Below, one piece after another: positions 1 through 64,000 of a stretch of DNA of 64,000 nt. Under the pieces are notes generated by a model. That model was not told the DNA's origin. It made no database searches and saw only the letters and a list, made by a program, of their open reading frames with translations. The DNA is from Microcella alkalica (GTDB lineage Bacteria > Actinomycetota > Actinomycetes > Actinomycetales > Microbacteriaceae): assembly GCF_014595885.1 (NCBI RefSeq), contig NZ_JABUKC010000003.1, positions 124,001 to 188,000 on the forward strand, given 5' to 3'. Each line of letters begins with the position of its first letter. The stretch's first letter is position 1. The translations under genes and the position numbers were made by a program.

Positions 1-323
1 AGGACGGGGTCATGCTCTCCGGCGGCGAGCGGCAGCGGCTCGCGATCGCGCGGGCACTCCTCGCCGCTCCCCCGATCCTGCTGCTCGACGAGTCGACGTC
101 GTCGCTCGACGGACGCAACGAGCAGCTCATGCGCGAGGCCATCGACGCCGTCGCCGAGGACCGCACCCTCATCGTCATCGCCCACCGGCTCTCGACCGTC
201 GTCGACAGCGACCTCATCGTCGTGCTCGACCACGGGCGCGTCGTCGGCACCGGCACGCACAGCGAGCTCGTGCGCGACGTGCCGCTCTACCGCGACCTCG
301 CGAAGCACCAGCTGCTGGTGTAG
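1..323 (+). CDS. ABC transporter ATP-binding domain, C-terminal fragment (5' end outside window)
   Basis: Only the last ~107 codons are present; the reading frame is open to the window edge. The fragment starts at the ABC signature (LSGGERQRL), followed by Walker B (ILLLDEST), a D-loop (SSLDG) and the H-loop (IVIAHRLSTV), and ends in the short tail GTHSELV...LAKHQLLV. The HRLSTV switch region and GTHxEL tail are typical of the nucleotide-binding domain of fused exporters of the MsbA/multidrug type, so the missing part is probably a six-helix membrane domain. The substrate cannot be inferred. A GC-rich hairpin follows 10 bases after the stop. Confidence 0.9.
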   Translation, partial: DGVMLSGGERQRLAIARALLAAPPILLLDESTSSLDGRNEQLMREAIDAVAEDRTLIVIAHRLSTVVDSDLIVVLDHGRVVGTGTHSELVRDVPLYRDLAKHQLLV

Positions 324-332
324 CCGGGCGGG

Positions 333-357
333 GCTGGGTGCCGCGTCGGCGCCCAGC
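333..357 (+). terminator. Hairpin after the ABC transporter gene
   Basis: A 10-bp stem (GCTGGGTGCC / GGCGCCCAGC, one G-T pair) encloses a 5-base loop, starting 10 bases after the stop codon. There is no T-run, as is common for terminators in high-GC actinomycetes. The rest of the gap to 485 shows nothing recognisable. Confidence 0.5.
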
Positions 358-485
358 ACGTGCGCTTGCGCCAGGAGCGTGCGCCCGTTCGCACGGTGCT
401 GTCGTCAGGGCACGTCGTCGGGCGGGTGGGCATTCGGTTCGGGCGCGCGGCCCGACGGGATGCCCGGGACCGAGGCGCGCGCGGG

Positions 486-1070
486 TCAGGATGCCGCGGA
501 CTCGACGCGCGCGCCGGCGGCGGCGACCTCGGCGAGCGCCGCCCGGCTCGGCTCGGGCGCGACGCCCGCGACGAGGTCGGTCAGCACGCGCACGCGGCGC
601 CCGCCGGCGAGGGCGTCGAGCGCGGAGGCCCGCACGCAGTGGTCGGTCGCGATGCCCACGACATCGAGCTCGTCGACGCCGGCCTCGTCGAGCACGGCGG
701 CGAGCATCCGCCCATCGTCGACCGTGCCCTCGAAGGCCGAGTACGAGGGCCGACCCTGTCCTTTGCGCACGTGCACGTCGATGAGCGCGATGTCGAGCGC
801 CGGGTGGTACTCGGCGCCCGGCGTGCCGGCCACGCAGTGCACCGGCCAGGTCGTCACGAAGTCGGGAGCAGCATCCGTCGCGAAATGCCCGCCGTTGTCG
901 GAGTCGCCGTCATGCCAGTCGCGCGAGGCGATGACGAGGGCGTAGTCGTCGCGGTGCGCCCTGGCGTGCTCGGTGATGCGGGCGGCCACCGCGGCCCCGC
1001 CGTCGACTCCGAGCGCGCCTCCCTCGCAGAAATCGTTCTGCACGTCGACGATGAGCAGGGCGCGGGGCAT
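486..1070 (-). CDS. pncA: Nicotinamidase (isochorismatase-like cysteine hydrolase)
   Basis: Cytoplasmic amidase of 194 aa that would convert nicotinamide to nicotinate for NAD salvage. The N-terminus has the VDVQNDF strand with catalytic Asp9. The metal-site pattern is Asp51-Trp-His53 followed by His62. Lys103 (VRKGQ) and Cys145 (ATDHCV) complete the Asp-Lys-Cys triad of the family. The length is normal. It is the last gene of a minus-strand run after the oxidoreductase and the DD-carboxypeptidase (26-base gap), so it may be co-transcribed with them. The metal residues and the DHCV motif favour nicotinamidase over other isochorismatase-fold hydrolases. Confidence 0.88.
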   Translation of the reverse strand: MPRALLIVDVQNDFCEGGALGVDGGAAVAARITEHARAHRDDYALVIASRDWHDGDSDNGGHFATDAAPDFVTTWPVHCVAGTPGAEYHPALDIALIDVHVRKGQGRPSYSAFEGTVDDGRMLAAVLDEAGVDELDVVGIATDHCVRASALDALAGGRRVRVLTDLVAGVAPEPSRAALAEVAAAGARVESAAS

Positions 1071-1095
1071 GGTTCCTCCGTCGGGGTGGGCGGCG

Positions 1096-2589
1096 TCAGC
1101 CGTTGGCGAGGTTGTCGCCGCAGCGGTACACCGCGGCCGTGAGCTGGTCGAGGGCCGCGCGGGCCGAGCCGTCGACGTTGCCGATCGCCGAGAAGGCGAA
1201 GGTCAGGGTCGAGCCGTCGGCCGCGCGCACGATGCCCGAGAGCGAGTAGGCGGTGTCGATCCAGCCGGTCTTCGCCGCGACCGCGCCCCGCGCATCCGCC
1301 GCCGGCCCCGCGAAGCGGCTCGCGAGCGAACCGGAGCGGCCCGCCACCGGCAGGCCGGCCGAGAGCACCGGCAGGTTCTCGGCGCCCGCCGCGACCTTCG
1401 TCATGAGCTGGGCGTAGTACTGCGGCGAGACCGCGTTGAGGTGGCTGAGCCCCGAACCATCGCGGATGACCATGCCGGGGTCGAGGGGCACGCCGTACGG
1501 CTGCAGCGCCGCCGCGAAGGCCTGGGTGAGCGAGGCGGCCGAGCCGTCGAAGCCCGACTCTTTCGACACGACGCGCGCGAGCATCTCGGCGAGCGTGTTG
1601 TCGGAGTTCATGAGCATCTTCTCGATGAGCACACTCACCGGCTGCGAGCGCACGAGCGCGAGCTCGGCGCCGCCGCTCGCCGCACCCGGCGCGACCACCG
1701 GTCGCCCGCCCGGGTTGCCCGCGGCGTCGAGCGCGAGGGCGAAGGCCTCACCGGCGCGCGTGACCGGATCGGTCGAGCGCGGGCTCGTGTCGAGTGCCGG
1801 GTTCTGCCGATCGCCGTCGACCTGCAGGGCCGTCACCTCGGAGTGGTAGCCGATCGTCTGCTCGCTGCGCGCCCAGCTGGAATCCCACTTGTCGGCGGGG
1901 TTCCAGTAGCTCGCATCAACGAGCACCTGCGTGATCGCCGGGGCGTCGGGGTTCGCGGCGGCGTAGGCGGCCACCGTCTGCGCCGCCAGATCGGCGAGCT
2001 TCGGGGCGCCGCGGTAGACGCTCTCCTGGCCGGGGGCCAGCGCGCTCAGCGTGGCGTCGCCGCCGCCGACGAGCACCACCTGACCCGGCTCGGGGCCCGC
2101 GACCACGCGCGTCGACAGCTGATAGCCCGGGCCGAGCACCCGCAGCGCGGCCGCCGCCGTGAGCACCTTCAGCACGCTGCCGTGCCGCGCCGGCGTCGTC
2201 GCCGCTCGGTCGAACAGCAGCTCGCCCGTCGAGGCGTTGACGACCGCGCCGACGAAGTCGCCCAGGCGGCCGTCGGCGGCGAACGACGCGACCGAGCACG
2301 TGCGCAGGCGGCTCGGCTCGACCGCGAGCGTGGGCTGCGCACGCGACGGCTCGGGGCTCGGCGACGGCGAAGCGCTCGAGGCCGTCGGCGACGACTCGGC
2401 GGCCTGCGGCGCACGCGCGGCGCCGACCGCGGCGCCGGACGCGAGCGCGGCGCCTCCGAGGAGGACGGAGACCGTCGAGACCGCCGCGATCAGGAGCGCG
2501 CGCGGGTGACGGGCGGCCCGAGCGGGGCGACCCGCGCCGCTCGGCGGCGCCGCGTCGGGGAGCGCGTCGCGAGCATCCGGGCCTGTCAC
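1096..2589 (-). CDS. dacB: D-alanyl-D-alanine carboxypeptidase/endopeptidase, PBP4 (S13) family
   Basis: Exported penicillin-binding protein of 497 aa that trims peptidoglycan stem peptides or cleaves cross-links. An Arg-rich N-terminus precedes a hydrophobic segment at about residues 31-57, then a Ser/Pro/Ala linker to about 90. The three active-site motifs are in order and well spaced: Ser138-Val-Leu-Lys141, Ser329-Asp330-Asn331 and Lys440-Thr-Gly442. The large insert between the first two motifs is what separates S13 enzymes from shorter carboxypeptidases. The gene starts 24 bases after the upstream oxidoreductase ends and is followed 26 bases later by pncA. Confidence 0.88.
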   Translation of the reverse strand: MTGPDARDALPDAAPPSGAGRPARAARHPRALLIAAVSTVSVLLGGAALASGAAVGAARAPQAAESSPTASSASPSPSPEPSRAQPTLAVEPSRLRTCSVASFAADGRLGDFVGAVVNASTGELLFDRAATTPARHGSVLKVLTAAAALRVLGPGYQLSTRVVAGPEPGQVVLVGGGDATLSALAPGQESVYRGAPKLADLAAQTVAAYAAANPDAPAITQVLVDASYWNPADKWDSSWARSEQTIGYHSEVTALQVDGDRQNPALDTSPRSTDPVTRAGEAFALALDAAGNPGGRPVVAPGAASGGAELALVRSQPVSVLIEKMLMNSDNTLAEMLARVVSKESGFDGSAASLTQAFAAALQPYGVPLDPGMVIRDGSGLSHLNAVSPQYYAQLMTKVAAGAENLPVLSAGLPVAGRSGSLASRFAGPAADARGAVAAKTGWIDTAYSLSGIVRAADGSTLTFAFSAIGNVDGSARAALDQLTAAVYRCGDNLANG

Positions 2590-2613
2590 CCGGCCATGAT
2601 ACGCGCGGGGCGC

Positions 2614-3597
2614 TCAGGCCTCGTCGTCGGCCGGGTACCGCACGCCAACCTGGCGCCGCACCTCGTCGAGCACGCCCATGATCGCCACCGACTCCTCGAT
2701 CGGCAGCGTCGTCGGCGCGGCACCCGCGACGCGCGCCTCGAGCTCGGCGGCCTGGAACTGCATGCCGCGCTGGCGCACCTCGGGCGCGATCCGCTCGCGC
2801 ACCGAGCCGTCGGGGGCGCGCAGGGTCGCCGTGGTCGCGCCGTAGAAGGCGCCGTCGACGTCGATGAACCCCTCGGTGCCGATGACGGATGCCCGGGTCG
2901 GGCCCGCGGTGTCGAGCGCGCAGTGCAGCACCGCCTGGCGCCCGCCCTCGTGCTCGAGGATCATCGCCGTCTGCCGGTCGACGCCCGTCGGCGTGAGCGC
3001 CGCGTGGGCCTGGACGCCGATCGGCAGCCCGAGCACGTCGACCGCGAACGACACCGGGTAGATGCCGAGATCGAGGAGCGCGCCGCCGCCGAGCTCGGGG
3101 TTCTGCAGCCGGTGCTGCGGGTCGAGCGGCAGCGACTGCGTGTGGTCGGCGATGACCGTGCGCACCTCGCCGAGCGCGCCGCCGCGCACGAGCTCGCGGA
3201 TGCGCGTCATGTGCGGCAGGAACCGCGACCACATCGCCTCCATGACGACGACCCCGCGCGCCGCCGCCGCGTCGGCGACCCGCTGCGCCTGCGCCTGGGT
3301 GAGAGTGAAGGCCTTCTCGACGAGCACGTGCTTGCCGGCCTCGATCGCGAGCAGGGCGTGCTCGGCGTGGTGGGAGTGCGGGCTCGCGACGTAGACGATG
3401 TCGACGCTCGGGTCGGCGACGAGCTGCTCGTACGAGCCGTGGGCGGCGGGGATGCCGTGCTCGGCCGCGAAGGCCCGCGCCGACTCCAGGCGCCGCGACC
3501 CGACCGCGGCCACCGTGAAGCCCTCGGCGATGATGTCGCGCGCGAAGGCGTGCGCGATGCCTCCGGGGGCGAGGATGCCCCAGCCGGGTCGTGCCAT
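2614..3597 (-). CDS. Gfo/Idh/MocA-family NAD(P)-dependent oxidoreductase
   Basis: Predicted cytoplasmic dehydrogenase of 327 aa. The start (MARPGWGI) was chosen over an ATG 13 codons upstream because an AGAGGGG ribosome site lies just before it. The N-terminal Rossmann fold shows GGIAHAFA, and EKAF matches the family's EKP catalytic Lys motif with Ala for Pro. The C-terminal half has the GGGALLDLGIYPV segment typical of the family, which acts on sugars, inositols and related polyols. The substrate cannot be assigned; dimeric dihydrodiol dehydrogenase-like members look similar. It is first in the minus-strand run with dacB and pncA. Confidence 0.85.
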   Translation of the reverse strand: MARPGWGILAPGGIAHAFARDIIAEGFTVAAVGSRRLESARAFAAEHGIPAAHGSYEQLVADPSVDIVYVASPHSHHAEHALLAIEAGKHVLVEKAFTLTQAQAQRVADAAAARGVVVMEAMWSRFLPHMTRIRELVRGGALGEVRTVIADHTQSLPLDPQHRLQNPELGGGALLDLGIYPVSFAVDVLGLPIGVQAHAALTPTGVDRQTAMILEHEGGRQAVLHCALDTAGPTRASVIGTEGFIDVDGAFYGATTATLRAPDGSVRERIAPEVRQRGMQFQAAELEARVAGAAPTTLPIEESVAIMGVLDEVRRQVGVRYPADDEA

Positions 3598-3725
3598 CGT
3601 CGAGCCCCTCTCCGCCGTGGGGATCCGGAACCCCAACGAGCGGGCTCAGCCTAGTGGCGAGCCCGCTCGTCAGCGCTGCGGTTCAGCGGTTGCGGCCCGA
3701 GGGCCGCACGGGGGGTCTGGTGCGC

Positions 3726-4781
3726 CTAGCAGTTCACCCAGCGCGCGGCGGCGCGGGTGAAGCTGTAGGGCTCGTTCGGCACGCCGCCGTGCGTCATCGC
3801 GAAGAGGATGCAGACGCCCGCGGTGCTGCCGGTGTAGGTCGGCTTGTAGAGCGAGGCGCGGTGGCCGGAGGAATCCCACCACTTCTGGGCGACCGTAGCG
3901 CCGGAGTTGTTCGAGCCGCCGGCGAGGTTGCCGTCGCAGCCGACGCTCGGCACGCCGTCGCTGCGCACGCTGCCCATGTGGCCCCAGGCGCTCATCGGGT
4001 CGGTGGAGGGGTCCTCCGCCATCCAGAACAGGCGGTCCTCCATGCAGGAGTCGTAGCGGATGTTCGAGAACGGCACCGGCGGCAGGCAGTTCGCCACGCG
4101 GATCTCGTTGAAGCGCTGCGCGAAGGAGGCGAGGTCGGCCGAGGTCGTGCCCGCAACGCCGCCAGCAGAGGTGCGGCTCGGGGCGCCCGGGGTGGAGCCG
4201 CCGGGCATGCCGGCGCAGGCAGGCTTGGTCGGCGTGGGCGTCGGCGTCGGGCTCGGAGCCGACGTCGTGGGCGCCGGCGCCGGAGCGGGGCCAGAGGGCT
4301 TCGGCTGGCTCGGAGCGGTCGTGCCGCCGGAGGCGGACGACGTGCCACCGGTGGAGCCGCCCGAGGTGCCGCCGGTCGAGCCGCCGGCGCTGCCGGAACC
4401 CGTGCCGTTCGAGCCGCCCGTGCTCGCGCCGCCCGAGCTCGAGCCGCCCGTGCTCGCGCCGCCCGTGCTCGCGCCGCCCGCCTCGGTCGAGCCGGAGCCG
4501 GCGTCGCCGCTCTCGCTCGGGGCCGGGCTGTCGCTCGCGCTCGAGTCGGTGTCGTCGTCGCTCGACGAGCCCGTCGAGCTCGACGACGTGGCGCGCTGGC
4601 GCATCTCGACGAACGCTGTCGAGTCGCTCGGCGACTCGTCGACGATCGTGATGGCCGAGACGCCGTCGGAGACGGTGCGCGCACTGAGCACGTCGTCGAC
4701 GGCGACGCTGCCCCCGATCACGGGAGCGAGCAGGATGGCGCTCGTGGCGAGCGCAGAACCTACGAGAACAGACCGCAGCAT
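3726..4781 (-). CDS. Secreted CAP/SCP-like protein with a long low-complexity linker
   Basis: A 351-aa protein with a signal peptide or N-terminal anchor (hydrophobic residues about 3-27). Residues about 65-200 are a Ser/Gly/Thr/Pro-rich linker with GGAST/GGST repeats and a PTPTPT stretch. The C-terminal ~140 residues resemble a CAP/SCP fold: FNEIRVANCLPPV, an AWGHMGS segment, and a WWDSSGHRASLYKP segment as in bacterial CAP proteins. Four or more Cys in this domain suggest disulfides outside the cell. The function is unknown; the linker suggests that it spans the cell wall. A GGGGGGAA ribosome site precedes the ATG. Two hairpins lie in its leader. Confidence 0.72.
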   Translation of the reverse strand: MLRSVLVGSALATSAILLAPVIGGSVAVDDVLSARTVSDGVSAITIVDESPSDSTAFVEMRQRATSSSSTGSSSDDDTDSSASDSPAPSESGDAGSGSTEAGGASTGGASTGGSSSGGASTGGSNGTGSGSAGGSTGGTSGGSTGGTSSASGGTTAPSQPKPSGPAPAPAPTTSAPSPTPTPTPTKPACAGMPGGSTPGAPSRTSAGGVAGTTSADLASFAQRFNEIRVANCLPPVPFSNIRYDSCMEDRLFWMAEDPSTDPMSAWGHMGSVRSDGVPSVGCDGNLAGGSNNSGATVAQKWWDSSGHRASLYKPTYTGSTAGVCILFAMTHGGVPNEPYSFTRAAARWVNC

Positions 4782-4812
4782 GACAGGTTCCCCCCGAAAC
4801 CATCGTCGAATC

Positions 4813-4851
4813 GGACGGCCCCCCGGCCGTCCGGCGCAGCCCCCCGGCTGC
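4813..4851 (-). promoter_or_regulatory. Two adjacent hairpins with four-base loops in the CAP-gene leader
   Basis: GGACGGCC-CCCC-GGCCGTCC (4813-4832) and GCAGCC-CCCC-GGCTGC (4836-4851) are separated by 3 bases. Read on the minus strand both have GGGG loops. They lie between the tRNA-Thr gene and the CAP-protein start, so they could terminate tRNA transcription or structure the CAP leader. Confidence 0.45.
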
Positions 4852-4940
4852 GTGTTCTCACCGTACGACTCGAGTGCCGAAACGCCAAGGGGCGATGGTC
4901 GGAAACCGAACGGATCACCCCAGGACTGGGGGCGGAGAAG

Positions 4941-5013
4941 AGCCCCGTACAGGATTCGAACCTGCGACCTGCTGTTTACAAGACAGCTGCTCTACCAGCT
5001 GAGCTAACGGGGC
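4941..5013 (-). tRNA. tRNA-Thr (anticodon UGU)
   Basis: Read on the minus strand, the cloverleaf is complete. The acceptor stem is GCCCCGT/ACGGGGC, the D-arm is GCTC...GAGC, and the anticodon stem GCTGT/ACAGC encloses the loop CTTGTAA with anticodon TGT. The variable loop is AGGTC and the T-arm is GCAGG-TTCGAAT-CCTGT. The discriminator base is T. No CCA is encoded. Confidence 0.96.
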
Positions 5014-5053
5014 AGCGGCGGCACCTCAGACTACTGTGGCGCCCGACGGGGCC

Positions 5054-5971
5054 CTAGGGCGTCGCGGAAGGGGAGGGCGAGGGCGAGGGCGACTCGGCGA
5101 ACTCGTCGCCCGCGGCGCCCAGCACGAACTGCGAGAACTCGGTCGAGTCGAAGGGGTAGGAGGGCGTGTAGAGCTCGCCGTTGACGAGCACGGTCGGCGT
5201 GCCGCGCACGCTCTCGACCTCGGTGCCCTCGACCGGCAGCGGGCCGTTGCCGGCGCGCGTGGTGGCCGCCTTGACCCAGTCGTAGAAGCGGCCGTCGTCG
5301 ATGCAGCGCTCGAGCGAGGTCGAGGTGGCGCCGGCGTCGCGCGCCCGCTGCAGCAGCTCGTCGTCGGTCAGGCCCTCCGTCCCCTCCTCCGGCTGGTCGA
5401 CGAAGAGCGCCTCGTTGAAGTCGAAGTAGGCGTCGGGGTTGTAGTTGGCGACGCAGGCGGCGGCGTTCGCGGCCCGCAGCGAGTACTGGGTGCCCGCCGA
5501 CAGGCTCGTGAGGATCGCGATGGGGTGGTACTCGACCGTCGCGGCGCCCGACTCGACGAGCGTGCGGATGAGCTCGCCGTTCTCGGCCTCGAACTCGCCG
5601 CACACGGGGCAGAGGTAGTCGATCCAGATCGTGATGGCGACCACGCCGGGCTCGTTTGGCTCGCTCGGCACCGGCTCGGCGTCGGGAGCGAGGCCCGGCG
5701 TCTGCACCGCCGTGAGGCCCTCGGTGATCTTGATGCCGTCGCTGGCCATGTTGCGCGGGCCGCCGACGGGGTTCGGGGCGCCCGTCGTGATGACGAGGAT
5801 GACCGTCGTGATGAGGGCGATGAGGCCCAGGCCGATGCCGCCCTGGAGCAGCCACCGGTTGCGGCGCTCCTTCTTCTTGTGCTCGGCGCGGAGCTGGCGA
5901 GCCTTCTCGCGGGCGTCGGCGCGACGCGCGTCCTTCGACTGCTTCGCGCGGGCGGTTCCGCTGTCGCTCAT
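5054..5971 (-). CDS. Membrane-anchored DsbA-like thioredoxin-fold protein
   Basis: A 305-aa protein. Residues 1-39 form a charged cytoplasmic tail, followed by one membrane helix (about 42-63) and an extracytoplasmic thioredoxin-fold domain. The redox motif is Cys121-Pro-Val-Cys124 (IDYLCPVCGEFE). The cis-proline loop RGTPTVLVNG near residue 262 matches DsbA/DsbG-like oxidoreductases that make or isomerise disulfides in exported proteins. Cys173 and a Cys in LERCIDDG form a possible second pair, as in actinobacterial DsbA homologues. The protein ends in a Ser-Pro repeat tail. The neighbouring exported CAP protein is Cys-rich and could be a client; that is inference. Confidence 0.85.
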   Translation of the reverse strand: MSDSGTARAKQSKDARRADAREKARQLRAEHKKKERRNRWLLQGGIGLGLIALITTVILVITTGAPNPVGGPRNMASDGIKITEGLTAVQTPGLAPDAEPVPSEPNEPGVVAITIWIDYLCPVCGEFEAENGELIRTLVESGAATVEYHPIAILTSLSAGTQYSLRAANAAACVANYNPDAYFDFNEALFVDQPEEGTEGLTDDELLQRARDAGATSTSLERCIDDGRFYDWVKAATTRAGNGPLPVEGTEVESVRGTPTVLVNGELYTPSYPFDSTEFSQFVLGAAGDEFAESPSPSPSPSATP

Positions 5972-6262
5972 GGTTCCTCTTCGTCACGGGGCGCGCACGG
6001 CTCGCGCGCACTCGGGTCGGCGGGCGCAGGGCGCCCCGAAGGATAGTACGGCGGGCGACGGGGTGCGGCCAGTCGAAGAGGATGCCTCAGCACCGTCAAC
6101 GGCGTCGCCGACGGCCGACGGGCATCCCCCGATGCGGCGATCGGCCGAAGCAGTGGCATACTGACGAGCGGTGACCAGCGTCGCTCACCGTGACTCACGG
6201 TCACTCATCCATTCACAACGGATCGTCCGGCACGTACCTGCCGGTGAAGGAGAAGCATCAGC

Positions 6263-7363
6263 ATGGCATCCGTCACATTCGACAAGGCCACTCGTCTGTA
6301 CCCGGGCTCGACCGTTCCCGCGGTCGACGCGATCGATCTGCAGATCGCGGACGGCGAGTTCCTCGTGCTCGTCGGCCCCTCCGGCTGCGGCAAGTCCACC
6401 ACCCTGCGCATGCTCGCGGGCCTCGAGGAGGTCAACGACGGTCGCATCCTCATCGGCGACCGCGACGTCACCGACGTGCCGCCGAAGGATCGCGACATCG
6501 CGATGGTGTTCCAGAACTACGCGCTCTACCCGCACATGACCGTCGCCGAGAACATGGGCTTCGCGCTCAAGATCGCCGGCGTCGGCAAGGAGGAGCGCGC
6601 CACCCGCGTGCTCGAGGCCGCGAAGCTGCTCGACCTCGAGCCCTACCTCGACCGCAAGCCCAAGGCCCTCTCGGGCGGCCAGCGTCAGCGCGTCGCCATG
6701 GGTCGCGCGATCGTGCGCCAGCCGCAGGTGTTCCTCATGGACGAGCCGCTGTCGAACCTCGACGCGAAGCTCCGCGTGCAGACCCGCACCCAGATCGCCT
6801 CGCTGCAGCGGCGCCTCGGCGTCACGACGGTCTACGTCACGCACGACCAGACCGAGGCCCTCACCATGGGCGACCGCATCGCGGTGCTGAAGGACGGCAT
6901 CCTGCAGCAGGTCGGCACGCCGCGCGAGCTGTACGAGACGCCGAACAACGTCTTCGTCGCCGGCTTCATCGGCTCGCCCGCGATGAACCTCTTCCCCGCC
7001 AACGTCGTCGACGGCGGCGTCTCGTTCGGCTCCGGCGTCGCCGCGGTCGACCGCGAGACCCTCGCCGGCGCGAGCGAGCAGGTCGTCACCGTCGGCGTGC
7101 GCCCGGAGGACCTCATCGTCGGCGCCGCCGGCACGCAGGGCCTCACCGTCGAGGTCGACGTCGTCGAGGAGCTCGGCGCCGACGGCTACCTCTACGGCCA
7201 CACCGAGGTCAACGGCCAGCGCGTCGACGTCGTCGCCCGCGTCGACGGCCGCGTGCACCCCAACGCCGGCGAGACCGTCGTGGTCACGCCCGAGCCGAAG
7301 CACGTGCACGTCTTCGACACGGCGAGCGGCCAGCGCCTCAACCGCGCGCCGATCACGCACTGA
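6263..7363 (+). CDS. ugpC: ATP-binding subunit of sugar-type ABC importers (UgpC/MsmK/MsmX-like)
   Basis: A 366-aa carbohydrate-uptake-type ATPase. Walker A is GPSGCGKST (38-46), the signature is LSGGQRQR (136-143), Walker B is VFLMDE (156-161), the D-loop is SNLD and the H-loop is His194. The C-terminal ~120 residues form the OB-like regulatory domain of CUT1 importers, where the class-defining GSPAMN motif begins. No permease or solute-binding gene is adjacent, which fits a shared ATPase serving several sugar importers, as MsmX-type proteins do. The symbol follows common database naming; glycerol-3-phosphate specificity is not implied. A GAAGGAG ribosome site lies upstream. Confidence 0.9.
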   Translation: MASVTFDKATRLYPGSTVPAVDAIDLQIADGEFLVLVGPSGCGKSTTLRMLAGLEEVNDGRILIGDRDVTDVPPKDRDIAMVFQNYALYPHMTVAENMGFALKIAGVGKEERATRVLEAAKLLDLEPYLDRKPKALSGGQRQRVAMGRAIVRQPQVFLMDEPLSNLDAKLRVQTRTQIASLQRRLGVTTVYVTHDQTEALTMGDRIAVLKDGILQQVGTPRELYETPNNVFVAGFIGSPAMNLFPANVVDGGVSFGSGVAAVDRETLAGASEQVVTVGVRPEDLIVGAAGTQGLTVEVDVVEELGADGYLYGHTEVNGQRVDVVARVDGRVHPNAGETVVVTPEPKHVHVFDTASGQRLNRAPITH

Positions 7364-7384
7364 CCGCAGCAGCACTGCACGCCC

Positions 7385-7419
7385 GAGGGCGGGTCGCGTC
7401 GCCGGACGCACCCGCCCTC
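7385..7419 (+). terminator. Hairpin between ugpC and the DUF4032 gene
   Basis: A perfect 10-bp stem (GAGGGCGGGT / ACCCGCCCTC) has a 15-base loop. It begins 21 bases after the ATPase stop. There is no T-run. It may only attenuate, because the next gene starts 26 bases later on the same strand. Confidence 0.5.
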
Positions 7420-7445
7420 GCGGCGTTCTCGGGAAGGATCAGCCC

Positions 7446-8759
7446 ATGAGCGCCTCGCTCAGCATCACCTCGGCCGTCGTCGACCCCGGCCTGCTCGACC
7501 TGCCGTGGCACCTGCCGCTCGACAGCTGGCCGGACGACACGATCGCCTCGCTGCCGAAGGGCATCTCGCGCCACCTGGTGCGCTTCGTGCACCTCAGCGG
7601 CGCCGTCGTCGCCATCAAGGAGACGACGGAGGAGATGGCGCGCCGCGAGTACGAGATGCTGCGTACGCTGCAGCGCCTGGAGATCCCCTGCGTCGAGCCG
7701 GTCGCCGTCATCACCGGCCGCGTCGACGACGACGGCACGCCGCTGCTGCCGGTGCTCGTCACCCGGCACCTTCGCTTCTCGCTGCCCTACCGGGCCCTCT
7801 ACTCGCAGACGCTGCGGCCCGAGACCGCCACGCGCCTCGTCGACGCGCTCGCCGTGCTGCTCGTGCGCCTGCACATCGCGGGCTTCTTCTGGGGCGACGT
7901 CTCACTGTCGAACACGCTCTTCCGCCGCGACGCCGGCGCCTTCGCGGCGTACCTCGTCGATGCCGAGACGGGCCAGCTCTACGAGGGCGGCCTCTCGAAC
8001 GGCCAGCGCGAGAACGACCTCGAGATCGGCCGCGTCAACATCGCCGGCGAGCTGCTCGACCTGGAGGCCGGCGGGCGCCTCGACGAGAACATCGACGCGA
8101 TCGAGGTCAGCAACGGCATCATCGAGTCGTACCGCACCCTCTGGACCGAGCTCACCGGCTGGGAGTCGTTCGACCGCTCCGAGCGTTGGCGCATCACGCA
8201 GCGCGTCGAGCGGCTCAACGACCTCGGCTTCGACATCGAGGAGCTCGCGATCAGGACGGACGGCGACTCGACCGAGGTGCGCATCCAGCCCAAGGTCGTC
8301 GACGCCGGCCACCACACCCGCCGCCTGCTGCGCCTCACCGGCATCGACGCGGGCGAGAACCAGGCCAGGCGCCTGCTCAACGACCTCGACTCGTACGCCG
8401 CGGCGACCTACCCCGACCGCTCGGTCGACGAGGAGCAGGTCGCCCACGAGTGGCTCGTGCGCGTCTTCGAGCCGGTCGTGCGGGCGATCCCGCGCGAGCT
8501 CAAGGGCAAGCTCGAGGGGCCCGAGGTGTTCCACCAGCTGCTGGAGCACCGGTGGTTCCTGTCGCAGAACGAGGCTCGGGCGATCCCGCTCGCCGAGGCG
8601 CTGAGCTCGTACATCGACACCGTGCTGCGTCACCGTCGCGACGAGGCGACGATGATCGCCCCGCCGACCGAGTCGATCGCGCTGCCGCTCGACACCGACG
8701 CGATCGACGTCGTCGATGACGAGGATGCCCCGCGCGGGTCGTGGCGCGACAAGGTGTGA
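7446..8759 (+). CDS. DUF4032 kinase-like protein
   Basis: A 437-aa actinobacterial protein whose N-terminal half resembles a lipopolysaccharide/aminoglycoside kinase fold. It has a VAIKET strand with a possible ATP-binding Lys. The segment LHIAGFFWGDVSLSNTLF matches the catalytic loop HGDxxxxN pattern with Asp and Asn kept, and VDAETGQLY matches the metal-binding DxE/DFG-like position. The C-terminal half (about 240-400) is the DUF4032-specific helical part. The substrate is unknown. It follows the ABC ATPase at close range, a pairing I recall from Microbacteriaceae, which hints at a link to sugar uptake or phosphorylation. Confidence 0.78.
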   Translation: MSASLSITSAVVDPGLLDLPWHLPLDSWPDDTIASLPKGISRHLVRFVHLSGAVVAIKETTEEMARREYEMLRTLQRLEIPCVEPVAVITGRVDDDGTPLLPVLVTRHLRFSLPYRALYSQTLRPETATRLVDALAVLLVRLHIAGFFWGDVSLSNTLFRRDAGAFAAYLVDAETGQLYEGGLSNGQRENDLEIGRVNIAGELLDLEAGGRLDENIDAIEVSNGIIESYRTLWTELTGWESFDRSERWRITQRVERLNDLGFDIEELAIRTDGDSTEVRIQPKVVDAGHHTRRLLRLTGIDAGENQARRLLNDLDSYAAATYPDRSVDEEQVAHEWLVRVFEPVVRAIPRELKGKLEGPEVFHQLLEHRWFLSQNEARAIPLAEALSSYIDTVLRHRRDEATMIAPPTESIALPLDTDAIDVVDDEDAPRGSWRDKV

Positions 8760-8772
8760 GCGGGGCCTCCCG

Positions 8773-10134
8773 CTAGGCGAGGATGCTCAGCGGGTGCTCG
8801 ATGCGGGCGACGAACGCGGCGAGCCAGCGCGCGGCGAGCGCGCCATCCCACGCCCGGTGGTCGGCCGAGAGCGTCACGGTCATGACCTGCCCGACCTCGA
8901 GCGCGCCGTCGACGACGACGGGCCTGGCCGACGCGGCGCCGACGGCGAGGATGCCCGCGTGCGGCGGGTTGATGATCGCCGAGAAGCTCTGCGTGCCGAA
9001 CATGCCGAGGTTCGAGACGGTGAAGCTGCCGCCCTCGAGCTCGTCGAGCTTGAGGCGACCCTCGCGCCCGCGGCCGGCGAGCTCAGCGATGCGGCCGCCG
9101 AGTGCCGAGACGCTGAGCCCCTCCACCCCGCGCACGACCGGCACGACGAGACCGTCGTCGAGCGAGACGGCGATGCCGATGTCGACGGAGTCGTGGATGA
9201 CCATGCCCTCATCGCTCCACGTGCGGTTCGCCTCGGGCACGTCGACGAACGCGCCGGCGACTGCCTTCACGACGAGGTCGTTGACGCTGACCTTGACCTG
9301 ACCGCCGGCGTTGAGCTGCGCGCGCATCTCGAGCAGCGCGTCGACGCGGCAGTCGGCGGTGAGGTAGAAGTGCGGCACCGAGCTCTTGCTCTCGGTGAGC
9401 CGGCGGGCGATCGTGGCGCGCATGCGGCTGTGCGGCACGACGGTGGCGCCCTCCGGGGCGGGCTGCGCGGGGCGCGCCGGGGCGGCCGCGGCGGGCGCGT
9501 CGGCAGCGGGCGCGGGCGTCGCGGCGACCGCCGGGGTCGCGGCGGGGGCCGAGCCGTCGAGCAGCGCCTGGATGTCGCGCCGCACGATGCGCCCGTCGGG
9601 GCCGGAGCCGGTGACGGTCGAGAGGTCGATGCCGTGCTCGCGCGCGAGGCGCCGCACGAGGGGGCTCACGAAGCGACGGCCCGAGCCCTCGCCGGGCGCG
9701 GATGCTCCGCCGGCGCCGGTCGTGGCCTCGACGGGCCCGGCCGAGGTCTGCGCGGCCGCGGCCGCATCCGCCACCGGTGCCGCCGCCTCGAGCACGGGCG
9801 CGCCGGATTCCGGGTCCGACGGGGCCGCCGCAGCGACCCCGCCGGAGCCCTCAGCGGCCGGAGCCGCTGCGGGGTCTGCGGGAAGTGCCACCTCCCCCGC
9901 CTCACCCACGATGGCGATGGGGGCGCCGACGTCGATCGAGTCGCCCTCCCCCACGAGCAGTTCGAGCACGGTGCCCGCCGTCTCGGCGGCGAACTCCACG
10001 ACGGCCTTCTCGGTCTCGATCTCGGCGAACGGCTGACCGACGGCGACCTCGTCGCCGGGCGCGACGAGCCACTTCTGCACGGCCGCCTCGGTGACGTTCG
10101 CGAGCACCTCGGGCATGCGGATGGTGGTGGACAT
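8773..10134 (-). CDS. Dihydrolipoamide acyltransferase (E2) of a 2-oxoacid dehydrogenase complex
   Basis: A 453-aa E2 with one lipoyl domain (residues 1-80, lipoylated Lys43 in ETEKAVVEF), an Ala/Pro-rich linker, a peripheral-subunit-binding domain (about 163-205, VSPLVRRLAREHGID...GPDGRIVRRDI), a second flexible linker, and the catalytic acyltransferase core from about 230. The active site is His426 and Asp430 in DHRAWDG; the family usually reads DHRxxDG. Its start overlaps the E1 stop by one base (TGATG), so the two are translationally coupled. No dihydrolipoamide dehydrogenase gene is nearby. The acyl specificity (acetyl, branched-chain or acetoin) is not determined by sequence alone. Confidence 0.88.
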   Translation of the reverse strand: MSTTIRMPEVLANVTEAAVQKWLVAPGDEVAVGQPFAEIETEKAVVEFAAETAGTVLELLVGEGDSIDVGAPIAIVGEAGEVALPADPAAAPAAEGSGGVAAAAPSDPESGAPVLEAAAPVADAAAAAQTSAGPVEATTGAGGASAPGEGSGRRFVSPLVRRLAREHGIDLSTVTGSGPDGRIVRRDIQALLDGSAPAATPAVAATPAPAADAPAAAAPARPAQPAPEGATVVPHSRMRATIARRLTESKSSVPHFYLTADCRVDALLEMRAQLNAGGQVKVSVNDLVVKAVAGAFVDVPEANRTWSDEGMVIHDSVDIGIAVSLDDGLVVPVVRGVEGLSVSALGGRIAELAGRGREGRLKLDELEGGSFTVSNLGMFGTQSFSAIINPPHAGILAVGAASARPVVVDGALEVGQVMTVTLSADHRAWDGALAARWLAAFVARIEHPLSILA

Positions 10135-12323
10135 CAGCGCGCCCCTCCCGCGTTGCGCCGCACGGTCTCGATGCCGGCGACGACTTCCTCGGTGCGGGCG
10201 ATCGCCGCCCGCTCGAGGATGCGCGAGATCGACGGCGACGACTCGGCGCCCGTCACCCGCTGCACGGGCTGATCGAGCCAGTCGAACAGGCGCCGCTGGA
10301 TCTCGTCGGCGAGCCAGCCGCCGTAGCTGGTGCCCTGGGCTCCCTGCTCGACGATCAGCACCGCGTTGGTCTTCTTCACGCTCGCCTCGATGGTCGCCCA
10401 GTCGAGCGAGGCCCGGTCGAGCCAGCGCAGGTCGATGAGCTCAGCATCCGCCCCCGTCTGCTCGATCGCCTCGAGGCAGTGCTTGACCATCGAGAGGTAG
10501 CTGATGACGGTCATCTCGCTGCCCTCGCGGCGCACCGCGGCGGTGCCCGGCGGGATGATGTAGTCGAGGTCGCCGGCGATGACCTCGTCCTTCTCGGCGT
10601 AGAGGTCGACGTGCTCGATGACGAGCACCGGATCCTGCAGGGCGAGCGCGGCGTTCATGAGGCCGACGTAGTCGGCGGCCGTCGACGGGGCGACGATGCG
10701 CCAGCCGGGGCTCGTGGCGAAGACGCCGGCCGGGTCCATGAGGTGCTGCGAGCCGTAGCCCGAGCCCATCGCGACCTTCGTGCGCAGCACGAGCGGCACC
10801 GGATTGTCGCCGCCGAACATGTGCCGCGCCTTGCCCACCTGGTTGAACACCTGGTCGGCGGCGACCCACATGAAGTCGGGGTACATGAATTCGACGACGG
10901 GCCGGTAGCGGCCGTCGAGGGCGAGCCCGCCGCCGAGGCCCATGAAGGCGTTCTCGCTGATCGGGGTGCCGAGCACGCGGTCGGGGTGCGCGTCGGCGAG
11001 GCCCTTGGTCGCGCCGTTCGTGCCGCCCTTGAGCCGGTGGATGTCCTCGCCGAGCACCACGATGCGCTCGTCCTCGGCCATCCGGCGCCCCATCACCTCG
11101 GCGACGGCGTCGACGAACTTCATCGGCCGGCGCGCGGCGTCGGAGGCGCTGGGCTCGAGCACGCGCATCCCCTCGAGCTCGCTGCCGTCGCCGCGCACGC
11201 CGACGTTGACGAACTCGGGGTCGGGCCAGAGCTCGGGGCGGATGCGGCGGCGACCCTGCTTGTCGGGGTCGGCCTCGAGCAGCTCAGCAGTGGCCGCATC
11301 CATCGCCGCGACGGACTGGGCGCGCACGCTCGCGACGCCGGCCTCGTCGATGAGGCCGCGCTTGATCATCTCGCGCGCGACGCGGTCGAGCGGGTCGCGG
11401 CCCTTCCACTCCTCTTCCTCCTCCTTCGTGCGGTAGCCGAAGGCGCTGCCCGGGTACGGGCCGTTCTGGTGGAAGAAGCGGTAGACCTCGGCCTCGATGA
11501 TGGTCGGGCCGCCGCCGCTGCGCATGACCGCCGCGGCCTCCTCCATCGCGAGGTGCACGGCGAGCGGATCCATGCCGTCGACGCGCCAGGAGGGGATGCC
11601 GAAGCCCTGGCCGCGCACCGACAGGCGCGTGTCGGCGACGGCCTCCTCGATGCGGGTCGAGACGGCGTAGAGGTTGTTCTCGATGAAGAAGCAGACGGGC
11701 AGCTTCCACGCCGCGGCGAGGTTCATCGACTCGAGCACCGAGCCGATCTGCGCGGCGCCGTCGCCGAAGTAGTTGATCGTGAGGTCGGTCGTGCCGGCCT
11801 GCTTCTGGGCCCAGGCGTTGCCGGTGGCCATGGGGGCGCCGCCGCCGACGATGGCGTTGGTGCCGAGCGCGCCGGCCTCGAACCACTGCAGGTGCATCGA
11901 GCCGCCGCGGCCGCGGCAGTAGCCCTGCGCGAGGCCGAGGATCTCCGCGAGCGTCTTCTGCAGCACCGTCTGGATGTCAGCGGTCACGAGCGCGTCGAGC
12001 TGCAGGCCGTTCTGCGCGACGTGCGCGAGCGCCTTCGCGAGGAACTGGTGGTGGCCGCGGTGCGAGCCGTTAACGGCGTCGCTCGAGCGCAGGCTCACGA
12101 TCGAGCCGACGGCGCCGCCCTCCTGCCCGATCGACGAGTGAGCGGGGCCGTGCACGAGGCCCTCGGCTGCGAGGTCGAGCACGCGCTCCTCGAAGGCGCG
12201 GATGAGGTGCAGCTGGCCGAGCATCGTGGCGAGGAGGGCCGGATCGGCCTTCCTCCAGTCGGCAGCGGTCGTCGTGAGCTCGACCCACTCGGCGGTGGTG
12301 TCCAAACGTCGGCGTTGGGGCAT
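10134..12323 (-). CDS. Fused alpha-beta E1 of a 2-oxoacid dehydrogenase (thiamine diphosphate-dependent)
   Basis: A 729-aa protein that decarboxylates a 2-oxoacid and passes the acyl group to the lipoyl arm of E2. Residues 1-390 are the alpha part: SHRGHHQFLAK, RGRGGSMHL, and the thiamine-diphosphate motif starting GDG (187-189) and ending ENN (215-217). From Met401 (MKFVDAVAEVMG) the beta part follows, with LGEDI and the transketolase pyrimidine-binding and C-terminal domains. These are normally two proteins; here no stop separates them. ATG at 12323 was chosen because it gives the natural alpha N-terminus; the frame is open far upstream, but that part lies over the divergent VOC gene. It resembles acetoin or branched-chain E1. 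Confidence 0.87.
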   Translation of the reverse strand: MPQRRRLDTTAEWVELTTTAADWRKADPALLATMLGQLHLIRAFEERVLDLAAEGLVHGPAHSSIGQEGGAVGSIVSLRSSDAVNGSHRGHHQFLAKALAHVAQNGLQLDALVTADIQTVLQKTLAEILGLAQGYCRGRGGSMHLQWFEAGALGTNAIVGGGAPMATGNAWAQKQAGTTDLTINYFGDGAAQIGSVLESMNLAAAWKLPVCFFIENNLYAVSTRIEEAVADTRLSVRGQGFGIPSWRVDGMDPLAVHLAMEEAAAVMRSGGGPTIIEAEVYRFFHQNGPYPGSAFGYRTKEEEEEWKGRDPLDRVAREMIKRGLIDEAGVASVRAQSVAAMDAATAELLEADPDKQGRRRIRPELWPDPEFVNVGVRGDGSELEGMRVLEPSASDAARRPMKFVDAVAEVMGRRMAEDERIVVLGEDIHRLKGGTNGATKGLADAHPDRVLGTPISENAFMGLGGGLALDGRYRPVVEFMYPDFMWVAADQVFNQVGKARHMFGGDNPVPLVLRTKVAMGSGYGSQHLMDPAGVFATSPGWRIVAPSTAADYVGLMNAALALQDPVLVIEHVDLYAEKDEVIAGDLDYIIPPGTAAVRREGSEMTVISYLSMVKHCLEAIEQTGADAELIDLRWLDRASLDWATIEASVKKTNAVLIVEQGAQGTSYGGWLADEIQRRLFDWLDQPVQRVTGAESSPSISRILERAAIARTEEVVAGIETVRRNAGGAR

Positions 12324-12340
12324 GGCGCCACGGTACGCCC

Positions 12341-12414
12341 GATTGCATCCAATCGCAAGCGATTTTTCCCGATTCTCTTCACGGATGCCCTGCTTGCGGG
12401 TACGGTTGCATCCA
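12341..12414. promoter_or_regulatory. Palindromic operator cluster between the E1-E2 operon and the VOC-GntR operon
   Basis: The divergent intergenic region holds GATTG-CATC-CAATC (12341-12354), overlapped by the perfect palindrome AATCGC-AA-GCGATT (12351-12364). TTGCATCCA at 12343-12351 recurs at 12406-12414, exactly 63 bp (six helical turns) away, one copy near each start. FadR-type GntR operators are often short palindromes of this kind, and a GntR gene lies in the VOC operon, so autoregulation plus control of the dehydrogenase is plausible. Confidence 0.5.
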
Positions 12415-12440
12415 GTTCCAGCGACGAAAGGGGTGAAGCG

Positions 12441-12965
12441 ATGGCGCTTCCCGGACTGCGCGGCACCGAGCACATCGGCTTCACCGTGCCCGACCTCGAC
12501 GAGGCGGAAGCGTTCTTCGTCGACGTCATCGGGTGCGAGCGCGTGTACTCGCTCGGCCCGTTCGAGCGCGACGACGACTGGATGGCCGAGCACCTGGGCG
12601 TGCACCCGCGCTCCATCATGCGCGAGCTGCGGTTCTTCCGCTGCGGGCACGGCCCCAACTTCGAGATCTTCCAGTGGGAGCCCGCCGACGGCCAGGCGCC
12701 CCAGCCGCGCAACAGCGACATCGGCGGCCACCACCTCGCCTTCTACGTCGACGACCTCGACGCCGCCGTCGCCTTCCTGCACGAGCGGGGGGTGCGCGTG
12801 CTCGGCGAGCCGACCGCGAGCCGCAACGCGAGCGAGGGCCAGCGCTGGGTGTACTTCCTCAGCCCCTGGGGCATGCAGCTCGAGCTCGTGAGCTTCCCGA
12901 ACGGCAAGGCCTACGAGGCGAGCTCGAGCGTGCGGCTGTGGGACCCGCGGGATCCCGCAGCGTGA
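12441..12965 (+). CDS. VOC (glyoxalase/dioxygenase-fold) family protein
   Basis: A 174-aa metalloenzyme with two beta-alpha-beta-beta-beta modules. Candidate metal ligands are at the canonical positions: His11 (EHIGFTV), Glu75 (NFEIFQW), His97 or His98 (GGHHLAFYV) and Glu148 (MQLELV). Family members include lyases, epimerases, thiol transferases and ring-cleaving dioxygenases, so the reaction is open. A clear AAAGGGG ribosome site precedes the ATG. Its stop overlaps the GTG of the GntR gene, so the two form an operon divergent from the E1-E2 genes. Confidence 0.82.
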   Translation: MALPGLRGTEHIGFTVPDLDEAEAFFVDVIGCERVYSLGPFERDDDWMAEHLGVHPRSIMRELRFFRCGHGPNFEIFQWEPADGQAPQPRNSDIGGHHLAFYVDDLDAAVAFLHERGVRVLGEPTASRNASEGQRWVYFLSPWGMQLELVSFPNGKAYEASSSVRLWDPRDPAA

Positions 12966-13672
12966 GCGCAGCATCCGCCGCCTCGTCGCCCGCGTCGCCG
13001 CCCGCCCCGGCGACGCGCGACGGCAACGCCAGCATGCGCGTCGCGGATGCCCTGCGCGAGGCGATCGTGCGCGGCGAGTACCCGCCCGGCAGCCGCATCC
13101 GGCAGGAGGAGATCGCCGAGCGGTTCGGCGCCAGCCGCGTGCCGGTGCGGGAGGCGCTCAAGATGCTCGAGGCCGACGGCATCATCACCCTGCGCGCCAA
13201 CGCCGGCGCGTGGGTGTCGCGCCTCAGCCTCGCCGAGTGCGACGAGGTGTACCAGACGCGCGAGCGCGTCGAGCCGCTGCTGCTGCGCTACTCGGCGCCG
13301 CAGCTGACGCCCGCCGACCTCGACCGGCTCGAGGGGCTCGCCGAGCGCATGGCCGCGACGAGCGACGTGGAGGAGTTCCTGCGGCTCGACCGCGAGTTCC
13401 ACTGGGGCACCTACGCGGGGGCCGAGACGCTCGTGCTCGGCGACCTCGTGCGACGGCTGTGGAGCACGACGCAGCCCTACCGCCGCGCCTACACGCTCAT
13501 GATCGACGCCCACAGCCAGCGCATCGTGCACGACGAGCACCACATGCTCGTCACCGCCCTGCGCGACGGCGACATCGACACCGCCGAGCGGGTGATCGAG
13601 GGGCACATCCGACGCACGCGTCGCCTGCTCGCGCAGCACCCCGAGGTGTTCGCGGGCGACGACGAGCGCTAG
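12962..13672 (+). CDS. GntR-family transcriptional regulator (FadR/FCD type)
   Basis: A 236-aa regulator. The GTG start overlaps the VOC stop (GTGA). An Ala/Ser-rich leader of about 25 residues precedes the winged helix-turn-helix (about 27-90: ADALREAIVRGEYPPGSRIRQ, then ASRVPVREALKMLEADGIIT). The C-terminal all-helical FCD domain has the usual Asp/His metal-site positions (LDREFHW, HDEHHMLVTALRDGD, HI). Such domains bind organic acids. An ATG at 13034 is a possible shorter start. It likely controls the divergent promoter at 12324-12440. Its stop overlaps that of the convergent XRE-cupin gene by 4 bases (CTAG). Confidence 0.87.
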   Translation: MSAASAASSPASPPAPATRDGNASMRVADALREAIVRGEYPPGSRIRQEEIAERFGASRVPVREALKMLEADGIITLRANAGAWVSRLSLAECDEVYQTRERVEPLLLRYSAPQLTPADLDRLEGLAERMAATSDVEEFLRLDREFHWGTYAGAETLVLGDLVRRLWSTTQPYRRAYTLMIDAHSQRIVHDEHHMLVTALRDGDIDTAERVIEGHIRRTRRLLAQHPEVFAGDDER

Positions 13673-14388
13673 GAGCGGGCGGGCTTCATCGCCTTCATGG
13701 CCTGCAGCACCTCGACCGCAGAGGCTGGCGGGCGGGCGTCATCGAGCTCGTCGTGCCCGAGATCGGCGAGCGACTGGTAGGCCATGTCGCGTCGACCGAT
13801 GACGAACCAGATGCCGCGAGCGGGCACATCGCCCTCGTTGACGTACAGGTGCGGTCGACCGGAGTCGAAGCAGAACGAGTCGCCCGGCTCGAGACTGTAC
13901 GTCTCGAAATCGACCTTGAGGGTGAGCCTGCCCTCGAGCACGACGCCGTACTCGAGCGCCGCGTGGCGCATCATCTTGCCCTCGACCGATGAGCTCGCAC
14001 CAGGCGCGTAGGTCACGATGATCGGGTCGGCCACCGCCGAGTCGCCCACTGCCAGGCGCTCCCAAGTCACGCCGTTCTCCATCTCGATGACCGGGGCGTC
14101 CTCGCGGCGCTGCACGATCGCGTCGCTGCGCCGGTCGCCCGACGCGGCAGCGCCCGGCGCTGGCGGCGCGAGCGAGAGCGCCGGCTTGGCGACGCCCATG
14201 AGGCTGTCGAGCGAAATGCCCAGGTGCGTGACGAGGGCGTAGAGGGTGCTCACCGACGGCTGGGTCTTGCCGGTCTCGACCTGCGAGAGCAGGCTCGCCG
14301 ACACGCCGACCGCGGAGGCGACGGCACGCAGGCTGAGCTTCTTGGCCTCGCGCACGCGGCGGAGCTCCGACCCGACATCGAACTGCAT
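13669..14388 (-). CDS. XRE-family regulator with C-terminal cupin domain
   Basis: A 239-aa regulator. The start was placed at MQFDVGSELRR, preceded by GGAGGGAA; an in-frame upstream extension lacks a ribosome site. An HTH_3 domain occupies about 4-60 (SLRAVASAVGVSASLLSQVETGKTQPS). After a linker, a cupin barrel spans about 110-200 (HAALEYGVVLEGRLTLKVDFETYSLEPGDSF). Members of this architecture (PuuR-like) sense small carbon or nitrogen compounds in the cupin. It is one of two regulators in block A and a candidate controller of the neighbouring genes. Confidence 0.87.
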   Translation of the reverse strand: MQFDVGSELRRVREAKKLSLRAVASAVGVSASLLSQVETGKTQPSVSTLYALVTHLGISLDSLMGVAKPALSLAPPAPGAAASGDRRSDAIVQRREDAPVIEMENGVTWERLAVGDSAVADPIIVTYAPGASSSVEGKMMRHAALEYGVVLEGRLTLKVDFETYSLEPGDSFCFDSGRPHLYVNEGDVPARGIWFVIGRRDMAYQSLADLGHDELDDARPPASAVEVLQAMKAMKPARS

Positions 14389-14530
14389 GGCTTCCCTCCG
14401 GACGAGCGGCGCTCGTGGTCGACAGTCCGGCTGAACAGGCAACCGGTGCCTCAGGATAGCCGACGAGCGGCCCCGCGCGCCCGGAGGCGACGCGTTCTCC
14501 GGGCGCTCTCGCGGCTGGTGGCGACCGGCT

Positions 14531-14542
14531 GTAAAGTCTTAC
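14531..14542. promoter_or_regulatory. Short inverted repeat upstream of the HIBDH-like gene
   Basis: GTAA-AGTC-TTAC lies 46 bases before the GTG start, in the divergent region between the XRE-cupin and dehydrogenase genes. It is AT-rich for this genome. It could be an operator or part of a promoter; nothing else supports it. Confidence 0.3.
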
Positions 14543-14587
14543 TGCACAAGCCTCGGCCGTGCGACGGCCCCGACGAAGGAGTCCACC

Positions 14588-15493
14588 GTGACCAGCACCC
14601 CCGTTCGCGAGCGCAGCACGCTCGGTTTCGTCGGCCTCGGCGCCATGGGCGCGGCCATGGCCGGGCGCCTGCTCGACGAGGGCTTCGAGCTCGTCGTGTG
14701 GAACCGCAGCCCGCGGCCGGCCGAGCTGCTCGCCGAGCGCGACGGCGCGACCCGGGCCGAGTCGGTCGCCGAGGTGCTCGAGCGCGCCGCGGTCGTCCAC
14801 TCCATGCTGAGCGACGACGCCGTGGTGCTCGCCACCTTCACCGACGCGGTGCTCGCCTCGGCGCCGAGCGGTCGGCTGCACGTCAACCACGCCACCATCA
14901 GCCCGGCCACCGCCGCCGAGCTCGCCGAGCGTCACGATCGGCACGGGGTCGGGTACGTCACCGCCCCGGTGCTCGGGCGATCGACGATCGCCGGCACGGG
15001 CGCGCTGCTCGTCGTGGCCTCCGGCGACGACGCCGCCATCACGAGCGCGCTGCCGGGAATGGAGTGCCTCGGCGCCCGGGTCTGGAACCTCGGCTCCGAC
15101 CCCCGACTCGGCGCCGTCGTGAAGATCGCGGTCAACTACTCGATCCTCAACGCGCTGCAGTCGATCGCCGAGTCGGTCACCCTCGTCGAGGCGGGCGGCA
15201 TCGACCCGTCGACCTTCATCGAGATCCTCACGCACACGGCGTTCAGCGGCTCCGCGCACAAGGGCTACGGGCCCATCATCGCCGAGCAGCGCTACCAGCC
15301 GGTCGGCTTCGCGATGGCGCTCGGCCTCAAGGATCTGGGGATCGCGGAGGAGACCGCGGCCGGCCTCGGCGTCGAGCTGCCCGTCGCGCCCGTGCTGCGC
15401 GAGCTCTTCACCGAGGCGCTCGCCGACCCGGAGCTCGCCCAGCTCGACTGGTCCGCGGTCGCCGAGGTCACCCGGCGCCGTCGCCGCGCCTGA
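14588..15493 (+). CDS. NAD(P)-dependent beta-hydroxyacid dehydrogenase (3-hydroxyisobutyrate dehydrogenase-like)
   Basis: A 301-aa enzyme with the N-terminal Rossmann motif GFVGLGAMGAAMAGRLL (13-29) and a C-terminal helical domain. The usual catalytic Lys is Lys179 with Asn183 (VVKIAVNYSILN). The substrate-site motif is TAPVLGRSTIAGTGAL; in true hydroxyisobutyrate dehydrogenases this is DAPVSGG, so the substrate probably differs. GTG start with GAAGGAG upstream. It stands alone on the plus strand, convergent with the M24 gene, with a strong hairpin between them. A reductive or oxidative step on a small hydroxyacid in block A is likely. Confidence 0.84.
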   Translation: MTSTPVRERSTLGFVGLGAMGAAMAGRLLDEGFELVVWNRSPRPAELLAERDGATRAESVAEVLERAAVVHSMLSDDAVVLATFTDAVLASAPSGRLHVNHATISPATAAELAERHDRHGVGYVTAPVLGRSTIAGTGALLVVASGDDAAITSALPGMECLGARVWNLGSDPRLGAVVKIAVNYSILNALQSIAESVTLVEAGGIDPSTFIEILTHTAFSGSAHKGYGPIIAEQRYQPVGFAMALGLKDLGIAEETAAGLGVELPVAPVLRELFTEALADPELAQLDWSAVAEVTRRRRRA

Positions 15494-15511
15494 GCGGAGC
15501 ATCCACGAACC

Positions 15512-15548
15512 ACGACGGCGCCGCCCCCTCGGGGAGCGGCGCCGTCGT
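15512..15548. terminator. Bidirectional hairpin between the dehydrogenase and M24 genes
   Basis: A perfect 13-bp stem (ACGACGGCGCCGC / GCGGCGCCGTCGT) encloses an 11-base loop that can itself pair (CCCC/GGGG). It lies between two convergent genes, 18 bases after one stop and 20 after the other. No T-run. Confidence 0.7.
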
Positions 15549-15568
15549 CGTCGACGCGAGCCGTCCGG

Positions 15569-16951
15569 TCAGCGGCCGCCGCGACCGTCGAAGGTGTTCA
15601 GGTGCGACTGCGAGTCGCGCAGCGTGCTCAGCTCGCCGCCGACGGAGTAGTAGCGCTTGCCCGCGACGAGCAGCTCCTCGGCGGGGAACTTCGTGATGAC
15701 CTCGCAGCCGGTCGCCGTCACGACGACCTCCTCCTCGATGCGAGCGGCACCCCAGCCGTCGGCGGCGGGCCAGTAGGTCTCGAGCGCGAAGACCATGCCC
15801 TCCTCGAGCACCTCAGGGTGGTCGAACGAGGTCAGGCGCGAGAAGATCGGCTTCTCCCAGATCGAGAGGCCCACGCCGTGGCCGTACTGCAGGGCGAAGG
15901 CGGCCTCCTCGTTCGGGAAGCCGAACTCCTCGGCCTTGGGCCAGACCGCGACGACGTCGGCCGTGGTCGCGCCGGGCTTCACAAGGGCGATCGCGCGGTC
16001 CATGTACTCCCGGGCGCGCGTGTACGCGTCCTTCTGCGCCTGGCTCGCCGAGCCGACGGCGAAGGTGCGGTAGTAGCAGGTGCGGTAGCCGTTGAAGCTG
16101 TGCAGGATGTCGAAGAACGCCGGGTCGCCGGGGCGGATCAAGCGGTCGCTGAAGACGTGCGGGTGCGGCGAGCAGCGCTCGCCCGAGATGGCGTTGACGC
16201 CCTCGACGTACTCGGAGCCGAGGTCGTACAGGGTCTTCGCGACGAGACCCACGGTCTCGTTCTCGCGCACGCCGGGCCGCAGGAAGTCGTAGAGGTTCTC
16301 GTAGGCCGCATCCACCATCGACGCCGCCTGGGTGAGCAGACGGATCTCGTCGTGGGTCTTGATGCGGCGGGCCTCGAGGAAGATCTGCTGACCGTCGACG
16401 ACCTGGATGCCCTCCCGCTGCAGCGCGAACAGGATGGGCAGCTCGATCACGTCGACGCCGAGCGGCTCGTTCGCGAGGCCGAACTTCTCCAGCTCGCGCT
16501 TGACCTTGCGGGCGACCTCCTCGGCGATGCCCGCGTCGGGCGGGAAGGCGCCGCGCAGGGTCGAGATGCCGGCGCGCGAGCCGGACTCCAGCCGCGGGCG
16601 CGTGGCGCCGTGGTGCGGCGCGTGCGGGTCGGCGTCGGCCTCGGAGTGCGTGTGGTCGAGCCACGGGTTGTAGAGCGAGTGGTGCTTGGCGGCCGAGCCG
16701 AAGTCCCACACGATGGGGTCAGTCTTCCTGGTGAGCAGGGCGAAGCGGATGAGCTTGTCCATCGCCCACGTGCCGATGTGGGTCGCCGACATGTAGCGGA
16801 TGTTCGAGAAGTCGAACGCGAGCACCGCGCCGACGTCGGACTGCTCGAGCTGCGCCTTGAGCCGCATCAGGCGCTCGGTGCGGAGGCGGTCGAAGTCGAC
16901 GCGCGCCTCCCAGTCGACGGCGTTGGTACCCGTGGTGCCGGTGCTCTTCAT
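15569..16951 (-). CDS. M24 (creatinase/aminopeptidase P-fold) hydrolase with a Cys at a metal-ligand position
   Basis: A 460-aa protein with a creatinase-like N-terminal domain (about 20-190) and a pita-bread catalytic domain (about 200-425). Expected metal-site residues are Asp281 (FFDILHSF), His358 (YGHGVGLSIWE), Glu391 (FALETYWP) and Glu406 (ARIEEEVVV). The second Asp of the usual GYxxDxTRT motif is Cys292 here (GYRTCYYRTF). Non-peptidase members of the fold (creatinase, the DMSP lyase DddP, ectoine hydrolase) lack or vary metal ligands, so this is probably not an ordinary aminopeptidase. It starts 40 bases after the SDR gene and is likely co-transcribed with it. Confidence 0.75.
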   Translation of the reverse strand: MKSTGTTGTNAVDWEARVDFDRLRTERLMRLKAQLEQSDVGAVLAFDFSNIRYMSATHIGTWAMDKLIRFALLTRKTDPIVWDFGSAAKHHSLYNPWLDHTHSEADADPHAPHHGATRPRLESGSRAGISTLRGAFPPDAGIAEEVARKVKRELEKFGLANEPLGVDVIELPILFALQREGIQVVDGQQIFLEARRIKTHDEIRLLTQAASMVDAAYENLYDFLRPGVRENETVGLVAKTLYDLGSEYVEGVNAISGERCSPHPHVFSDRLIRPGDPAFFDILHSFNGYRTCYYRTFAVGSASQAQKDAYTRAREYMDRAIALVKPGATTADVVAVWPKAEEFGFPNEEAAFALQYGHGVGLSIWEKPIFSRLTSFDHPEVLEEGMVFALETYWPAADGWGAARIEEEVVVTATGCEVITKFPAEELLVAGKRYYSVGGELSTLRDSQSHLNTFDGRGGR

Positions 16952-16991
16952 GGTCGTCGCTTTCTGTGCGATGGAGTGGAGATGCTCGTCG

Positions 16992-17771
16992 TCAGACGAG
17001 GATCATCCCGCCCTCGATGGGGATGATCTGGCCGGTGATGTAGTCGGAGTCGCTGCCCGCGAGGAAGATTCCCGTGGGCACGATGTCGGTCGGGTCGGCC
17101 GGGCGGCCGAGCAGGATGCCCGACGACATGGAGGCGAAGTTGTTGTGCGCCTCGCCGATGGCCTCGAGGTCGCGATCGAGCTTGTCCCACAGCGGGGTCG
17201 CGACGACGCCGGGCGCGAAGCCGTTGACCGTGATGCCCTGCTCGGCGAAGGCGCGGGCGCCCGACTGCGTGAGCGAGATGACGGCGGCCTTCGCGGCGCT
17301 GTACGGGGCGAAGGAGGAGAACCCCTGCCGACCGGCGATCGAGGCGGTGTTGACGATCTTGCCGCCGCCGCCCTGGGCGATGTACTGCCGCGCGGCCTCC
17401 TGCGTGCCGACGAGCACCCCGAGCACGTTGACCCTCATGAGCAGCTCGAAGTTGCTTTCGGTGATGTCGAGGTACTTCATCGGTGCGTTCATGCCCGCGT
17501 TGTTGAAGTAGGCGTCGAGCCGGCCGAAGCGGTCGACGGCGGCGCGGATGCTCTGCGCGACCTGCTCGCGATCGGTGACGTCGACCCGCACGGCGAGCGC
17601 GCTGCCGCCGGCCGCGCTGATGCGCTCGGCCACGGCCTCGCCGCGCTCGAGGTCGAGATCGGCGATCACGGCGTTGGCGCCCTCGGCGGCGAAGCCCTCG
17701 CACAGCGCGGCGCCAATGCCGGAGGCTCCGCCGGTCACGATGATCGTGCGGCCCTGCAGCCTGTTCGCCAT
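16992..17771 (-). CDS. Short-chain dehydrogenase/reductase (classical SDR)
   Basis: A 259-aa cytoplasmic oxidoreductase. The nucleotide motif TGGASGIG is near residue 11, NNAG near 87, and the catalytic Ser and YSAAK lie in VNTASIAGRQGFSSFAPYSAAK. An Asp in ADLDLERG after the second strand suggests NAD(H). The start at 17771 has an AAGGAG site; a longer frame upstream crosses the promoter and was rejected. It is the first gene of a two-gene operon with the M24 enzyme. The promoter carries the GTTCAC-N5-GTGAAC element. The substrate is unknown. Confidence 0.88.
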   Translation of the reverse strand: MANRLQGRTIIVTGGASGIGAALCEGFAAEGANAVIADLDLERGEAVAERISAAGGSALAVRVDVTDREQVAQSIRAAVDRFGRLDAYFNNAGMNAPMKYLDITESNFELLMRVNVLGVLVGTQEAARQYIAQGGGGKIVNTASIAGRQGFSSFAPYSAAKAAVISLTQSGARAFAEQGITVNGFAPGVVATPLWDKLDRDLEAIGEAHNNFASMSSGILLGRPADPTDIVPTGIFLAGSDSDYITGQIIPIEGGMILV

Positions 17772-17812
17772 GAGGATGCTCCTTCGCGTCCCGGTCGAGC
17801 TGACGCCCGTGT

Positions 17813-17861
17813 GTTCACTATAGGTGAACTTAGTGCCGCTCGCCATCCAAATCAAGTGAAC
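17813..17861. promoter_or_regulatory. Operator GTTCAC-N5-GTGAAC plus extra half-site, SDR/VOC divergent promoter
   Basis: GTTCACTATAGGTGAAC (17813-17829) is a perfect palindrome with 6-bp arms. On the minus strand it contains TATAGT, a good -10 hexamer for the SDR-M24 operon, so a bound protein would block it. A further GTGAAC at 17856-17861 sits in CAAGTGAAC. The same architecture recurs before the bicupin gene at 22954-22980. Confidence 0.6.
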
Positions 17862-17966
17862 AAGAGGCGGCACTTGCCGGGTTCCGCGGGTGTGGTGTTG
17901 AGTCAGTCAGTACAAGACGTTCAGTGGCCGGGTCGGGCCGCTGCGCGCACCGACCCGGGAGGGAAC

Positions 17967-18416
17967 ATGGCCTTCAGCGTCACCGGCGTGCACCACGTCG
18001 GCATCACCGTGCGCGACATGCAGCGCTCGTTCGAGTGGTACAGCCGCATGTTCGGCGTCGAGCCCGGCCCCGTGCATCACGGCGAGGGGCCCGATCTCGA
18101 GCGCGGCGTGCAGGCGCCAGGGGCGAAGCTGTCGTTCTCGATGATTCGCATCGGCAACGTCAACATCGAGTTCCTGCAGTACCACGAACCGGAGGGCCGT
18201 GACTGGGATCGCACCAACGGCGATGTCGGCTCCGCGCACGTCTGCCTCGTCGTCGACGACATGGATCGCGCCTATGCCGAGCTCATCGAGCGCGGCGCGG
18301 TCTTCAACGGCCCGCCGGTGACGCTCACCGACGGCGACCTGGCTGGCTCTCGCTGGGCGTACCTGCGCGACCCGGACGGCATCCAGCTGGAGATCTGGCA
18401 ATACCCCACGACCTGA
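17967..18416 (+). CDS. VOC family protein (methylmalonyl-CoA epimerase/glyoxalase-like size)
   Basis: A 149-aa metal-dependent VOC protein with all four likely ligands: His10 (VHHVGITV), Glu68 (VNIEFLQY), His91 (SAHVCLVV) and Glu142 (IQLEIWQY). This set resembles methylmalonyl-CoA epimerase and related small VOC enzymes. A GGGAGGGAAC ribosome site precedes the ATG. It is divergent from the SDR-M24 operon and shares its operator region. It is monocistronic, with a hairpin after the stop. Confidence 0.82.
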   Translation: MAFSVTGVHHVGITVRDMQRSFEWYSRMFGVEPGPVHHGEGPDLERGVQAPGAKLSFSMIRIGNVNIEFLQYHEPEGRDWDRTNGDVGSAHVCLVVDDMDRAYAELIERGAVFNGPPVTLTDGDLAGSRWAYLRDPDGIQLEIWQYPTT

Positions 18417-18436
18417 CCGCACGCTCTGAACGCGGA

Positions 18437-18470
18437 ACGGCGGGCGACCCCCGCAGGGGCCGCCCGCCGT
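18437..18470. terminator. Bidirectional hairpin between the VOC and amidohydrolase genes
   Basis: A 10-bp perfect stem (ACGGCGGGCG / CGCCCGCCGT) has a 14-base loop that contains CCCC-GCA-GGGG, so the hairpin can extend. It lies between convergent genes, 20-odd bases from each stop. Confidence 0.65.
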
Positions 18471-18492
18471 CAGCGGTGCCAGGGCTCGCGCC

Positions 18493-19935
18493 CTACTTGT
18501 CGTCCTCGTCGAGGTACATGTAGGGGTTGGCGATGGGCTCGTCCTCGGGCAGAGCGGGGTTCATCCACTCCTTCCAGGCGTCCTCACCGAGCTCGCCGCG
18601 CACGTACTCGACCGAGGCCGCGACGCGGTCGGCGACCGGCTTGAGGGGCAGGCCGATGCGCTCGCCCGCGTACTTCACGACCTTGCCGTTGACGATGACG
18701 GTGTGCACGTCGGCGGTGCCGGCCTGGTACACGACGTGCGCGTACGGGTTGAGGATCGGCGTCATGGCCGGCGACTCGTCGTTCTTCAGCAGCACGAGGT
18801 CGGCCTTCTTGCCCACGGTGATCGAGCCGAGCTTGTCGGCAATGCCGAGGGTGTGCGCGCCGCCCATGGTGGCCTGCCACACGGCGTCCTCCGCCTTCAT
18901 GCGGTTGACGTTGACGGTGTCGCCCTTCGCGTGCGCCTCGAGGTGGTCGCGCGACCGGAACGACGACAGCGTGGCGCGCATGGCCGAGAAGAAGTCGGCG
19001 CTCCACCACACGCTCGTATCCATCGACAGCGACGCGGTGATGCCGTACTTCTTGGCGACCCACGCCGAGGGGTAGCCCTGGCCGGCGCTCTGCTCGCTCT
19101 CGGTGGCGATCGAGATGGTGCCGCCGGTGGCCGCGATCTTGTGGTAGCTGTCGGGCCCGAGCGACGAGGCGTGCACGTACGTGACTTTGTCGGTCATGAA
19201 GCCGTGGTCGTACATGTACTCGATGTTCGGATCGCCGTTGACGCCCCAGACGCCGGCGTGCGTGGTGACGCGGAGGTCGAGCTCGCGCGCCGCCTCGAAC
19301 GCCGCCTTCTCGTGGAAGTCGGGACCCGAGTTGACGTCGAACGCCACCTGCAGGCCCATCATGTCGTCGGCCGTGAAGTTCTTCACCCAGTTCTGGAAGC
19401 CGGGCTCGTTCATCCATTCCCACGGGGCGCCGAGGTAGTTGCCGTACGCGAGCACGAATCGACCGGGGATGCTCCGCAGGGCCTCCACGGCGGCGTCGGC
19501 GTAGTCGGGCGTGCGCAGGGCGTGCGACCAGTCGACGGTCGTCGTGACGCCCTGGTCGACCGACTCGAGCGCGCTGAGCTGGTTGCCGGCCGCGATGTCC
19601 TCGGCGCGGAACACGTGGCCCCAGGTGAGGTAGTAGAAGACGAAGTACTGGCTGAGCGCCCAGTCGCCTCCGTAGCCGCGCAGCGCGGTCTGCCACATGT
19701 GGCGGTGCGTGTCGATCATGCCGGGCATGAGGATGCCGCCCTTGGCGTCGATCTCGAGCGTGCCGGCCGGCACCTCCAGGTGGTGCCCGACTCCGGCGAT
19801 GGTGTCGTCGATGATGAGAACGTCGGCGTTCTCGAGCACGCCCGCCGAATCGACCGTGATCACCGTGGCGTTCCGGAAGACGACGGGGCGGCCGGGAGCG
19901 AAGTCCTCCGCGCGGGGCGCGACGGCATCGGTCAT
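18493..19935 (-). CDS. Metal-dependent amidohydrolase (ATZ/TRZ, cytosine-deaminase-like)
   Basis: A 480-aa hydrolase of the amidohydrolase superfamily. The small beta-sandwich is split between the N- and C-termini, around a TIM barrel. Metal and catalytic residues in order are His77-x-His79 (MIDTHRHM), His226 (VTTHAGVW), His255 (VTYVHASS) and Asp306 (LSMDTSVW). This is the pattern of deaminases and dechlorinases such as cytosine deaminase and TrzN/AtzA. ATG with GAGGAGG upstream was preferred over a longer frame. It is divergent from a broken MFS permease gene. The substrate is unknown; hydrolysis of a C-N or C-Cl bond in block A is plausible. Confidence 0.84.
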   Translation of the reverse strand: MTDAVAPRAEDFAPGRPVVFRNATVITVDSAGVLENADVLIIDDTIAGVGHHLEVPAGTLEIDAKGGILMPGMIDTHRHMWQTALRGYGGDWALSQYFVFYYLTWGHVFRAEDIAAGNQLSALESVDQGVTTTVDWSHALRTPDYADAAVEALRSIPGRFVLAYGNYLGAPWEWMNEPGFQNWVKNFTADDMMGLQVAFDVNSGPDFHEKAAFEAARELDLRVTTHAGVWGVNGDPNIEYMYDHGFMTDKVTYVHASSLGPDSYHKIAATGGTISIATESEQSAGQGYPSAWVAKKYGITASLSMDTSVWWSADFFSAMRATLSSFRSRDHLEAHAKGDTVNVNRMKAEDAVWQATMGGAHTLGIADKLGSITVGKKADLVLLKNDESPAMTPILNPYAHVVYQAGTADVHTVIVNGKVVKYAGERIGLPLKPVADRVAASVEYVRGELGEDAWKEWMNPALPEDEPIANPYMYLDEDDK

Positions 19936-19954
19936 GAGTTCCTCCTCGTTGAGC

Positions 19955-20017
19955 AATTCACTGAAGATGTACGTCGATGTACAGCCTCGGTGAAATACTA
20001 GATCCATTCACCTGAAT
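19955..20017. promoter_or_regulatory. TTCA/TGAA-type repeats in the amidohydrolase/MFS divergent promoter
   Basis: The AT-rich divergent region contains ATTCACTGAAG (19956-19966), GGTGAA (19989-19994) and ATTCACCTGAAT (20006-20017). The half-sites match those at 17813 and 22954 (TTCAC/GTGAA), but the spacing differs (1 or 2 bases instead of 7). Membership in the same regulon is therefore less certain here. Confidence 0.4.
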
Positions 20018-20110
20018 AATTCCAGTGGCCCACGGGGCGAATTCGCGCGATCGGCACGGGAGGAACACATGTCGGACTCCGAGTAGCGCTGGGGGCGCAG
20101 GGTCGCCACG

Positions 20111-21259
20111 ATGGCGGTCATCGCCGGCGCGGGCGTCGCCGTGATCTACGTGCCCCAGCCGATCCAGACGCTCGTCGCCGACGAGTTCGGCGTCGACGGC
20201 GCCGGTGCCGCCTGGGCCACCATCGCGGTGCAGGCGGGCTACGCCCTCGGCATCGGGCTGCTCGTCGCCCTCGGCGACCGGGTGAGCACGCGCCGGCAGG
20301 CGACCGTGCAGATCGTCGCGACGGCGGCCGCCCTCGGCGTCGCGGCCGCCGCTCCGGGGTATGCCGTCTACACGGCGATGATGCTCGTCGCCGGTGCCAC
20401 GGCCTCCGTCGCGCAGCTGCTCGTCGGCGCCGCCCTGCGACTGGCTCCCCCGACGGCGCGCGCTCGCACCGCGGCGGTGCTGCTGGGCTCGATCATCGTC
20501 GGCCTCTTCGCGGTGCGCACGGGTCTCGGCGCGCTCGCCGAGGCGCTCGGCTGGCGCGGGGCTCTCGCGGTGTGCGCCGTGCTCGTGCTCGCGCTGGTGC
20601 CGCTGAGTCTTCGCGCCGCGCCAGCCGACCGCCCGAGCGACCCGCCGGCCTACGGCCGCATCCTGGCGTCGATCCCGCGCGTCGCGGCCTCCTCGCCGAC
20701 GCTGCGCATCATGACGAGCATCCACACCACGACCTTCATGGCGTTCATCGCGCTCTGGTCGATGACGACGGTGCACGCCGTCGACGAGCTCGGGCTGCGC
20801 ATCGGCGAGGCGGCGCTCATCGGCATCGCGGGGCTCGTCGGCGGCGCGATCACGATCGGGGCCGCTTCCGTGCACGGGCGCATCGGTGCGCGCCGCTCGC
20901 TCGCGGCCTGCATGGCCCTCGCGGTCGGCGGCGTCGCGATCGCGACGGCGGGCTCCGGCTCGCCGCTCGTGATGGCGGTCGGTCTGCTCATGGTGTCGGC
21001 GGGCATGAGCAGCGAGCAGGTGTCGACGCAGGCGATCGGCCTCGCCTCCGTCGCGCCGGAGCAGAACGGCCGCGCGAACACGGTCTTCATGGGCTCGACG
21101 TTCCTGGGCGGCTCGATCGCGACCGCCGTCGCGTCGGTGCTGCTGCCGCTCGGCGGCTTCGTCGCGGTCGGGGCCTTCGCCTTCGCGCTCGCCGTGACGG
21201 CAGCATCCCTCGCCGTCATCGCGAACAGGCGAGGGATGCTGGGCGCCGCCGGGCGCTGA
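20111..21259 (+). CDS. MFS permease with an in-frame stop just after its natural start
   Basis: A 382-aa major-facilitator permease with about 12 membrane helices and an internal arginine loop (GDRVSTRRQATV). The open frame starts at ATG 20111, which has no good ribosome site. A better start, ATG at 20069, follows a GGGAGGAAC site and is in the same frame, but codon 6 is TAG (ATG TCG GAC TCC GAG TAG). The codons in between read as ordinary cytoplasmic N-terminus (RWGRRVAT). So the gene may be inactivated by a nonsense mutation, or use reinitiation at 20111. It is divergent from the amidohydrolase and could import its substrate. Confidence 0.75.
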   Translation: MAVIAGAGVAVIYVPQPIQTLVADEFGVDGAGAAWATIAVQAGYALGIGLLVALGDRVSTRRQATVQIVATAAALGVAAAAPGYAVYTAMMLVAGATASVAQLLVGAALRLAPPTARARTAAVLLGSIIVGLFAVRTGLGALAEALGWRGALAVCAVLVLALVPLSLRAAPADRPSDPPAYGRILASIPRVAASSPTLRIMTSIHTTTFMAFIALWSMTTVHAVDELGLRIGEAALIGIAGLVGGAITIGAASVHGRIGARRSLAACMALAVGGVAIATAGSGSPLVMAVGLLMVSAGMSSEQVSTQAIGLASVAPEQNGRANTVFMGSTFLGGSIATAVASVLLPLGGFVAVGAFAFALAVTAASLAVIANRRGMLGAAGR

Positions 21260-21282
21260 TCCCGGCGGCGGGCGGTCATGGG

Positions 21283-21990
21283 CTAGGTGAGGCGCCAGCC
21301 GCGGTCCACGTAGAGGCTCGTGCCGGAGACGCCGCGGTTGTCGAGCAGGAACATCGTGGCGTGCACGATGTCGGCCATCGTCGCGAGGGCGCCACCGGGC
21401 GTGCGCGACTCGTAGCCCTCGAGCACCGCGGCGGGCTTGTCGGCCCAGAACGGGCTGTCGCCGATGATGCCGGGGTGCAGTCCGTTGACGCGCATGGGCG
21501 CGAGCTCGAGCGCCATCGAGTGGGTGAGGCCCTCGACGCCGCCGTTGATCGTCGCGACCGTCGTCGAGCCGGGGTACGGTGCGTCCTTGGCACGGCCACC
21601 GAAGAGCACGATGCCGGTGTCGTTCGAGGCGGGCAGGCGGTCGAGCAGCGCGTGCACGGTCTCGGTGTAGCCGACGAGCTTGAGGGTCACGAGCCGGCGG
21701 GCGCGCTCGATGCTGTACTCGCGCACCGAGTTCGCGTCGCGCTCGATCGCGGCGAGCACGAGGCCGTGCACCTCGCCGACGGGCTTGAGGCTCTCGGCGA
21801 TCTGCTCGGGCTCGGAGATGTCGACGGCGAGGCCCTGCGCGTCGGGGCCGATCGACGCGGCGATCGCCTCCGCGCGCTCCTGGTCACGACCGGTGATGAT
21901 CACCTTGTCGCCGCGCGCGACGACCTCCTTGGCGATCTCCAGGCCGATGCCGGAGGTTCCTCCGACGACGAGAATGGTGCGCTGGGTCAC
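21283..21990 (-). CDS. SDR-fold protein lacking the catalytic Tyr and Lys
   Basis: A 235-aa SDR-fold protein. The nucleotide motif GGTSGIG is intact (10-16) and IITGRDQERA suggests NADP(H). The usual catalytic YxxxK is replaced by Val145-Ala-Thr-Ile-Asn149 (STTVATINGGVEGLT aligns with the normal YSAAKAALEGLT). The catalytic Ser strand is GIVLFGGRA. The remaining C-terminal motifs (LELAPMRVNGLHPG) are normal. It starts 34 bases after the bicupin gene and is probably co-transcribed. It is either non-catalytic, uses another chemistry, or belongs to an atypical SDR group. Confidence 0.8.
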   Translation of the reverse strand: MTQRTILVVGGTSGIGLEIAKEVVARGDKVIITGRDQERAEAIAASIGPDAQGLAVDISEPEQIAESLKPVGEVHGLVLAAIERDANSVREYSIERARRLVTLKLVGYTETVHALLDRLPASNDTGIVLFGGRAKDAPYPGSTTVATINGGVEGLTHSMALELAPMRVNGLHPGIIGDSPFWADKPAAVLEGYESRTPGGALATMADIVHATMFLLDNRGVSGTSLYVDRGWRLT

Positions 21991-22024
21991 TGCTGCTCCT
22001 TGAGCGGGATGGTGGGTGGGGCTG

Positions 22025-22915
22025 CTACTCGCCGAGCTTGTCGGCGAGGTAGTTCCAGTCGCGCGCGAAGCGGTAGGCGTGGCGCGGGGGCATCTGGGGC
22101 GACTGCGTCTCGAGCCAGCGCACCGGCTCGCCGACGGCTTTGAAGGAGTGCACGCAGCCGACGCCGGCCCAGGCGATGTCGCCGGGCTTCATCCGGAACT
22201 CCTGCCCGTCGAAGGTCGCGTCGACCTCGCCGTCGAGGATGAGATAGGCCTCCTCGAGCGGGTGGTCGTGCGGCCCGGCGACGCCGTCGGGCTCGTACTG
22301 CACCATGAACATGGTGTGCAGCACCGAGCCGAGGTCGCTGTCGACCATCATCTTGAGCGAAATGCCGCTGTAGACCAGCAGGGCGGTGCGCATGCTCGCC
22401 GACTGCGCGAGCAGCTCCTGCGACTGCTTGCCGGGATTCATCTGCTCGGTCGTGATCGCGCCGAAGGAGCGCGTGCGCGGGTCGCGCGGGTCGACCTTCA
22501 AGGGCGCGCCCGGCTCGATGTCGGGCACGCGGAAGGTGTCGCTGTGGTACTTGATGCGCGGCGGCGGCGAGAAGATGTCGCTCCAGACGGCGACGGCGTC
22601 GCCGACGCTGCGCCAGGAGTGCGGCACACCGAGCGGGATGACGCCGTAGTCGCCGGCGGCGAGGTGCACCGTGGCCTCGGGGGTGACGAGCAGCGCCTCG
22701 CCCTCGATCATGTGGAACGACTCCTCGAAGGAGTGCACGTGGGTCGGGATGCGCCCGCCCGGCTCGAGTCGCGAGAGACCGAAGTCGGTGTGCACGGCGC
22801 CGTCGTCGTACCCGACCGCGCACCAACGGGTGTATCCGCTGGAGTCCGGTGCGAGTGCGCCGGGGTCGCGGTAGTCGGCCTCCTCAGCCGTGCGAACGAC
22901 GAATCGGGTGCTCAT
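22025..22915 (-). CDS. Bicupin (two-domain cupin) protein
   Basis: A 296-aa protein with two cupin barrels. The first has a metal motif HVHSFEESFHMIEGEALL (about 58-75); the second has GPHDHPLEEAYLILDGEVD (about 220-238), each followed by the PxGxPH/GxxHSF end motif. The layout resembles (S)-ureidoglycine aminohydrolase and some dioxygenases, but the exact reaction is not deducible. It is first in an operon with the Tyr-less SDR. Its promoter carries the GTTCA-N7-TGAAC element also found upstream of the SDR-M24 operon. Confidence 0.78.
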   Translation of the reverse strand: MSTRFVVRTAEEADYRDPGALAPDSSGYTRWCAVGYDDGAVHTDFGLSRLEPGGRIPTHVHSFEESFHMIEGEALLVTPEATVHLAAGDYGVIPLGVPHSWRSVGDAVAVWSDIFSPPPRIKYHSDTFRVPDIEPGAPLKVDPRDPRTRSFGAITTEQMNPGKQSQELLAQSASMRTALLVYSGISLKMMVDSDLGSVLHTMFMVQYEPDGVAGPHDHPLEEAYLILDGEVDATFDGQEFRMKPGDIAWAGVGCVHSFKAVGEPVRWLETQSPQMPPRHAYRFARDWNYLADKLGE

Positions 22916-22940
22916 GTGCGCTCCTCCGTCCAGCCATCAC

Positions 22941-22980
22941 GCTGAACACCTGCGTTCAGCCTTGGTGAACACAAGTGAAG
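22941..22980. promoter_or_regulatory. Operator cluster upstream of the bicupin gene
   Basis: GCTGAAC-ACCTGC-GTTCAGC (22941-22960) is a perfect palindrome with 7-bp arms. It overlaps GTTCAGCCTTGGTGAAC (22954-22970), the same 17-bp length and TTCA-N7-TGAA layout as at 17813-17829. CAAGTGAA follows at 22972-22979, as it does (CAAGTGAAC) near the other site. Confidence 0.58.
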
Positions 22981-23008
22981 CCGCCGGAGGGCGGAAAGTC
23001 AAGCAGGC

Positions 23009-24034
23009 CTACGCCAGCGCGCGCCTTCGCGCCACCTCGTAGAGCGTCACGCTCGCGGCGATGCCCGCGTTGAGCGACTCGGTCGCCGCCGAGATCGGGA
23101 TCGACACGATCGCATCGCACGTCTCGGTGACGAGCCGCGAGAGCCCCTTGCCCTCGCTGCCGACGACGATGACGAGCGGCTGGTCGGCGAGCTCGAGCTC
23201 GGGCAGCTGCACGTCGCCGCCGCCGTCGAGGCCGAGGATGAACAGCCCCTCGCTCTTGAGCTGCTTGAGCGTCTGCGTCAGGTTCGGCGCCATCGCGACG
23301 GGCGTGCGCGCCGCGGCGCCGGCCGAGGTCTTCCACGCCGCGGCCGTCACGCCGACCGAGCGGCGCTGCGGCACGATGACGCCGTGCCCGCCGAACGCGG
23401 CCGTCGAGCGGATGATCGCGCCGAGGTTGCGCGGGTCGGTCACGCCGTCGAGCGCGACGAGCAGCGGCGCCTGGCCGCGCTTGCCCGCGGCCTCGACGAG
23501 GTCGAGCGGGTGCGCGTACTGGTACGCCGGCACGGTGATCGCGATGCCCTGGTGCACGGCGTCGGGGCCCGTGAGGCGGTCGAGCTCGGGCCGCATGACC
23601 TCGAGCACGGGGATGCCGCGCTTCGTCGCGAGGCCGAGGGCCTCCTTGACGCGGTCGTCCATCTCGACGCGCGCGGCGAGGTAGAGGGTCGTGGCGGGGA
23701 TGCGCGCCCGCAGCGCCTCGAGCACCGAGTTGCGCCCGCTCAGCACCTCCGCGTCGCCCGTCTTCTTGGCCGAGCGCGGGCCCCCGCTCGTCGAGGTCGC
23801 GGTCGAGGGCTTGCGGGTGGCGCTCGCCGCACCGGCGCCGCCGCGCCCGGAGCGCGACCGCGCGGCCTCGAGCCGCTCCTGCGCCGCCTTGCGCTTGCCG
23901 GCGGGGTGCCAGCTGCGGTCCTCCGCCTTCGGCGTGGGGCCGCGGCCCTCGAGCGCCTGCCGCCCCTGACCGCCCGAGCCGACGGTCGGGCCCTTCTTCT
24001 TCTTGCTCGCGCCGGGGCGCCCAGGCTTAGCCAT
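23009..24034 (-). CDS. rlmB: 23S rRNA 2'-O-ribose methyltransferase (RlmB/TrmH, SPOUT family)
   Basis: A 341-aa SAM-dependent methyltransferase. Residues 1-95 are a basic, Ala/Ser/Lys-rich extension common in actinobacterial RlmB. After the substrate-binding domain (about 97-170), the SPOUT knot shows motif 1 ([18 protein letters not shown]), motif 2 ([11 protein letters not shown]) and motif 3 ([17 protein letters not shown]). RlmB methylates a guanosine in the peptidyl-transferase region of 23S rRNA. The ATG overlaps the cysS stop by 8 bases. It is last in the carD-ispDF-cysS-rlmB run. Confidence 0.9.
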
Positions 24035-25436
24035 CGATACTCCAGTCGGTTCCCGTGGGGGTGTCCTCCACCACGATCCCGGCCGCGGCGAGGTCGTCGC
24101 GAATGCGGTCGGCAGTGCTCCAGTCTCGCGCATCGCGCGCGGCCCGGCGTTCGACGATGAGCCGATCGACGAGGGATGCCAGGGCCCGGTGCGTCGCGTC
24201 GGCCCCGTCCCGGGCATCCGCCGCCTCGAGATCGAGCCCGAGCACGCCGACCATGGCGAGCACCGCGGCCCGCGCTGCGCCTGCCGCCGCCACGTCGTCG
24301 GCGTCGAGCGCGGCGTTGCCCGCCCGGACGGTCTCGTGCAGCGCGGCGAGGGCTGCGGGGGTCGAAAGGTCGTCGTCCATGGCCGCGGCGAAGGCCTCGG
24401 GCACCTCGGCCGGCAGCTCGGCGAACCAGGTGCCCTCCACACGCCGCCCGGCGCGCGCGACGAAGCCCTCGATGCGGTCGAGCGCCGCCTCGGCCTCGGC
24501 GAGCGAGCCCTCGGTGTAGTCGATCGTCGAGCGGTAGTGCGCCGAGCCGAGCCAGTAGCGCACGACGGCGGGCCGCGCCGAGCCGAGCAGGTCGGCCGCG
24601 AAGACGGAGTTGCCGAGCGACTTCGACATCTTCTGCCCGCCGATGGTGACGAGCCCGTTGTGCACCCAGTGCCGGGCGAAGCCGTCGCCCGCGGCCCGCG
24701 ACTGCGCGAGCTCGTTCTCGTGGTGCGGGAACCGCAGGTCGAGCCCCCCGCCGTGGATGTCGAAGGCGTGGCCGAGGTAGCGCTGCGCCATCGCCGAGCA
24801 CTCGATGTGCCAACCGGGGCGGCCGGCGCCCCACGGCGAGTCCCAGTGCGCGCTCGCCGGCTCGTCGGGCTTGGCGCCCTTCCACAGGGTGAAGTCGCGC
24901 GGATCGCGCTTGGCGCGCGCGGGCGCGTCGCCGGCGTCGTCCATGTCGTCGGGCGACTGTCGCGTGAGCTCGCCGTAGGCCGGCCAGCTGCGCACGTCGA
25001 AGTAGACGTCGCCGGAGCCGTCGTCGGCGGCGTAGGCGTGGCCCCGCTCGAGGAGCGCCGCGATGATGGCGTGCATGCGGTCGATCGACGCGGTCGCGCG
25101 CGGCTCGTAGGTTGGGGGCAGGATGCCCAGCGCTCGATACGCGGCGGAGAACTCGAGCTCGACGCGGTACGCGAGCGCGTGCCACGGCTCGGCGTCGCTC
25201 GCGCCCGCGAGGATCTTGTCGTCGATGTCGGTGACGTTGCGGATGAAGGTCACCGCGTAGCCCCGGTGCGCGAACCAGCGCCGCCACAGGTCGTACACGA
25301 GCGCGCTGCGCACGTGCCCGATGTGCGGAGCCGACTGCACGGTGGGGCCGCACACGTACATGCCGACGCGGCCGGGCTCGAGGGGCTCGAAGTCGACGAC
25401 GGCCTGCTGCAGGCTGTCGTAGAGGCGCACGGTCAC
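24027..25436 (-). CDS. cysS: Cysteinyl-tRNA synthetase
   Basis: A 469-aa class I aminoacyl-tRNA synthetase. HIGH is at 38-41 (APHIGHVRS) and KMSKS at 269-273. Zinc ligands match the family: Cys29 (VCGPTV), Cys213 (IECSAM), His238 and Glu242 (FPHHENE). The length suits CysS; the shorter paralogue MshC of mycothiol synthesis lacks a full C-terminal anticodon region, and the context (ispDF upstream, rlmB downstream) fits cysS. It starts 10 bases after ispDF ends. Confidence 0.94.
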
Positions 25437-25446
25437 GCCGGCCAGC

Positions 25447-26673
25447 CTATCGGCGGGGCTCGGCGGCGCGCGGGTCGGCGCTCGCGGCGAGCAGCGCCGT
25501 GGCGATCGCAGCGACGCCCTCGCCCCGGCCCGTGAAGCCGAGGCCGTCGGTCGTCGTCGCGGCGACGCTCACGGGCGCGCCGACGATGCGCGTCAGCAGC
25601 GCCTCGACTTCGGCGCGGCGGGGCGCGAACCGGGGCCGGCGGGCGACGACCTGCACGGCGACGTTGACGATGTCGAAGCCGGCCTCGCGCACGAGCTCGC
25701 GCGTGGCGACGAGGAAGACCTCGCCGCGCGCGTCGGCGAACCGCGGGTCGTCGACGCCGAACCGCGAGCCGATGTCGCCGAGCCCGGCCGCGGAGAGCAG
25801 CGCGTCGCAGAGGGCGTGGCTGATCGCGTCGCCGTCGCTGTGCCCGGCGAGGCCGGGCTCGTCGGGCCAGTGCAGGCCACCCAGCCACAGCGGCGCGCTC
25901 TCGTCGTAGGCGTGCACGTCGATGCCGATGCCCGTGCGCAGGGCGGGGCGCTCGCCGCCGACGAGCTGCTCGGCCCGCCGAAGATCCCACGGTGTCGTGA
26001 TCTTGAAGCCGCGGGCGTCGCCCTCGACGACGACGACGGGATGCCCGGCGGCGCGATGCACGCTCGTGTCGTCGGTGTGGTCTGCCGCGGCCTCGGCGAT
26101 CGCCGCGCGGTACAGCGCGAACGGGAAGCCCTGCGGCGTCTGAATCGCGGCGAGGTCGCTGCGGTCGACGGGCTCGAGCACGCGGTGCTCGGCGTCGCGC
26201 CGCGCGATCGTGTCGACGACGGCGAGGGCCGGCACGACGCCGACGCCGTCGGCGCGCACGCGCGCGATGACGCGCTCGAACACCTCGGGAGTCTGCAGCG
26301 CGCGCGCCGCGTCGTGGATGAGCACGAGCTCGGTCTGCTCGGGCAGGGCGGCGAGCCCGGCCTGCACCGACTGCTGGCGCGTCGAGCCCCCCGCGACGAC
26401 GCGCACGTGGTCGCGGGCCGCTCCGGCGGCGTGCGCGGCGATCGCCGTCGCCTCCTGCAGGTGCGAGGCGGGCGCGACGATGACGACGCTCGCGGGCTCG
26501 GCGAGCGCGAAGACGGCGTCGAGGCTGCGGTCGAGCAGCGTGCGGCCGCCGACGGGCACGAAGGCCTTGGGCTGCGGCTGCCCGAGCCGGGTGCCGCTGC
26601 CCGCCGCGACGACGACGACCCCGACCGCGGGAGCCGGGGGCTCCGCGCGCGCGGGGTCGTCAGCAGTCGTCAT
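25447..26673 (-). CDS. ispDF: Bifunctional IspD-IspF (MEP cytidylyltransferase and cyclodiphosphate synthase)
   Basis: A 408-aa fusion of two enzymes of the MEP isoprenoid pathway. Residues 17-235 are IspD with AAGSGTRLG, the CTP-binding loop, and HDAARAL. From about 247 it is IspF, with Asp252-x-His254 (GIDVHAY) and His286 (DGDAISHAL) as zinc ligands, and [14 protein letters not shown] at the end. Fusion is known in several bacterial groups and usually skips the IspE step in gene order, not in chemistry. It follows carD with a 31-base gap. Confidence 0.94.
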
Positions 26674-26704
26674 GGCTGCGCCGTCGGCGTCGCGACGGCG
26701 AGGC

Positions 26705-27187
26705 TCAGGAGGCGAGCACCTCGTCGAGGACGCTCGAGGCCTTCTCCTCGTCGGTCTTCTCGGCGAGGGCGAGCTCGGAGATCAGGATCTGGCGCGCCTT
26801 GGCGAGCATGCGCTTCTCGCCCGCGCTGAGGCCGCGGTCCTGATCGCGGCGCCACAGGTCGCGCACGACCTCCGACACCTTGATGACGTCGCCCGAGGCG
26901 AGCTTCTCGAGGTTCGCCTTGTAGCGGCGCGACCAGTTGGTGGGCTCCTCGGTGAACGGCGCGCGCAGCACCTCGAACACCTTGTCGAGACCCTCCTGGC
27001 CGATGACGTCGCGAACGCCGACGAGGTCGACGTTGTCAGCCGGAACCTCGATCGTGAGATCACCCTGCGTGACGTTGAGCTTGAGGTAGAGCTTCTCTTC
27101 GCCCTTGATGATTCGGTTCTTGACTTCGATGATCGTCGCCGCCCCGTGGTGGGGGTACACGACCGTCTCGCCGACCTGGAAAAGCAT
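26705..27187 (-). CDS. carD: CarD-family RNA polymerase-binding transcription factor
   Basis: A 160-aa protein with an N-terminal Tudor-like RNA-polymerase interaction domain ([18 protein letters not shown], the YP..G hallmark) and a C-terminal helical DNA-binding domain containing the conserved Trp ([13 protein letters not shown]). In mycobacteria CarD stabilises open complexes at rRNA and most housekeeping promoters and is essential. A GGAAGGA ribosome site and a TAGAAT -10 hexamer lie upstream. It heads the operon carD-ispDF-cysS-rlmB. Confidence 0.95.
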
Positions 27188-27214
27188 GGATGGTGGTCCT
27201 TCCGCAGAACCTCG

Positions 27215-27220
27215 ATTCTA
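27215..27220 (-). promoter_or_regulatory. -10 hexamer of the carD operon
   Basis: On the minus strand TAGAAT (five of six TATAAT positions) lies about 28 bases before the carD start codon, ahead of the GGAAGGA ribosome site. No convincing -35 was seen. Position may be off by one. Confidence 0.5.
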
Positions 27221-27382
27221 CCACAGCGGTTTCTCAGCATCCCCGGCCGGCCCGGCACGCGCCCCGCGTTCGCGCGCGCTGAACAGAGCCTGAGACCTGG
27301 CTAGACTGGGGGAGGTCGCACGACTGCTCGCGCGATGGCTCGCGCCCGCGACCGCAGACTCGATGGGCTCTGGAGGCTATCC

Positions 27383-27874
27383 GTGAACAACCGCTGGGCG
27401 ACGACGATCGCTCTCGCCGCCGTCGTGGCGCTCGGGACGACCGGCTGCACGTTCGACGCCGAGATCGCCACGAACATCCCGTACGAGCCCAGCGACGGCG
27501 CCGGCACCACGGTCGGCGACATCGCCGTGCGCAACGCCCTGCTCATCACCGACGACGGCGACCGCCTCAACCTCGTGGTCTCGCTCGTCAACACCGGCGA
27601 CGAGAACCGCGCCGTGACCATCCAGTGGGAGTCGGGCAGCGGCCGCGAGAGCGAGCGCGTCGTCGTCGACGGCCAGAGCACGACCTCGCTCGGCGGCCCC
27701 GAGCAGGAGCAGATCATCATCGAGGGCGTCGACGTGACCCCCGGCGCGCTCTACCCGGTCTTCTTCCAGTACGGCGACGAGCCCGGCAGCGAGCTGCAGG
27801 TGCCCGTGCTCGACGGCGCGCTGCCCGAGTACGAGCTCTACGTGCCCGAGGCCGACCCCGAGTCGACCGACTAG
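27383..27874 (+). CDS. Predicted lipoprotein of unknown function
   Basis: A 163-aa exported lipoprotein. GTG at 27383 was chosen because GGAGG lies 6 bases upstream and it gives a proper signal peptide (NNRWATTIALAAVVALGTTGC) with lipidation at Cys22. The mature part looks all-beta (VRNALLITDDGDRLNLVVSLVNTGDENRAVTIQW) and may be an immunoglobulin-like or cupredoxin-like sandwich without metal ligands. I do not recognise the family. It is monocistronic, between carD (divergent) and regX3 (convergent). Confidence 0.75.
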   Translation: MNNRWATTIALAAVVALGTTGCTFDAEIATNIPYEPSDGAGTTVGDIAVRNALLITDDGDRLNLVVSLVNTGDENRAVTIQWESGSGRESERVVVDGQSTTSLGGPEQEQIIIEGVDVTPGALYPVFFQYGDEPGSELQVPVLDGALPEYELYVPEADPESTD

Positions 27875-27961
27875 GGCCCGCGCTCGGTCGGGCCGATCGA
27901 CCGGACGGCGCCGGTTCGCCGACGCCGCTCGACCGGTGGGCGCGCGCCGAGCATCCGCCCC

Positions 27962-28642
27962 CTACGCCTCGAAGCGGTAGCCGAGGCCGCGCACCGTCAG
28001 CAGCAGCTGCGGGTTCGACGGGTCGGCCTCGATCTTCGAGCGGATGCGCTTGACGTGCACGTCGAGCGTCTTGGTGTCGCCGAAGTAGTCGGCGCCCCAC
28101 ACGCGGTCGATGAGCTGCCCCCGGGTCAGCACGCGGCCGGCGTTGCGCAGCAGCAGCTCGAGCAGCTCAAACTCCTTCAGCGGCATCGCGATCTCGCGAC
28201 CGTTGACGCTCACCTGGTGGCGATCGACGTCGACGCGCACCCCGCCGGCCTCCAGCACGCCGTCGTCGATGACCTCGTCGTCGACGCGGCGCCGCAGCAC
28301 CGCCCGGATCCGCGCCAGCAGCTCGCGTGTCGAGTACGGCTTCGTCACGTAGTCGTCGGCGCCGAGCTCGAGGCCCACGACGATATCGACCTCGCTGTCC
28401 TTCGCCGTGAGCATGATGATCGGCACGCTCGAGCGCTGCCGGATCTCGCGGCACACCTCCGTGCCGGGCAGCCCCGGCAGCATGAGGTCGAGCAGGATCA
28501 GGTCGGCCCCGGCGCGGTCGAACTCGGCGAGCGCCGCCGGCCCGTCCTCCGCGACCGCGGTCTCGTAGCCCTCCCGACCGAGCAGGTAGGCGAGCGGCTC
28601 GGAGAGCGAGGGCTCGTCGTCGACGATGAGAATGCGGGTCAT
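27962..28642 (-). CDS. regX3: OmpR-type response regulator of the phosphate two-component system
   Basis: A 226-aa regulator with a receiver domain (VDDEPS, phospho-acceptor Asp52 in LLDLMLPG, switch Lys in TKPYSTRE) and a winged-helix effector domain from about 130 (MPLKEFELLELLLRNAG...TLDVHVKRIRSKIE...VRGLGYRF). The sensor kinase gene upstream overlaps it by ATGA. The divergent phoU and the PHO boxes support the RegX3/PhoP role in phosphate control; PhoP would be the Streptomyces name. Confidence 0.88.
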   Translation of the reverse strand: MTRILIVDDEPSLSEPLAYLLGREGYETAVAEDGPAALAEFDRAGADLILLDLMLPGLPGTEVCREIRQRSSVPIIMLTAKDSEVDIVVGLELGADDYVTKPYSTRELLARIRAVLRRRVDDEVIDDGVLEAGGVRVDVDRHQVSVNGREIAMPLKEFELLELLLRNAGRVLTRGQLIDRVWGADYFGDTKTLDVHVKRIRSKIEADPSNPQLLLTVRGLGYRFEA

Positions 28643-29832
28643 GCGCGGGCCTTCGGGGTCAGGGCGGAGGTCAGGGCGGTCGTCAGCGGCGGCAGCACGG
28701 CGGGCGTGGAGTCGGTCGCGCGCGGCAGACGCAGCGTGAACGTCGAGCCTCGGCCCGGCTGCGACCACACGCGCACATCGCCGCCGTGGTTCTGCACGAC
28801 GTGCTTGACGATGCTGAGGCCGAGGCCCGTGCCGCCCGTGGCGCGAGCGCGCGCCTGGTCGACGCGGAAGAAGCGCTCGAACACCCGGTCGAGGTCCTCT
28901 TCGGCGATGCCGATGCCCTGATCGGTCACCGCGATCTCGACCACGTCGTCGAGCGCGGTGACGCCGATGCCCACGCGCGAGGGGCTCGGCGAGTACTGCA
29001 CGGCGTTCGCGATGAGGTTGTGCACGGCCGTGACGAGCATCCCCTCGTCGCCCCAGACGCGCTCGCCGCTGCGGGCGCCGGAGACGAGGGCGATGCGGTG
29101 CGACTCGGCCGTCACCCGGTTCTGGTCGATCGCCGCCTGGATGACCCGGTCGACGTCGACGACGTCGGGGTCGGTGAGCGCGTCGGCGGCCTGCAGGCGG
29201 CTGAGCTCGATGATCTCCTGCGTCATCGTCGCCAGGCGCGTCGACTCCTTGCTCATGCGCTTCGCGAAGCGCCGCACCTGCTCGGGGTCGTCGGCGGCCT
29301 GCTCGAGCGCCTCCGCCAGCAACCCGATCGCGCCGATCGGCGTCTTCAGCTCGTGGCTGATGTTGGCGACGAAGTCGCGGCGCACCGCCTCCAGGCGCAC
29401 CGACTCGGTGCGGTCGTCGGCGAGCAGCAGCACGAAGCGCGTGCCGAGCGGGGCGACGCGCACCGTCAGGTGGATGCTCGCATCGCCGAGCGGTCCGCGC
29501 GCGATGTCGACGTCCTCCGTCACGGCCTCGCCCGAGCGTCGCACGCGGTCGACGAGGTCGACGAGCGGCGCGTGCACGAGCGTGCGGTGCCACACGAGTC
29601 CGAGCGTGTGCGCCCCGGGGCTCGCCTTGACGACGTTGTTGCTCGGGTCGACGACGGCGCCGGCGGTGTCGAGCACGTCGAGCACGTGTGCGATGCCGTC
29701 GGGCACCGCCGTCGACGTCACCTCGGCCGCGACACGACCCCGCCGGGCTGCGGCGACGACCGTGGCGACAGCGCCTCCCCCGATCACCGCGCCGAGGAGC
29801 AGCGCGAGGGGCACCAGCAGTGCCGAGTCCAT
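28639..29832 (-). CDS. senX3: Membrane sensor histidine kinase, SenX3/PhoR type
   Basis: A 397-aa kinase. The N-terminus has hydrophobic stretches (about 3-30) with almost no periplasmic loop, then a PAS-like region. The HisKA phospho-acceptor is His160 (DFVANISHELKTPIG). The HATPase domain has N (NLIANAVQYSP), G1 (DQGIGI), F (VFERFFRVD) and G2 (GGTGLGLSIVKHV) boxes. A poor ribosome site leaves the start unsure: GTG at 29853 (7 codons earlier) is possible. The absence of an external sensor domain fits kinases that sense phosphate through PstSCAB and PhoU. Confidence 0.88.
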   Translation of the reverse strand: MDSALLVPLALLLGAVIGGGAVATVVAAARRGRVAAEVTSTAVPDGIAHVLDVLDTAGAVVDPSNNVVKASPGAHTLGLVWHRTLVHAPLVDLVDRVRRSGEAVTEDVDIARGPLGDASIHLTVRVAPLGTRFVLLLADDRTESVRLEAVRRDFVANISHELKTPIGAIGLLAEALEQAADDPEQVRRFAKRMSKESTRLATMTQEIIELSRLQAADALTDPDVVDVDRVIQAAIDQNRVTAESHRIALVSGARSGERVWGDEGMLVTAVHNLIANAVQYSPSPSRVGIGVTALDDVVEIAVTDQGIGIAEEDLDRVFERFFRVDQARARATGGTGLGLSIVKHVVQNHGGDVRVWSQPGRGSTFTLRLPRATDSTPAVLPPLTTALTSALTPKARA

Positions 29833-29915
29833 GAGCACTAGATTAGACACCACTTCCCGCCCCGGAACGCCCGGAACGGGACGGCGAGCGCCCGGTGCCG
29901 AGAGTTCGCTCTCGC

Positions 29916-29937
29916 GTCACCTGCCGTTCACCCGCGA
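29916..29937 (+). promoter_or_regulatory. PHO box between senX3 and phoU
   Basis: Direct repeats GTCACCTGCC and GTTCACCCGC put TCACC cores exactly 11 bases apart. This matches the GTTCACC-type PHO box of actinomycete PhoP/RegX3. The element before pstS (52904-52925) shares ACCTnCC then GTTCACCCGC. Confidence 0.65.
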
Positions 29938-29990
29938 CGAGCAGTGTGGGCCCCGACTGTGCGCCCCGAGACCAGCAAGGACGTGACCTG

Positions 29991-30644
29991 ATGCGCGAAG
30001 TGTTCCAGCAGGAGCTGCGAGAGGTGCAGGAGCGCCTCGTCGAGATCTCGACCCTCGTCGCGACCTCCATGGACAACGCCACGCGGGCCTTCAACGAGTC
30101 CAACGTCTCCCTCGCCGAGCAGGTCATCGCCGAGGACTCCAAGATCGACGTAGCCGCAGCCGAGCTCGACGAGCTCGCCATCAACATCCTCGCCCGTCAG
30201 CAGCCCGTCGCGCGCGACCTGCGCATCGTCGTCAGCGCGCTGCGCATCAGCGCATCGCTCGAGCGCATGGGCGACATGGCCGAGCACATCGCGCAGCTCG
30301 CCCGCTACCGGTTCCCGGAGAAGGTCGTGCCCAAGAGCCTGCGCCCCACCTTCGCCGAGATGGGCCAGGTCGACGTGCAGATCGCCCGCATGCTCGTCGA
30401 GCTGCTCACGACGGAGGACGTCAAGATCGCCGAGGCCATCCGCAACGAGGACGACAAGGTCGACGCCCTGCACCTCAGCGTCTTCGACAAGGTGCTCGGC
30501 GAGACCTGGAAGGGCCAGGCCATCGACACCGTCGACGCCACCCTCGCCTCGCGCTACCACGAGCGCTTCGCCGACCACGCCGTGTCGATCGCCAAGAAGG
30601 TGCAGTACCTCGCGACCGGGGACTGGGTGCCGCAGGCGCACTAG
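29991..30644 (+). CDS. phoU: PhoU phosphate signalling regulator
   Basis: A 217-aa all-helical protein of two similar PhoU three-helix repeats. Metal-binding acidic motifs are visible (ARDLRIVVSALRISASLERMGDMAEH in repeat 1; RYHERFADHAVSIAKKVQYL in repeat 2). PhoU links the Pst importer to the sensor kinase and keeps the regulon off when phosphate is plentiful. The start MREVFQQ was chosen over an upstream in-frame ATG because it matches the family's N-terminus. The gene is divergent from senX3-regX3, with a PHO box between. Confidence 0.93.
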   Translation: MREVFQQELREVQERLVEISTLVATSMDNATRAFNESNVSLAEQVIAEDSKIDVAAAELDELAINILARQQPVARDLRIVVSALRISASLERMGDMAEHIAQLARYRFPEKVVPKSLRPTFAEMGQVDVQIARMLVELLTTEDVKIAEAIRNEDDKVDALHLSVFDKVLGETWKGQAIDTVDATLASRYHERFADHAVSIAKKVQYLATGDWVPQAH

Positions 30645-30693
30645 GTCGGCGCGGCCCAGGCGGGCCGGGCGAGGGCCCCGCCGGCGCTGACGG

Positions 30694-31275
30694 TCAGTGC
30701 GGTGCGACGCCCTCCGGCGCGGGCGGCATGTCGAACTCGAACCCCATGACGCGATGGAACCGGGCGAGCCCGTTCCAGACCGAGATCGACATCGTGAGCT
30801 CGACGAGCTCGCGCTCGTCGAAGAGCGACTGCAGTCGGCTGCGCAGGGCGTCATCGATGATCGTCGGATGCTCGGCCGGAGCCAGACGCGCGGGCTCGAG
30901 CGTGAGTTCTCGCGTGAGCTCGAGGGCCGCGCGCAGGCGGTCGTCGAAGCCCCGCCACTCGCCCGCCACGACCAGTTCGAGCTCGCGCTCGTCGACGCCG
31001 TTGCGGCGCGCGGAGGCGGTGCGGTGGCTCACGGTGTAGGCGCAGCGGTTGAGCGACCCGACCAGGAGCGCGCTGAGATCCTTGGTTCGAGCATCCAGTC
31101 GGCCGGGGCCGGCGACGGCGCGCAGGAACGGCAGGTACGCCGCGAACAGGTCGGGGCTGTGCATGATCGCGCGCCAGGTCTCGAGCGCCTGACCGTACTG
31201 GGCGATGCCGGAGTCGGCGACGGCGCGAGCCTCGCCCTCGAGCGTCGCGGGGTCGACGAGACTGACGAGCCGCAC
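30694..31275 (-). CDS. Carboxymuconolactone decarboxylase/AhpD-like family protein
   Basis: A 193-aa helical protein. GTG at 31275 begins 2 bases after the upstream enoyl-CoA hydratase stop, with GGGGGCG before it; the frame continues upstream but only as overlap. The core shows the family motif RTKDLSALLVGSLNRCAYTVSHRTASARRNGV, with one Cys and a His, not the CxxC of AhpD peroxidases. This suggests a decarboxylase- or isomerase-like role, or unknown chemistry, more than peroxide reduction. It is last in the block B operon. Confidence 0.8.
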   Translation of the reverse strand: MRLVSLVDPATLEGEARAVADSGIAQYGQALETWRAIMHSPDLFAAYLPFLRAVAGPGRLDARTKDLSALLVGSLNRCAYTVSHRTASARRNGVDERELELVVAGEWRGFDDRLRAALELTRELTLEPARLAPAEHPTIIDDALRSRLQSLFDERELVELTMSISVWNGLARFHRVMGFEFDMPPAPEGVAPH

Positions 31276-31277
31276 GG

Positions 31278-31955
31278 TCAGCGCCCCCGCTCGAACATCG
31301 CCGAGAACTCGGCGAGCGACGTCTGCAGCGCCTCGTCGTAGCCGAGCTCGGCGAAGCGGTAGAGCGAGGGCCGGCCCGCGAGCACAGCGTCTCCGGCGCG
31401 CGCGGCGCGCTCGAGCCACGCCGTCGCGTCGGCCTCAAGACGCTCGGGCTCGAGCACGGCGTTGACGAGCCCGACCTCGCGGGCGCGCTCGGCGCTGAAC
31501 GGCTCACCGGAGCCGATGTTCTCCATGGCCCAGCGCACGCCGATGCGGTGGACGATGGGCACCTGGGCGATCATCGGCCAGACGCCGACGCTCACCTCGT
31601 AGGTGCCCAGACGCGCGGTCGGGGTCGCGACCGCGTAATCGCAGACCGCGACGATCGAGGCGCCCGAGGCCACGGCATCCCCGTTGACGGCCGCGGCGAT
31701 CGGGGTGCGCAGGGTCGGGAAGACACGCAGCAGGCTGACGAGCGAGGTGGCGAAGGCCACCGGATCGGCGCCCGCGCGGATCGCCGGGACGTCGAGTCCG
31801 CCGCAGAAGCTCTCACCCGCGCCGGTCAGCAGGATGCCGGTCACCTCCGGATCGCGATCGGCAGCCAGGATGGCCGACGTGACCGTGCTCATCACCTCGG
31901 GGTTGAGCAGGTTGGCCCCTGGGCCACGGATCTCGATGCGGGCGATGCTGGTCAT
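31278..31955 (-). CDS. Enoyl-CoA hydratase/isomerase family protein
   Basis: A 225-aa crotonase-fold protein, slightly shorter than usual (about 255). The first oxyanion-hole segment is GAGESFCGGLDVPAI and the second is NGDAVASGASIVAVCDYAVA. The usual catalytic Glu positions are not obviously kept, so hydratase, isomerase or hydrolase activity is open. A GAAGGAG ribosome site precedes the ATG, which overlaps the livM stop (ATGA). Its place in the operon suggests a CoA-linked step after ring cleavage. Confidence 0.82.
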   Translation of the reverse strand: MTSIARIEIRGPGANLLNPEVMSTVTSAILAADRDPEVTGILLTGAGESFCGGLDVPAIRAGADPVAFATSLVSLLRVFPTLRTPIAAAVNGDAVASGASIVAVCDYAVATPTARLGTYEVSVGVWPMIAQVPIVHRIGVRWAMENIGSGEPFSAERAREVGLVNAVLEPERLEADATAWLERAARAGDAVLAGRPSLYRFAELGYDEALQTSLAEFSAMFERGR

Positions 31956-32986
31956 GCTGCGACTCCTTCGCGCGTGGACTCTGTCGACGATGATGCCTCG
32001 AGCCGGCGCCTCCGCACGAGTGCGCGCCGCACGAGCCGACTCAGGCCGGAGAGCACTCCCATCGCGCCGTCGGGGGCGAAGCGCACGATGAGGATCACGA
32101 TGATCGCCTCGATGAGCGATGCCCACCCGGCGAAGTCGGCCGTGAACTGGCGCAGCACGAAGACGGCGACCGCCCCGATGAGCGGCCCGTAGAGCGTGCC
32201 GAGCCCGCCGATGACGCAGATGATCACCGCGTCGAGCGTGTACTGGATGCTGAAGGCCGACTGCGGCGTTACCTGCCCGTTCTGCAGCGCGACGACTGCG
32301 CCCATCACGCCGACGAGGAAGGCGGAGATGGCCCACGTCGGCAGCAGCGTGCGAAGGCGGCGCACACCGAGCGCGAGCGCGCCGTCCTCGTTGTCGCGCA
32401 GCGCCAGCAGCCGCAGACCGAGCGGCAGGTCGACGATGAGCTGCGAGACGATGACCGCCACAAGGGCGAGCACGACAGCGATGCGCATCACGGTGAGCAG
32501 GTCGACGCTCTGATCGAGCGGTATCGAGTAGCCCTGCGATGCCCGCGTGAAGTCCCAGTTGAGCATCCACCCCTGCACTGCGAGGGCGAGGCCGAGCGTG
32601 CCGATGGCGAAGTACGGGCCGCGCAGACGCAGCATGGGGTAGGCGAGCACGACGCCGATGAGGGCGGCGATGACCCCCGACAGCACGAGCACGACGACGA
32701 GCGGCAGACCGAGCAGGTCGAGGATGACCGCGGTGGCGTAGCCGCCCACCCCCACGAAGATCGAGTGGCCGAGCGAGAACTGCCCGCCGAACCCGCTGAC
32801 GAGGTTCCAGCTCATGGCGAGCACCGCGAGCAGCAGCAGCGAGGTCAGCTGGTTGACCGTCGCCAGCCGAAGACCCTCGGACGACGCGAGCAGCGCGACG
32901 GCGACGAGCAGGGGCGCGCCGTAGCGAGCCAGTCGGGCGAGCGCCCGCGGTGCGCGCGAGGCTCGAGGAGCGGTGAGGTCGGTCAT
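31952..32986 (-). CDS. livM: Branched-chain-amino-acid-type ABC permease LivM
   Basis: A 344-aa inner-membrane permease with about 10 helices. Family motifs include AMSWNLVSGFGGQFSLGHSIFVGVGGYA, RGPYFAIGTLGLA and, in the cytoplasmic coupling loop, LRDNEDGALALGV. The last 30 residues are charged and cytoplasmic. It overlaps livH upstream and the hydratase downstream by ATGA, so all are translationally coupled. HAAT-type importers like this also carry aromatic acids, urea and amides, so branched-chain amino acids need not be the substrate. Confidence 0.88.
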   Translation of the reverse strand: MTDLTAPRASRAPRALARLARYGAPLLVAVALLASSEGLRLATVNQLTSLLLLAVLAMSWNLVSGFGGQFSLGHSIFVGVGGYATAVILDLLGLPLVVVLVLSGVIAALIGVVLAYPMLRLRGPYFAIGTLGLALAVQGWMLNWDFTRASQGYSIPLDQSVDLLTVMRIAVVLALVAVIVSQLIVDLPLGLRLLALRDNEDGALALGVRRLRTLLPTWAISAFLVGVMGAVVALQNGQVTPQSAFSIQYTLDAVIICVIGGLGTLYGPLIGAVAVFVLRQFTADFAGWASLIEAIIVILIVRFAPDGAMGVLSGLSRLVRRALVRRRRLEASSSTESTREGVAA

Positions 32987-33840
32987 GCGCGCTGCACCTT
33001 CGCGAACAGGCCCTGGGGGCGGAGGAGGAGGACGACCACGAGCGCGCCGAAGACGGCCACGTCGCGGTACTGGGCGCCGAAGACGGCGGCGGCGATCGTC
33101 TCGACGAGGCCGACGGTGATGCCACCGGCGAGCGTGCCGCGAGCACTGCCGAGGCCGCCGATGACGACGACGGTGAACGCGCGCAGCAGCCAGCCCGTGC
33201 CGGCGACCGGATCGACCGAGAACGAGAGGGCGATGAGCGCGCCGCCGATGGCCGAGACCGCCGCCGCGACGGCGAGCACCATGGCGTAGGTGTGCTTGAG
33301 GTCGATGCCCACGAGGCCCGCCGCGTCGGGGTCGAAAGCTGCCGCGCGCACCTGGCGCCCGAAGCGCGAGCGCCGCAGCGTGAGATCGAGCACGATCACG
33401 AGCGCGACGCCGATGACGGTCGCGATGAGCAGCGTCGTGCGCATGCCGACGCCCAGCACCTCGACTTGCGAGGCCGCGTAGGGGGCGTTGAGCGTGCGCG
33501 GGTCGGCGGTGAAGACGAGCAGCAGCACGGTCTGCACGACGACGGAGACGCCGAAGGTCGCCGTGATCGGCGCCTCCGTCGAGTGCCGCATGAGCGGCGT
33601 CAGCAGGTAGCGCTGCAGCGGATAGGCGAGGGCGCCCACGATGAGCGCGGCGGGGATCGCGAGCAGCAGCGGGTCGCCGCCGAGGCTCACGACGAGCAAC
33701 GACGTCACATAGCCGCCGAGCACGAGGAACTCGCCGTGCGCGAGGTTCACCATCTTGATGACCCCGAACACGAGCGACAGCCCCAGTGCGACGGTCGCGT
33801 AGAGTCCGCCGAGCAGGATCCCCTGGACCACGAGCTCCAT
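32983..33840 (-). CDS. livH: Branched-chain-amino-acid-type ABC permease LivH
   Basis: A 285-aa permease with eight or so helices. LivH hallmarks are GLYATVALGLSLVFGVIKMVNLAHGEFLVLGGY and AFDPDAAGLVGID in the coupling loop, and VVVIGGLGSARGTLAGG near the end. It pairs with LivM to form the channel. The gap to livK upstream is 20 bases. Confidence 0.9.
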   Translation of the reverse strand: MELVVQGILLGGLYATVALGLSLVFGVIKMVNLAHGEFLVLGGYVTSLLVVSLGGDPLLLAIPAALIVGALAYPLQRYLLTPLMRHSTEAPITATFGVSVVVQTVLLLVFTADPRTLNAPYAASQVEVLGVGMRTTLLIATVIGVALVIVLDLTLRRSRFGRQVRAAAFDPDAAGLVGIDLKHTYAMVLAVAAAVSAIGGALIALSFSVDPVAGTGWLLRAFTVVVIGGLGSARGTLAGGITVGLVETIAAAVFGAQYRDVAVFGALVVVLLLRPQGLFAKVQRA

Positions 33841-33860
33841 GAGCGCCCTCCCCTCGTCCC

Positions 33861-35078
33861 CTACTGCAGGCCGGGCACGGGCACGGCGATGGAGGACGCC
33901 GCGTCACCGCCCGCGTTCAGCACGAGCACCTGGTCGCCGCCGACCCACTGGGTCTGCACGGCGGGCAGGGCGGCCGTGTGGTCGTCGGCAAACGCGATGC
34001 TGCCGGCCGGGTACTCGCCGTCGGTGGCCGCGATGGCCGCCACGATCGCGTCGGCCTCGAGCGAGCCCGCCGATTCGATGGCCTCAATGAGGATGCGCGC
34101 GATCGAGTAGCCGTAGGCGATCGTGCCGAGGTCGCTGTTGACGCCGCCGGTCTGCTCGGCGAAGTCGGCGATGAAATCGGCCTCACGATCGAGGCCCATG
34201 CCCTCGGCGTACCAGTTGGCGGCGAGCACGCCGTCGGCGAGGCCGTCGCTCAGCTGCGGGTAGCCGCCGGTGTTGCCGGCCTTCTCGAGGAAGAGCACCT
34301 CGGGCTGGTAGCCCTGAGCCTTCATCTCGCGCAGCAGCGCGATGCCGTCCGGCGGGATCACCTGGGCGATGACGACCTCGGCGCCCGAGGCCTTCGCCTC
34401 GGAGACCTGGGCCGAGAAGTTGGTGTTGCCGACCGGAAACTCCTCGTGAGCGACGATCTCGTAGCCGAACGACTCGGCCTTGTCGGCCCAGAGCCCGCCC
34501 ATGACGATGCCGTCCTCCTCGAGGTCGGTGAAGAGCGCGACCTTCTTGTTCGTCTCTACCAGATCGGCCGCCTGGAACTGCGTGTCGGTCATCTGCACCT
34601 CGTCGAAGAAGGCGTCGAAGGCGTACTTCCAGCCCTCGGGGTTCGCGCCCTTCCACGCCTGGATGGGCGTGATCGTCATGATCGCCGGCACCTTCAGCTG
34701 CTCGGCGGCGAGCGAGACGGGAATGCTCAGCGGCGGCGTCGCCGGACCGAGGAGCGCGACGGCGCCCGACTCGAGCACGAGGTCGCGGGCCTGCTCGCTC
34801 GCCGTCTCGGGCGTCGAGGCGTTGTCCTGGATCTCGAGCGCGAGCTCGCGCGCGACGCCGTCGACGGTGATGCCGCCGGCCTCGTTGATCTCGTCGACGG
34901 CGAGCTGGTATCCCACTTCGAGCGACGTGCCGAAGGCCTGAAGAGGTCCGGTCAGGGGAAGGCTCGCGCCGAGGACGACCGGGTCGTCGGCGGATCCGCC
35001 TGCGGCGGAGCAGCCGGCCGTGAGGCCGAGCGCGAGGACGATCGTCGAGGCGACGACCGTGCGGCGGAATGCGGTCAT
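33861..35078 (-). CDS. livK: Substrate-binding lipoprotein of the LivHM-type importer
   Basis: A 405-aa exported binding protein. The start was placed at MTAFRRTV with AAGGAG upstream. The signal peptide ends in LTAGC, lipidated at Cys23. The mature part is a Leu/Ile/Val-binding-protein fold (PVVLGASLPLTGPLQAFG...AVDEINEAGGITVDGVARELALEIQDNAS). Ligands of this class include amino acids, aromatic acids and amides. It sits among catabolic genes, so it probably captures the substrate of the monooxygenase pathway. Confidence 0.88.
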   Translation of the reverse strand: MTAFRRTVVASTIVLALGLTAGCSAAGGSADDPVVLGASLPLTGPLQAFGTSLEVGYQLAVDEINEAGGITVDGVARELALEIQDNASTPETASEQARDLVLESGAVALLGPATPPLSIPVSLAAEQLKVPAIMTITPIQAWKGANPEGWKYAFDAFFDEVQMTDTQFQAADLVETNKKVALFTDLEEDGIVMGGLWADKAESFGYEIVAHEEFPVGNTNFSAQVSEAKASGAEVVIAQVIPPDGIALLREMKAQGYQPEVLFLEKAGNTGGYPQLSDGLADGVLAANWYAEGMGLDREADFIADFAEQTGGVNSDLGTIAYGYSIARILIEAIESAGSLEADAIVAAIAATDGEYPAGSIAFADDHTAALPAVQTQWVGGDQVLVLNAGGDAASSIAVPVPGLQ

Positions 35079-35127
35079 GCGAAGTGCTCCTTTGCGGTTC
35101 TGCATGGTCGGGATGGTGCGAAGGGGG

Positions 35128-36627
35128 TCAGGAGGAGGCGTCGTCCGAGATGCCCAGGTAGGCGCGGGCGAACTCCTCCTCGCTGAAGTCCCGGGGGTGG
35201 CCCCGGAAGATGACGTCGCCGCGGCGCAGCAGCAGCACGCTGTCGGCGAGCTCGAGCGCCTGGTGCACGTTCTGCTCGATGAGGATCACGGCGGTGCCCC
35301 ACGAGGCGATGCGCTCGACGGCGTCGAGCATGCGGTCGACGATGAGGGGGGCGAGCCCGAGCGAGAGCTCATCGAAGATGAGCACGCGCGGCTCGCTCGC
35401 GAGCGCTCGGCCGATCGCGACCATCTGCTGCTCGCCGCCGGAGAGCGTGCCGGCGGCGCGATTCTGGAGCTCGCGCAGGCGGGGGAAGAGCTCGTGCACG
35501 CGATCGAGCGGCTCGCGATGGCGCGCCGAGCGCAGCCCGAGCTCCAGGTTCTCGCGCACCGTCATGTCACCGAAGAGCCGCCGACCCTCCGGCACGAGCG
35601 CGATACCGGCCCGCACGCGCTGGTGAGCGCTGCGGTGGTGCACGGGCTCGCCGTCGAGCAGGATCGCGCCGGTACGGGCCGTCGACGCGCCCTGCAGCGT
35701 GCGGGCGAGGGTCGACTTGCCTGCGCCGTTGGCGCCGAGCACGGCGAGCACCTCGCCGGCGGCGATCGTGAACGACACGTCGTTCACGACGGTGATCGGC
35801 CCGTAGCCCGCCGAGACGCCGTCGACCTGCAGGAGGGCGGGCGCGTCGCCCGGCAGCGGCGGGCGCTGCCGACGCGGCTCATCCGACTCTCGCGCCGAGC
35901 CCAGGTAGATCTCGATCACGCGGGGGTCAGTCGAGACCTCCTGCGGCGTGCCCTCCATGAGCGACTTGCCCCACTCGAGCACGAGCACGCGGTTCGCCAG
36001 ACGGTGCAGCACCTCCTGCACGTGCTCGACGATGACGAGCGTGCGACCGCTGGCGTGCACCGCTGCCACGAGCGTGATGAGCTCGTCGAGGTCGGCGCCC
36101 GTGAGCCCGGCGGCGACCTCGTCGAGCAGCACGACCTGCGGGTCGAGCGCGAGCGCCCGCGCGAGCTCGAGACGCTTGAGCTCGAGCAGCCCGAGCTGCC
36201 CCGCGGGCCGGTCTGCGGCGGCCAGCATGCCCGTGAGCTCGAGCGCCTCGTGCACCACCGCGGCGCGGTGTCGCCTCGGCACGACCTGCGCGGCGACCTC
36301 GACGTTCTGGCGCACGGTTAGCTGCCGGAACGGCTTCGGGATCTGGTGAGCGAGACCCACGCCGTTGCGAGCGGCGTCGCCGCGCGCCGAGCGATTCATG
36401 TCCTGCCCGCACACCGTCAGCTCGCCGGTGCTCGGCCGGCGCACGCCGGCGAGCAGCGACAGCAGCGTGCTCTTGCCCGCGCCGTTGGGGCCCATGATGC
36501 CGAGCACGTCGCCGCGGCGCAGCTCGAAGCTCACGTCGCTCAGCGCCGTGACGCCGCCGAAGGTGCGCGAGACACCGGCTGCGCGGATCAGCACGTCCTG
36601 TGCGGGGTTCTCGTCCGTCATGATCAT
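35128..36627 (-). CDS. Fused LivG-LivF ATPase of the block B importer
   Basis: A 499-aa protein that contains both ATPase halves of a HAAT importer, usually two genes. The N-half (about 10-245) is LivG-like with Walker A GPNGAGKST and VVLLDEVAAGL, but its signature reads LGLLELKRLE in place of LSYGQQRRLE. The C-half (about 265-490) is LivF-like with Walker A GANGAGKST, a normal LSGGEQQ signature, LIFDELSLGLAP and VILIEQNVHQAL. GGAG lies 8 bases before the first ATG. It is expressed with livK, livH and livM. Confidence 0.87.
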   Translation of the reverse strand: MIMTDENPAQDVLIRAAGVSRTFGGVTALSDVSFELRRGDVLGIMGPNGAGKSTLLSLLAGVRRPSTGELTVCGQDMNRSARGDAARNGVGLAHQIPKPFRQLTVRQNVEVAAQVVPRRHRAAVVHEALELTGMLAAADRPAGQLGLLELKRLELARALALDPQVVLLDEVAAGLTGADLDELITLVAAVHASGRTLVIVEHVQEVLHRLANRVLVLEWGKSLMEGTPQEVSTDPRVIEIYLGSARESDEPRRQRPPLPGDAPALLQVDGVSAGYGPITVVNDVSFTIAAGEVLAVLGANGAGKSTLARTLQGASTARTGAILLDGEPVHHRSAHQRVRAGIALVPEGRRLFGDMTVRENLELGLRSARHREPLDRVHELFPRLRELQNRAAGTLSGGEQQMVAIGRALASEPRVLIFDELSLGLAPLIVDRMLDAVERIASWGTAVILIEQNVHQALELADSVLLLRRGDVIFRGHPRDFSEEEFARAYLGISDDASS

Positions 36628-36661
36628 CGTCGATCTCCGGAAGCGCTCGCTGCCGACCGGA

Positions 36662-38284
36662 TCAGGCGGCGACCGAGTCGCCGACCCGGATGCTGCGCGT
36701 GATCTCGTCGAAGTGCTCGGCCAGCTCCTCCGCCGTCGAGGCCGTGGCCGCGACGTAGAAGTCGGGGCGCACGAGCATGTGCGCGCGGTCGTGCTCGCGC
36801 AGCCAGCTCGAGTACGTGCCGTCGAGGTCGACGACGTCGGCGCCCGAACCGGGGGCGCCGACGGTCAACTGCCGACCGCCGAGGGCCGCGAAGCGCTCGG
36901 CGCGCTCGCCCGTGAGCGGAGCATCCGCGCCCACGGCGCTGATGACGAACCAGCCGCGACCCACGACGTCGTCGAAGCGACCCGTGCGGCCGCCCGCGGC
37001 GACGATGCTCTGCACCGAGGGCTTGCCCGCGAGCGGGTCGGACTCGATCCACGTGCCGGAGCCCAGTAGCGCCTCGTGCGCGGGCACCGGGCCCGACTGG
37101 CTCTGGATCGCGTGCTCGGCCATCATGCGCTCGTTGCGCGCAGCGGCCTCGGCGGGGTCGGCGACGCAGATGACGCGACCGAGGTCGGCCGAGAAGTTGA
37201 TGTACCACTTCGCCTGCTCGCGGCGCTCGCTCGACCAGTCGTCGAGCAGCTCGAGGCTCGCCTCGTCGCGCAGCACGAGGTCGAGACGCCAGATGAGGTT
37301 GACGACGTCGCGCAGTCCCGCGCACATGCCCTCGCCGGCGAACGGCGGCATGAGGTGAGCGGCGTCGCCGACGAGCACCGCGCGGCCCGCGCGCCAGTGC
37401 TCGAGGTACTTCGCCTGGAAGCGCCAGACGACCGCGCGCTCGAGCTCGGCGTTGGCGGGGCTGAGATCGAAGGGCTCGAGCAGGCTCCACACCTTCTCGG
37501 GCGTCGCGAGCTCGGCGGTGTCTTCGCCCGGCAGTGCCATGAACTCCCAGCGGCGGCGACCGGGGCCGCCAGGCACGACCGTGGTCGGCCGAGCCGGGTC
37601 GCACACCTGATAGTGCGCGGTGACGTACTGCGGCATGACCTCGGGCTTGACGTCGACGACGAGCCAGTCGCTGAAGAAGTTCAGGTCGGTGTAGTCGTAT
37701 CCGATGGAGCGGCGGATGAAGCTGTTCGCGCCGTCGGAGCCGATGGCGAAGCGCGCCTCGATGCGGCCCGTGCGGCCACCCTGCTTGGCGCTCGCGACGA
37801 CGCCGGCGACCTCGGTCTCGACGTAGTCGACCGTGACGCCCTCGTCGGTCTGCGAGAACGCGACGACCTCGTTGCCGGGGTGCAGGTGCACCGAGGGCAG
37901 CGTCTGGATGAGCGTGCGCAGGCGCTCCTCGAGGTCGGGCTGGTTGAACCAGTAGCGGTTGCGCCAGCCGTCCTGTGCCTTCGAGATCCAGTCGACCTCG
38001 AGCAGGATCTCCTGCTCGGGCGTCATCCAGAAGTAGTGGTCGTCGTGGTACTCGATCGCAGGGTCGTTGTCAGAGTCGATGCCGAGCGTCGACAGGATGC
38101 GCGCGATCTCGTGGTCGAACGTCACCGCGCGCGGCCGACCGAACGGCGTGGGCCAGCGCTCGATGCCGTGCACCGTGTAGCCACGCTGCCCGAGCATGAT
38201 GCAGGCGAGGAGGCCCACGGGGCCGAGGCCGACGACGACGACGTCGCCGCGGTGCGTCTCAGAGACTGAGGAGGTCTGCGTCAT
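36662..38284 (-). CDS. FAD-dependent aromatic monooxygenase (MhpA/PheA-TfdB type)
   Basis: A 540-aa group A flavoprotein hydroxylase. The FAD Rossmann motif is GLGPVGLLACIMLGQRG (19-35), the DG motif is Asp184-Gly185 (GSDGANSF), and the GD motif is Gly306-Asp307 (GDAAHLMPPFAGEGMCAGLRDVVNLIW). A C-terminal thioredoxin-like tail (about 400-540) is as in 3-(3-hydroxyphenyl)propionate and phenol hydroxylases. It inserts one oxygen into a hydroxy-aromatic ring using NAD(P)H. It is first in the minus-strand block B operon and divergent from a TetR gene, its probable regulator. Confidence 0.86.
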   Translation of the reverse strand: MTQTSSVSETHRGDVVVVGLGPVGLLACIMLGQRGYTVHGIERWPTPFGRPRAVTFDHEIARILSTLGIDSDNDPAIEYHDDHYFWMTPEQEILLEVDWISKAQDGWRNRYWFNQPDLEERLRTLIQTLPSVHLHPGNEVVAFSQTDEGVTVDYVETEVAGVVASAKQGGRTGRIEARFAIGSDGANSFIRRSIGYDYTDLNFFSDWLVVDVKPEVMPQYVTAHYQVCDPARPTTVVPGGPGRRRWEFMALPGEDTAELATPEKVWSLLEPFDLSPANAELERAVVWRFQAKYLEHWRAGRAVLVGDAAHLMPPFAGEGMCAGLRDVVNLIWRLDLVLRDEASLELLDDWSSERREQAKWYINFSADLGRVICVADPAEAAARNERMMAEHAIQSQSGPVPAHEALLGSGTWIESDPLAGKPSVQSIVAAGGRTGRFDDVVGRGWFVISAVGADAPLTGERAERFAALGGRQLTVGAPGSGADVVDLDGTYSSWLREHDRAHMLVRPDFYVAATASTAEELAEHFDEITRSIRVGDSVAA

Positions 38285-38300
38285 TGGAAACTCCGTACAA

Positions 38301-38335
38301 ATATGAATGGACACTCATCCACGAGTGATTCACCA
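38301..38335. promoter_or_regulatory. Inverted repeats between the monooxygenase operon and the TetR gene
   Basis: The AT-rich divergent region contains CACTC-ATCCAC-GAGTG (38312-38327), overlapped by GTGATTCAC (38326-38334), with a further GAATGGA at 38305. TetR operators are palindromes of this size. ATG 38284 is only 28 bases away, so the repeat would cover the operon's core promoter. Confidence 0.5.
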
Positions 38336-38456
38336 CATTAGAGACTTCCGTCATAATGTCAAGTGAGCTCCTCCAGTGGGGTGCGCGGAGAGAACACGTG
38401 GAACAATCACGAGGGCCACGACGGCAGCTCGGCACGGACGGGAAGGAGCGGCGACC

Positions 38457-39131
38457 ATGGCGAAGAGCCCGGGCACCACGGCCGCCGATGAGCGGCCCGT
38501 CATGGGCCGCCGCGAGCGCAACGCTCTGCGCACGCGCAACGCCCTCCTGCGCGCCGCGCGCGAGCAGATGGCGCAAGGCGGGCCGGAGTCAGTGACGATC
38601 CTCGCGATCACCGAGCGCGCCGACATCGGTCAGGGCACGTTCTACAACTACTTCAAGTCGCGCGACGACCTCATCGATGAGGCGATCCTCGACACCGTCG
38701 AACGGCTCGGCCAGCGCCTCGACGCCATGTCGCACGGCCTGGAGGACGCCGCCGAGGTCTATTCGTTCTCGCTGCGGCACCTCATGCGCACCGCGCTCTC
38801 GGACCCGGTATGGGGCTGGTTCATGGTGCGCGTCGGCATCGCTCAGCAGGGCCTGCTGCAGGCGCTCGGCCCCCGTGCGGCACGCGACCTGCAGTACGGC
38901 GTCGACACGGGCCGCTTCACCGTCCCCGACGTTCGCCTCGCCGCCGCCATGACCCTCGCCTCCGTGCTCGGCGCCATGCGCGAGTACCTCGAGCACCGCA
39001 CCGTCGGCGACCCCACCGACCACTACGCCGAATACCTGCTGCGCATGGTCGGCATTCCGCCGATCGAGGCGCACGAGATCGTGCAACGACCCCTGCCGCC
39101 GCTGCCCGACGCCGTCGACGACGAGGACTGA
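38457..39131 (+). CDS. TetR-family transcriptional regulator
   Basis: A 224-aa repressor. ATG at 38457 follows GGAAGGAG; an upstream in-frame ATG lacks a site. The helix-turn-helix lies at about 18-68 (RTRNALLRAAREQMAQGGPESVTILAITERADIGQGTFYNYFKSRDDL). The C-terminal ligand domain has the usual helical pattern. It is divergent from the monooxygenase-importer operon and probably represses it until the substrate or a CoA ester binds. Confidence 0.88.
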   Translation: MAKSPGTTAADERPVMGRRERNALRTRNALLRAAREQMAQGGPESVTILAITERADIGQGTFYNYFKSRDDLIDEAILDTVERLGQRLDAMSHGLEDAAEVYSFSLRHLMRTALSDPVWGWFMVRVGIAQQGLLQALGPRAARDLQYGVDTGRFTVPDVRLAAAMTLASVLGAMREYLEHRTVGDPTDHYAEYLLRMVGIPPIEAHEIVQRPLPPLPDAVDDED

Positions 39132-39136
39132 GCGCT

Positions 39137-39241
39137 TGCTGGTTCCCGCTCCTCCAGGAGCGGGCAGCGTCTGCTGGTTCCCGCTCCTCCAGGAGCGGAC
39201 AGTGCTTGCTGGTTCCCGCTCCTACAGGAGCGGGAACTGCT
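39137..39241. repeat. Three tandem 35-bp units, each a perfect hairpin
   Basis: Units start at 39137, 39172 and 39207 with TGCTGGTTCCCGCTCCT; the period is exactly 35 bp. Each carries CCCGCTCCT-NC-AGGAGCGG(G) as a 9-bp or longer stem; the third pairs over 12 bp (GTTCCCGCTCCT / AGGAGCGGGAAC). They fill the gap between the convergent TetR gene and the gene ending at 39222, whose stop codon lies in the loop of unit 3. They probably act as stacked terminators in both directions. Confidence 0.85.
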
Positions 39242-39710
39242 CAACGACCCTGACGCGCGAGCGGTCGCCGTCGGGGGCGAGGTCGAGCACCGCGACGGCG
39301 CGGAGCTCGAGGCGCTCGCCGCGGTCGATGCGGCTCGCGCGGTCATCCGGGTCGTCGGCGACGGCCACGAACGGCCGGTAGCGGCGCCCCACCAGGGTCG
39401 GGTCGTCGACGCGCACCCCGAGGTCGCGGAGGGCCACGACGAGCTCGAGGTGGGCATCCGCCAATCGGCCGTCGTCGACGACGATCGTCGCCTCACGCTC
39501 GTCGGCGCCCACGAGATCGTCATCGCCGCCGACCGCCTCGATGACGCCGCCCGGCGCGTACGCCGCTTCGACCGCCGAGACCACCTGGTCGAGGTCGGCG
39601 TCGGTCGAGGCGGCGCCGAGCAGCGTCAGGTGCAGGGGCAGCGCGTCGACGTCGAACTCGGCCTCGAGCGCGACCTCGTCGAGGAACGCGACGACCGCGA
39701 ACCGCAGCAC
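39222..39710 (-). CDS. 2H-phosphoesterase (2'-5' RNA ligase)-like protein, half of the active site missing
   Basis: A 162-aa protein that looks like a LigT/2'-5' RNA-ligase-fold protein: the N-half has LPLHLTLLGAASTDADLDQVVSAV with one H-x-T-L motif. The matching place in the C-half reads YRPFVAV where the family has RPHVTL, so the second His and Thr are lost. Either it is a degenerate member or the assignment is wrong. Its last codons (QFPLL, then TAG) are encoded by unit 3 of the 35-bp repeat. It starts 14 bases after gpmA ends. Confidence 0.5.
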   Translation of the reverse strand: MLRFAVVAFLDEVALEAEFDVDALPLHLTLLGAASTDADLDQVVSAVEAAYAPGGVIEAVGGDDDLVGADEREATIVVDDGRLADAHLELVVALRDLGVRVDDPTLVGRRYRPFVAVADDPDDRASRIDRGERLELRAVAVLDLAPDGDRSRVRVVEQFPLL

Positions 39711-39723
39711 GCGGCCCTCGGCC

Positions 39724-40467
39724 CTACTTCTTGCCCTGGCTCGCGACCGCGGCGGCGCCAGCGGCGGCGGCCTCCGGGTCGAGGTACTCGGCGGGCTTGA
39801 TCGGCATGAAGTCGTCGCCCAGCTCGTACACGAGCGGGATGCCCGTCGGGATGTTGAGGCCCGCGATGTCGTCGTCGCTGATGCCGTCGAGGTGCTTCAC
39901 GAGCGCGCGCAGCGAGTTGCCGTGGGCGGTGACGAGCACCGTCTTGCCGGCCGCGAGATCCTGCGTGATGTCGCTCTGCCAGTACGGCAGCATGCGGTCG
40001 ATGACGAGCTTGAGGCTCTCGGTGCGGGGCACCTCGCCGTCGATGTCGGCGTAGCGCGGGTCGTGCACCTGGCTGAACTCGGCGTCGTCGGCGAGCGGCG
40101 GCGGCGGGGTGTCGAAGCTGCGGCGCCACGTCATGAACAGCTCTTCGCCGTGCTGCTCGAGGGTCTCGGCCTTGTTGAGGCCCTGCAGCGCGCCGTAGTG
40201 GCGCTCGTTGAGGCGCCAGCTGCGCTTCACCGGCAGCCAGTCGAGCTCGGCGACCTCGAGGGCGAGGTTCGCCGTGTGGATCGCGCGCTTCAGCAGGCTC
40301 GTGTACAGCACGCGGGGCTGCAGGCCCGAGGCCTTGATGAGCTCACCGGCGCGGCGCGCCTCGGCGCGGCCCTGCTCGGTCAGTTCGACATCCACCCACC
40401 CGGTGAAGATGTTCTTCTCGTTCCAGACGGAGTGGCCGTGGCGGAGCAGGATCAGCGTGTGCGACAT
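39724..40467 (-). CDS. gpmA: 2,3-bisphosphoglycerate-dependent phosphoglycerate mutase
   Basis: A 247-aa glycolytic enzyme that interconverts 3- and 2-phosphoglycerate through a phosphohistidine. The catalytic motif is LRHGHSVWN with His10, and the second His is in [35 protein letters not shown] is diagnostic of the dPGM type. The ATG at MSHTLILL was chosen over a longer frame. In mycobacteria gpm1 lies next to senX3-regX3; here block B separates it from phoU. Confidence 0.95.
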
Positions 40468-40547
40468 GGGGTCAAGCCTAGCCAGCGCCGGGCATCCGCC
40501 CACCCCGTCGGCGCACGGGGCGGTCGGGCGCCCGCGAGAATGGGGCC

Positions 40548-41405
40548 ATGACTCCGCCGCGCGCTGAGGGCCGCATCACGCGCGGCACAACCGGCGTCAA
40601 CCGGCTGCGGCGCATGGACCGCTGGATCGCCGCCCACCCCGCACTGCGGCACGCCGCCGACCCGCTCGTCGTCGACCTCGGCTACGGCGCCTCGCACCGC
40701 ACGCCCGCCGAGCTGCTCGCACGGCTGCGGGCGGTGCGGCACGACGTGCGCGTCGTCGGGATCGAGATCGACCCGGCGCGCGTCGCCGCCGCCGCGCCGT
40801 ACGCGGGCGACGGGCTCTCGTTCGCGGTCGGCGGCTTCGAGGTGCCGCTGGCAGGGGATGCCCGGCCGGCCGTCATTCGCGCGGCCAACGTGCTGCGGCA
40901 GTACGACGAGGCCGAGGTCGACGGGGCGTGGCGGCGCATGCTCGCGCGCCTCGCGCCCGGCGGGCTGCTGCTCGAGGGCACGTGCAACGAGGTCGGCCGC
41001 GTCGGCAGCTGGGTGGGGCTGCGGGCGGCTGGGGCGCCGGGTGCTGGCGCGTCCGCGGTCGCCGAGACCGGGCCCGAGACCTTCACGATCGCGCTGCACC
41101 TCGACTCGCTCGCCGACGCCGGTGGGCCCTCGGTCGTGGCGGAGCGGCTGCCGAAGGCGCTCATCCACCGCAACGTGCCCGGCGAGCGCGTGCACGAGCT
41201 GCTGCGCGCGCTCGACACGCAGTGGGCCAGGAACGCGCCACTCGCCACCTTCTCGGCGCGGCAGCGCTGGGTCGCCGCGGTGCGCGGGCTGCGCGACGAG
41301 GGATGGCCCGTGCGCGACGGGGTCGCGCGGTGGCGGCTCGGCGAGCTGACGCTGCCGTGGGCCGCGGTCGCGCCGCGCGACGGGGCGCTCGCGGGCGGCG
41401 AGTAG
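40548..41405 (+). CDS. Class I SAM-dependent methyltransferase-like protein
   Basis: A 285-aa protein with a Rossmann-like motif [17 protein letters not shown] (41-56) and an acidic residue after strand 2 ([11 protein letters not shown]), as in SAM-binding enzymes; motif I has Tyr where Gly is usual (DLGyG). The segment [16 protein letters not shown] fits motif III. The substrate is unknown; the family is conserved in actinobacteria. Divergent from gpmA and convergent with the FUSC gene, with a GC-rich palindromic linker at 41406-41454. Confidence 0.7.
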
Positions 41406-41454
41406 CGCGGCGGGGCCCGGCTTCGCGCGCGGCGGCGCGCCGCGGCGGCGCGCG

Positions 41455-42564
41455 CTACAGCGGCGGCAGCGCCTGTCGCGCCTGCGCCGCGTCGAGCCCC
41501 ACCGCGACGAGCACGTCGAACACGAGCGAGCGCAGCAGCACGACGACGACCTGGTCGGGCACCGTGACGGCGCCCGGCACGCGGTCGGGCGCGAGCGACC
41601 CGGCGAGCGCGAGGCCGAGCACGCGCGCGCGGTCGGCCTCGGCCGGGTCGTCGACGCTCGCGCCGAGGGCCCGCACGATGACGGCCGTCTCGTCGAGCAG
41701 CCCCGCGAGCCCGGGGCGCGGCACCCGATCGCGCACGAGGATGTCGACGCGCCGCGCGATCGACCGCACGTGGCGCGTCACCAGGTCGGCGGCCGCGAGC
41801 TGCTGCGCCTCGGCGGCGAGCCGGGCGCGACCGCGGCGCAGCCAGGGCGAGTACGCGGCGACGGCGCGGGCCGAGTCGAGCGTCTGCGTCCACTCGTCGA
41901 CGAGGGGCTGCGTGCGGCGGCTGCGCGCGAGGGCGAGGTCGGCGGCCGGCTCGTCGCCGCGCCGCAGCGCGTCGGCGAGCCCGGTGAGCGATTGGTCGAG
42001 CACCGAGAAGAGCGCGCGCGACTCACCGCGCGAGCGCAGCACGTCGAGCCGCGGGATGAGCGCCGTCACGAGCAGCGCCACGACGCCGCCGACGAGGCCG
42101 TCGACGACGCGCACGAACACGCCGCCCTCCGGCGCGGGCAGCACGGCGACGAGCATCGACTGCACCGCGGCCGCGATCGCGAACCCCGCCGAGGGCGACA
42201 CGGCGCGCGCGACGATGAGCGTGATGGCGAGGATCACCGCGATCTGCCCCACCCCCTGCCCGAGCAGCTGCACGAGCACCGCGGCGACGGCGATGCCGAC
42301 GGTGATGCCGACGACGGTCTCGAGCACGCGCCGCGGCCGGGCGTCACGCGCGAGGCCGAGCGCCGCGATCGTCACCGTCACGGCGACGACGGGCAGCGTG
42401 TGCCCGAGCACGAAGGTCGCGATGGCGTAGGCGGTGACGGCCGCCACGACGATCTGCGCGATGGCCGGCAGCGAACGGAGCACGCGCTGGGCGGCGAGGC
42501 GGGCATCCATGCGGCGGCGGATGCTGCGCTCGAGCCGCGCGACCGCGTGACCTCGCTCAGCCAC
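41455..42564 (-). CDS. FUSC-family (aromatic acid exporter-like) membrane protein
   Basis: A 369-aa inner-membrane protein. Six helices cluster between about 30 and 170 (IAQIVVAAVTAYAIATFVL...VLETVVGITVGIAVAAVL...GGVVALLVTALIPRLD), followed by a long helical cytoplasmic domain. This is the half-size FUSC/ArAE arrangement. Relatives export aromatic carboxylic acids such as p-hydroxybenzoate. That would fit an aromatic catabolism nearby, but the distance to block B and the conserved neighbours make this only a guess. Confidence 0.8.
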   Translation of the reverse strand: MAERGHAVARLERSIRRRMDARLAAQRVLRSLPAIAQIVVAAVTAYAIATFVLGHTLPVVAVTVTIAALGLARDARPRRVLETVVGITVGIAVAAVLVQLLGQGVGQIAVILAITLIVARAVSPSAGFAIAAAVQSMLVAVLPAPEGGVFVRVVDGLVGGVVALLVTALIPRLDVLRSRGESRALFSVLDQSLTGLADALRRGDEPAADLALARSRRTQPLVDEWTQTLDSARAVAAYSPWLRRGRARLAAEAQQLAAADLVTRHVRSIARRVDILVRDRVPRPGLAGLLDETAVIVRALGASVDDPAEADRARVLGLALAGSLAPDRVPGAVTVPDQVVVVLLRSLVFDVLVAVGLDAAQARQALPPL

Positions 42565-42613
42565 GGCCGCCTCCGCGCCCCGCGCGCGCCGCCGAACCCG
42601 TCACGGCTCGACG

Positions 42614-43753
42614 CTAGCGCCGGATCGCCCCGAGCCGCGGGATGCGCGGCACGTTCGCCGTCGCCCCGGCCTCGGGCGGCACGACGACTTCCTGCGCGGC
42701 GGCGATCGCCGTCTCGTCGCCGGGCGCGCCATCGGGGCCGGGCAGCTGCGCGGTCACAGCGAGCGCCGCGTCGACCGGCAGGGTGCGCTTGACGACGGCG
42801 AGCGCGATCGGCCCGAGCTCGTGGTGCCGCGCGGCGGCGGTGACCCGGCCGACCTCGGCGCCGTCGTGCAGCACGACAGCGCCCGGCTCGGGCAGCACCG
42901 ACAGCGAGCCGTCGAGGTGCAGCATGACGAGCCGGCGCGGCGGGTGGCCGAGGTTGTGCACCTTCGCCACGGTCTCCTGCCCGCGGTAGCAGCCCTTGCT
43001 GAGGTGCACGGCCGAGCGCAGCCAGTCGAGCTCGTGCGGGATCGTGCGGTCGTCGACGTCGGACTGCCGTGGCCGCCACGCGGCGATGCGCAGCGCCTCG
43101 AGCGCGAGCGAGCCCGCGACGTGGGCGAGGCCCGAGCGCAGACCGGTGACGAGGCCCGGCAGCGAGGCGCGCGGCACGAGCAGCTCGATGAGCGGGAACT
43201 CCGCGCCCGGGTGCGCCTCGACGCCCGCGTACTGCCAGCCTCCCGGCTGCACCTCACCCCAGGGGTCGCGCCACACGAGCGGCACCGCGTTGGGCTCGGC
43301 AGGCGAGACGAGCGGCGCGGCGTCGGCGGGCAGCAGCTGCCCGAGTGTCGCCCACTCCCCCGTCGCGTCGGCGACCTCAACGCGCATCATGAACCGCATG
43401 CGGTCGAGCCACGCGGCGAGCGCCGCCGCCTGCCCGCCGTCGACGAGCAGCCACGCGGTCGTGCCGTCATCGATGACGCGGATGCTGTGCTCGAGCCGCC
43501 CGTTGGGGTCGAGCAGCAGCGTCTCGGCGCTCGACCCCGGCGCGAGCTGCGCGAGCGCCTGCGAGGTGAGCGAGTCGAGGAAGCGCAGACGGTCGTCGCC
43601 CGTGACGGTCACGACGCCGCGGTCGGAGAGGTCGACGAGGGCGCGGCCCGCGGCGAGCATCCGCTGCTCGACGACCGGGTCGCCGTAATGACCGGCGGTG
43701 GCTCCGAGCGCGACGGCGCCCGGCAGGCTCAGGAAGGCGGACTCAGTCGACAC
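42614..43753 (-). CDS. ygfZ: Folate-binding YgfZ/GcvT-like Fe-S cluster repair protein
   Basis: A 379-aa tetrahydrofolate-binding protein related to GcvT. The YgfZ signature KGCYRGQE is present near residue 255 (VHLSKGCYRGQETVAKV), which defines the family and includes its essential Cys. YgfZ helps maintain iron-sulfur enzymes such as MiaB. Its start overlaps the end of the FABP gene by 11 bases, so the two are coupled. Confidence 0.92.
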   Translation of the reverse strand: MSTESAFLSLPGAVALGATAGHYGDPVVEQRMLAAGRALVDLSDRGVVTVTGDDRLRFLDSLTSQALAQLAPGSSAETLLLDPNGRLEHSIRVIDDGTTAWLLVDGGQAAALAAWLDRMRFMMRVEVADATGEWATLGQLLPADAAPLVSPAEPNAVPLVWRDPWGEVQPGGWQYAGVEAHPGAEFPLIELLVPRASLPGLVTGLRSGLAHVAGSLALEALRIAAWRPRQSDVDDRTIPHELDWLRSAVHLSKGCYRGQETVAKVHNLGHPPRRLVMLHLDGSLSVLPEPGAVVLHDGAEVGRVTAAARHHELGPIALAVVKRTLPVDAALAVTAQLPGPDGAPGDETAIAAAQEVVVPPEAGATANVPRIPRLGAIRR

Positions 43754-44339
43754 GGGTCAGGGTTCCCGAGGCGTGCGTGCGCAGGTCGTTGCCGAGCGCG
43801 GCGATATCCCACGCCCAGAGCAGCCTGCCGTCGACGAGGCCGTAGAGGCGCGTCGCGGCGGCGTACTCCTTCGCGCTCGACGAGCGCATGACGGCGTCGG
43901 TCTGCAGGTCGATGCGGGGGCCGTTCACGGTGCCGAGGTAGAGCTCGCTGACCCCGCCGGGGTGGATGAGCGCGACCTCGATCTCGAAGTCGCCGCGGCT
44001 CGTGCGCAGCGTCTCGACGCTCTCGGCCGTCGGGTAGGGGCGCTCGCCGACGCCGGGCAGCATGCCGGGGCCGGGGTCGCCGGGCAGGGAGGGGCGGTGC
44101 AGGCGCCAGTAGCCGGCCTCGGCGTTGAGGGCCGTCTGCTGCTCGTCGAGCAGCCAGGTGGAGGAGGAGTAGTTCAGGTACGGCAGCCCGTCGTGGCTGA
44201 AGCTCACGCGCTGGCCGAACTCGTGCTCGCGGGTCGTGCCGTCGTCGTCGTAGTGCACGACGCCCGTGCCCTCCCAGACCCCGATGAGCCAGGAGAGGGG
44301 CGCGAGCTCGGCGGGCAGGCTCGTGTCGAGGTTGAACAC
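43743..44339 (-). CDS. FABP-like heme protein (nitrobindin, DUF1794 family)
   Basis: A 198-aa beta-barrel protein. The defining GxWxGxG motif is Gly20-Val-Trp22-Glu-Gly24-Thr-Gly26, and a His near the C-terminus ([12 protein letters not shown]) matches the proximal heme ligand of nitrobindins. The mycobacterial homologue Rv0813c binds heme or fatty acids and detoxifies peroxynitrite. It is coupled to ygfZ downstream and preceded by two small membrane protein genes. Confidence 0.88.
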
Positions 44340-44352
44340 GACGCCGGCGAGG

Positions 44353-44463
44353 TCAGCGCTGGCCGCGGTACAGGTTGCGCAGCACCACGATCGAGACGCC
44401 GCCGATGGCGAGCGAGGCGAGGCCGAGAAGGCCGAGGAAGAAGATCTCCAGCGCGAGCAGCAT
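44353..44463 (-). CDS. 36-aa single-helix membrane protein
   Basis: A short open frame reads [10 protein letters not shown], then a hydrophobic stretch to residue 28, then LRNLYRGQR. It has one membrane helix, a positive cytoplasmic end, and fits exactly between the FABP gene (13 bases) and the next membrane protein gene (9 bases) on the same strand. Similar micro-proteins near FABP genes in Microbacteriaceae are recalled but could not be checked. The function is unknown. Confidence 0.6.
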
Positions 44464-44472
44464 GGGCTCAGT

Positions 44473-44748
44473 CTACGCGCCGGATGCTGTGAGCAGCATC
44501 GCGAGCGACGCCACCGCGAGGATCACCACGACGCCCGTCACGCTCACCTGCATGCGGCGCACCAGGCCGTCCTTCGACTGCAGACTCACCTGCACGAGGA
44601 ACGTCAGCAGCAGGGCCCCCGCACCGATGACGGGCACCGACGGCAGCCACACCTCGCGGGCTCCGAGCACGACGAGCACGATGAGCCCGGCGACGACGGC
44701 GAACCACACGGGCAGCGCGGTCGCGAGGGTGCGGCTCATGAGGCCCAT
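44473..44748 (-). CDS. Small three-helix membrane protein, unknown function
   Basis: A 91-aa protein ([10 protein letters not shown]...) with three hydrophobic helices at about 8-30, 36-55 and 68-90. No motif was recognised. An internal ATG at 44739 is an alternative start; neither has a clear ribosome site. It is first in the minus-strand run with the micro-protein, FABP and ygfZ, and divergent from the GlnR-type gene. Confidence 0.65.
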
Positions 44749-44779
44749 GCTAGGGCTCGGCACCGCAGGAGCGCGCTTG

Positions 44780-44785
44780 TAGACT
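44780..44785 (+). promoter_or_regulatory. -10 hexamer before the GlnR-type gene
   Basis: TAGACT fits the TANNNT pattern of actinobacterial -10 boxes and lies 23 bases before the GTG start, with GGAGGA between. No clear -35. Confidence 0.4.
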
Positions 44786-44808
44786 GCCCGGGACACCCTG
44801 GAGGACGC

Positions 44809-45489
44809 GTGGCGCAGCTGTTGATCCTGACCTCGCAGGTGAACAGCGACGTTCTCCCCGCGCTCGAGCTGCTGAGCCACCGGGTCCGCGTCATCCCCGC
44901 GGAGCCGGCGGCCCTCGTCGGCGCGCCCCCCGCCGACGCGATCATCGTCGATGGCCGCACCGACCTGGCCGCCGCGAAGGGGCTGTGCAAGATCCTCGCC
45001 GCGACCGGCGCCGGCTCGCCCCTGCTGCTCGTGCTCACCGAGGGCGGCCTCACCGCGGTGACCGCCGAGTGGGGCGTCGACGACGTCATCCTCGAGGGCG
45101 CCGGCCCCGCCGAGGTGGATGCCCGGCTGCGCATCGCGATCGGGCGCCAGTCGCGAGAGGGAGCATCCACCACCATCCGGGCCTCCGGCGTCGTCATCGA
45201 CGAGGCGAGCTACTCGGCGAAGGTGCACGGGCGCACCCTCGACCTGACCTTCAAGGAGTTCGAGCTGCTGCGCTTCCTCGCCGCGCACCCCAGCCGGGTG
45301 TTCACGCGCGAGCAGCTGCTGAGCGAGGTGTGGGGCTACGACTACTTCGGCGGCACCCGCACGGTCGATGTGCACGTGCGGCGCCTGCGCGCGAAGCTCG
45401 GCGACATGGAGTCGCTCATCGGCACGGTGCGCAACGTCGGCTACCGCTTCACCCTCCACGAGGAGGAGTCGCAGCGCGTCGACTCGTGA
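44809..45489 (+). CDS. glnR: GlnR-type winged-helix regulator with an atypical receiver domain
   Basis: A 226-aa protein. The N-terminal receiver-like domain lacks the paired acidic residues of true response regulators (LILTSQ at 5-10) but keeps an Asp48 (IIVDGRT). The OmpR-type winged helix spans about 125-220 ([17 protein letters not shown]...[14 protein letters not shown]...VRNVGYRF). This is how actinomycete GlnR, the orphan nitrogen regulator, looks. In M. tuberculosis glnR (Rv0818) also lies near the FABP gene Rv0813c and phosphate genes. GTG with GGAGGA upstream. No kinase gene is adjacent. Confidence 0.8.
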
Positions 45490-45528
45490 TGCGGGAGACT
45501 GCGGCGGGGCCGGTCTCGCCGGACCGTC

Positions 45529-46164
45529 TCAGGCGACGGAGCCGGTGCGGAGCTGGGCGAGGAGACCCTCGACCCTCGCCGTGATCGCGTCGCGAGCCGC
45601 ACGCATCCCCTCGATGCCGCCCGGCACCGGGTCGGCGATCGCCCAGTCCTCGTACCGGCGGCCGGGCAGCACGGGGCACGCATCGCCGCAGCCCATCGTG
45701 ATGACGTGGTCGGCGCCGCGCACGAGATCGTCCGTCAGCGGCTTCGGGTACTCCGCGAGCACCGGGATGCCGACCTCGTCGAGCACCTCGGCCACGCCGG
45801 AGGCGATGCCCGCACCCGGCTCAGATCCCGCCGTCATGACGGTCACGCGGTCGCCCGCGAGCGCGCGCAGAATCGCGCCAGCCAGCTGCGACCGGCCGGA
45901 GTTCTCGACGCAGACGAACAGCACGGAGGGCGTGGCGGCGGAGGCGACGCCCTCGGCGCGCGCGATCGCGGCGAGCCGATCGGCGGCGAACCGGGCCGTC
46001 AGTGATGGCAGGAACTGCGTGATCGTCGCGGTCGCGGCGAGCCGCCGGTAGCTGTCGTCGACGACGGCCTGCACGGTCTCGGGCCCGACCATGCCGGCGT
46101 AGCGCGCGGCGAGGCGGGCCGAGATGCGCCGCGCGACGTCGGGAACCGGCAGCGACTCGCTCAT
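45529..46164 (-). CDS. arsC: Arsenate reductase with N-terminal helical domain (ArsC, LMW-phosphatase fold)
   Basis: A 211-aa enzyme. Residues 1-75 form a three-helix region similar to the middle part of the ArsR-ArsC fusion (both contain SLTARFAA-RLAA). The catalytic loop is Cys85-Val-Glu-Asn-Ser-Gly-Arg-Ser, and Cys159 and Cys163 lie in MGCGDACPV. These match arsenate reductases that use mycothiol or thioredoxin. Its ATG overlaps the stop of the upstream arsC (ATGA). Third arsenate reductase domain of the island. Confidence 0.86.
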   Translation of the reverse strand: MSESLPVPDVARRISARLAARYAGMVGPETVQAVVDDSYRRLAATATITQFLPSLTARFAADRLAAIARAEGVASAATPSVLFVCVENSGRSQLAGAILRALAGDRVTVMTAGSEPGAGIASGVAEVLDEVGIPVLAEYPKPLTDDLVRGADHVITMGCGDACPVLPGRRYEDWAIADPVPGGIEGMRAARDAITARVEGLLAQLRTGSVA

Positions 46165-46574
46165 GCGCCCGGCAGCAGCTCGGCGACGAGGCCCTCGATG
46201 CGGCGGCGGATCTCGTCGCGGATCGGCCGCACGGCCTCGAGCCCCAAGCCGGCGGGGTCGTCGAGCTCCCAGTCCTCGTAGCGCTTGCCGGGGAACACGG
46301 GGCACACGTCGCCGCAGCCCATCGTGATGACGACGTCGCTCTCCTGCACGGCCTCGGTGGTGAGCACCTTGGGCACGTTGTGAGCGATGTCGATGCCCTC
46401 CTCGGCCATCGCCTCGATCGCGACGGGGTTGATCTGGTCCTTCGGCGCCGAGCCCGCCGAGAGCACCTGGACGCGGTCGCCTGCGAGGTGCTGCAGGTAG
46501 CCGGCGGCCATCTGGGAGCGGCCGGCGTTGTGCACGCAGACGAAGAGCACGGTGGGGATGCGCGAATCGGTCAT
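46161..46574 (-). CDS. arsC: Arsenate reductase (single-domain ArsC, LMW-phosphatase fold)
   Basis: A 137-aa reductase. The P-loop is Cys13-Val-His-Asn-Ala-Gly-Arg-Ser (FVCVHNAGRSQ), with Cys87 and Cys91 in MGCGDVCPV. It reduces arsenate to arsenite, which is then exported. No ribosome site precedes the ATG at 46574; TATGCT lies 7 bases upstream, which suggests a leaderless mRNA. The stop is coupled to the next arsC. Start at the longer upstream ATG was rejected because it would cover the promoter-operator. Confidence 0.9.
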   Translation of the reverse strand: MTDSRIPTVLFVCVHNAGRSQMAAGYLQHLAGDRVQVLSAGSAPKDQINPVAIEAMAEEGIDIAHNVPKVLTTEAVQESDVVITMGCGDVCPVFPGKRYEDWELDDPAGLGLEAVRPIRDEIRRRIEGLVAELLPGA

Positions 46575-46601
46575 GCTCGCAAGCATAGACAGACATCTAT
46601 G
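46575..46601 (-). promoter_or_regulatory. Operator and leaderless promoter of the arsC-arsC operon
   Basis: ATAGAC-AGAC-ATCTAT (46585-46600), extendable as CATAGA-N6-TCTATG, is a near-copy of the operator at 47584-47599. On the minus strand TATGCT ends 7 bases before the arsC ATG, the spacing of leaderless actinobacterial promoters. An ArsR dimer here would block the -10. Confidence 0.6.
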
Positions 46602-46644
46602 CATTGGCAATCCCGTCCATCGCGCGCGGGGCCGCGCGGCGGGA

Positions 46645-46698
46645 GGCGCTCAGCCGAGCGTCGCGAGACCGGGCGCTCAGCCGAGACTCGCGAGCAGC
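46645..46698. repeat. 27-bp tandem duplication across the arsR-arsC stop codon
   Basis: GGCGCTCAGCCGAG-NN-TCGCGAG occurs at 46645 and again at 46672, a 27-base period. The second copy contains the last codons and the TGA of the ArsR-ArsC fusion; the first is a non-coding copy just downstream of the gene. Confidence 0.7.
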
Positions 46699-47585
46699 TC
46701 GCGCACGCGGGCGTCGACGTCGTCGCGGATGCGCCGCACCTCCTCCATCGGCCGCCCCACCGGATCGTCCACCGGCCAGTCGAGATAGCGTCGGCCCGGG
46801 TAGACGGGGCATGCGTCGCCGCAGCCCATCGTCACGACGACGTCGGCCGCGCGCACCGCCTCATCGGTGAGCGGCTTCGGGAACTCGCCGCCGAGTGGCA
46901 CCCCGATCTCGTCGAGCGCCGCGACCACCGAGGCCCGCACGGCGTCGGCGGGCGCCGAACCCGCCGTGCGCACGACCACCCGGTCGCCGGCGAGCTGCCG
47001 CAGGATCGCCGCGGCGAGCTGCGAGCGGCCCGCGTTCTGCACGCACACGAAGAGCACCTCGAGCGGACGATCGACGTCGTCGTGCCGCTCGGCGGCCGCG
47101 AGGGCCGCCAGCCGCTCGGCGGCGAAGCGCGCCGTGAGCGACGGCAGCCGCTGCGAGATGCCCGCGCGCTCGGCGAGCAGGTCGTAGCTCTCGAGCACGT
47201 AGCGCTCGATCGTGCCGCGCGAGAAGACGCCGTCGAACCGCTGCGCGAGGTCGCCGATGATGCGCTGCAGCACCTGGCCGGAGACGCGTGCCGGGGCCGG
47301 CACTTCGAGCAGCTCGACGACGCGCTCGCGCTCGAGGCCCGCCACCGCGTACCAGGTGCGGCGCCCGTCACGGGTCGCCTCGACGAGGCCGGCCTCGCGC
47401 AGCAGCCGCATGTGGTGCGACACCGTCGGCTGGCGCAGGTTGAGAGCCCGCGCGAGCTCCGTGACCGTGGCGCGCCCGTCAGGGGCGGCGAGCAGGAGCC
47501 TGAGCATGGATGCGCGGCTCGGGTCCGCGAGCGCGCGCAGCGCGGCATCCGCCCCCGCCTCGCCGCCCCGCGCACCGGCACTCAT
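46677..47585 (-). CDS. ArsR-ArsC fusion: arsenic-responsive repressor joined to an arsenate reductase
   Basis: A 302-aa protein. Residues 1-95 are an ArsR winged helix (LRALADPSRASMLRLLLAA...LNLRQPTVSHHMRLLREAGLV). Residues about 100-170 are the three-helix domain seen in the 211-aa ArsC. From 175 it is an LMW-phosphatase-fold arsenate reductase with Cys181 (FVCVQNAGRSQ), Cys255 and Cys259 (MGCGDACPV). There is no Cys before residue 181, so the repressor part lacks the As(III)-binding thiols of known ArsR types. No ribosome site; TAGACT lies 7 bases before the ATG, as for a leaderless mRNA. Divergent from the aquaporin. Confidence 0.9.
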   Translation of the reverse strand: MSAGARGGEAGADAALRALADPSRASMLRLLLAAPDGRATVTELARALNLRQPTVSHHMRLLREAGLVEATRDGRRTWYAVAGLERERVVELLEVPAPARVSGQVLQRIIGDLAQRFDGVFSRGTIERYVLESYDLLAERAGISQRLPSLTARFAAERLAALAAAERHDDVDRPLEVLFVCVQNAGRSQLAAAILRQLAGDRVVVRTAGSAPADAVRASVVAALDEIGVPLGGEFPKPLTDEAVRAADVVVTMGCGDACPVYPGRRYLDWPVDDPVGRPMEEVRRIRDDVDARVRELLASLG

Positions 47586-47614
47586 AGACGCCAGTCTATC
47601 GAGCGTCGTACGCT
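47584..47614. promoter_or_regulatory. Divergent leaderless promoters with ars operator (arsR-arsC / aquaporin)
   Basis: The perfect palindrome ATAGAC-GCCA-GTCTAT (47584-47599) overlaps the ATG of arsR-arsC. The minus-strand -10 TAGACT lies inside it, 7 bases from that ATG. On the plus strand TACGCT (47609-47614) lies 6 bases before the aquaporin ATG. Neither gene has a ribosome site, so both are probably leaderless and blocked by one bound dimer. Confidence 0.65.
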
Positions 47615-47620
47615 GAGCCC

Positions 47621-48331
47621 ATGTCCGTCGCCGCCGAGCACGCGCCCGCCCTCGCCTCCGCCTCGACGCCCGCCCTGCCCTTCCGGGCGCTCGTCGAGGC
47701 CGCCGGCAGCGCCGTGCTCGCCGCGACCGTCGTCGGCTCCGGCATCATGGCGACGCGCCTCAGCGACGACGTCGGCGTGCAGTTGCTGCTCAACGCCCTG
47801 CCGACGGTGCTCGTGCTGTTCGTGCTCATCAGCGCCCTCGGCGGCCTGAGCGGCGCCCACCTCAACCCCGCCGTCACGCTCGTCATGCTCGGCCTGCGGC
47901 GCAGCACGGCCGGCGAGGCCGCCGCCTACGTGCCCGCGCAGATCGTCGGATGCCTCGCCGGCACCGCCCTCGCGAACGTCATGTTCGCGCTGCCCGCGAT
48001 CGAGCTCAGCACGACCGACCGGGCCGAGCCCTCGACGATGCTCGCCGAGGTCGTCGCGACCGCGGGCCTGCTCGCCGTCATCCTGCTGTTCGCGCACCAG
48101 GGCAAGGAGGCCCTCATCGCGCCCGCGGTCGCCGGGTGGATCGGCGCCGCCTACGTCTTCACGAGCTCGACCAGCTTCGCCAACCCGGCGATCACGATCG
48201 GCCGCATCGCCACCGACACCTTCTCGGGCATCGCCCCCGAGAGCGCCGCGGGCTACATCGTGGCGCAGCTGCTCGCGGCCGCCCTCGTGCTCGGAGCCGC
48301 CCTGGTGGTCCGAGGCGGGCGCCGACCATGA
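47621..48331 (+). CDS. Aquaporin-family channel linked to arsenic resistance
   Basis: A 236-aa MIP-family channel with six helices and both pore motifs: Asn82-Pro-Ala (AHLNPAVT) and Asn188-Pro-Ala ([10 protein letters not shown]). In Sinorhizobium meliloti AqpS, encoded in an arsR-aqpS-arsC operon, lets arsenite formed by ArsC flow out. The divergent arrangement with an ArsR-ArsC gene suggests the same role here. No ArsB or Acr3 pump gene was seen in the window. The stop overlaps the MFS start (ATGA). Confidence 0.87.
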
Positions 48332-49623
48332 GCGCGCCGACGTCGCGCCGCGTCGAGGGCACCTACTACGCGCTCACCCTCGGCAGCACGCTCGCGGCGT
48401 CGTTCATCTGGGGCATCAACACGCTCTTCCTGCTCGATGCGGGGCTGACCAACCTCGAGGCCTTCGCCGCGAACGCGTTCTTCACCGCCGGCATGGTGCT
48501 CTTCGAGATCCCCACCGGCGTCGTCGCCGACACCTGGGGGCGCCGCGCCTCGTACCTGCTCGGCACGCTCACGCTCGCGGTCACGACGGCGCTCTACTGG
48601 CTCATGTGGGTGTGGCAGGCGCCGTTCTGGGCCTGGGCGCTCGTGTCGGTGCTGCTCGGGCTCGGCTTCACCTTCTTCTCGGGCGCGGTCGACGCCTGGC
48701 TCGTCGACGCCCTGCGGGCCACCGGGCACCGGGGCGCCCTCGAGGGGGTCTTCGGGCGCGCGCAGGTGGTCTCCGGCGTGGCGATGCTGACCGGCTCGGT
48801 CGCGGGCGGCGTCATCGCCCAGGCCACGAACCTCGGGGTGCCGTTCCTCGTGCGGGCCGGCGTGCTCGTGGCGATGCTCGTCATCGCCGCCGTGCTCATG
48901 CGCGACCTCGGGTTCACGCCCGTGCGCGGCGCCACCCCCGGCGCGGCCGTGCGCGAGGTCATGCACGCCTCCGTGCGGCACGGCCTGGGCCGGCCGCCGA
49001 TTCGCTGGGTGATGATCGCGACGCCGTTCACCGCGGGCGTCGGCATCTACGCCTTCTACGCACTGCAGCCCTACCTGCTCGAGCTCGGCGGCGACGACGG
49101 CGCCTACGCGCTCGCGGGCCTCGCGGCCGCGATCATCTCGGGCGCCTCGATCGCGGGTGGCGCGCTCGCCCCGCTCGTGCGCCGCCTCGTGCGGCGCCGC
49201 ACGACGCTGCTGCTCGCCTCGGCGGCGACCTCGGCCGCCGTGCTCGTGGCCTTCTCATTCGTGCAGCAGCTCTGGGTGGCGATCGCGCTGCTCGCCGCCT
49301 GGGGCATCGCCTCCTCGATCGGGCAGCCGGCGCAGCGCGCCTACCTCAACGACATGATCCCCTCGCAGCAGCGCGCCACCGTGCTGTCGTTCTACTCGCT
49401 GCTCGGCAGCGCGGGCGGCGTCGTCATCCAGCCCGCGCTCGGGCGAGCCGCCGACGTCGGCGGCTACGGGCTCTCGCTGCTCTGGGGTGGCGCGATCTCG
49501 GCGCTCGCGCTGCCGTTCCTCGCCCTGAGTCGAGCGCAGCACGACCCCGCCGACACCGCGGTCGCCCCCGGCGAGGCCGCGGCCGGCCCCGACGACGACG
49601 CGAGCGACGCGCGCGAGCGCTGA
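48328..49623 (+). CDS. MFS permease in the arsenic island
   Basis: A 431-aa major-facilitator permease with about 12 helices and the motif-A loop [12 protein letters not shown]. The C-terminal 40 residues are a charged cytoplasmic tail. It is coupled to the aquaporin by an ATGA overlap, so it is under the same ars operator. MFS proteins such as ArsJ export arsenic compounds, but ArsJ is paired with a GAPDH gene that is absent here. It could export an arsenic species or something unrelated. Confidence 0.82.
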
Positions 49624-49700
49624 CGGGCATCCCCCGTCATCGGCGCGTCCGCGCCTCCTCCGGTCGCTGTCGCGACACGTCGCCCTGGCATGATGTGCGC

Positions 49701-51889
<2,189 letters not shown>

Positions 51890-51893
<4 letters not shown>

Positions 51894-52849
51894 GCGGCAC
51901 GACCGCCGGCCCCACCGGCACCGTGCACGCCGCCGGCGCCGTCGTCTGGAAGCTCGTCGACGGCAAGGTGCGCGTGCTGCTCGTGCACCGCACGCAGCAC
52001 AAGGACGTCACCATCCCCAAGGGCAAGGTCGACCCCGGCGAGACGCTGCCCGAGACCGCCGCGCGCGAGATCGCGGAGGAGACCGGCTTCGCCGTCGACC
52101 TCGGCGCCCCGCTCGGCACCGTCGAGTACACGCTGCCGAACGGCCGCCCCAAGGTCGTGCACTACTGGTCGGCCGAGGTCGACCCGGGCGCCGCCGAGCG
52201 CCACAGCTACGAGGCCAACGGCGAGATCCTCGCCCTCGAGTGGGTGCCGCTCGCGAAGGCGGCGAAGCACCTCACCTACGAGCACGACGCCGACATCCTC
52301 GAGCGCTTCGCCGCGCAGGTCGAGGCCGGCCACGCCCGCACCTTCGCCCTCGTCGTGCTGCGCCACGGCAAGGCGATGCCGCCCGAGCAGTGGGACGGCC
52401 CCGACCACACGCGGCCGCTGCTGCACCGCGGCATCGAGCAGTCGGCCTCCGTCGCGCGGGGCATCGCCGCGTACGGCCCCGAGAAGCTCGTCACCTCGAC
52501 GGCCGCGCGCTGCCTGTCGACGATCGCGCCGACGGCCGCCGTCACGGGCCTCGACATCAGGGTCACGGCATCCCTCAGCCAGGATGCCTACCGCGCGGAC
52601 GGCGAGGCGGTGCGCCGCGTCGTCGCCAAGCGCCTGGCAAAGCGGCGCACGTCGGTGCTGTGCTCGCACGGCCCCGTGATCCCCCAGATCATCGAGGCGG
52701 CCGCCGAGCTCGGCGGCGTCTCGAGCGTCACCCGCGACCTGCGCCGCAGCGCGAGCCTCGGCACGGGCGACTATTCGGTGCTGCACTTCGCGCTCGAGAG
52801 CGACCGGCCCTGGCTCGTCGCCGTCGAGACGCACGAAGCGCCCGTCTGA
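51890..52849 (+). CDS. mutT1: MutT1-like Nudix hydrolase with C-terminal histidine phosphatase domain
   Basis: A 319-aa two-domain protein. The Nudix box is at 45-67 ([23 protein letters not shown]). A histidine-phosphatase domain starts at about 152 with Arg158-His159-Gly160 ([10 protein letters not shown]) and a second His in [11 protein letters not shown]. Mycobacterial MutT1 (Rv2985) has the same design, hydrolyses 8-oxo-dGTP and diadenosine polyphosphates, and is next to ppk1, as here. It is coupled to ppk. Confidence 0.9.
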
Positions 52850-52903
52850 CGCCCGCTCGGGGCGCGGCCGACCATGGGGTGGATGCCCAAACCGTCGCCG
52901 GTC

Positions 52904-52925
52904 GTTTACCTTCCGTTCACCCGCT
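52904..52925 (+). promoter_or_regulatory. PHO box upstream of pstS
   Basis: Two adjacent 11-base direct repeats, GTTTACCTTCC then GTTCACCCGCT, fit the PHO-box consensus of PhoP/RegX3. The element lies 94 bases before the pstS GTG. The copy before phoU (29916-29937) shares the second repeat almost completely. Confidence 0.72.
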
Positions 52926-53018
52926 CGGGCGACGGTGGTCACCAGCGCTTCCTAGCGTGAGGCACGCGCGGCCCCCCTTGCGCCGCGGAAACCCGTCACC
53001 ATCCCCGAAGGGAACACA

Positions 53019-54110
53019 GTGAACATCACGCGTGCAAGCGGCTTCACCGCTTTCATCGCCGCCAGCGCTCTCGTGCTGACCGGCTGCGCCGCCAACGAGG
53101 GCGCGGCCCCCGAGGAGACCGAGGGCGCCGTCGCGCTCGAGGGCACCCTGGTCGGCGCCGGCTCGTCGGCCGTCGGCGCGGCCCAGGAGGTCTGGATCGC
53201 CGAGTTCCAGACGATCAACGAGGGCGTGACCGTCAACTACGACCCCACCGGCTCGGGCGCTGGCCGCGAGACCTTCCTCGGCGGCGGCAGCGACTTCGCC
53301 GGCACCGACCGCGCGTTCAACGACGAGGAGGTCGCCGCCGGCGGCTTCGCCTCGTGCGCCCCCGACTCGGGCATCGTGCAGCTGCCGCTCTACATCTCGC
53401 CGATCGCCGTGATCTTCAACCTCGAGGGCATCGACGAGCTCAACATGAGCGCCGAGGTCATCGCCGGCATCTTCGCCGAGCAGATCACCAACTGGAACGA
53501 CCCGGCCATCGCCGAGCTGAACGAGGGCGTCGAGCTGCCCGACCTCGCCATCACGCCCGTGCACCGCTCGGACGACTCGGGCACCACCGAGAACTTCACC
53601 GACTACCTCGCGCAGGCCGCTCCTGAGGTGTGGACCTACGAGGCCGACGGCGTGTGGCCGCTCGACTCGGGCGAGGCCGCCCAGGGCACCTCGGGCGTCG
53701 TCGACGCCGTCACCAACGGCACCGGCACCATCGGCTACGCCGACGCCTCGCGCGCCGGCGAGCTGGGCACCGTCGCCGTGCAGATCGGCGAGGAGTTCGT
53801 GCCGTTCTCGCCCGAGGCCGCGGCCGCCGTCGTCGACGCCTCGCCGTTCGTCGAGGGCCGCCCCGACTTCGACCTGAGCATCGAGCTCGACCGCACGCCC
53901 GACACCGCGGCGTACCCGATCGTGCTCGTCGCCTACCTCGTCGGCTGCGAGACCTACAACGACGCCGAGCAGGCCGAGCTCGTGAAGGCCTACTTCACCT
54001 ACATGGCCTCGCCGGAGGGTCAGGCGACCGCCGCTGAGGGCGCCGGCTCGGCCCCGATCTCGGACGCACTGTTCGAGCGCGTGACCGCGGCGATCGAGGT
54101 CATCAGCTAG
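53019..54110 (+). CDS. pstS: Phosphate-binding lipoprotein PstS
   Basis: A 363-aa exported phosphate-binding protein. The signal peptide ends LTGC with lipidation at Cys23. Phosphate-site segments are VGAGSSAVG, GTDRAFND and HRSDDSGTTENFTDYL, as in PstS. GTG start with GAAGGGAAC upstream. A PHO box precedes it, and a strong hairpin follows, which should make PstS more abundant than the permease. Confidence 0.95.
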   Translation: MNITRASGFTAFIAASALVLTGCAANEGAAPEETEGAVALEGTLVGAGSSAVGAAQEVWIAEFQTINEGVTVNYDPTGSGAGRETFLGGGSDFAGTDRAFNDEEVAAGGFASCAPDSGIVQLPLYISPIAVIFNLEGIDELNMSAEVIAGIFAEQITNWNDPAIAELNEGVELPDLAITPVHRSDDSGTTENFTDYLAQAAPEVWTYEADGVWPLDSGEAAQGTSGVVDAVTNGTGTIGYADASRAGELGTVAVQIGEEFVPFSPEAAAAVVDASPFVEGRPDFDLSIELDRTPDTAAYPIVLVAYLVGCETYNDAEQAELVKAYFTYMASPEGQATAAEGAGSAPISDALFERVTAAIEVIS

Positions 54111-54120
54111 CAGCACCCGT

Positions 54121-54171
54121 GACGGAAGGCGGGTGCCGGAGCCCATGTTGCTCCGGCACCCGCTGGCCGTC
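54121..54171 (+). terminator. Strong hairpin between pstS and pstC
   Basis: A perfect 14-bp stem (GCGGGTGCCGGAGC / GCTCCGGCACCCGC) with the loop CCATGTT lies at 54129-54163. An outer GACGG/CCGTC pairs beyond a 3-base internal loop. It starts 11 bases after the pstS stop. Because pstC follows on the same strand, it probably gives partial termination or protects pstS mRNA from decay. Confidence 0.75.
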
Positions 54172-54253
54172 AGACTAGGGCCGCGACCACGTGATCGCGG
54201 CCATCGTCGTGAGAAGCCCGCATGACTCCCCTGCCCCAGAAGGAGCTCGACCT

Positions 54254-55213
54254 ATGACCGCCACGGCCACCCCCGCGGCACAGGCCCCGGTCGCGATCGT
54301 CGCCAAGCAGCGACTCGGCGACCGACTGTTCTCCGGATCGGCCCTGTACTCGGGCGTCGCGATCCTGCTGATCCTCGCGGCCGTCGCCTTCTTCCTCGTC
54401 GGGCAGAGCCTGCCGGCGTTCTTCGCCGACCCGGCCGACCTCAGCGGGTCGCCCGCGAGCATCGTCGACTACATCTGGCCGCTCGTCTTCGGCACGCTCT
54501 GGTCGGCCGCACTGGCCCTCGTCATGGCGCTGCCGCTCGCGATCGGCATCGCGCTGTTCATCTCGCACTACGCGCCCCGCCGCCTCGCGCAGGGCCTCGG
54601 CTACCTCGTCGACCTGCTCGCCGCGGTGCCGTCGGTCGTCTACGGCCTGTGGGGCATCCTCGTGCTCGCCCCCGCCGTGCAGCCCGGCTACTCGTGGCTC
54701 GTCGACACGCTCGGGTTCATCCCGCTCTTCGCCGGCCCCGTCTCCGGCACCGGCCGCACCATCCTCACCGCGGCGATCGTGCTCGGCGTCATGATCCTGC
54801 CCGTCATGACCGCCATCTGCCGCGAGATCTTCCTCCAGACGCCCGTGCTGCACGAGGAGGCCGCGCTCGCCCTCGGCGCGACGCGCTGGGAGATGATCCG
54901 CATGGCGGTGCTGCCCTTCGGCCGGCCCGGCATCATCTCCGGCGCCATGCTCGGCCTCGGCCGCGCCCTCGGCGAGACGATGGCCGTCGCCATGGTGCTC
55001 TCGCCGACCGGCGTCGTCACCTTCGCGCTGCTGCAGTCGACCAACCCCTCGACGATCGCCGCCAACATCGCGCTCAGCTTCCCCGAGGCCTACGGCATCA
55101 ACGTCAACCTGCTCATCGCGACGGGCCTCGTGCTCTTCCTCATCACGCTCGCGGTCAACTCGATCGCCCGCTACATCGTCAACCGCCGCAAAGACTTCTC
55201 AGGAGCGAACTGA
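54254..55213 (+). CDS. pstC: Phosphate ABC permease PstC
   Basis: A 319-aa permease with six helices. The start MTATATPAA follows GAAGGAGCTCGACCT. Motifs are AVPSVVYGLWGILVLAP and the coupling loop EEAALALGATRWEMIRMAVLPFGRPGIISGAMLGLGRALGETMAVAMVL. It pairs with PstA to move phosphate bound by PstS. The stop is 2 bases before the pstA GTG. Confidence 0.95.
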   Translation: MTATATPAAQAPVAIVAKQRLGDRLFSGSALYSGVAILLILAAVAFFLVGQSLPAFFADPADLSGSPASIVDYIWPLVFGTLWSAALALVMALPLAIGIALFISHYAPRRLAQGLGYLVDLLAAVPSVVYGLWGILVLAPAVQPGYSWLVDTLGFIPLFAGPVSGTGRTILTAAIVLGVMILPVMTAICREIFLQTPVLHEEAALALGATRWEMIRMAVLPFGRPGIISGAMLGLGRALGETMAVAMVLSPTGVVTFALLQSTNPSTIAANIALSFPEAYGINVNLLIATGLVLFLITLAVNSIARYIVNRRKDFSGAN

Positions 55214-55215
55214 CC

Positions 55216-56313
55216 GTGGCCATCGACTCCGCGCGACGCTCGCGCACCGCGAGCGCGCCCACCAACGAGCTCAGTCACGGCCGGCTCGGCCGCGGCGTGC
55301 CGTGGATCATCCTCGGCGCGAGCCTCGCGGTCTCCGCCGCGGTCTTCTGGCTCTTCGCCGTCGCGGGCATGACCGACGGCTTCAACGCCATCGGCGCCGG
55401 CCTCGTCGGCGTGCTCATCTACCTCGTCATGATCGTCGTCATCAGCCGACAGGTCGAGGGCGGCCGCCAGGCCACCGACCGCTTCGTGACCGCGCTCGTC
55501 ACCGGCGCGTTCGTCGTCGCGATCATCCCCCTCGTCTCGCTCGTGGCCACCGTCATCGCGAACGGCCTCGCCCGCTTCGACGTCGAGTTCTTCTCCTCCT
55601 CGATGCGCAACGTCACCGATGACGGCGGCGGCGCCATCCACGCCGTCGTCGGCACGCTGCTCATGACCGGCACGGCGGCGCTCATCTCGATCCCGGTGGG
55701 CCTGCTCACCGCGATCTACCTCGTGGAGTACGGCCGCGGCCCGCTGGCCCGCGCGATCACGTTCTTCGTCGACGTCATGACGGGCATCCCCTCGATCGTC
55801 GCCGGCCTGTTCGCCTTCGCCCTCTTCGCGATCTTCTTCGGGCCGGGCGTGCGCATGGGCTTCGCCGGGGCCGTCGCGCTCTCGGTGCTCATGATCCCCG
55901 TCGTCGTGCGCTCGTGCGAGGAGATGCTGCGCGTCGTGCCCAACGAGCTGCGCGAGGCCGCCTACGCGCTCGGCGTGCCCAAGTGGCTCACCGTGCTCAA
56001 GGTCGTGCTGCCCACCTCGATCGCCGGCATCACCACCGGCATCATGCTCGCCATCGCCCGCGTCATCGGCGAGACCGCCCCGCTGCTCATCGTCGCCGGG
56101 TTCACGACGAGCATGAACTACGACCTGTTCAACGACCGCATGCAGTCGCTGCCCGTCTTCGTGTACACCTCGTACGCCAACCAGGGCGTCGACACCCAGG
56201 CCTTCCTCGACCGCGCCTGGGCCGGCGCGCTCACGCTCATCCTCATCGTCATGCTGCTCAACCTCGTGGCGCGCCTCGTCGCCCGCATCTTCGCCCCCAA
56301 GCTCGGCCGCTGA
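55216..56313 (+). CDS. pstA: Phosphate ABC permease PstA
   Basis: A 365-aa permease. GTG at 55216 has AGGAGCG upstream within the end of pstC. The N-terminal third has two or three extra helices (about 28-100) that precede the usual PstA core, as in many actinobacteria. Core motifs are [16 protein letters not shown] and the coupling loop [31 protein letters not shown]...[15 protein letters not shown]. It forms the channel with PstC. Confidence 0.94.
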
Positions 56314-56339
56314 CCCACCGGAATAGGAATCGCACACAC

Positions 56340-57119
56340 GTGTCCAAGCGCATCGAAGTCAACGACCTCAACGTCTACTACGGCAAGTTCAAGGCCGTCG
56401 AGGGCGTCAGCATGGTCATCGAGCCCCGCAGCGTCACCGCCTTCATCGGCCCCTCGGGCTGCGGCAAGTCGACGTTCATCCGCACCCTCAACCGCATGCA
56501 CGAGGTGATCCCCGGCGCCTACGTCGAGGGCGAGGTGCTCGTCGACGGCAACAACCTCTACGGCCCCGGCGTCGACCCCGTGCTCGTGCGCCGCCAGGTC
56601 GGCATGGTGTTCCAGCGGCCCAACCCCTTCCCGACGATGTCGATCCGCGACAACGTGCTCGCCGGCGTCACCCTCAACAACCGCCGCATCGCCAAGAGCG
56701 ACGCCGACGACCTCGTCGAGAAGTCGCTGCGCGGCGCGAACCTCTGGAACGAGGTCAAGGACCGCCTCGACCGCCCCGGCTCCGGCCTCTCCGGCGGTCA
56801 GCAGCAGCGCCTGTGCATTGCCCGCGCGATCGCCGTCGAGCCCGAGGTCATCCTCATGGACGAGCCCTGCTCGGCCCTCGACCCCATCTCGACGCTCGCG
56901 ATCGAGGACCTCATCGAGGAGCTCAAGAGCGAATACACGATCGTCATCGTCACGCACAACATGCAGCAGGCCTCGCGCGTGAGCGACCGCACCGCCTTCT
57001 TCAACATCGCCGGCACCGGCCAGCCCGGCAAGCTCATCGAGTACGACGACACGAGCGTCATCTTCTCGAACCCGAGCGTCAAGGCCACCGAGGACTACGT
57101 CTCCGGCAAGTTCGGATAG
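56340..57119 (+). CDS. pstB: Phosphate ABC transporter ATPase PstB
   Basis: A 259-aa ATPase. Walker A is [19 protein letters not shown], the Q-loop segment is [13 protein letters not shown], the signature is [16 protein letters not shown], Walker B is [16 protein letters not shown] and the H-loop is [11 protein letters not shown]. All are typical of PstB. GTG start with AGGAAT upstream. It ends the pstSCAB operon, and a hairpin follows. Confidence 0.96.
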
Positions 57120-57134
57120 ATCGCGCTGCACACG

Positions 57135-57175
57135 CGAAGGGGCCCCGTGAGCGACTCGCCCGCGGGGCCCCTTCG
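57135..57175. terminator. Hairpin terminator after pstB (bidirectional with rskA)
   Basis: A perfect 13-bp stem (CGAAGGGGCCCCG / CGGGGCCCCTTCG, 57135-57147 with 57163-57175) has a 15-base loop. A TCGTT tail follows. It lies between convergent pstB and rskA, 15 and 12 bases from their stops. Confidence 0.75.
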
Positions 57176-57187
57176 TCGTTCCTGGCG

Positions 57188-57997
57188 CTAGGCCTGCGTC
57201 GGGATCGCCACGATCGGCTCGGTCGTCGGCGCCGGGCTGCCGCTCGCCGGCTCGACCGTCACGCCGACGATCGTGCCGGCCTCGAAGGCGCCGTCGAGCA
57301 CCTGCACGACCTCGCCCTCGCCGTCACCGCTCACCGTGAACAGACCGGCCGGGGTCGGCGTGCCGTCGGTGATGTACCAGAGCGCGTAGGCCTCGTCGGC
57401 GTCGAGCTCGGGCAGACCCTCGAAGACCATGGCCGAGAGCCCCAGCGACTCGCTACTGACGAGCGTCGCGCTGCCGCCATCGGCGACCGGCGCCGCGACC
57501 GTCTGCACGTCGGGCGCCGCCACGATCGCGGCGAGCTGCTGCGCGGCGTCGTCGGGGCCGGGCTGCAGGAGGTTCGCCGTGACCACTCCCCCGAAGAACA
57601 GGGCCACCGCGGCCGCCGCCGCCGTGAGCGTCACCACCGGGCGCTGGAACCAGCGCAGGCGGGCGCGCTCGGCCGCCGGCGAGGCGAGCGGAGCATCCGT
57701 CGCCGGGGTCGGCAGCGGGGCGAGCGGCGTCACCGGTGCGAGACCGGCGGTCGGCGCGGCCTCCTCGGCCGCGGGTGCGTCGGTGCCGGTCGCGTCGGCG
57801 CCGGTCTCGTCGGCGTCGGTCTCGGCCGGGAGCTGCGGCGTCAGCGCGACCTGGGCCATCAGCCGAGCCTTCAGCTCGGCCGACGGCTGCACGGGCGGCA
57901 GCGCGAGCGCCAGCTCGGTCGTCACGTCGGCGAACTCGTCGTACGGGAAGTCGTCTCGGGTGTCGTCAGCGCCGGGGCGCGACTCAGAGCGGCTCAT
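57188..57997 (-). CDS. rskA: Anti-sigma-K factor RskA
   Basis: A 269-aa membrane anti-sigma factor. A short cytoplasmic N-terminus (ELALALPPVQPSAELKARLMAQV near 28-50) binds the sigma factor; residues about 55-110 are an Ala/Pro/Thr-rich linker, and one helix spans about 121-143. The extracytoplasmic RskA domain follows (GLSAMVFEGLPELDADEAYALWYITDGTPTPAGLF). Cleavage of RskA would release SigK. The ATG overlaps the sigK stop (ATGA). The linker is longer than usual. Confidence 0.87.
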   Translation of the reverse strand: MSRSESRPGADDTRDDFPYDEFADVTTELALALPPVQPSAELKARLMAQVALTPQLPAETDADETGADATGTDAPAAEEAAPTAGLAPVTPLAPLPTPATDAPLASPAAERARLRWFQRPVVTLTAAAAAVALFFGGVVTANLLQPGPDDAAQQLAAIVAAPDVQTVAAPVADGGSATLVSSESLGLSAMVFEGLPELDADEAYALWYITDGTPTPAGLFTVSGDGEGEVVQVLDGAFEAGTIVGVTVEPASGSPAPTTEPIVAIPTQA

Positions 57998-58593
57998 GAT
58001 GCCACCCCCATCTCCTCGCGCAGGCGGATCATGCCGTCGCGCAATCTCGTCTTGACCGTGCCGATCGGCACGCTCAGCATCTCGGCCACCTCGCTGTGCG
58101 AGTAGCCGCCGTAGTAGGCCAGCTCGACGGCCTGCCGCTGCAGGTCGGTCAATCGAGACAATGCCTTCTCCACTCGTTCGTGCTCCACGCGGATCTCGAC
58201 GTTCTCGGCCACGGAGTCGAACTCCCGGTCGAGATCGCGGATGCCCACCCGGGTGTCGCGGTCGCGGCTCGACTGCGCGCTGCGCACGCGGTCGATGGCT
58301 CGGCGGTGGGCCATGGTGAGCATCCACGTCACCGCACGACCCTTATTCGGATCGAAGCGCGCCGCGGTTTGCCACACCTCCAGCAGCACCTCCTGTACGA
58401 CCTCCTCCGACTGCGCGTGGTCCTTCAGCACGTGGCGCACGAGACCCAGCATGCGCGGGGCGATGAGGTCGTACAGGTCGCTGAACGCCCGCTGGTCGCC
58501 CGCGGCCACGCGCTGCAGTAGGGCGTTCGCGGCGTCGGGGGCGGTCAGCTCGTCGACCGCGGCCTCGGGATCGGTAGTCACGACGACCAGCAT
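57994..58593 (-). CDS. sigK: ECF RNA polymerase sigma factor SigK
   Basis: A 199-aa ECF sigma factor. Region 2 shows FSDLYDLIAPRMLGLVRHVLKDHAQSEEVVQEVLLEVWQTAARFDPNKGRAVTWMLTMAHRRAIDRVRS, and region 4 has LTDLQRQAVELAYYGGYSHSEVAEMLSVPIGTVKTRLRDG. The position next to RskA makes SigK the best call. The start is uncertain: ATG 58593 with a weak CTGGA site, or GTG at 58581. In mycobacteria SigK controls secreted antigens; its target genes here are unknown, but the neighbouring envelope genes are candidates. Confidence 0.88.
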   Translation of the reverse strand: MLVVVTTDPEAAVDELTAPDAANALLQRVAAGDQRAFSDLYDLIAPRMLGLVRHVLKDHAQSEEVVQEVLLEVWQTAARFDPNKGRAVTWMLTMAHRRAIDRVRSAQSSRDRDTRVGIRDLDREFDSVAENVEIRVEHERVEKALSRLTDLQRQAVELAYYGGYSHSEVAEMLSVPIGTVKTRLRDGMIRLREEMGVAS

Positions 58594-58646
58594 TCCAGGT
58601 GGATGCTGATCGCGCGCGGAGCGGACCGGTCGCGTGGCGAGCACCG

Positions 58647-59063
58647 TCACCCCCGATCACCCCGGGAGCGAGCCCCGCGAAGGGCGAGGAGGGCGAGCGC
58701 GGCGGCCGCCGCCACGAGCTGGGCGACGAGGGCCGTCAGCTTCTCCTGGTACCACGCGGGCTCGAAGAGCAGCGGCAGGCCCAGCCCGGTCAGATCGATC
58801 GGGACGAGCGACGACACCACGAGCAGGGCGGCGCCGGCGATCGCGAGGGCGGCGGCCAGGGCATCCGCCCAGCGACGCCGCGCCAGCACGACGAGCGCGA
58901 CCGTCGTGAGGTTCGCCGCGGCCTGCACCCGGAAGAGGTCGCCCTGGCTCAGCAGCGAGCCCACGATCGCGTCGAAGGGCGCCGCGAGCCGCAGATGCAC
59001 GACCGCGTTGACGATGAGGGCGACGGCGAGCGTCGCGGTGAGCAGCCAGCGACCGATGCGCAT
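58647..59063 (-). CDS. Four-helix membrane protein, unknown function
   Basis: A 138-aa protein with four hydrophobic helices at about 5-25, 46-62, 67-87 and 110-130. RRRW and ARSRG positive segments suggest cytoplasmic loops. No family was recognised with confidence. It lies just upstream of sigK on the same strand, with a 53-base gap, and could share its transcript or be its target. Confidence 0.7.
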   Translation of the reverse strand: MRIGRWLLTATLAVALIVNAVVHLRLAAPFDAIVGSLLSQGDLFRVQAAANLTTVALVVLARRRWADALAAALAIAGAALLVVSSLVPIDLTGLGLPLLFEPAWYQEKLTALVAQLVAAAAALALLALRGARSRGDRG

Positions 59064-59097
59064 GAGCGGGCCTCTCGGGTCGGAGCGGGAACGGGAA

Positions 59098-59136
59098 CGG
59101 CCGGCGGAGGAGCCTGGGGGCGCCCTCCGCCGGCCG
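59098..59136 (-). terminator. Hairpin after the helical lipoprotein gene
   Basis: A perfect 13-bp stem (CGGCCGGCGGAGG / CCTCCGCCGGCCG) has a 13-base loop. It lies 24 bases downstream of the lipoprotein stop on the minus strand. No T-run. Confidence 0.65.
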
Positions 59137-59159
59137 TGATCACTGCCGGAGCCTCGCGA

Positions 59160-59840
59160 TTACTGCAGCTCGAGGTTCTGCGCGATGCCGCCGGCGAGCG
59201 CCGTCGCCGTCATCGGCATGTGGCTCGCGGCCTCCTTGAGCAGGTCGAAGTAGGCCGGGTCGTTCGCGATGTTCGCGTCGATCGCCGCGAGCAGCGTCTG
59301 CGCGTGCATCTCGAGCTCGGCCTGCACGGCCTCGGCCGGCAGCTCGGGCACGACCGAGTTGATGAGCTCGCCGAACGACACCGCGTAGGCGCCGAGGTCA
59401 GCCACGGCCTGGTCGACACCGGCCTGGTCACCCGTCGCCTTCGCGACCGTGTAGTTCACGAAGAACGGGATGTGCGAGCGCCACGAGTCGAGGAACGGCT
59501 GCTCGGCGTCGGGGTAGGCCGAGCCGACGAGCGCCGCGACCTCGACCGAGTTCTCGTCGAGCGCGGCGACCGCGGCCGCCACCTGCTCGGTGGTGAGGTC
59601 GCCGCCGTCCTGCAGGGCCTGGTCGATCGCGGCACCGGCGAGGTAGACGTGGTCGGCGAGCAGCGCGGTCAGCTGCGCGCGGAGGTTCGCGCCGTCGCTG
59701 TTGACGGTGTCGATGACGGGGGCCTCGGCCTCCTCGCTCATCGTGGGCTCCTCGGCGGTCTCCTCCGAGGCGGCCGAGCAGCCGGTGAGGACGAGCGCGG
59801 CGGCGAGGCCGAGGCCGGCGAAAGCAGTGGTGGTGCGCAT
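59160..59840 (-). CDS. Helical lipoprotein of unknown function
   Basis: A 226-aa exported lipoprotein. ATG at 59840 follows GAAGGAGCAC; the signal peptide ends LVLTGC, lipidated at Cys21. An acidic Glu/Ala linker (about 24-42) leads to a mature domain that looks all-alpha, with His-containing segments (LLADHVYLAGAAIDQAL, SWRSHIPFFVNYTVAKATGD, LEMHAQTLLAAIDANI, EAASHMPMTATALAGG). Spaced His and Met residues make metal binding possible, and a cupredoxin gene lies upstream. The family was not identified. Confidence 0.72.
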   Translation of the reverse strand: MRTTTAFAGLGLAAALVLTGCSAASEETAEEPTMSEEAEAPVIDTVNSDGANLRAQLTALLADHVYLAGAAIDQALQDGGDLTTEQVAAAVAALDENSVEVAALVGSAYPDAEQPFLDSWRSHIPFFVNYTVAKATGDQAGVDQAVADLGAYAVSFGELINSVVPELPAEAVQAELEMHAQTLLAAIDANIANDPAYFDLLKEAASHMPMTATALAGGIAQNLELQ

Positions 59841-59952
59841 GGTGTGCTCCTTCGAGGTGTGAGGTGCTGGTGAGTGGTGCTCGGTGTGCGATTGCGGATG
59901 GTGCGGTCGCGGAGTCGGGCGCGCCTGACGACGCGGCCCGGGCATCCGTCGC

Positions 59953-60423
59953 TCAGCCCTCGACGATGACCATGGCGTTCATGGTCAGATGCGGCTCGCA
60001 GAAGTACGGGTACTCCCCCGGCTCGTCGAAGGTGAACGAGAAGCTGTCGCCCTCCTCGCCCATGGGGGCGAGCGCGTGGTCGAACAGCCCGTCGGCCGAC
60101 TGAGAGCCCCGGAGGCCCGTGCTCTCGTTGACGTCGCCCCAGGCACCCGACGTGATCGTGTGCCCGATGGTCTCGCCGTTGCGCCACGTCACCGTGGTGC
60201 CGACGGGGACCGTGATCGTCTCGGGCATGAACCGCAGCCCGATCGTGATCACCTCGTTCTCGCCCGGGGTGAGCTGCTCGTCGGACGGCTGCTGCGTGCT
60301 CTGCTGCTCTGGAGCGCCCTCGGTCGGCGCCGTGGCGCATCCCGAGAGCACGAGCAGAGCCGCAGGGATCAGCAGCAGGCCGGCGAGCGGTGTGCCCGGG
60401 CGGAGGATCCGAGTGGGTGACAT
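59953..60423 (-). CDS. Lipoprotein cupredoxin (plastocyanin/azurin-like)
   Basis: A 156-aa exported blue-copper-type protein. The lipobox is VLSGC with Cys29, then a Gln/Pro-rich linker. The type 1 copper ligands are complete: His88 (TIGHTIT), Cys142, His145 and Met148 (YFCEPHLTM). ITVPVGTTVTW is the typical strand before the first ligand. It would carry electrons or copper at the outer face of the membrane. It is on the same strand as the helical lipoprotein and sigK-rskA. Confidence 0.88.
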   Translation of the reverse strand: MSPTRILRPGTPLAGLLLIPAALLVLSGCATAPTEGAPEQQSTQQPSDEQLTPGENEVITIGLRFMPETITVPVGTTVTWRNGETIGHTITSGAWGDVNESTGLRGSQSADGLFDHALAPMGEEGDSFSFTFDEPGEYPYFCEPHLTMNAMVIVEG

Positions 60424-61113
60424 GCAAGGGGTTCGGTGGCCGGGCGCGGGCGGATTGCGTCTGCGGGCGGTGTGCGGCGGACTCTCAGGTACGCGGGGCG
60501 GGAAGGGCGCGGTGGGGGCTTCCGTTCGGCGGAGCGGGCGGGGTGCGACGCGGCGGGGCGAGGCACGGGGCGCGGCGCGGCGCGGCGGCGGATGCTCGGG
60601 CCGGGGGCTGCGGTTGGCGCGAGCGCAGCATCCAGGCGCAGAAGTGCCGGCCCGCAGAACGCCTCTCGGCGCGTGGCCGCTCGAAGCGGCTGAAGTTGGA
60701 GCCCGGGGTTACTGCGGACCGGCACTGACGAGTCTAACGGCGGGGTCGGGCGCGGCATTCCGGGGATTGCCAGGGTCCGGGATGCGCTCGATCGGCGCGT
60801 GCTCGTTTGCCCATTCGGTACAGCGCCGATGCGATCTGCAGGAGTCTCGACCAGTCATCGGGGCATCTCGTGGGCGGCGCGCTGCAAAGGATGAGGGAAC
60901 TCCTGCAGATCGCAGGGGCCGGAGCGGGGTGAGCGGGTCGGAGCGCAGCGCGCGGCGTGAGGGGAGCGCGCCCGCGCTCGACGATCTGCGCTGCTTGATG
61001 CGCAACTCAGGAGCCGCTGCGGTCACGCAGCGTGAACGCGGGTGTGTGCGGGGCCAGGCCCGCCCGGGTTCCTGCATTGCGCATCGGGCGGCGCCGACGG
61101 GAGAGCTCGGGCG
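60424..61113. other. 690-bp gap without a convincing gene
   Basis: No open frame here has a plausible protein: those present are Arg/Gly/Ala-rich shadows or lack a start signal. The left part (to about 60720) is extremely GC-rich; the middle (60770-60900) is less so and holds a long inverted repeat. The right part shows nothing recognisable. A small RNA or the remains of a lost gene are possible. Confidence 0.6.
60831..60913. repeat. Perfect 15-bp inverted repeat with a 53-bp spacer
   Basis: GCGATCTGCAGGAGT (60831-60845) and its exact reverse complement ACTCCTGCAGATCGC (60899-60913) flank 53 bases. A transcript would form a long hairpin. No target-site duplication or transposase was seen. 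Confidence 0.75.
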
Positions 61114-61746
61114 CTAGTCGAGGTCGCCGGCCCGCTCGAGGCGCGCGCACGCGGCGAAGTCGCGCGCCGACGAGGTCAGCCGCGCGGCGCGCGTCGTGAG
61201 GTCGGCCGCGCGCGCGTCGTCGACGGCGGTGTCGGCGTCGTCGGCGAGGTCGGCGGCGCCGGCCGCCGCGGTGCGGCAGAAGGCAGCGGCGCGCTCGAGC
61301 GCGATGGCGAAGTCGCCCACGTAGGCGCCGCGCAGCACCTGGTCGGCGAGGTCGCGGATCTGGTCGGGGCCGGTGGGAGCCTCGGCTCCGGCGACGACGA
61401 CGTCGGCCGTCTGCAGCACCTCGCTGCCGCGCTGGAAGAGCAGCGCCGTGCCCGCGGGGTCGGCCCGGATGAGCGCGCGCAGCAGCGACAGCCGCCACAG
61501 GGCGCCGGGCAGCGAGCGAGCGCCCGCGCGCGACCACAGCTCGGCGAGCGTGTCGAGCCCGTGCTCGTCGGTGTAGGCGACCATGCGCTCGATGAGGTCG
61601 GGGTCGTCGCTCGCGCGCACGCGGTGCACGAGCGCGCGGGCGCTGTCGTGCGCGATGCGCAGCGTGACGGCCGGGTCGAGCCCGCCCTCGTAGGCCTCGA
61701 AGTGGGCGCTCGGCACGCGCACGGGGCGGTGGTGTCGCTCGGCCAT
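61114..61746 (-). CDS. Conserved actinobacterial hypothetical protein
   Basis: A 210-aa helical protein (MAERHHRPVRVPSAHFEAYEGGLDP...). It resembles a family that I recall being mislabelled RNA polymerase subunit beta in some Microbacteriaceae genomes; it has no polymerase motif. Conserved-looking parts are SLPGALWRLSLLRALI and AYVGDFAIALERAAAFCRTAAAGAADLADD. GTG at 61755 is an alternative start. Function unknown. Confidence 0.7.
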   Translation of the reverse strand: MAERHHRPVRVPSAHFEAYEGGLDPAVTLRIAHDSARALVHRVRASDDPDLIERMVAYTDEHGLDTLAELWSRAGARSLPGALWRLSLLRALIRADPAGTALLFQRGSEVLQTADVVVAGAEAPTGPDQIRDLADQVLRGAYVGDFAIALERAAAFCRTAAAGAADLADDADTAVDDARAADLTTRAARLTSSARDFAACARLERAGDLD

Positions 61747-61867
61747 GCGCTCCACGGTACCCGCGGCCGCTGAGCGCCCCTCGACGGGAGCGGCACGACG
61801 CGGGGGCTCGAATGACCCGCGGCGAGCATCCGGTCGCCGACGGCGCGCGCGGTAGATTGGAGGCCGC

Positions 61868-61940
61868 GGGCCTCTAGCTCAGTCGGTAGAGCAGCGGACT
61901 TTTAATCCGCGGGTCGTGGGTTCGAGCCCCACGGGGCCCA
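61868..61940 (+). tRNA. tRNA-Lys (anticodon UUU)
   Basis: Acceptor stem GGGCCTC/GGGGCCC (one T-G pair), D-arm GCTC...GAGC, anticodon stem GCGGA/TCCGC around the loop CTTTTAA with anticodon TTT, variable loop GGGTC, T-arm GTGGG-TTCGAGC-CCCAC, discriminator A. No encoded CCA. Confidence 0.97.
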
Positions 61941-61957
61941 CCCAGCACGACGAGGCG

Positions 61958-62374
61958 TCAGTCCTCGTCGTCCATCCCGGCACGCGGCCCGGGCATGTCC
62001 TCCGTGACGGTGAACTGGCCGATGACGGTCGTGCCGTCGCTCGCGTACACGTCGACGACGCGCTCGCCCGACTCGACGGAACCCGCCACGTTGCGGGCGA
62101 GCTCGAGCTCGCTCACGCGCACGTAGCCGAGCGTGCCGTCGTCGGTCGGGGCGGCCAGCAGGTCGGGCACGCTGCTGCCGATCGCGCTGCCGTAGGTCTC
62201 GCCGTTCTCGTTGACGGGGAACTCCACCGCGCCGGGGCCCGACCCCGTCGCCGAGGTCTGCGCCGTCGACGCGCCGAACAGGCTGTCGCCGAGGGCGGGG
62301 CCGGCGAGCACGACGCCCACGATGGCGCCGACGCCGAGCACGGACGCGATCGCGATTACCGCGGTCTTAGGCAT
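61958..62374 (-). CDS. Small exported or anchored protein, unknown function
   Basis: A 138-aa protein with an N-terminal signal or anchor helix (TAVIAIASVLGVGAIVGVVLAG) and a short beta-rich exported domain (VPDLLAAPTDDGTLGYVRVSELELA...VVDVYASDGTTVIGQFTV). AGGGGGA precedes the ATG at 62374. The acidic end is DMPGPRAGMDDED. No family recognised. It is convergent with the tRNA-Lys gene. Confidence 0.7.
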   Translation of the reverse strand: MPKTAVIAIASVLGVGAIVGVVLAGPALGDSLFGASTAQTSATGSGPGAVEFPVNENGETYGSAIGSSVPDLLAAPTDDGTLGYVRVSELELARNVAGSVESGERVVDVYASDGTTVIGQFTVTEDMPGPRAGMDDED

Positions 62375-62534
62375 GATTCCCCCTGAGTCGACCTGCGCGC
62401 CCCTCCCCCGATGGACGGCGCGCGGCCTCGCGTTCATCCCACCAGACAGCGGCACCTGCGGGTAGACCGCTCGTGCCCCCAGTTCGGGGATCCGCTGTGC
62501 TCGCCGCGCCCCGCGACGACCGGCGGCGGATGCC

Positions 62535-63467
62535 CTACGCGGGCCGGCAGATGCCCCAGCTGCCCGACCACGACTGCCCGGGCTCGAGCCAGCGCAGCCC
62601 GAGCCCCGAGTTGAGGGCGTCGGCGGGAGCCGTCATGGGCTCGACCGCGATCGCCGTCTCGGGGCCGTCGGGGCCGGGGAAGATGCGGGTGACGAAGACC
62701 TGCAGCCACTCCCACTCGCGCCCCTGCCACAGCTCGGTCTCGGTGCCGTCAGGCGCGGAGAGCACGGTGCGGATGACGCCGTCGCCGTCGGGCTCGACGC
62801 GCCAGGCGTCGTCGAGCTGAGCATCCTTGACCGCAACGCCACTCGAGAGGTCGAAGCGGGTGCCGGCGACGGGCTCGAGCCCCTCCGGGTTCAGGCGGTC
62901 ATCGACGATGACGTGCTCGACGGTGCGGGCAGTGACGGTGAGGCTCTCGACGGGGTGGTCGCCGACGCGGAGGAAGGGGTGCGCGCCGACCGCGAACGGG
63001 GCGGCGTGCGTGCCGATGTTGGTCGCCGAGTGCGTGACGCGGATGCCGTTGCCGGTGAGCGCGTACTGCACGGTCGTCCACAGGTGGAAGGGCCAGCCGT
63101 GCTGCGGCACGATCGCGGCGCCCAGGGTCACCGAGTCGTCCCACTTCTCGACCACGCGGTAGCTGGTGTTGCGCAGCAGGCCGTGGATGGCGTTGCCGCG
63201 CTCGACCTCGGTGATGTCGAGCTGCTGAGGCTTGCCCTCGTGCATCCAGCGCCCGTCGCGCACGCGGTTCGGCCACGGGGCGAGCACGATGCCGTGCCCG
63301 AAGGCGGCCGGCTGCTCGCGCGCGAAGCCGTGCACGAGGCGGTGCCCGTCGACGGTGAGGGTGCGCAGCGTCGCGGCGACCTCGGTCACGACGGCTTCGA
63401 CGGTGCCGTGGGCGCCGTCGTGCCGCAAGAGGAACTGCTCACCGGTGGGGGCTGCGATGCGGGTCAC
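62535..63467 (-). CDS. Aldose 1-epimerase family protein
   Basis: A 310-aa galactose-mutarotase-fold enzyme. The catalytic His region is WPNRVRDGRW followed by HGLLRNTSYRVVEK; the second His-containing strand is FAVGAHPFLRVGD, and the general-base Glu is probably in ETAIAVEPMTAPADALN. Substrates of this family are aldoses or hexose-6-phosphates. It is on the same strand as, and 60 bases downstream of, the DeoR regulator, so a sugar-related unit is likely. Confidence 0.84.
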   Translation of the reverse strand: MTRIAAPTGEQFLLRHDGAHGTVEAVVTEVAATLRTLTVDGHRLVHGFAREQPAAFGHGIVLAPWPNRVRDGRWMHEGKPQQLDITEVERGNAIHGLLRNTSYRVVEKWDDSVTLGAAIVPQHGWPFHLWTTVQYALTGNGIRVTHSATNIGTHAAPFAVGAHPFLRVGDHPVESLTVTARTVEHVIVDDRLNPEGLEPVAGTRFDLSSGVAVKDAQLDDAWRVEPDGDGVIRTVLSAPDGTETELWQGREWEWLQVFVTRIFPGPDGPETAIAVEPMTAPADALNSGLGLRWLEPGQSWSGSWGICRPA

Positions 63468-63527
63468 GCTCGCCAGACTAGCCGCGGGCGCGGTCGAGCG
63501 GGCGGCCGGGCGGCTCCGGCGCGCGGG

Positions 63528-64000
63528 TCAGCGGCGACGGGGTGAGACCGCTCTCACTCGCAGCCCCGCCTCGCGCAGCGCCGTGGCATCCCCCTCATCG
63601 GCATTCGTGTCGGTGATGAGCTCGTCGATCTCGTCGAGGCCGGCGACGCGGCCCAGGTGCGCCTGGCCGAGCTTCGACGAGTCGGCGACGAGCACGCGCC
63701 GCGCGGCGCTCGCGACCATGCGACGCTTCACCTCCGCCTCGGGCAGGTTGACGTTCGTGACCCCGTGCACCGGATGCACGCCCGTCGCGCCCAGAATCGC
63801 CAGGTCGGCCCGCACGTCGTCGAGCAGCGTCGTCGCGAGCGGGTTCACGAGCGAGTGCTGCAGCGAGCGCACCGTGCCGCCGGTCACGACGACCGTGAAG
63901 CGGGGGATGGCCGGCTCGAGTGCGAGCGCCACCGCGAGCCCGTTCGTCACGACGACGACCTCGCTCAGGTCGGTGCGAGCGACGAGCGCGTGCGCCACCG
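63528..64000 (-). CDS. DeoR-family sugar regulator, C-terminal part (5' end outside window)
   Basis: About 157 C-terminal residues; the frame is open to the window edge, so the helix-turn-helix is missing. The DeoR sensor domain is clear: VVTNGLAVALALE, TVVVTGGTVRSLQHSLVNPLA, LAILGATGVHPVHGVTN, EAEVKRRMVASAARRVLVADSSKLGQ. It binds a phosphorylated sugar. The aldose epimerase gene lies downstream. Confidence 0.9.
   Translation of the reverse strand, partial: VAHALVARTDLSEVVVVTNGLAVALALEPAIPRFTVVVTGGTVRSLQHSLVNPLATTLLDDVRADLAILGATGVHPVHGVTNVNLPEAEVKRRMVASAARRVLVADSSKLGQAHLGRVAGLDEIDELITDTNADEGDATALREAGLRVRAVSPRRR

Follow-up and report, generated by a model that had tools for sequence, protein, structure and literature searches.

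Arsenic repressors are held to sense arsenite through cysteine thiols, and the question raised by this locus is how arsenic might be sensed by a repressor whose DNA-binding half has none. The protein is encoded on the minus strand at 46677-47585 of the window (the whole 64,000-nucleotide stretch of DNA analyzed here) by a 909-base frame referred to below as arsRC. The first-pass annotation had described it as a 302-aa ArsR-ArsC fusion with no cysteine in the repressor half, and had proposed that release from DNA must depend on the reductase domain unless a partner senses arsenic. The description was borne out by the translation and by Pfam and NCBIfam. The only cysteines are residues 181, 255 and 259, and an As(III) site of two or three cysteines in or near the winged helix is absent from residues 1-180, which contain no cysteine.

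ArsR and ArsC share one reading frame in arsRC, with a three-helix bundle between them. Pfam and NCBIfam place an ArsR helix-turn-helix at about residues 14-82, the bundle (PF21234/NF046112) at 104-163 and an LMWPc/ArsC domain at 177-298. In the AlphaFold2 model (mean pLDDT 87.6, pTM 0.65) the winged helix spans residues 7-92 (47310-47567), the bundle 103-166 (47088-47279) and a thioredoxin-type ArsC domain of LMW-PTP fold 175-301 (46683-47063), all on the minus strand. The ArsR/SmtB winged-helix fold is indicated by a match to NF033788 (E 6.3e-22) and by the order of elements in the model, and the PDB sequence matches of this half were Rv1994c, NmtR and an arsenic-responsive ArsR. A three-helix bundle is a feature of some actinobacterial reductases. 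The best sequence and fold match for the ArsC part, and its best solved relative, was Cg_ArsC1' of Corynebacterium glutamicum (PDB 3t38), which has in common with arsRC the bundle and the thioredoxin-type ArsC but lacks an ArsR half. Like enzymes of that kind, arsRC has the bundle, a CX5R loop and two further cysteines. Its Cys181 (codon 47043-47045), Cys255 (codon 46821-46823) and Cys259 (codon 46809-46811) make up the thioredoxin-type ArsC triad and are the counterparts of C88, C162 and C166, the residues given as the catalytic cysteines of Cg_ArsC1' in PMC6514093.

Cysteine positions were tabulated across 115 distinct fusion frames taken from named genome contigs, 299 genomes of the same family (probably Microbacteriaceae) and 394 of the class. 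These comprised 76 Cys-free fusions, 25 CXC fusions (whose ArsR half carries one or more N-terminal cysteines and a CxC motif, 25/25), 12 short fusions without the bundle and 2 fusions with one or two cysteines (L126 and L026). Five of the 76 are partners in the split pairs described below (L009, L030, L051, L059 and L217), which leaves 71, and four more lie outside the main clade (L216, L220, L032 and L035), which leaves 67. Because these 67 were defined by having zero cysteines in the ArsR core, the fair figure for the clade of arsRC is 67 of 69 fusions without cysteine in the ArsR half. The exceptions are L126, with one cysteine at column 40 (one position of the former site), and L026, with two elsewhere. 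The lack of cysteine is a property of a lineage, and a chance loss in one genome can be rejected. The possibility that a conserved Cys pair had been lost by chance in this one sequence does not hold for this clade, although the separate CXC clade has a conserved set of cysteines (25/25). The opposite generalization, that all fusions are Cys-free, was likewise rejected since the 25 CXC fusions retain three cysteines. The same ArsC catalytic triad is found in 25/25 of the CXC fusions (for example L051, L068 and L061).

The 67 Cys-free fusions contain 204 cysteines in 20,508 residues; 201 of these belong to the triad and 3 lie outside it. Among other proteins of the same loci, there were 39 cysteines in 8,446 residues of aquaporins, 104 in 11,827 residues of ArsO and none in the 1,685 residues of four MFS matches. 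Columns 40 and 42, which are Cys in all 25 CXC fusions and Thr in arsRC, were also compared. Column 40 is Leu in 36 of the 67, Thr in 11, Ser in 8, Gly in 4, Arg in 3, Pro in 2 and Met, Gln and Ala in one each; column 42 is Gly in 48, Thr in 16 and Ser in 3. With no His, Asp or Glu at either column in the 67, a swap of metal ligands at the old As(III) site was rejected. The ArsR-half consensus residues conserved in this clade and not in the CXC fusions are Thr23, Leu48, Leu50, Arg75, Trp78 and Ser80 (arsRC itself deviates with Ser23 and Ala80), and no newly conserved His, Asp or Glu was found in the ArsR half of the 67.

Some other material was recovered by the same searches. The twelve short fusions (about 230 aa; L040, L042, L054, L060, L072, L074, L075, L078, L129, L189, L229 and L234) form a third separate clade (99), and a bundle-ArsC gene lies downstream within 5 kb of 11/12 of them. 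Two partial matches (G141:C26:294117-294878 and G234:C1:2062161-2062862) have two in-frame stops each and are apparently broken copies. In a plasmid collection 126 records matched the query, but only one of them over at least 80% of it.

The loss of cysteine was also seen in a second gene arrangement. Fifteen distinct Cys-free stand-alone ArsRs were present in the loci, and 15/15 were followed on the same strand by a bundle-ArsC gene at -4 to +61 bp, a gap measured to whichever ATG or GTG lies closest to the end of the ArsR frame; this choice of start favors short gaps. In the product of the partner gene a degenerate ArsR-like domain comes first, followed by the bundle and an ArsC with all three catalytic cysteines. 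Of seven partners scanned, Pfam HTH_20 was above the cut-off in four (L009, L030, L128 and L217), below it in L051 and not found in L056 and L129. The model of the L009 partner has the winged-helix order of elements. The recognition motif QPTVSHH has been lost from the split partners, with a near match in the alignment in L217 only. The 50 matches listed in a fold comparison of the degenerate domain were of the ArsC/LMW-phosphatase type plus one methyltransferase, with no ArsR, so the ArsR nature of this domain rests on Pfam and on the order of elements in the model. Judged by sequence, the pair is a split version of the ArsR/bundle/ArsC machine, and a heterodimer is the natural reading that we would infer from it.

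A search with the ArsR part only, using the same 299 genomes, gave 71 ArsR hits in 70 places that were followed up (30 loci returned and 40 hand-picked among the matches listed, with places already in the set omitted). Of the 24 hits without core cysteines, 19 were fused to bundle-ArsC and the other 5 were coupled to it, and all 47 hits unlinked to ArsC had at least two core cysteines; these counts exclude the CXC fusions already in the set, which are ArsC-linked and have cysteines. Four stand-alone ArsRs had one cysteine. One of these (L145) has a misplaced start, and the other three (L057, L076 and L162) resemble other ArsR groups and have no ArsC partner, so the rule that connects cysteines with ArsC linkage holds for this subfamily only.

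The genes around arsRC are consistent with an arsenate-resistance cluster. A stand-alone arsenate reductase gene, arsC, lies at 46161-46586 on the minus strand (family searches used 46161-46577), and its end is overlapped (ATGA) by a gene at 45529-46164 on the same strand for a three-helix-bundle ArsC without an ArsR half. Divergent from arsRC on the plus strand is a gene for an aquaporin-family (MIP) channel at 47621-48331, a candidate exit for arsenite, followed with an ATGA overlap by an MFS transporter gene at 48328-49623. The genome, placed near Microcella by its nearest named matches, gave no match to the ACR3 and ArsB models, which makes the channel the only arsenite exit that can be named with these models, as a candidate. 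The MFS protein has a likeness to drug exporters below the cut-off and is also found in L007 and L008; in L137 an MFS transporter stands in the aquaporin's place. In the genus of the window, the fusion of L123 lies directly beside a polyphosphate kinase gene with no aquaporin or MFS gene between, and L120 has a neighbor of matching length and position.

Two operator-like palindromes were found in the cluster. The first, ATAGACTGGCGTCTAT on the minus strand (47584-47599), overlaps the arsRC start codon and a -10-like hexamer, TAGACT. The second, ATAGATGTCTGTCTAT on the minus strand (46585-46600), overlaps an in-frame ATG, taken here as the start of arsC, and lies inside a promoter-like TTGCCA-17-TATGCT. 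Across the genome the pattern ATAGAYnnnnRTCTAT has exactly two matches without mismatch, one at the start of arsRC and one at that of arsC, and a reversed-pattern control had 0. With up to two mismatches to ATAGACNNNNGTCTAT, the window has 2 sites against 0.16 expected, and 1 of 100 shuffles had 2. Of the 71 non-split Cys-free fusions, 49 have ATAGAC-N4-RTCTAT on their start codon and 50 have ATAGAY-N4-RTCTAT no more than 250 bp downstream. The palindrome was found at neither place in any of the 25 CXC fusions, with two copies elsewhere in CXC loci. The suggestion that it is conserved in the split pairs was mostly rejected, as it is upstream in 2/15 only. A T that is unneeded for symmetry is fixed after the first arm and creates the TAGACT 7 nt before the ATG, an arrangement that resembles a leaderless promoter. 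Seven Cys-free fusions (L012, L152, L154, L157, L162, L163 and L165) lack the second arm and retain the -10-like hexamer before the start (TAGACT, or TATACT in L012); several of them follow ArsO or have a Cys-bearing ArsR nearby. The palindromes, as sequence features, support a working DNA-binding half in arsRC.

The Cys-free state appears to have arisen once. In a tree of the ArsR half, which has few columns (94) and a bootstrap that is not fully settled, 49 Cys-free halves (35 fused, 14 split) were separated from 36 Cys-bearing ones by a branch of 100/98, and the CXC fusions grouped as a single clade (100/99) within the Cys-bearing set. The sample held 35 of the 67 Cys-free fusions, 14 of the 15 split ArsRs, 23 stand-alone ArsRs and 13 of the 25 CXC fusions. 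Because the Cys-free halves are all on one side of the 100/98 branch, they point to one evolutionary origin, and one change of state is enough for the loss of cysteine. The association between Cys loss and ArsC linkage is thus a sample of one. A tree of the reductase half, made with a quick method, also set the CXC fusions apart (98). Another group in it (support 90) took in 55 of the 59 Cys-free fusions, 12 of the 15 split partners and 7 rows that carry a stand-alone label. On their sequences, the CXC and Cys-free types are two separate fusions. In eight loci of small-genome relatives (L256, L257, L260-L263, L267 and L272) a stand-alone three-Cys (CxC) ArsR was found together with an ATAGAY palindrome, and in seven of the eight this ArsR is beside aquaporin and arsC genes. 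These loci are a plausible image of the state before cysteine was lost. The tree label solo3C_op denotes any palindrome in the locus, and L293, which carries this label, groups with other ArsRs.

The neighboring channel and transporter genes differ between the two fusion types. Of the 25 CXC fusions, 22 had ACR3 within 5 kb and 1 had an aquaporin (MIP) gene at that distance; for the 67 Cys-free fusions the corresponding counts were 1 and 40. These counts are not independent by descent. ACR3 was over the cut-off in 3 (G071, G239 and G283) of the 42 genomes at the head of the match list (full-length matches of at least 56% identity, compared by hand) versus 47 of the 299 overall. A rule in which aquaporin implies arsenate sensing and ACR3 implies arsenite sensing was considered; the association is strong, yet it is not usable as proof because three-Cys ArsRs of small-genome relatives share the same palindrome beside aquaporin and arsC. 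For the same reason the palindrome and the channel alone do not imply arsenate sensing.

How could such a protein respond to arsenic? By its anatomy, with no thiol in the ArsR half, only the ArsC half could do arsenic thiol chemistry. In the ArsC cycle, an arsenate adduct forms on the first cysteine, disulfides follow to the second and third, and thioredoxin reduces the enzyme. Solved ArsC structures titled as reduced, oxidised, disulfide intermediate and Trx-ArsC complex were among the fold matches, and these catalytic states offer shape changes that could pass through the bundle. The most likely reading, to which we give just under an even chance, is that the fused reductase senses arsenate turnover. 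A dimer of arsRC would bind both palindromes while ArsC is reduced and empty. Reduction of arsenate in the ArsC half, through the thiol-arsenate adduct and then the disulfides, would alter the shape of ArsC, and this change would act via the three-helix bundle to pull the ArsR dimer off the DNA, with thioredoxin resetting the switch. Phosphate could not trigger arsRC under this proposal because it is not reduced, and specificity for arsenate would come from chemistry and not from affinity. Induction would provide more reductase, and arsenite would leave via the divergent channel. With the same near-even confidence, arsRC may be described as an autorepressor that controls the arsenate-resistance cluster and has shifted arsenic sensing out of its DNA-binding half into the reductase.

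The case for sensing by the reductase is stronger for three results of the sequence comparison: linked hits were Cys-free (24/24) and unlinked ones had cysteines (47/47), the split pairs have retained the link to ArsC (15/15), and no substitute ligand special to the clade appeared in the ArsR half. In 67/67 Cys-free fusions there is also no variation in the triad, in the Arg and Ser of the P-loop or in the Asp-Pro pair, although a stand-alone arsC is directly downstream of 59 of the 67. The two palindromes and the lack of ACR3 and ArsB matches in the genome also speak for this reading, as does TtSmtB, an ArsR that reportedly prefers arsenate, albeit one with three cysteines (PMC5658604). Applied to the whole lineage the proposal is more doubtful, with perhaps somewhat better than one chance in three: turnover by the fused or partner reductase would lead to lost DNA binding, which would make the catalytic cycle the effector, and the split heterodimer would work likewise, with a DNA-reading ArsR and an enzyme-bearing degenerate ArsR-ArsC subunit. 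Several results count against sensing of turnover. The CXC fusions retain the triad together with three ArsR-half cysteines, so an intact fused ArsC needs no sensing role. The palindrome is missing from the start of 22/71 non-split Cys-free fusions and 13/15 split pairs, and a Cys-bearing ArsR within 5 kb of some Cys-free fusions, as counted below, could be the sensor there.

One alternative keeps the sensor in the reductase and changes what is sensed. As(III) would be caught by two or three of the triad's thiols, which would make arsRC a conventional As(III) repressor with a moved site. All 67 have the three triad cysteines, the title of one solved ArsC with this fold (1lju) gives it as complexed with arsenite, and such a trap would equally predict that Cys-free ArsRs are linked to ArsC. 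However, ArsC enzymes release arsenite as product, and bound arsenite would inhibit the enzyme. The triad and loop residues tested are moreover identical in the fused and nearly all stand-alone enzymes, and we consider this alternative unlikely.

Sensing may instead lie outside arsRC. The ArsR half would then be a plain autorepressor deaf to arsenic, with the fusion tying the level of enzyme to operator occupancy, which we judge improbable; any induction would be due to some other regulator, for example a Cys-bearing ArsR encoded separately, and this part is equally improbable. The CXC fusions, which join ArsR and ArsC without moving the sensor, favor such an arrangement, as does the presence of a separate Cys-bearing ArsR within 5 kb of 27 of the 67 Cys-free fusions. 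Against it, such an ArsR was not found within 5 kb of 40 of the 67, the fusion in the window included; for 33 of the 40 the available sequence extends 3 kb or more to either side. No separate Cys-bearing ArsR was found in the ars cluster of the window; of ten HTH_5 hits in the genome, arsRC is the only one in the cluster and the other nine are elsewhere, and both palindromes are in this cluster. The split pairs also maintain a tight coupling of ArsR with enzyme. The earlier proviso about a partner that senses arsenic is therefore relevant to part of the clade, with no visible sign of such a partner in this cluster.

The least likely reading, one to which we give little weight, is sensing of an arsenic or phosphate oxyanion by non-Cys residues of the ArsR half or the bundle: bundle residues Arg108, Arg116 and Arg158 are each Arg in 65 of the 67 and TtSmtB reportedly responds to arsenate (PMC5658604), but the clade-specific residues of the ArsR half listed above include no His, Asp or Glu, and stand-alone bundle-ArsC proteins share Arg158 in 89/91, Arg108 in 56/91 and Arg116 in 33/91.

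ArsR-ArsC fusions as such are already known. ArsRC2 of Microbacterium sp. A33 is likewise an ArsR-ArsC fusion, likened to arsRC here by its published description, and it is said, in work by Achour-Rokbani and colleagues from 2010, to repress its own operon. Two fusion clusters are described and the A33 fusion is drawn as ArsR-ArsC2 in PMC6514093, and PMC6205960 reports fusions in L. ferriphilum, Microbacterium and Sinorhizobium and names that of A33 among them. The Paracoccus ArsRC (Chen et al. 2022) couples arsenate reduction to sensing according to PMC9479143, in which the ArsR half is described as binding As(III) from its own reductase. This differs from arsRC, where no thiol was found in the ArsR half that could take up ArsC-made As(III). 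The CXC fusions have ArsR and the ArsC triad in common with arsRC and differ by their ArsR-half cysteines, their ACR3 neighbor and the lack of the palindrome. TtSmtB of Thermus thermophilus, an ArsR-family repressor reported to prefer arsenate, is a stand-alone protein with Cys 10, 62 and 64, unlike the Cys-free fused ArsR half (PMC5658604). In Paracoccus denitrificans, thiol oxidation is reported to release an ArsR (PMC9137774). Titles, the starts of abstracts and the passages cited above gave no description of a Cys-free ArsR-ArsC fusion or a split pair, and the papers on the A33 and Paracoccus fusions may already describe some of it. The pairs of a Cys-free ArsR with a degenerate ArsR-bundle-ArsC protein (15/15) appear to be new here.

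The data presented here describe a clade of repressors without those thiols that has stayed linked to a reductase across deep divergence and in two arrangements of the genes. This clade makes it directly testable whether an ArsR switch can take the catalytic state of an enzyme as its input, and whether reaction, and not binding, can let a cell distinguish arsenate from its look-alike phosphate. If the proposal is true, it would provide an arsenate-specific part for biosensors and a clean case of a sensor that has moved between domains.
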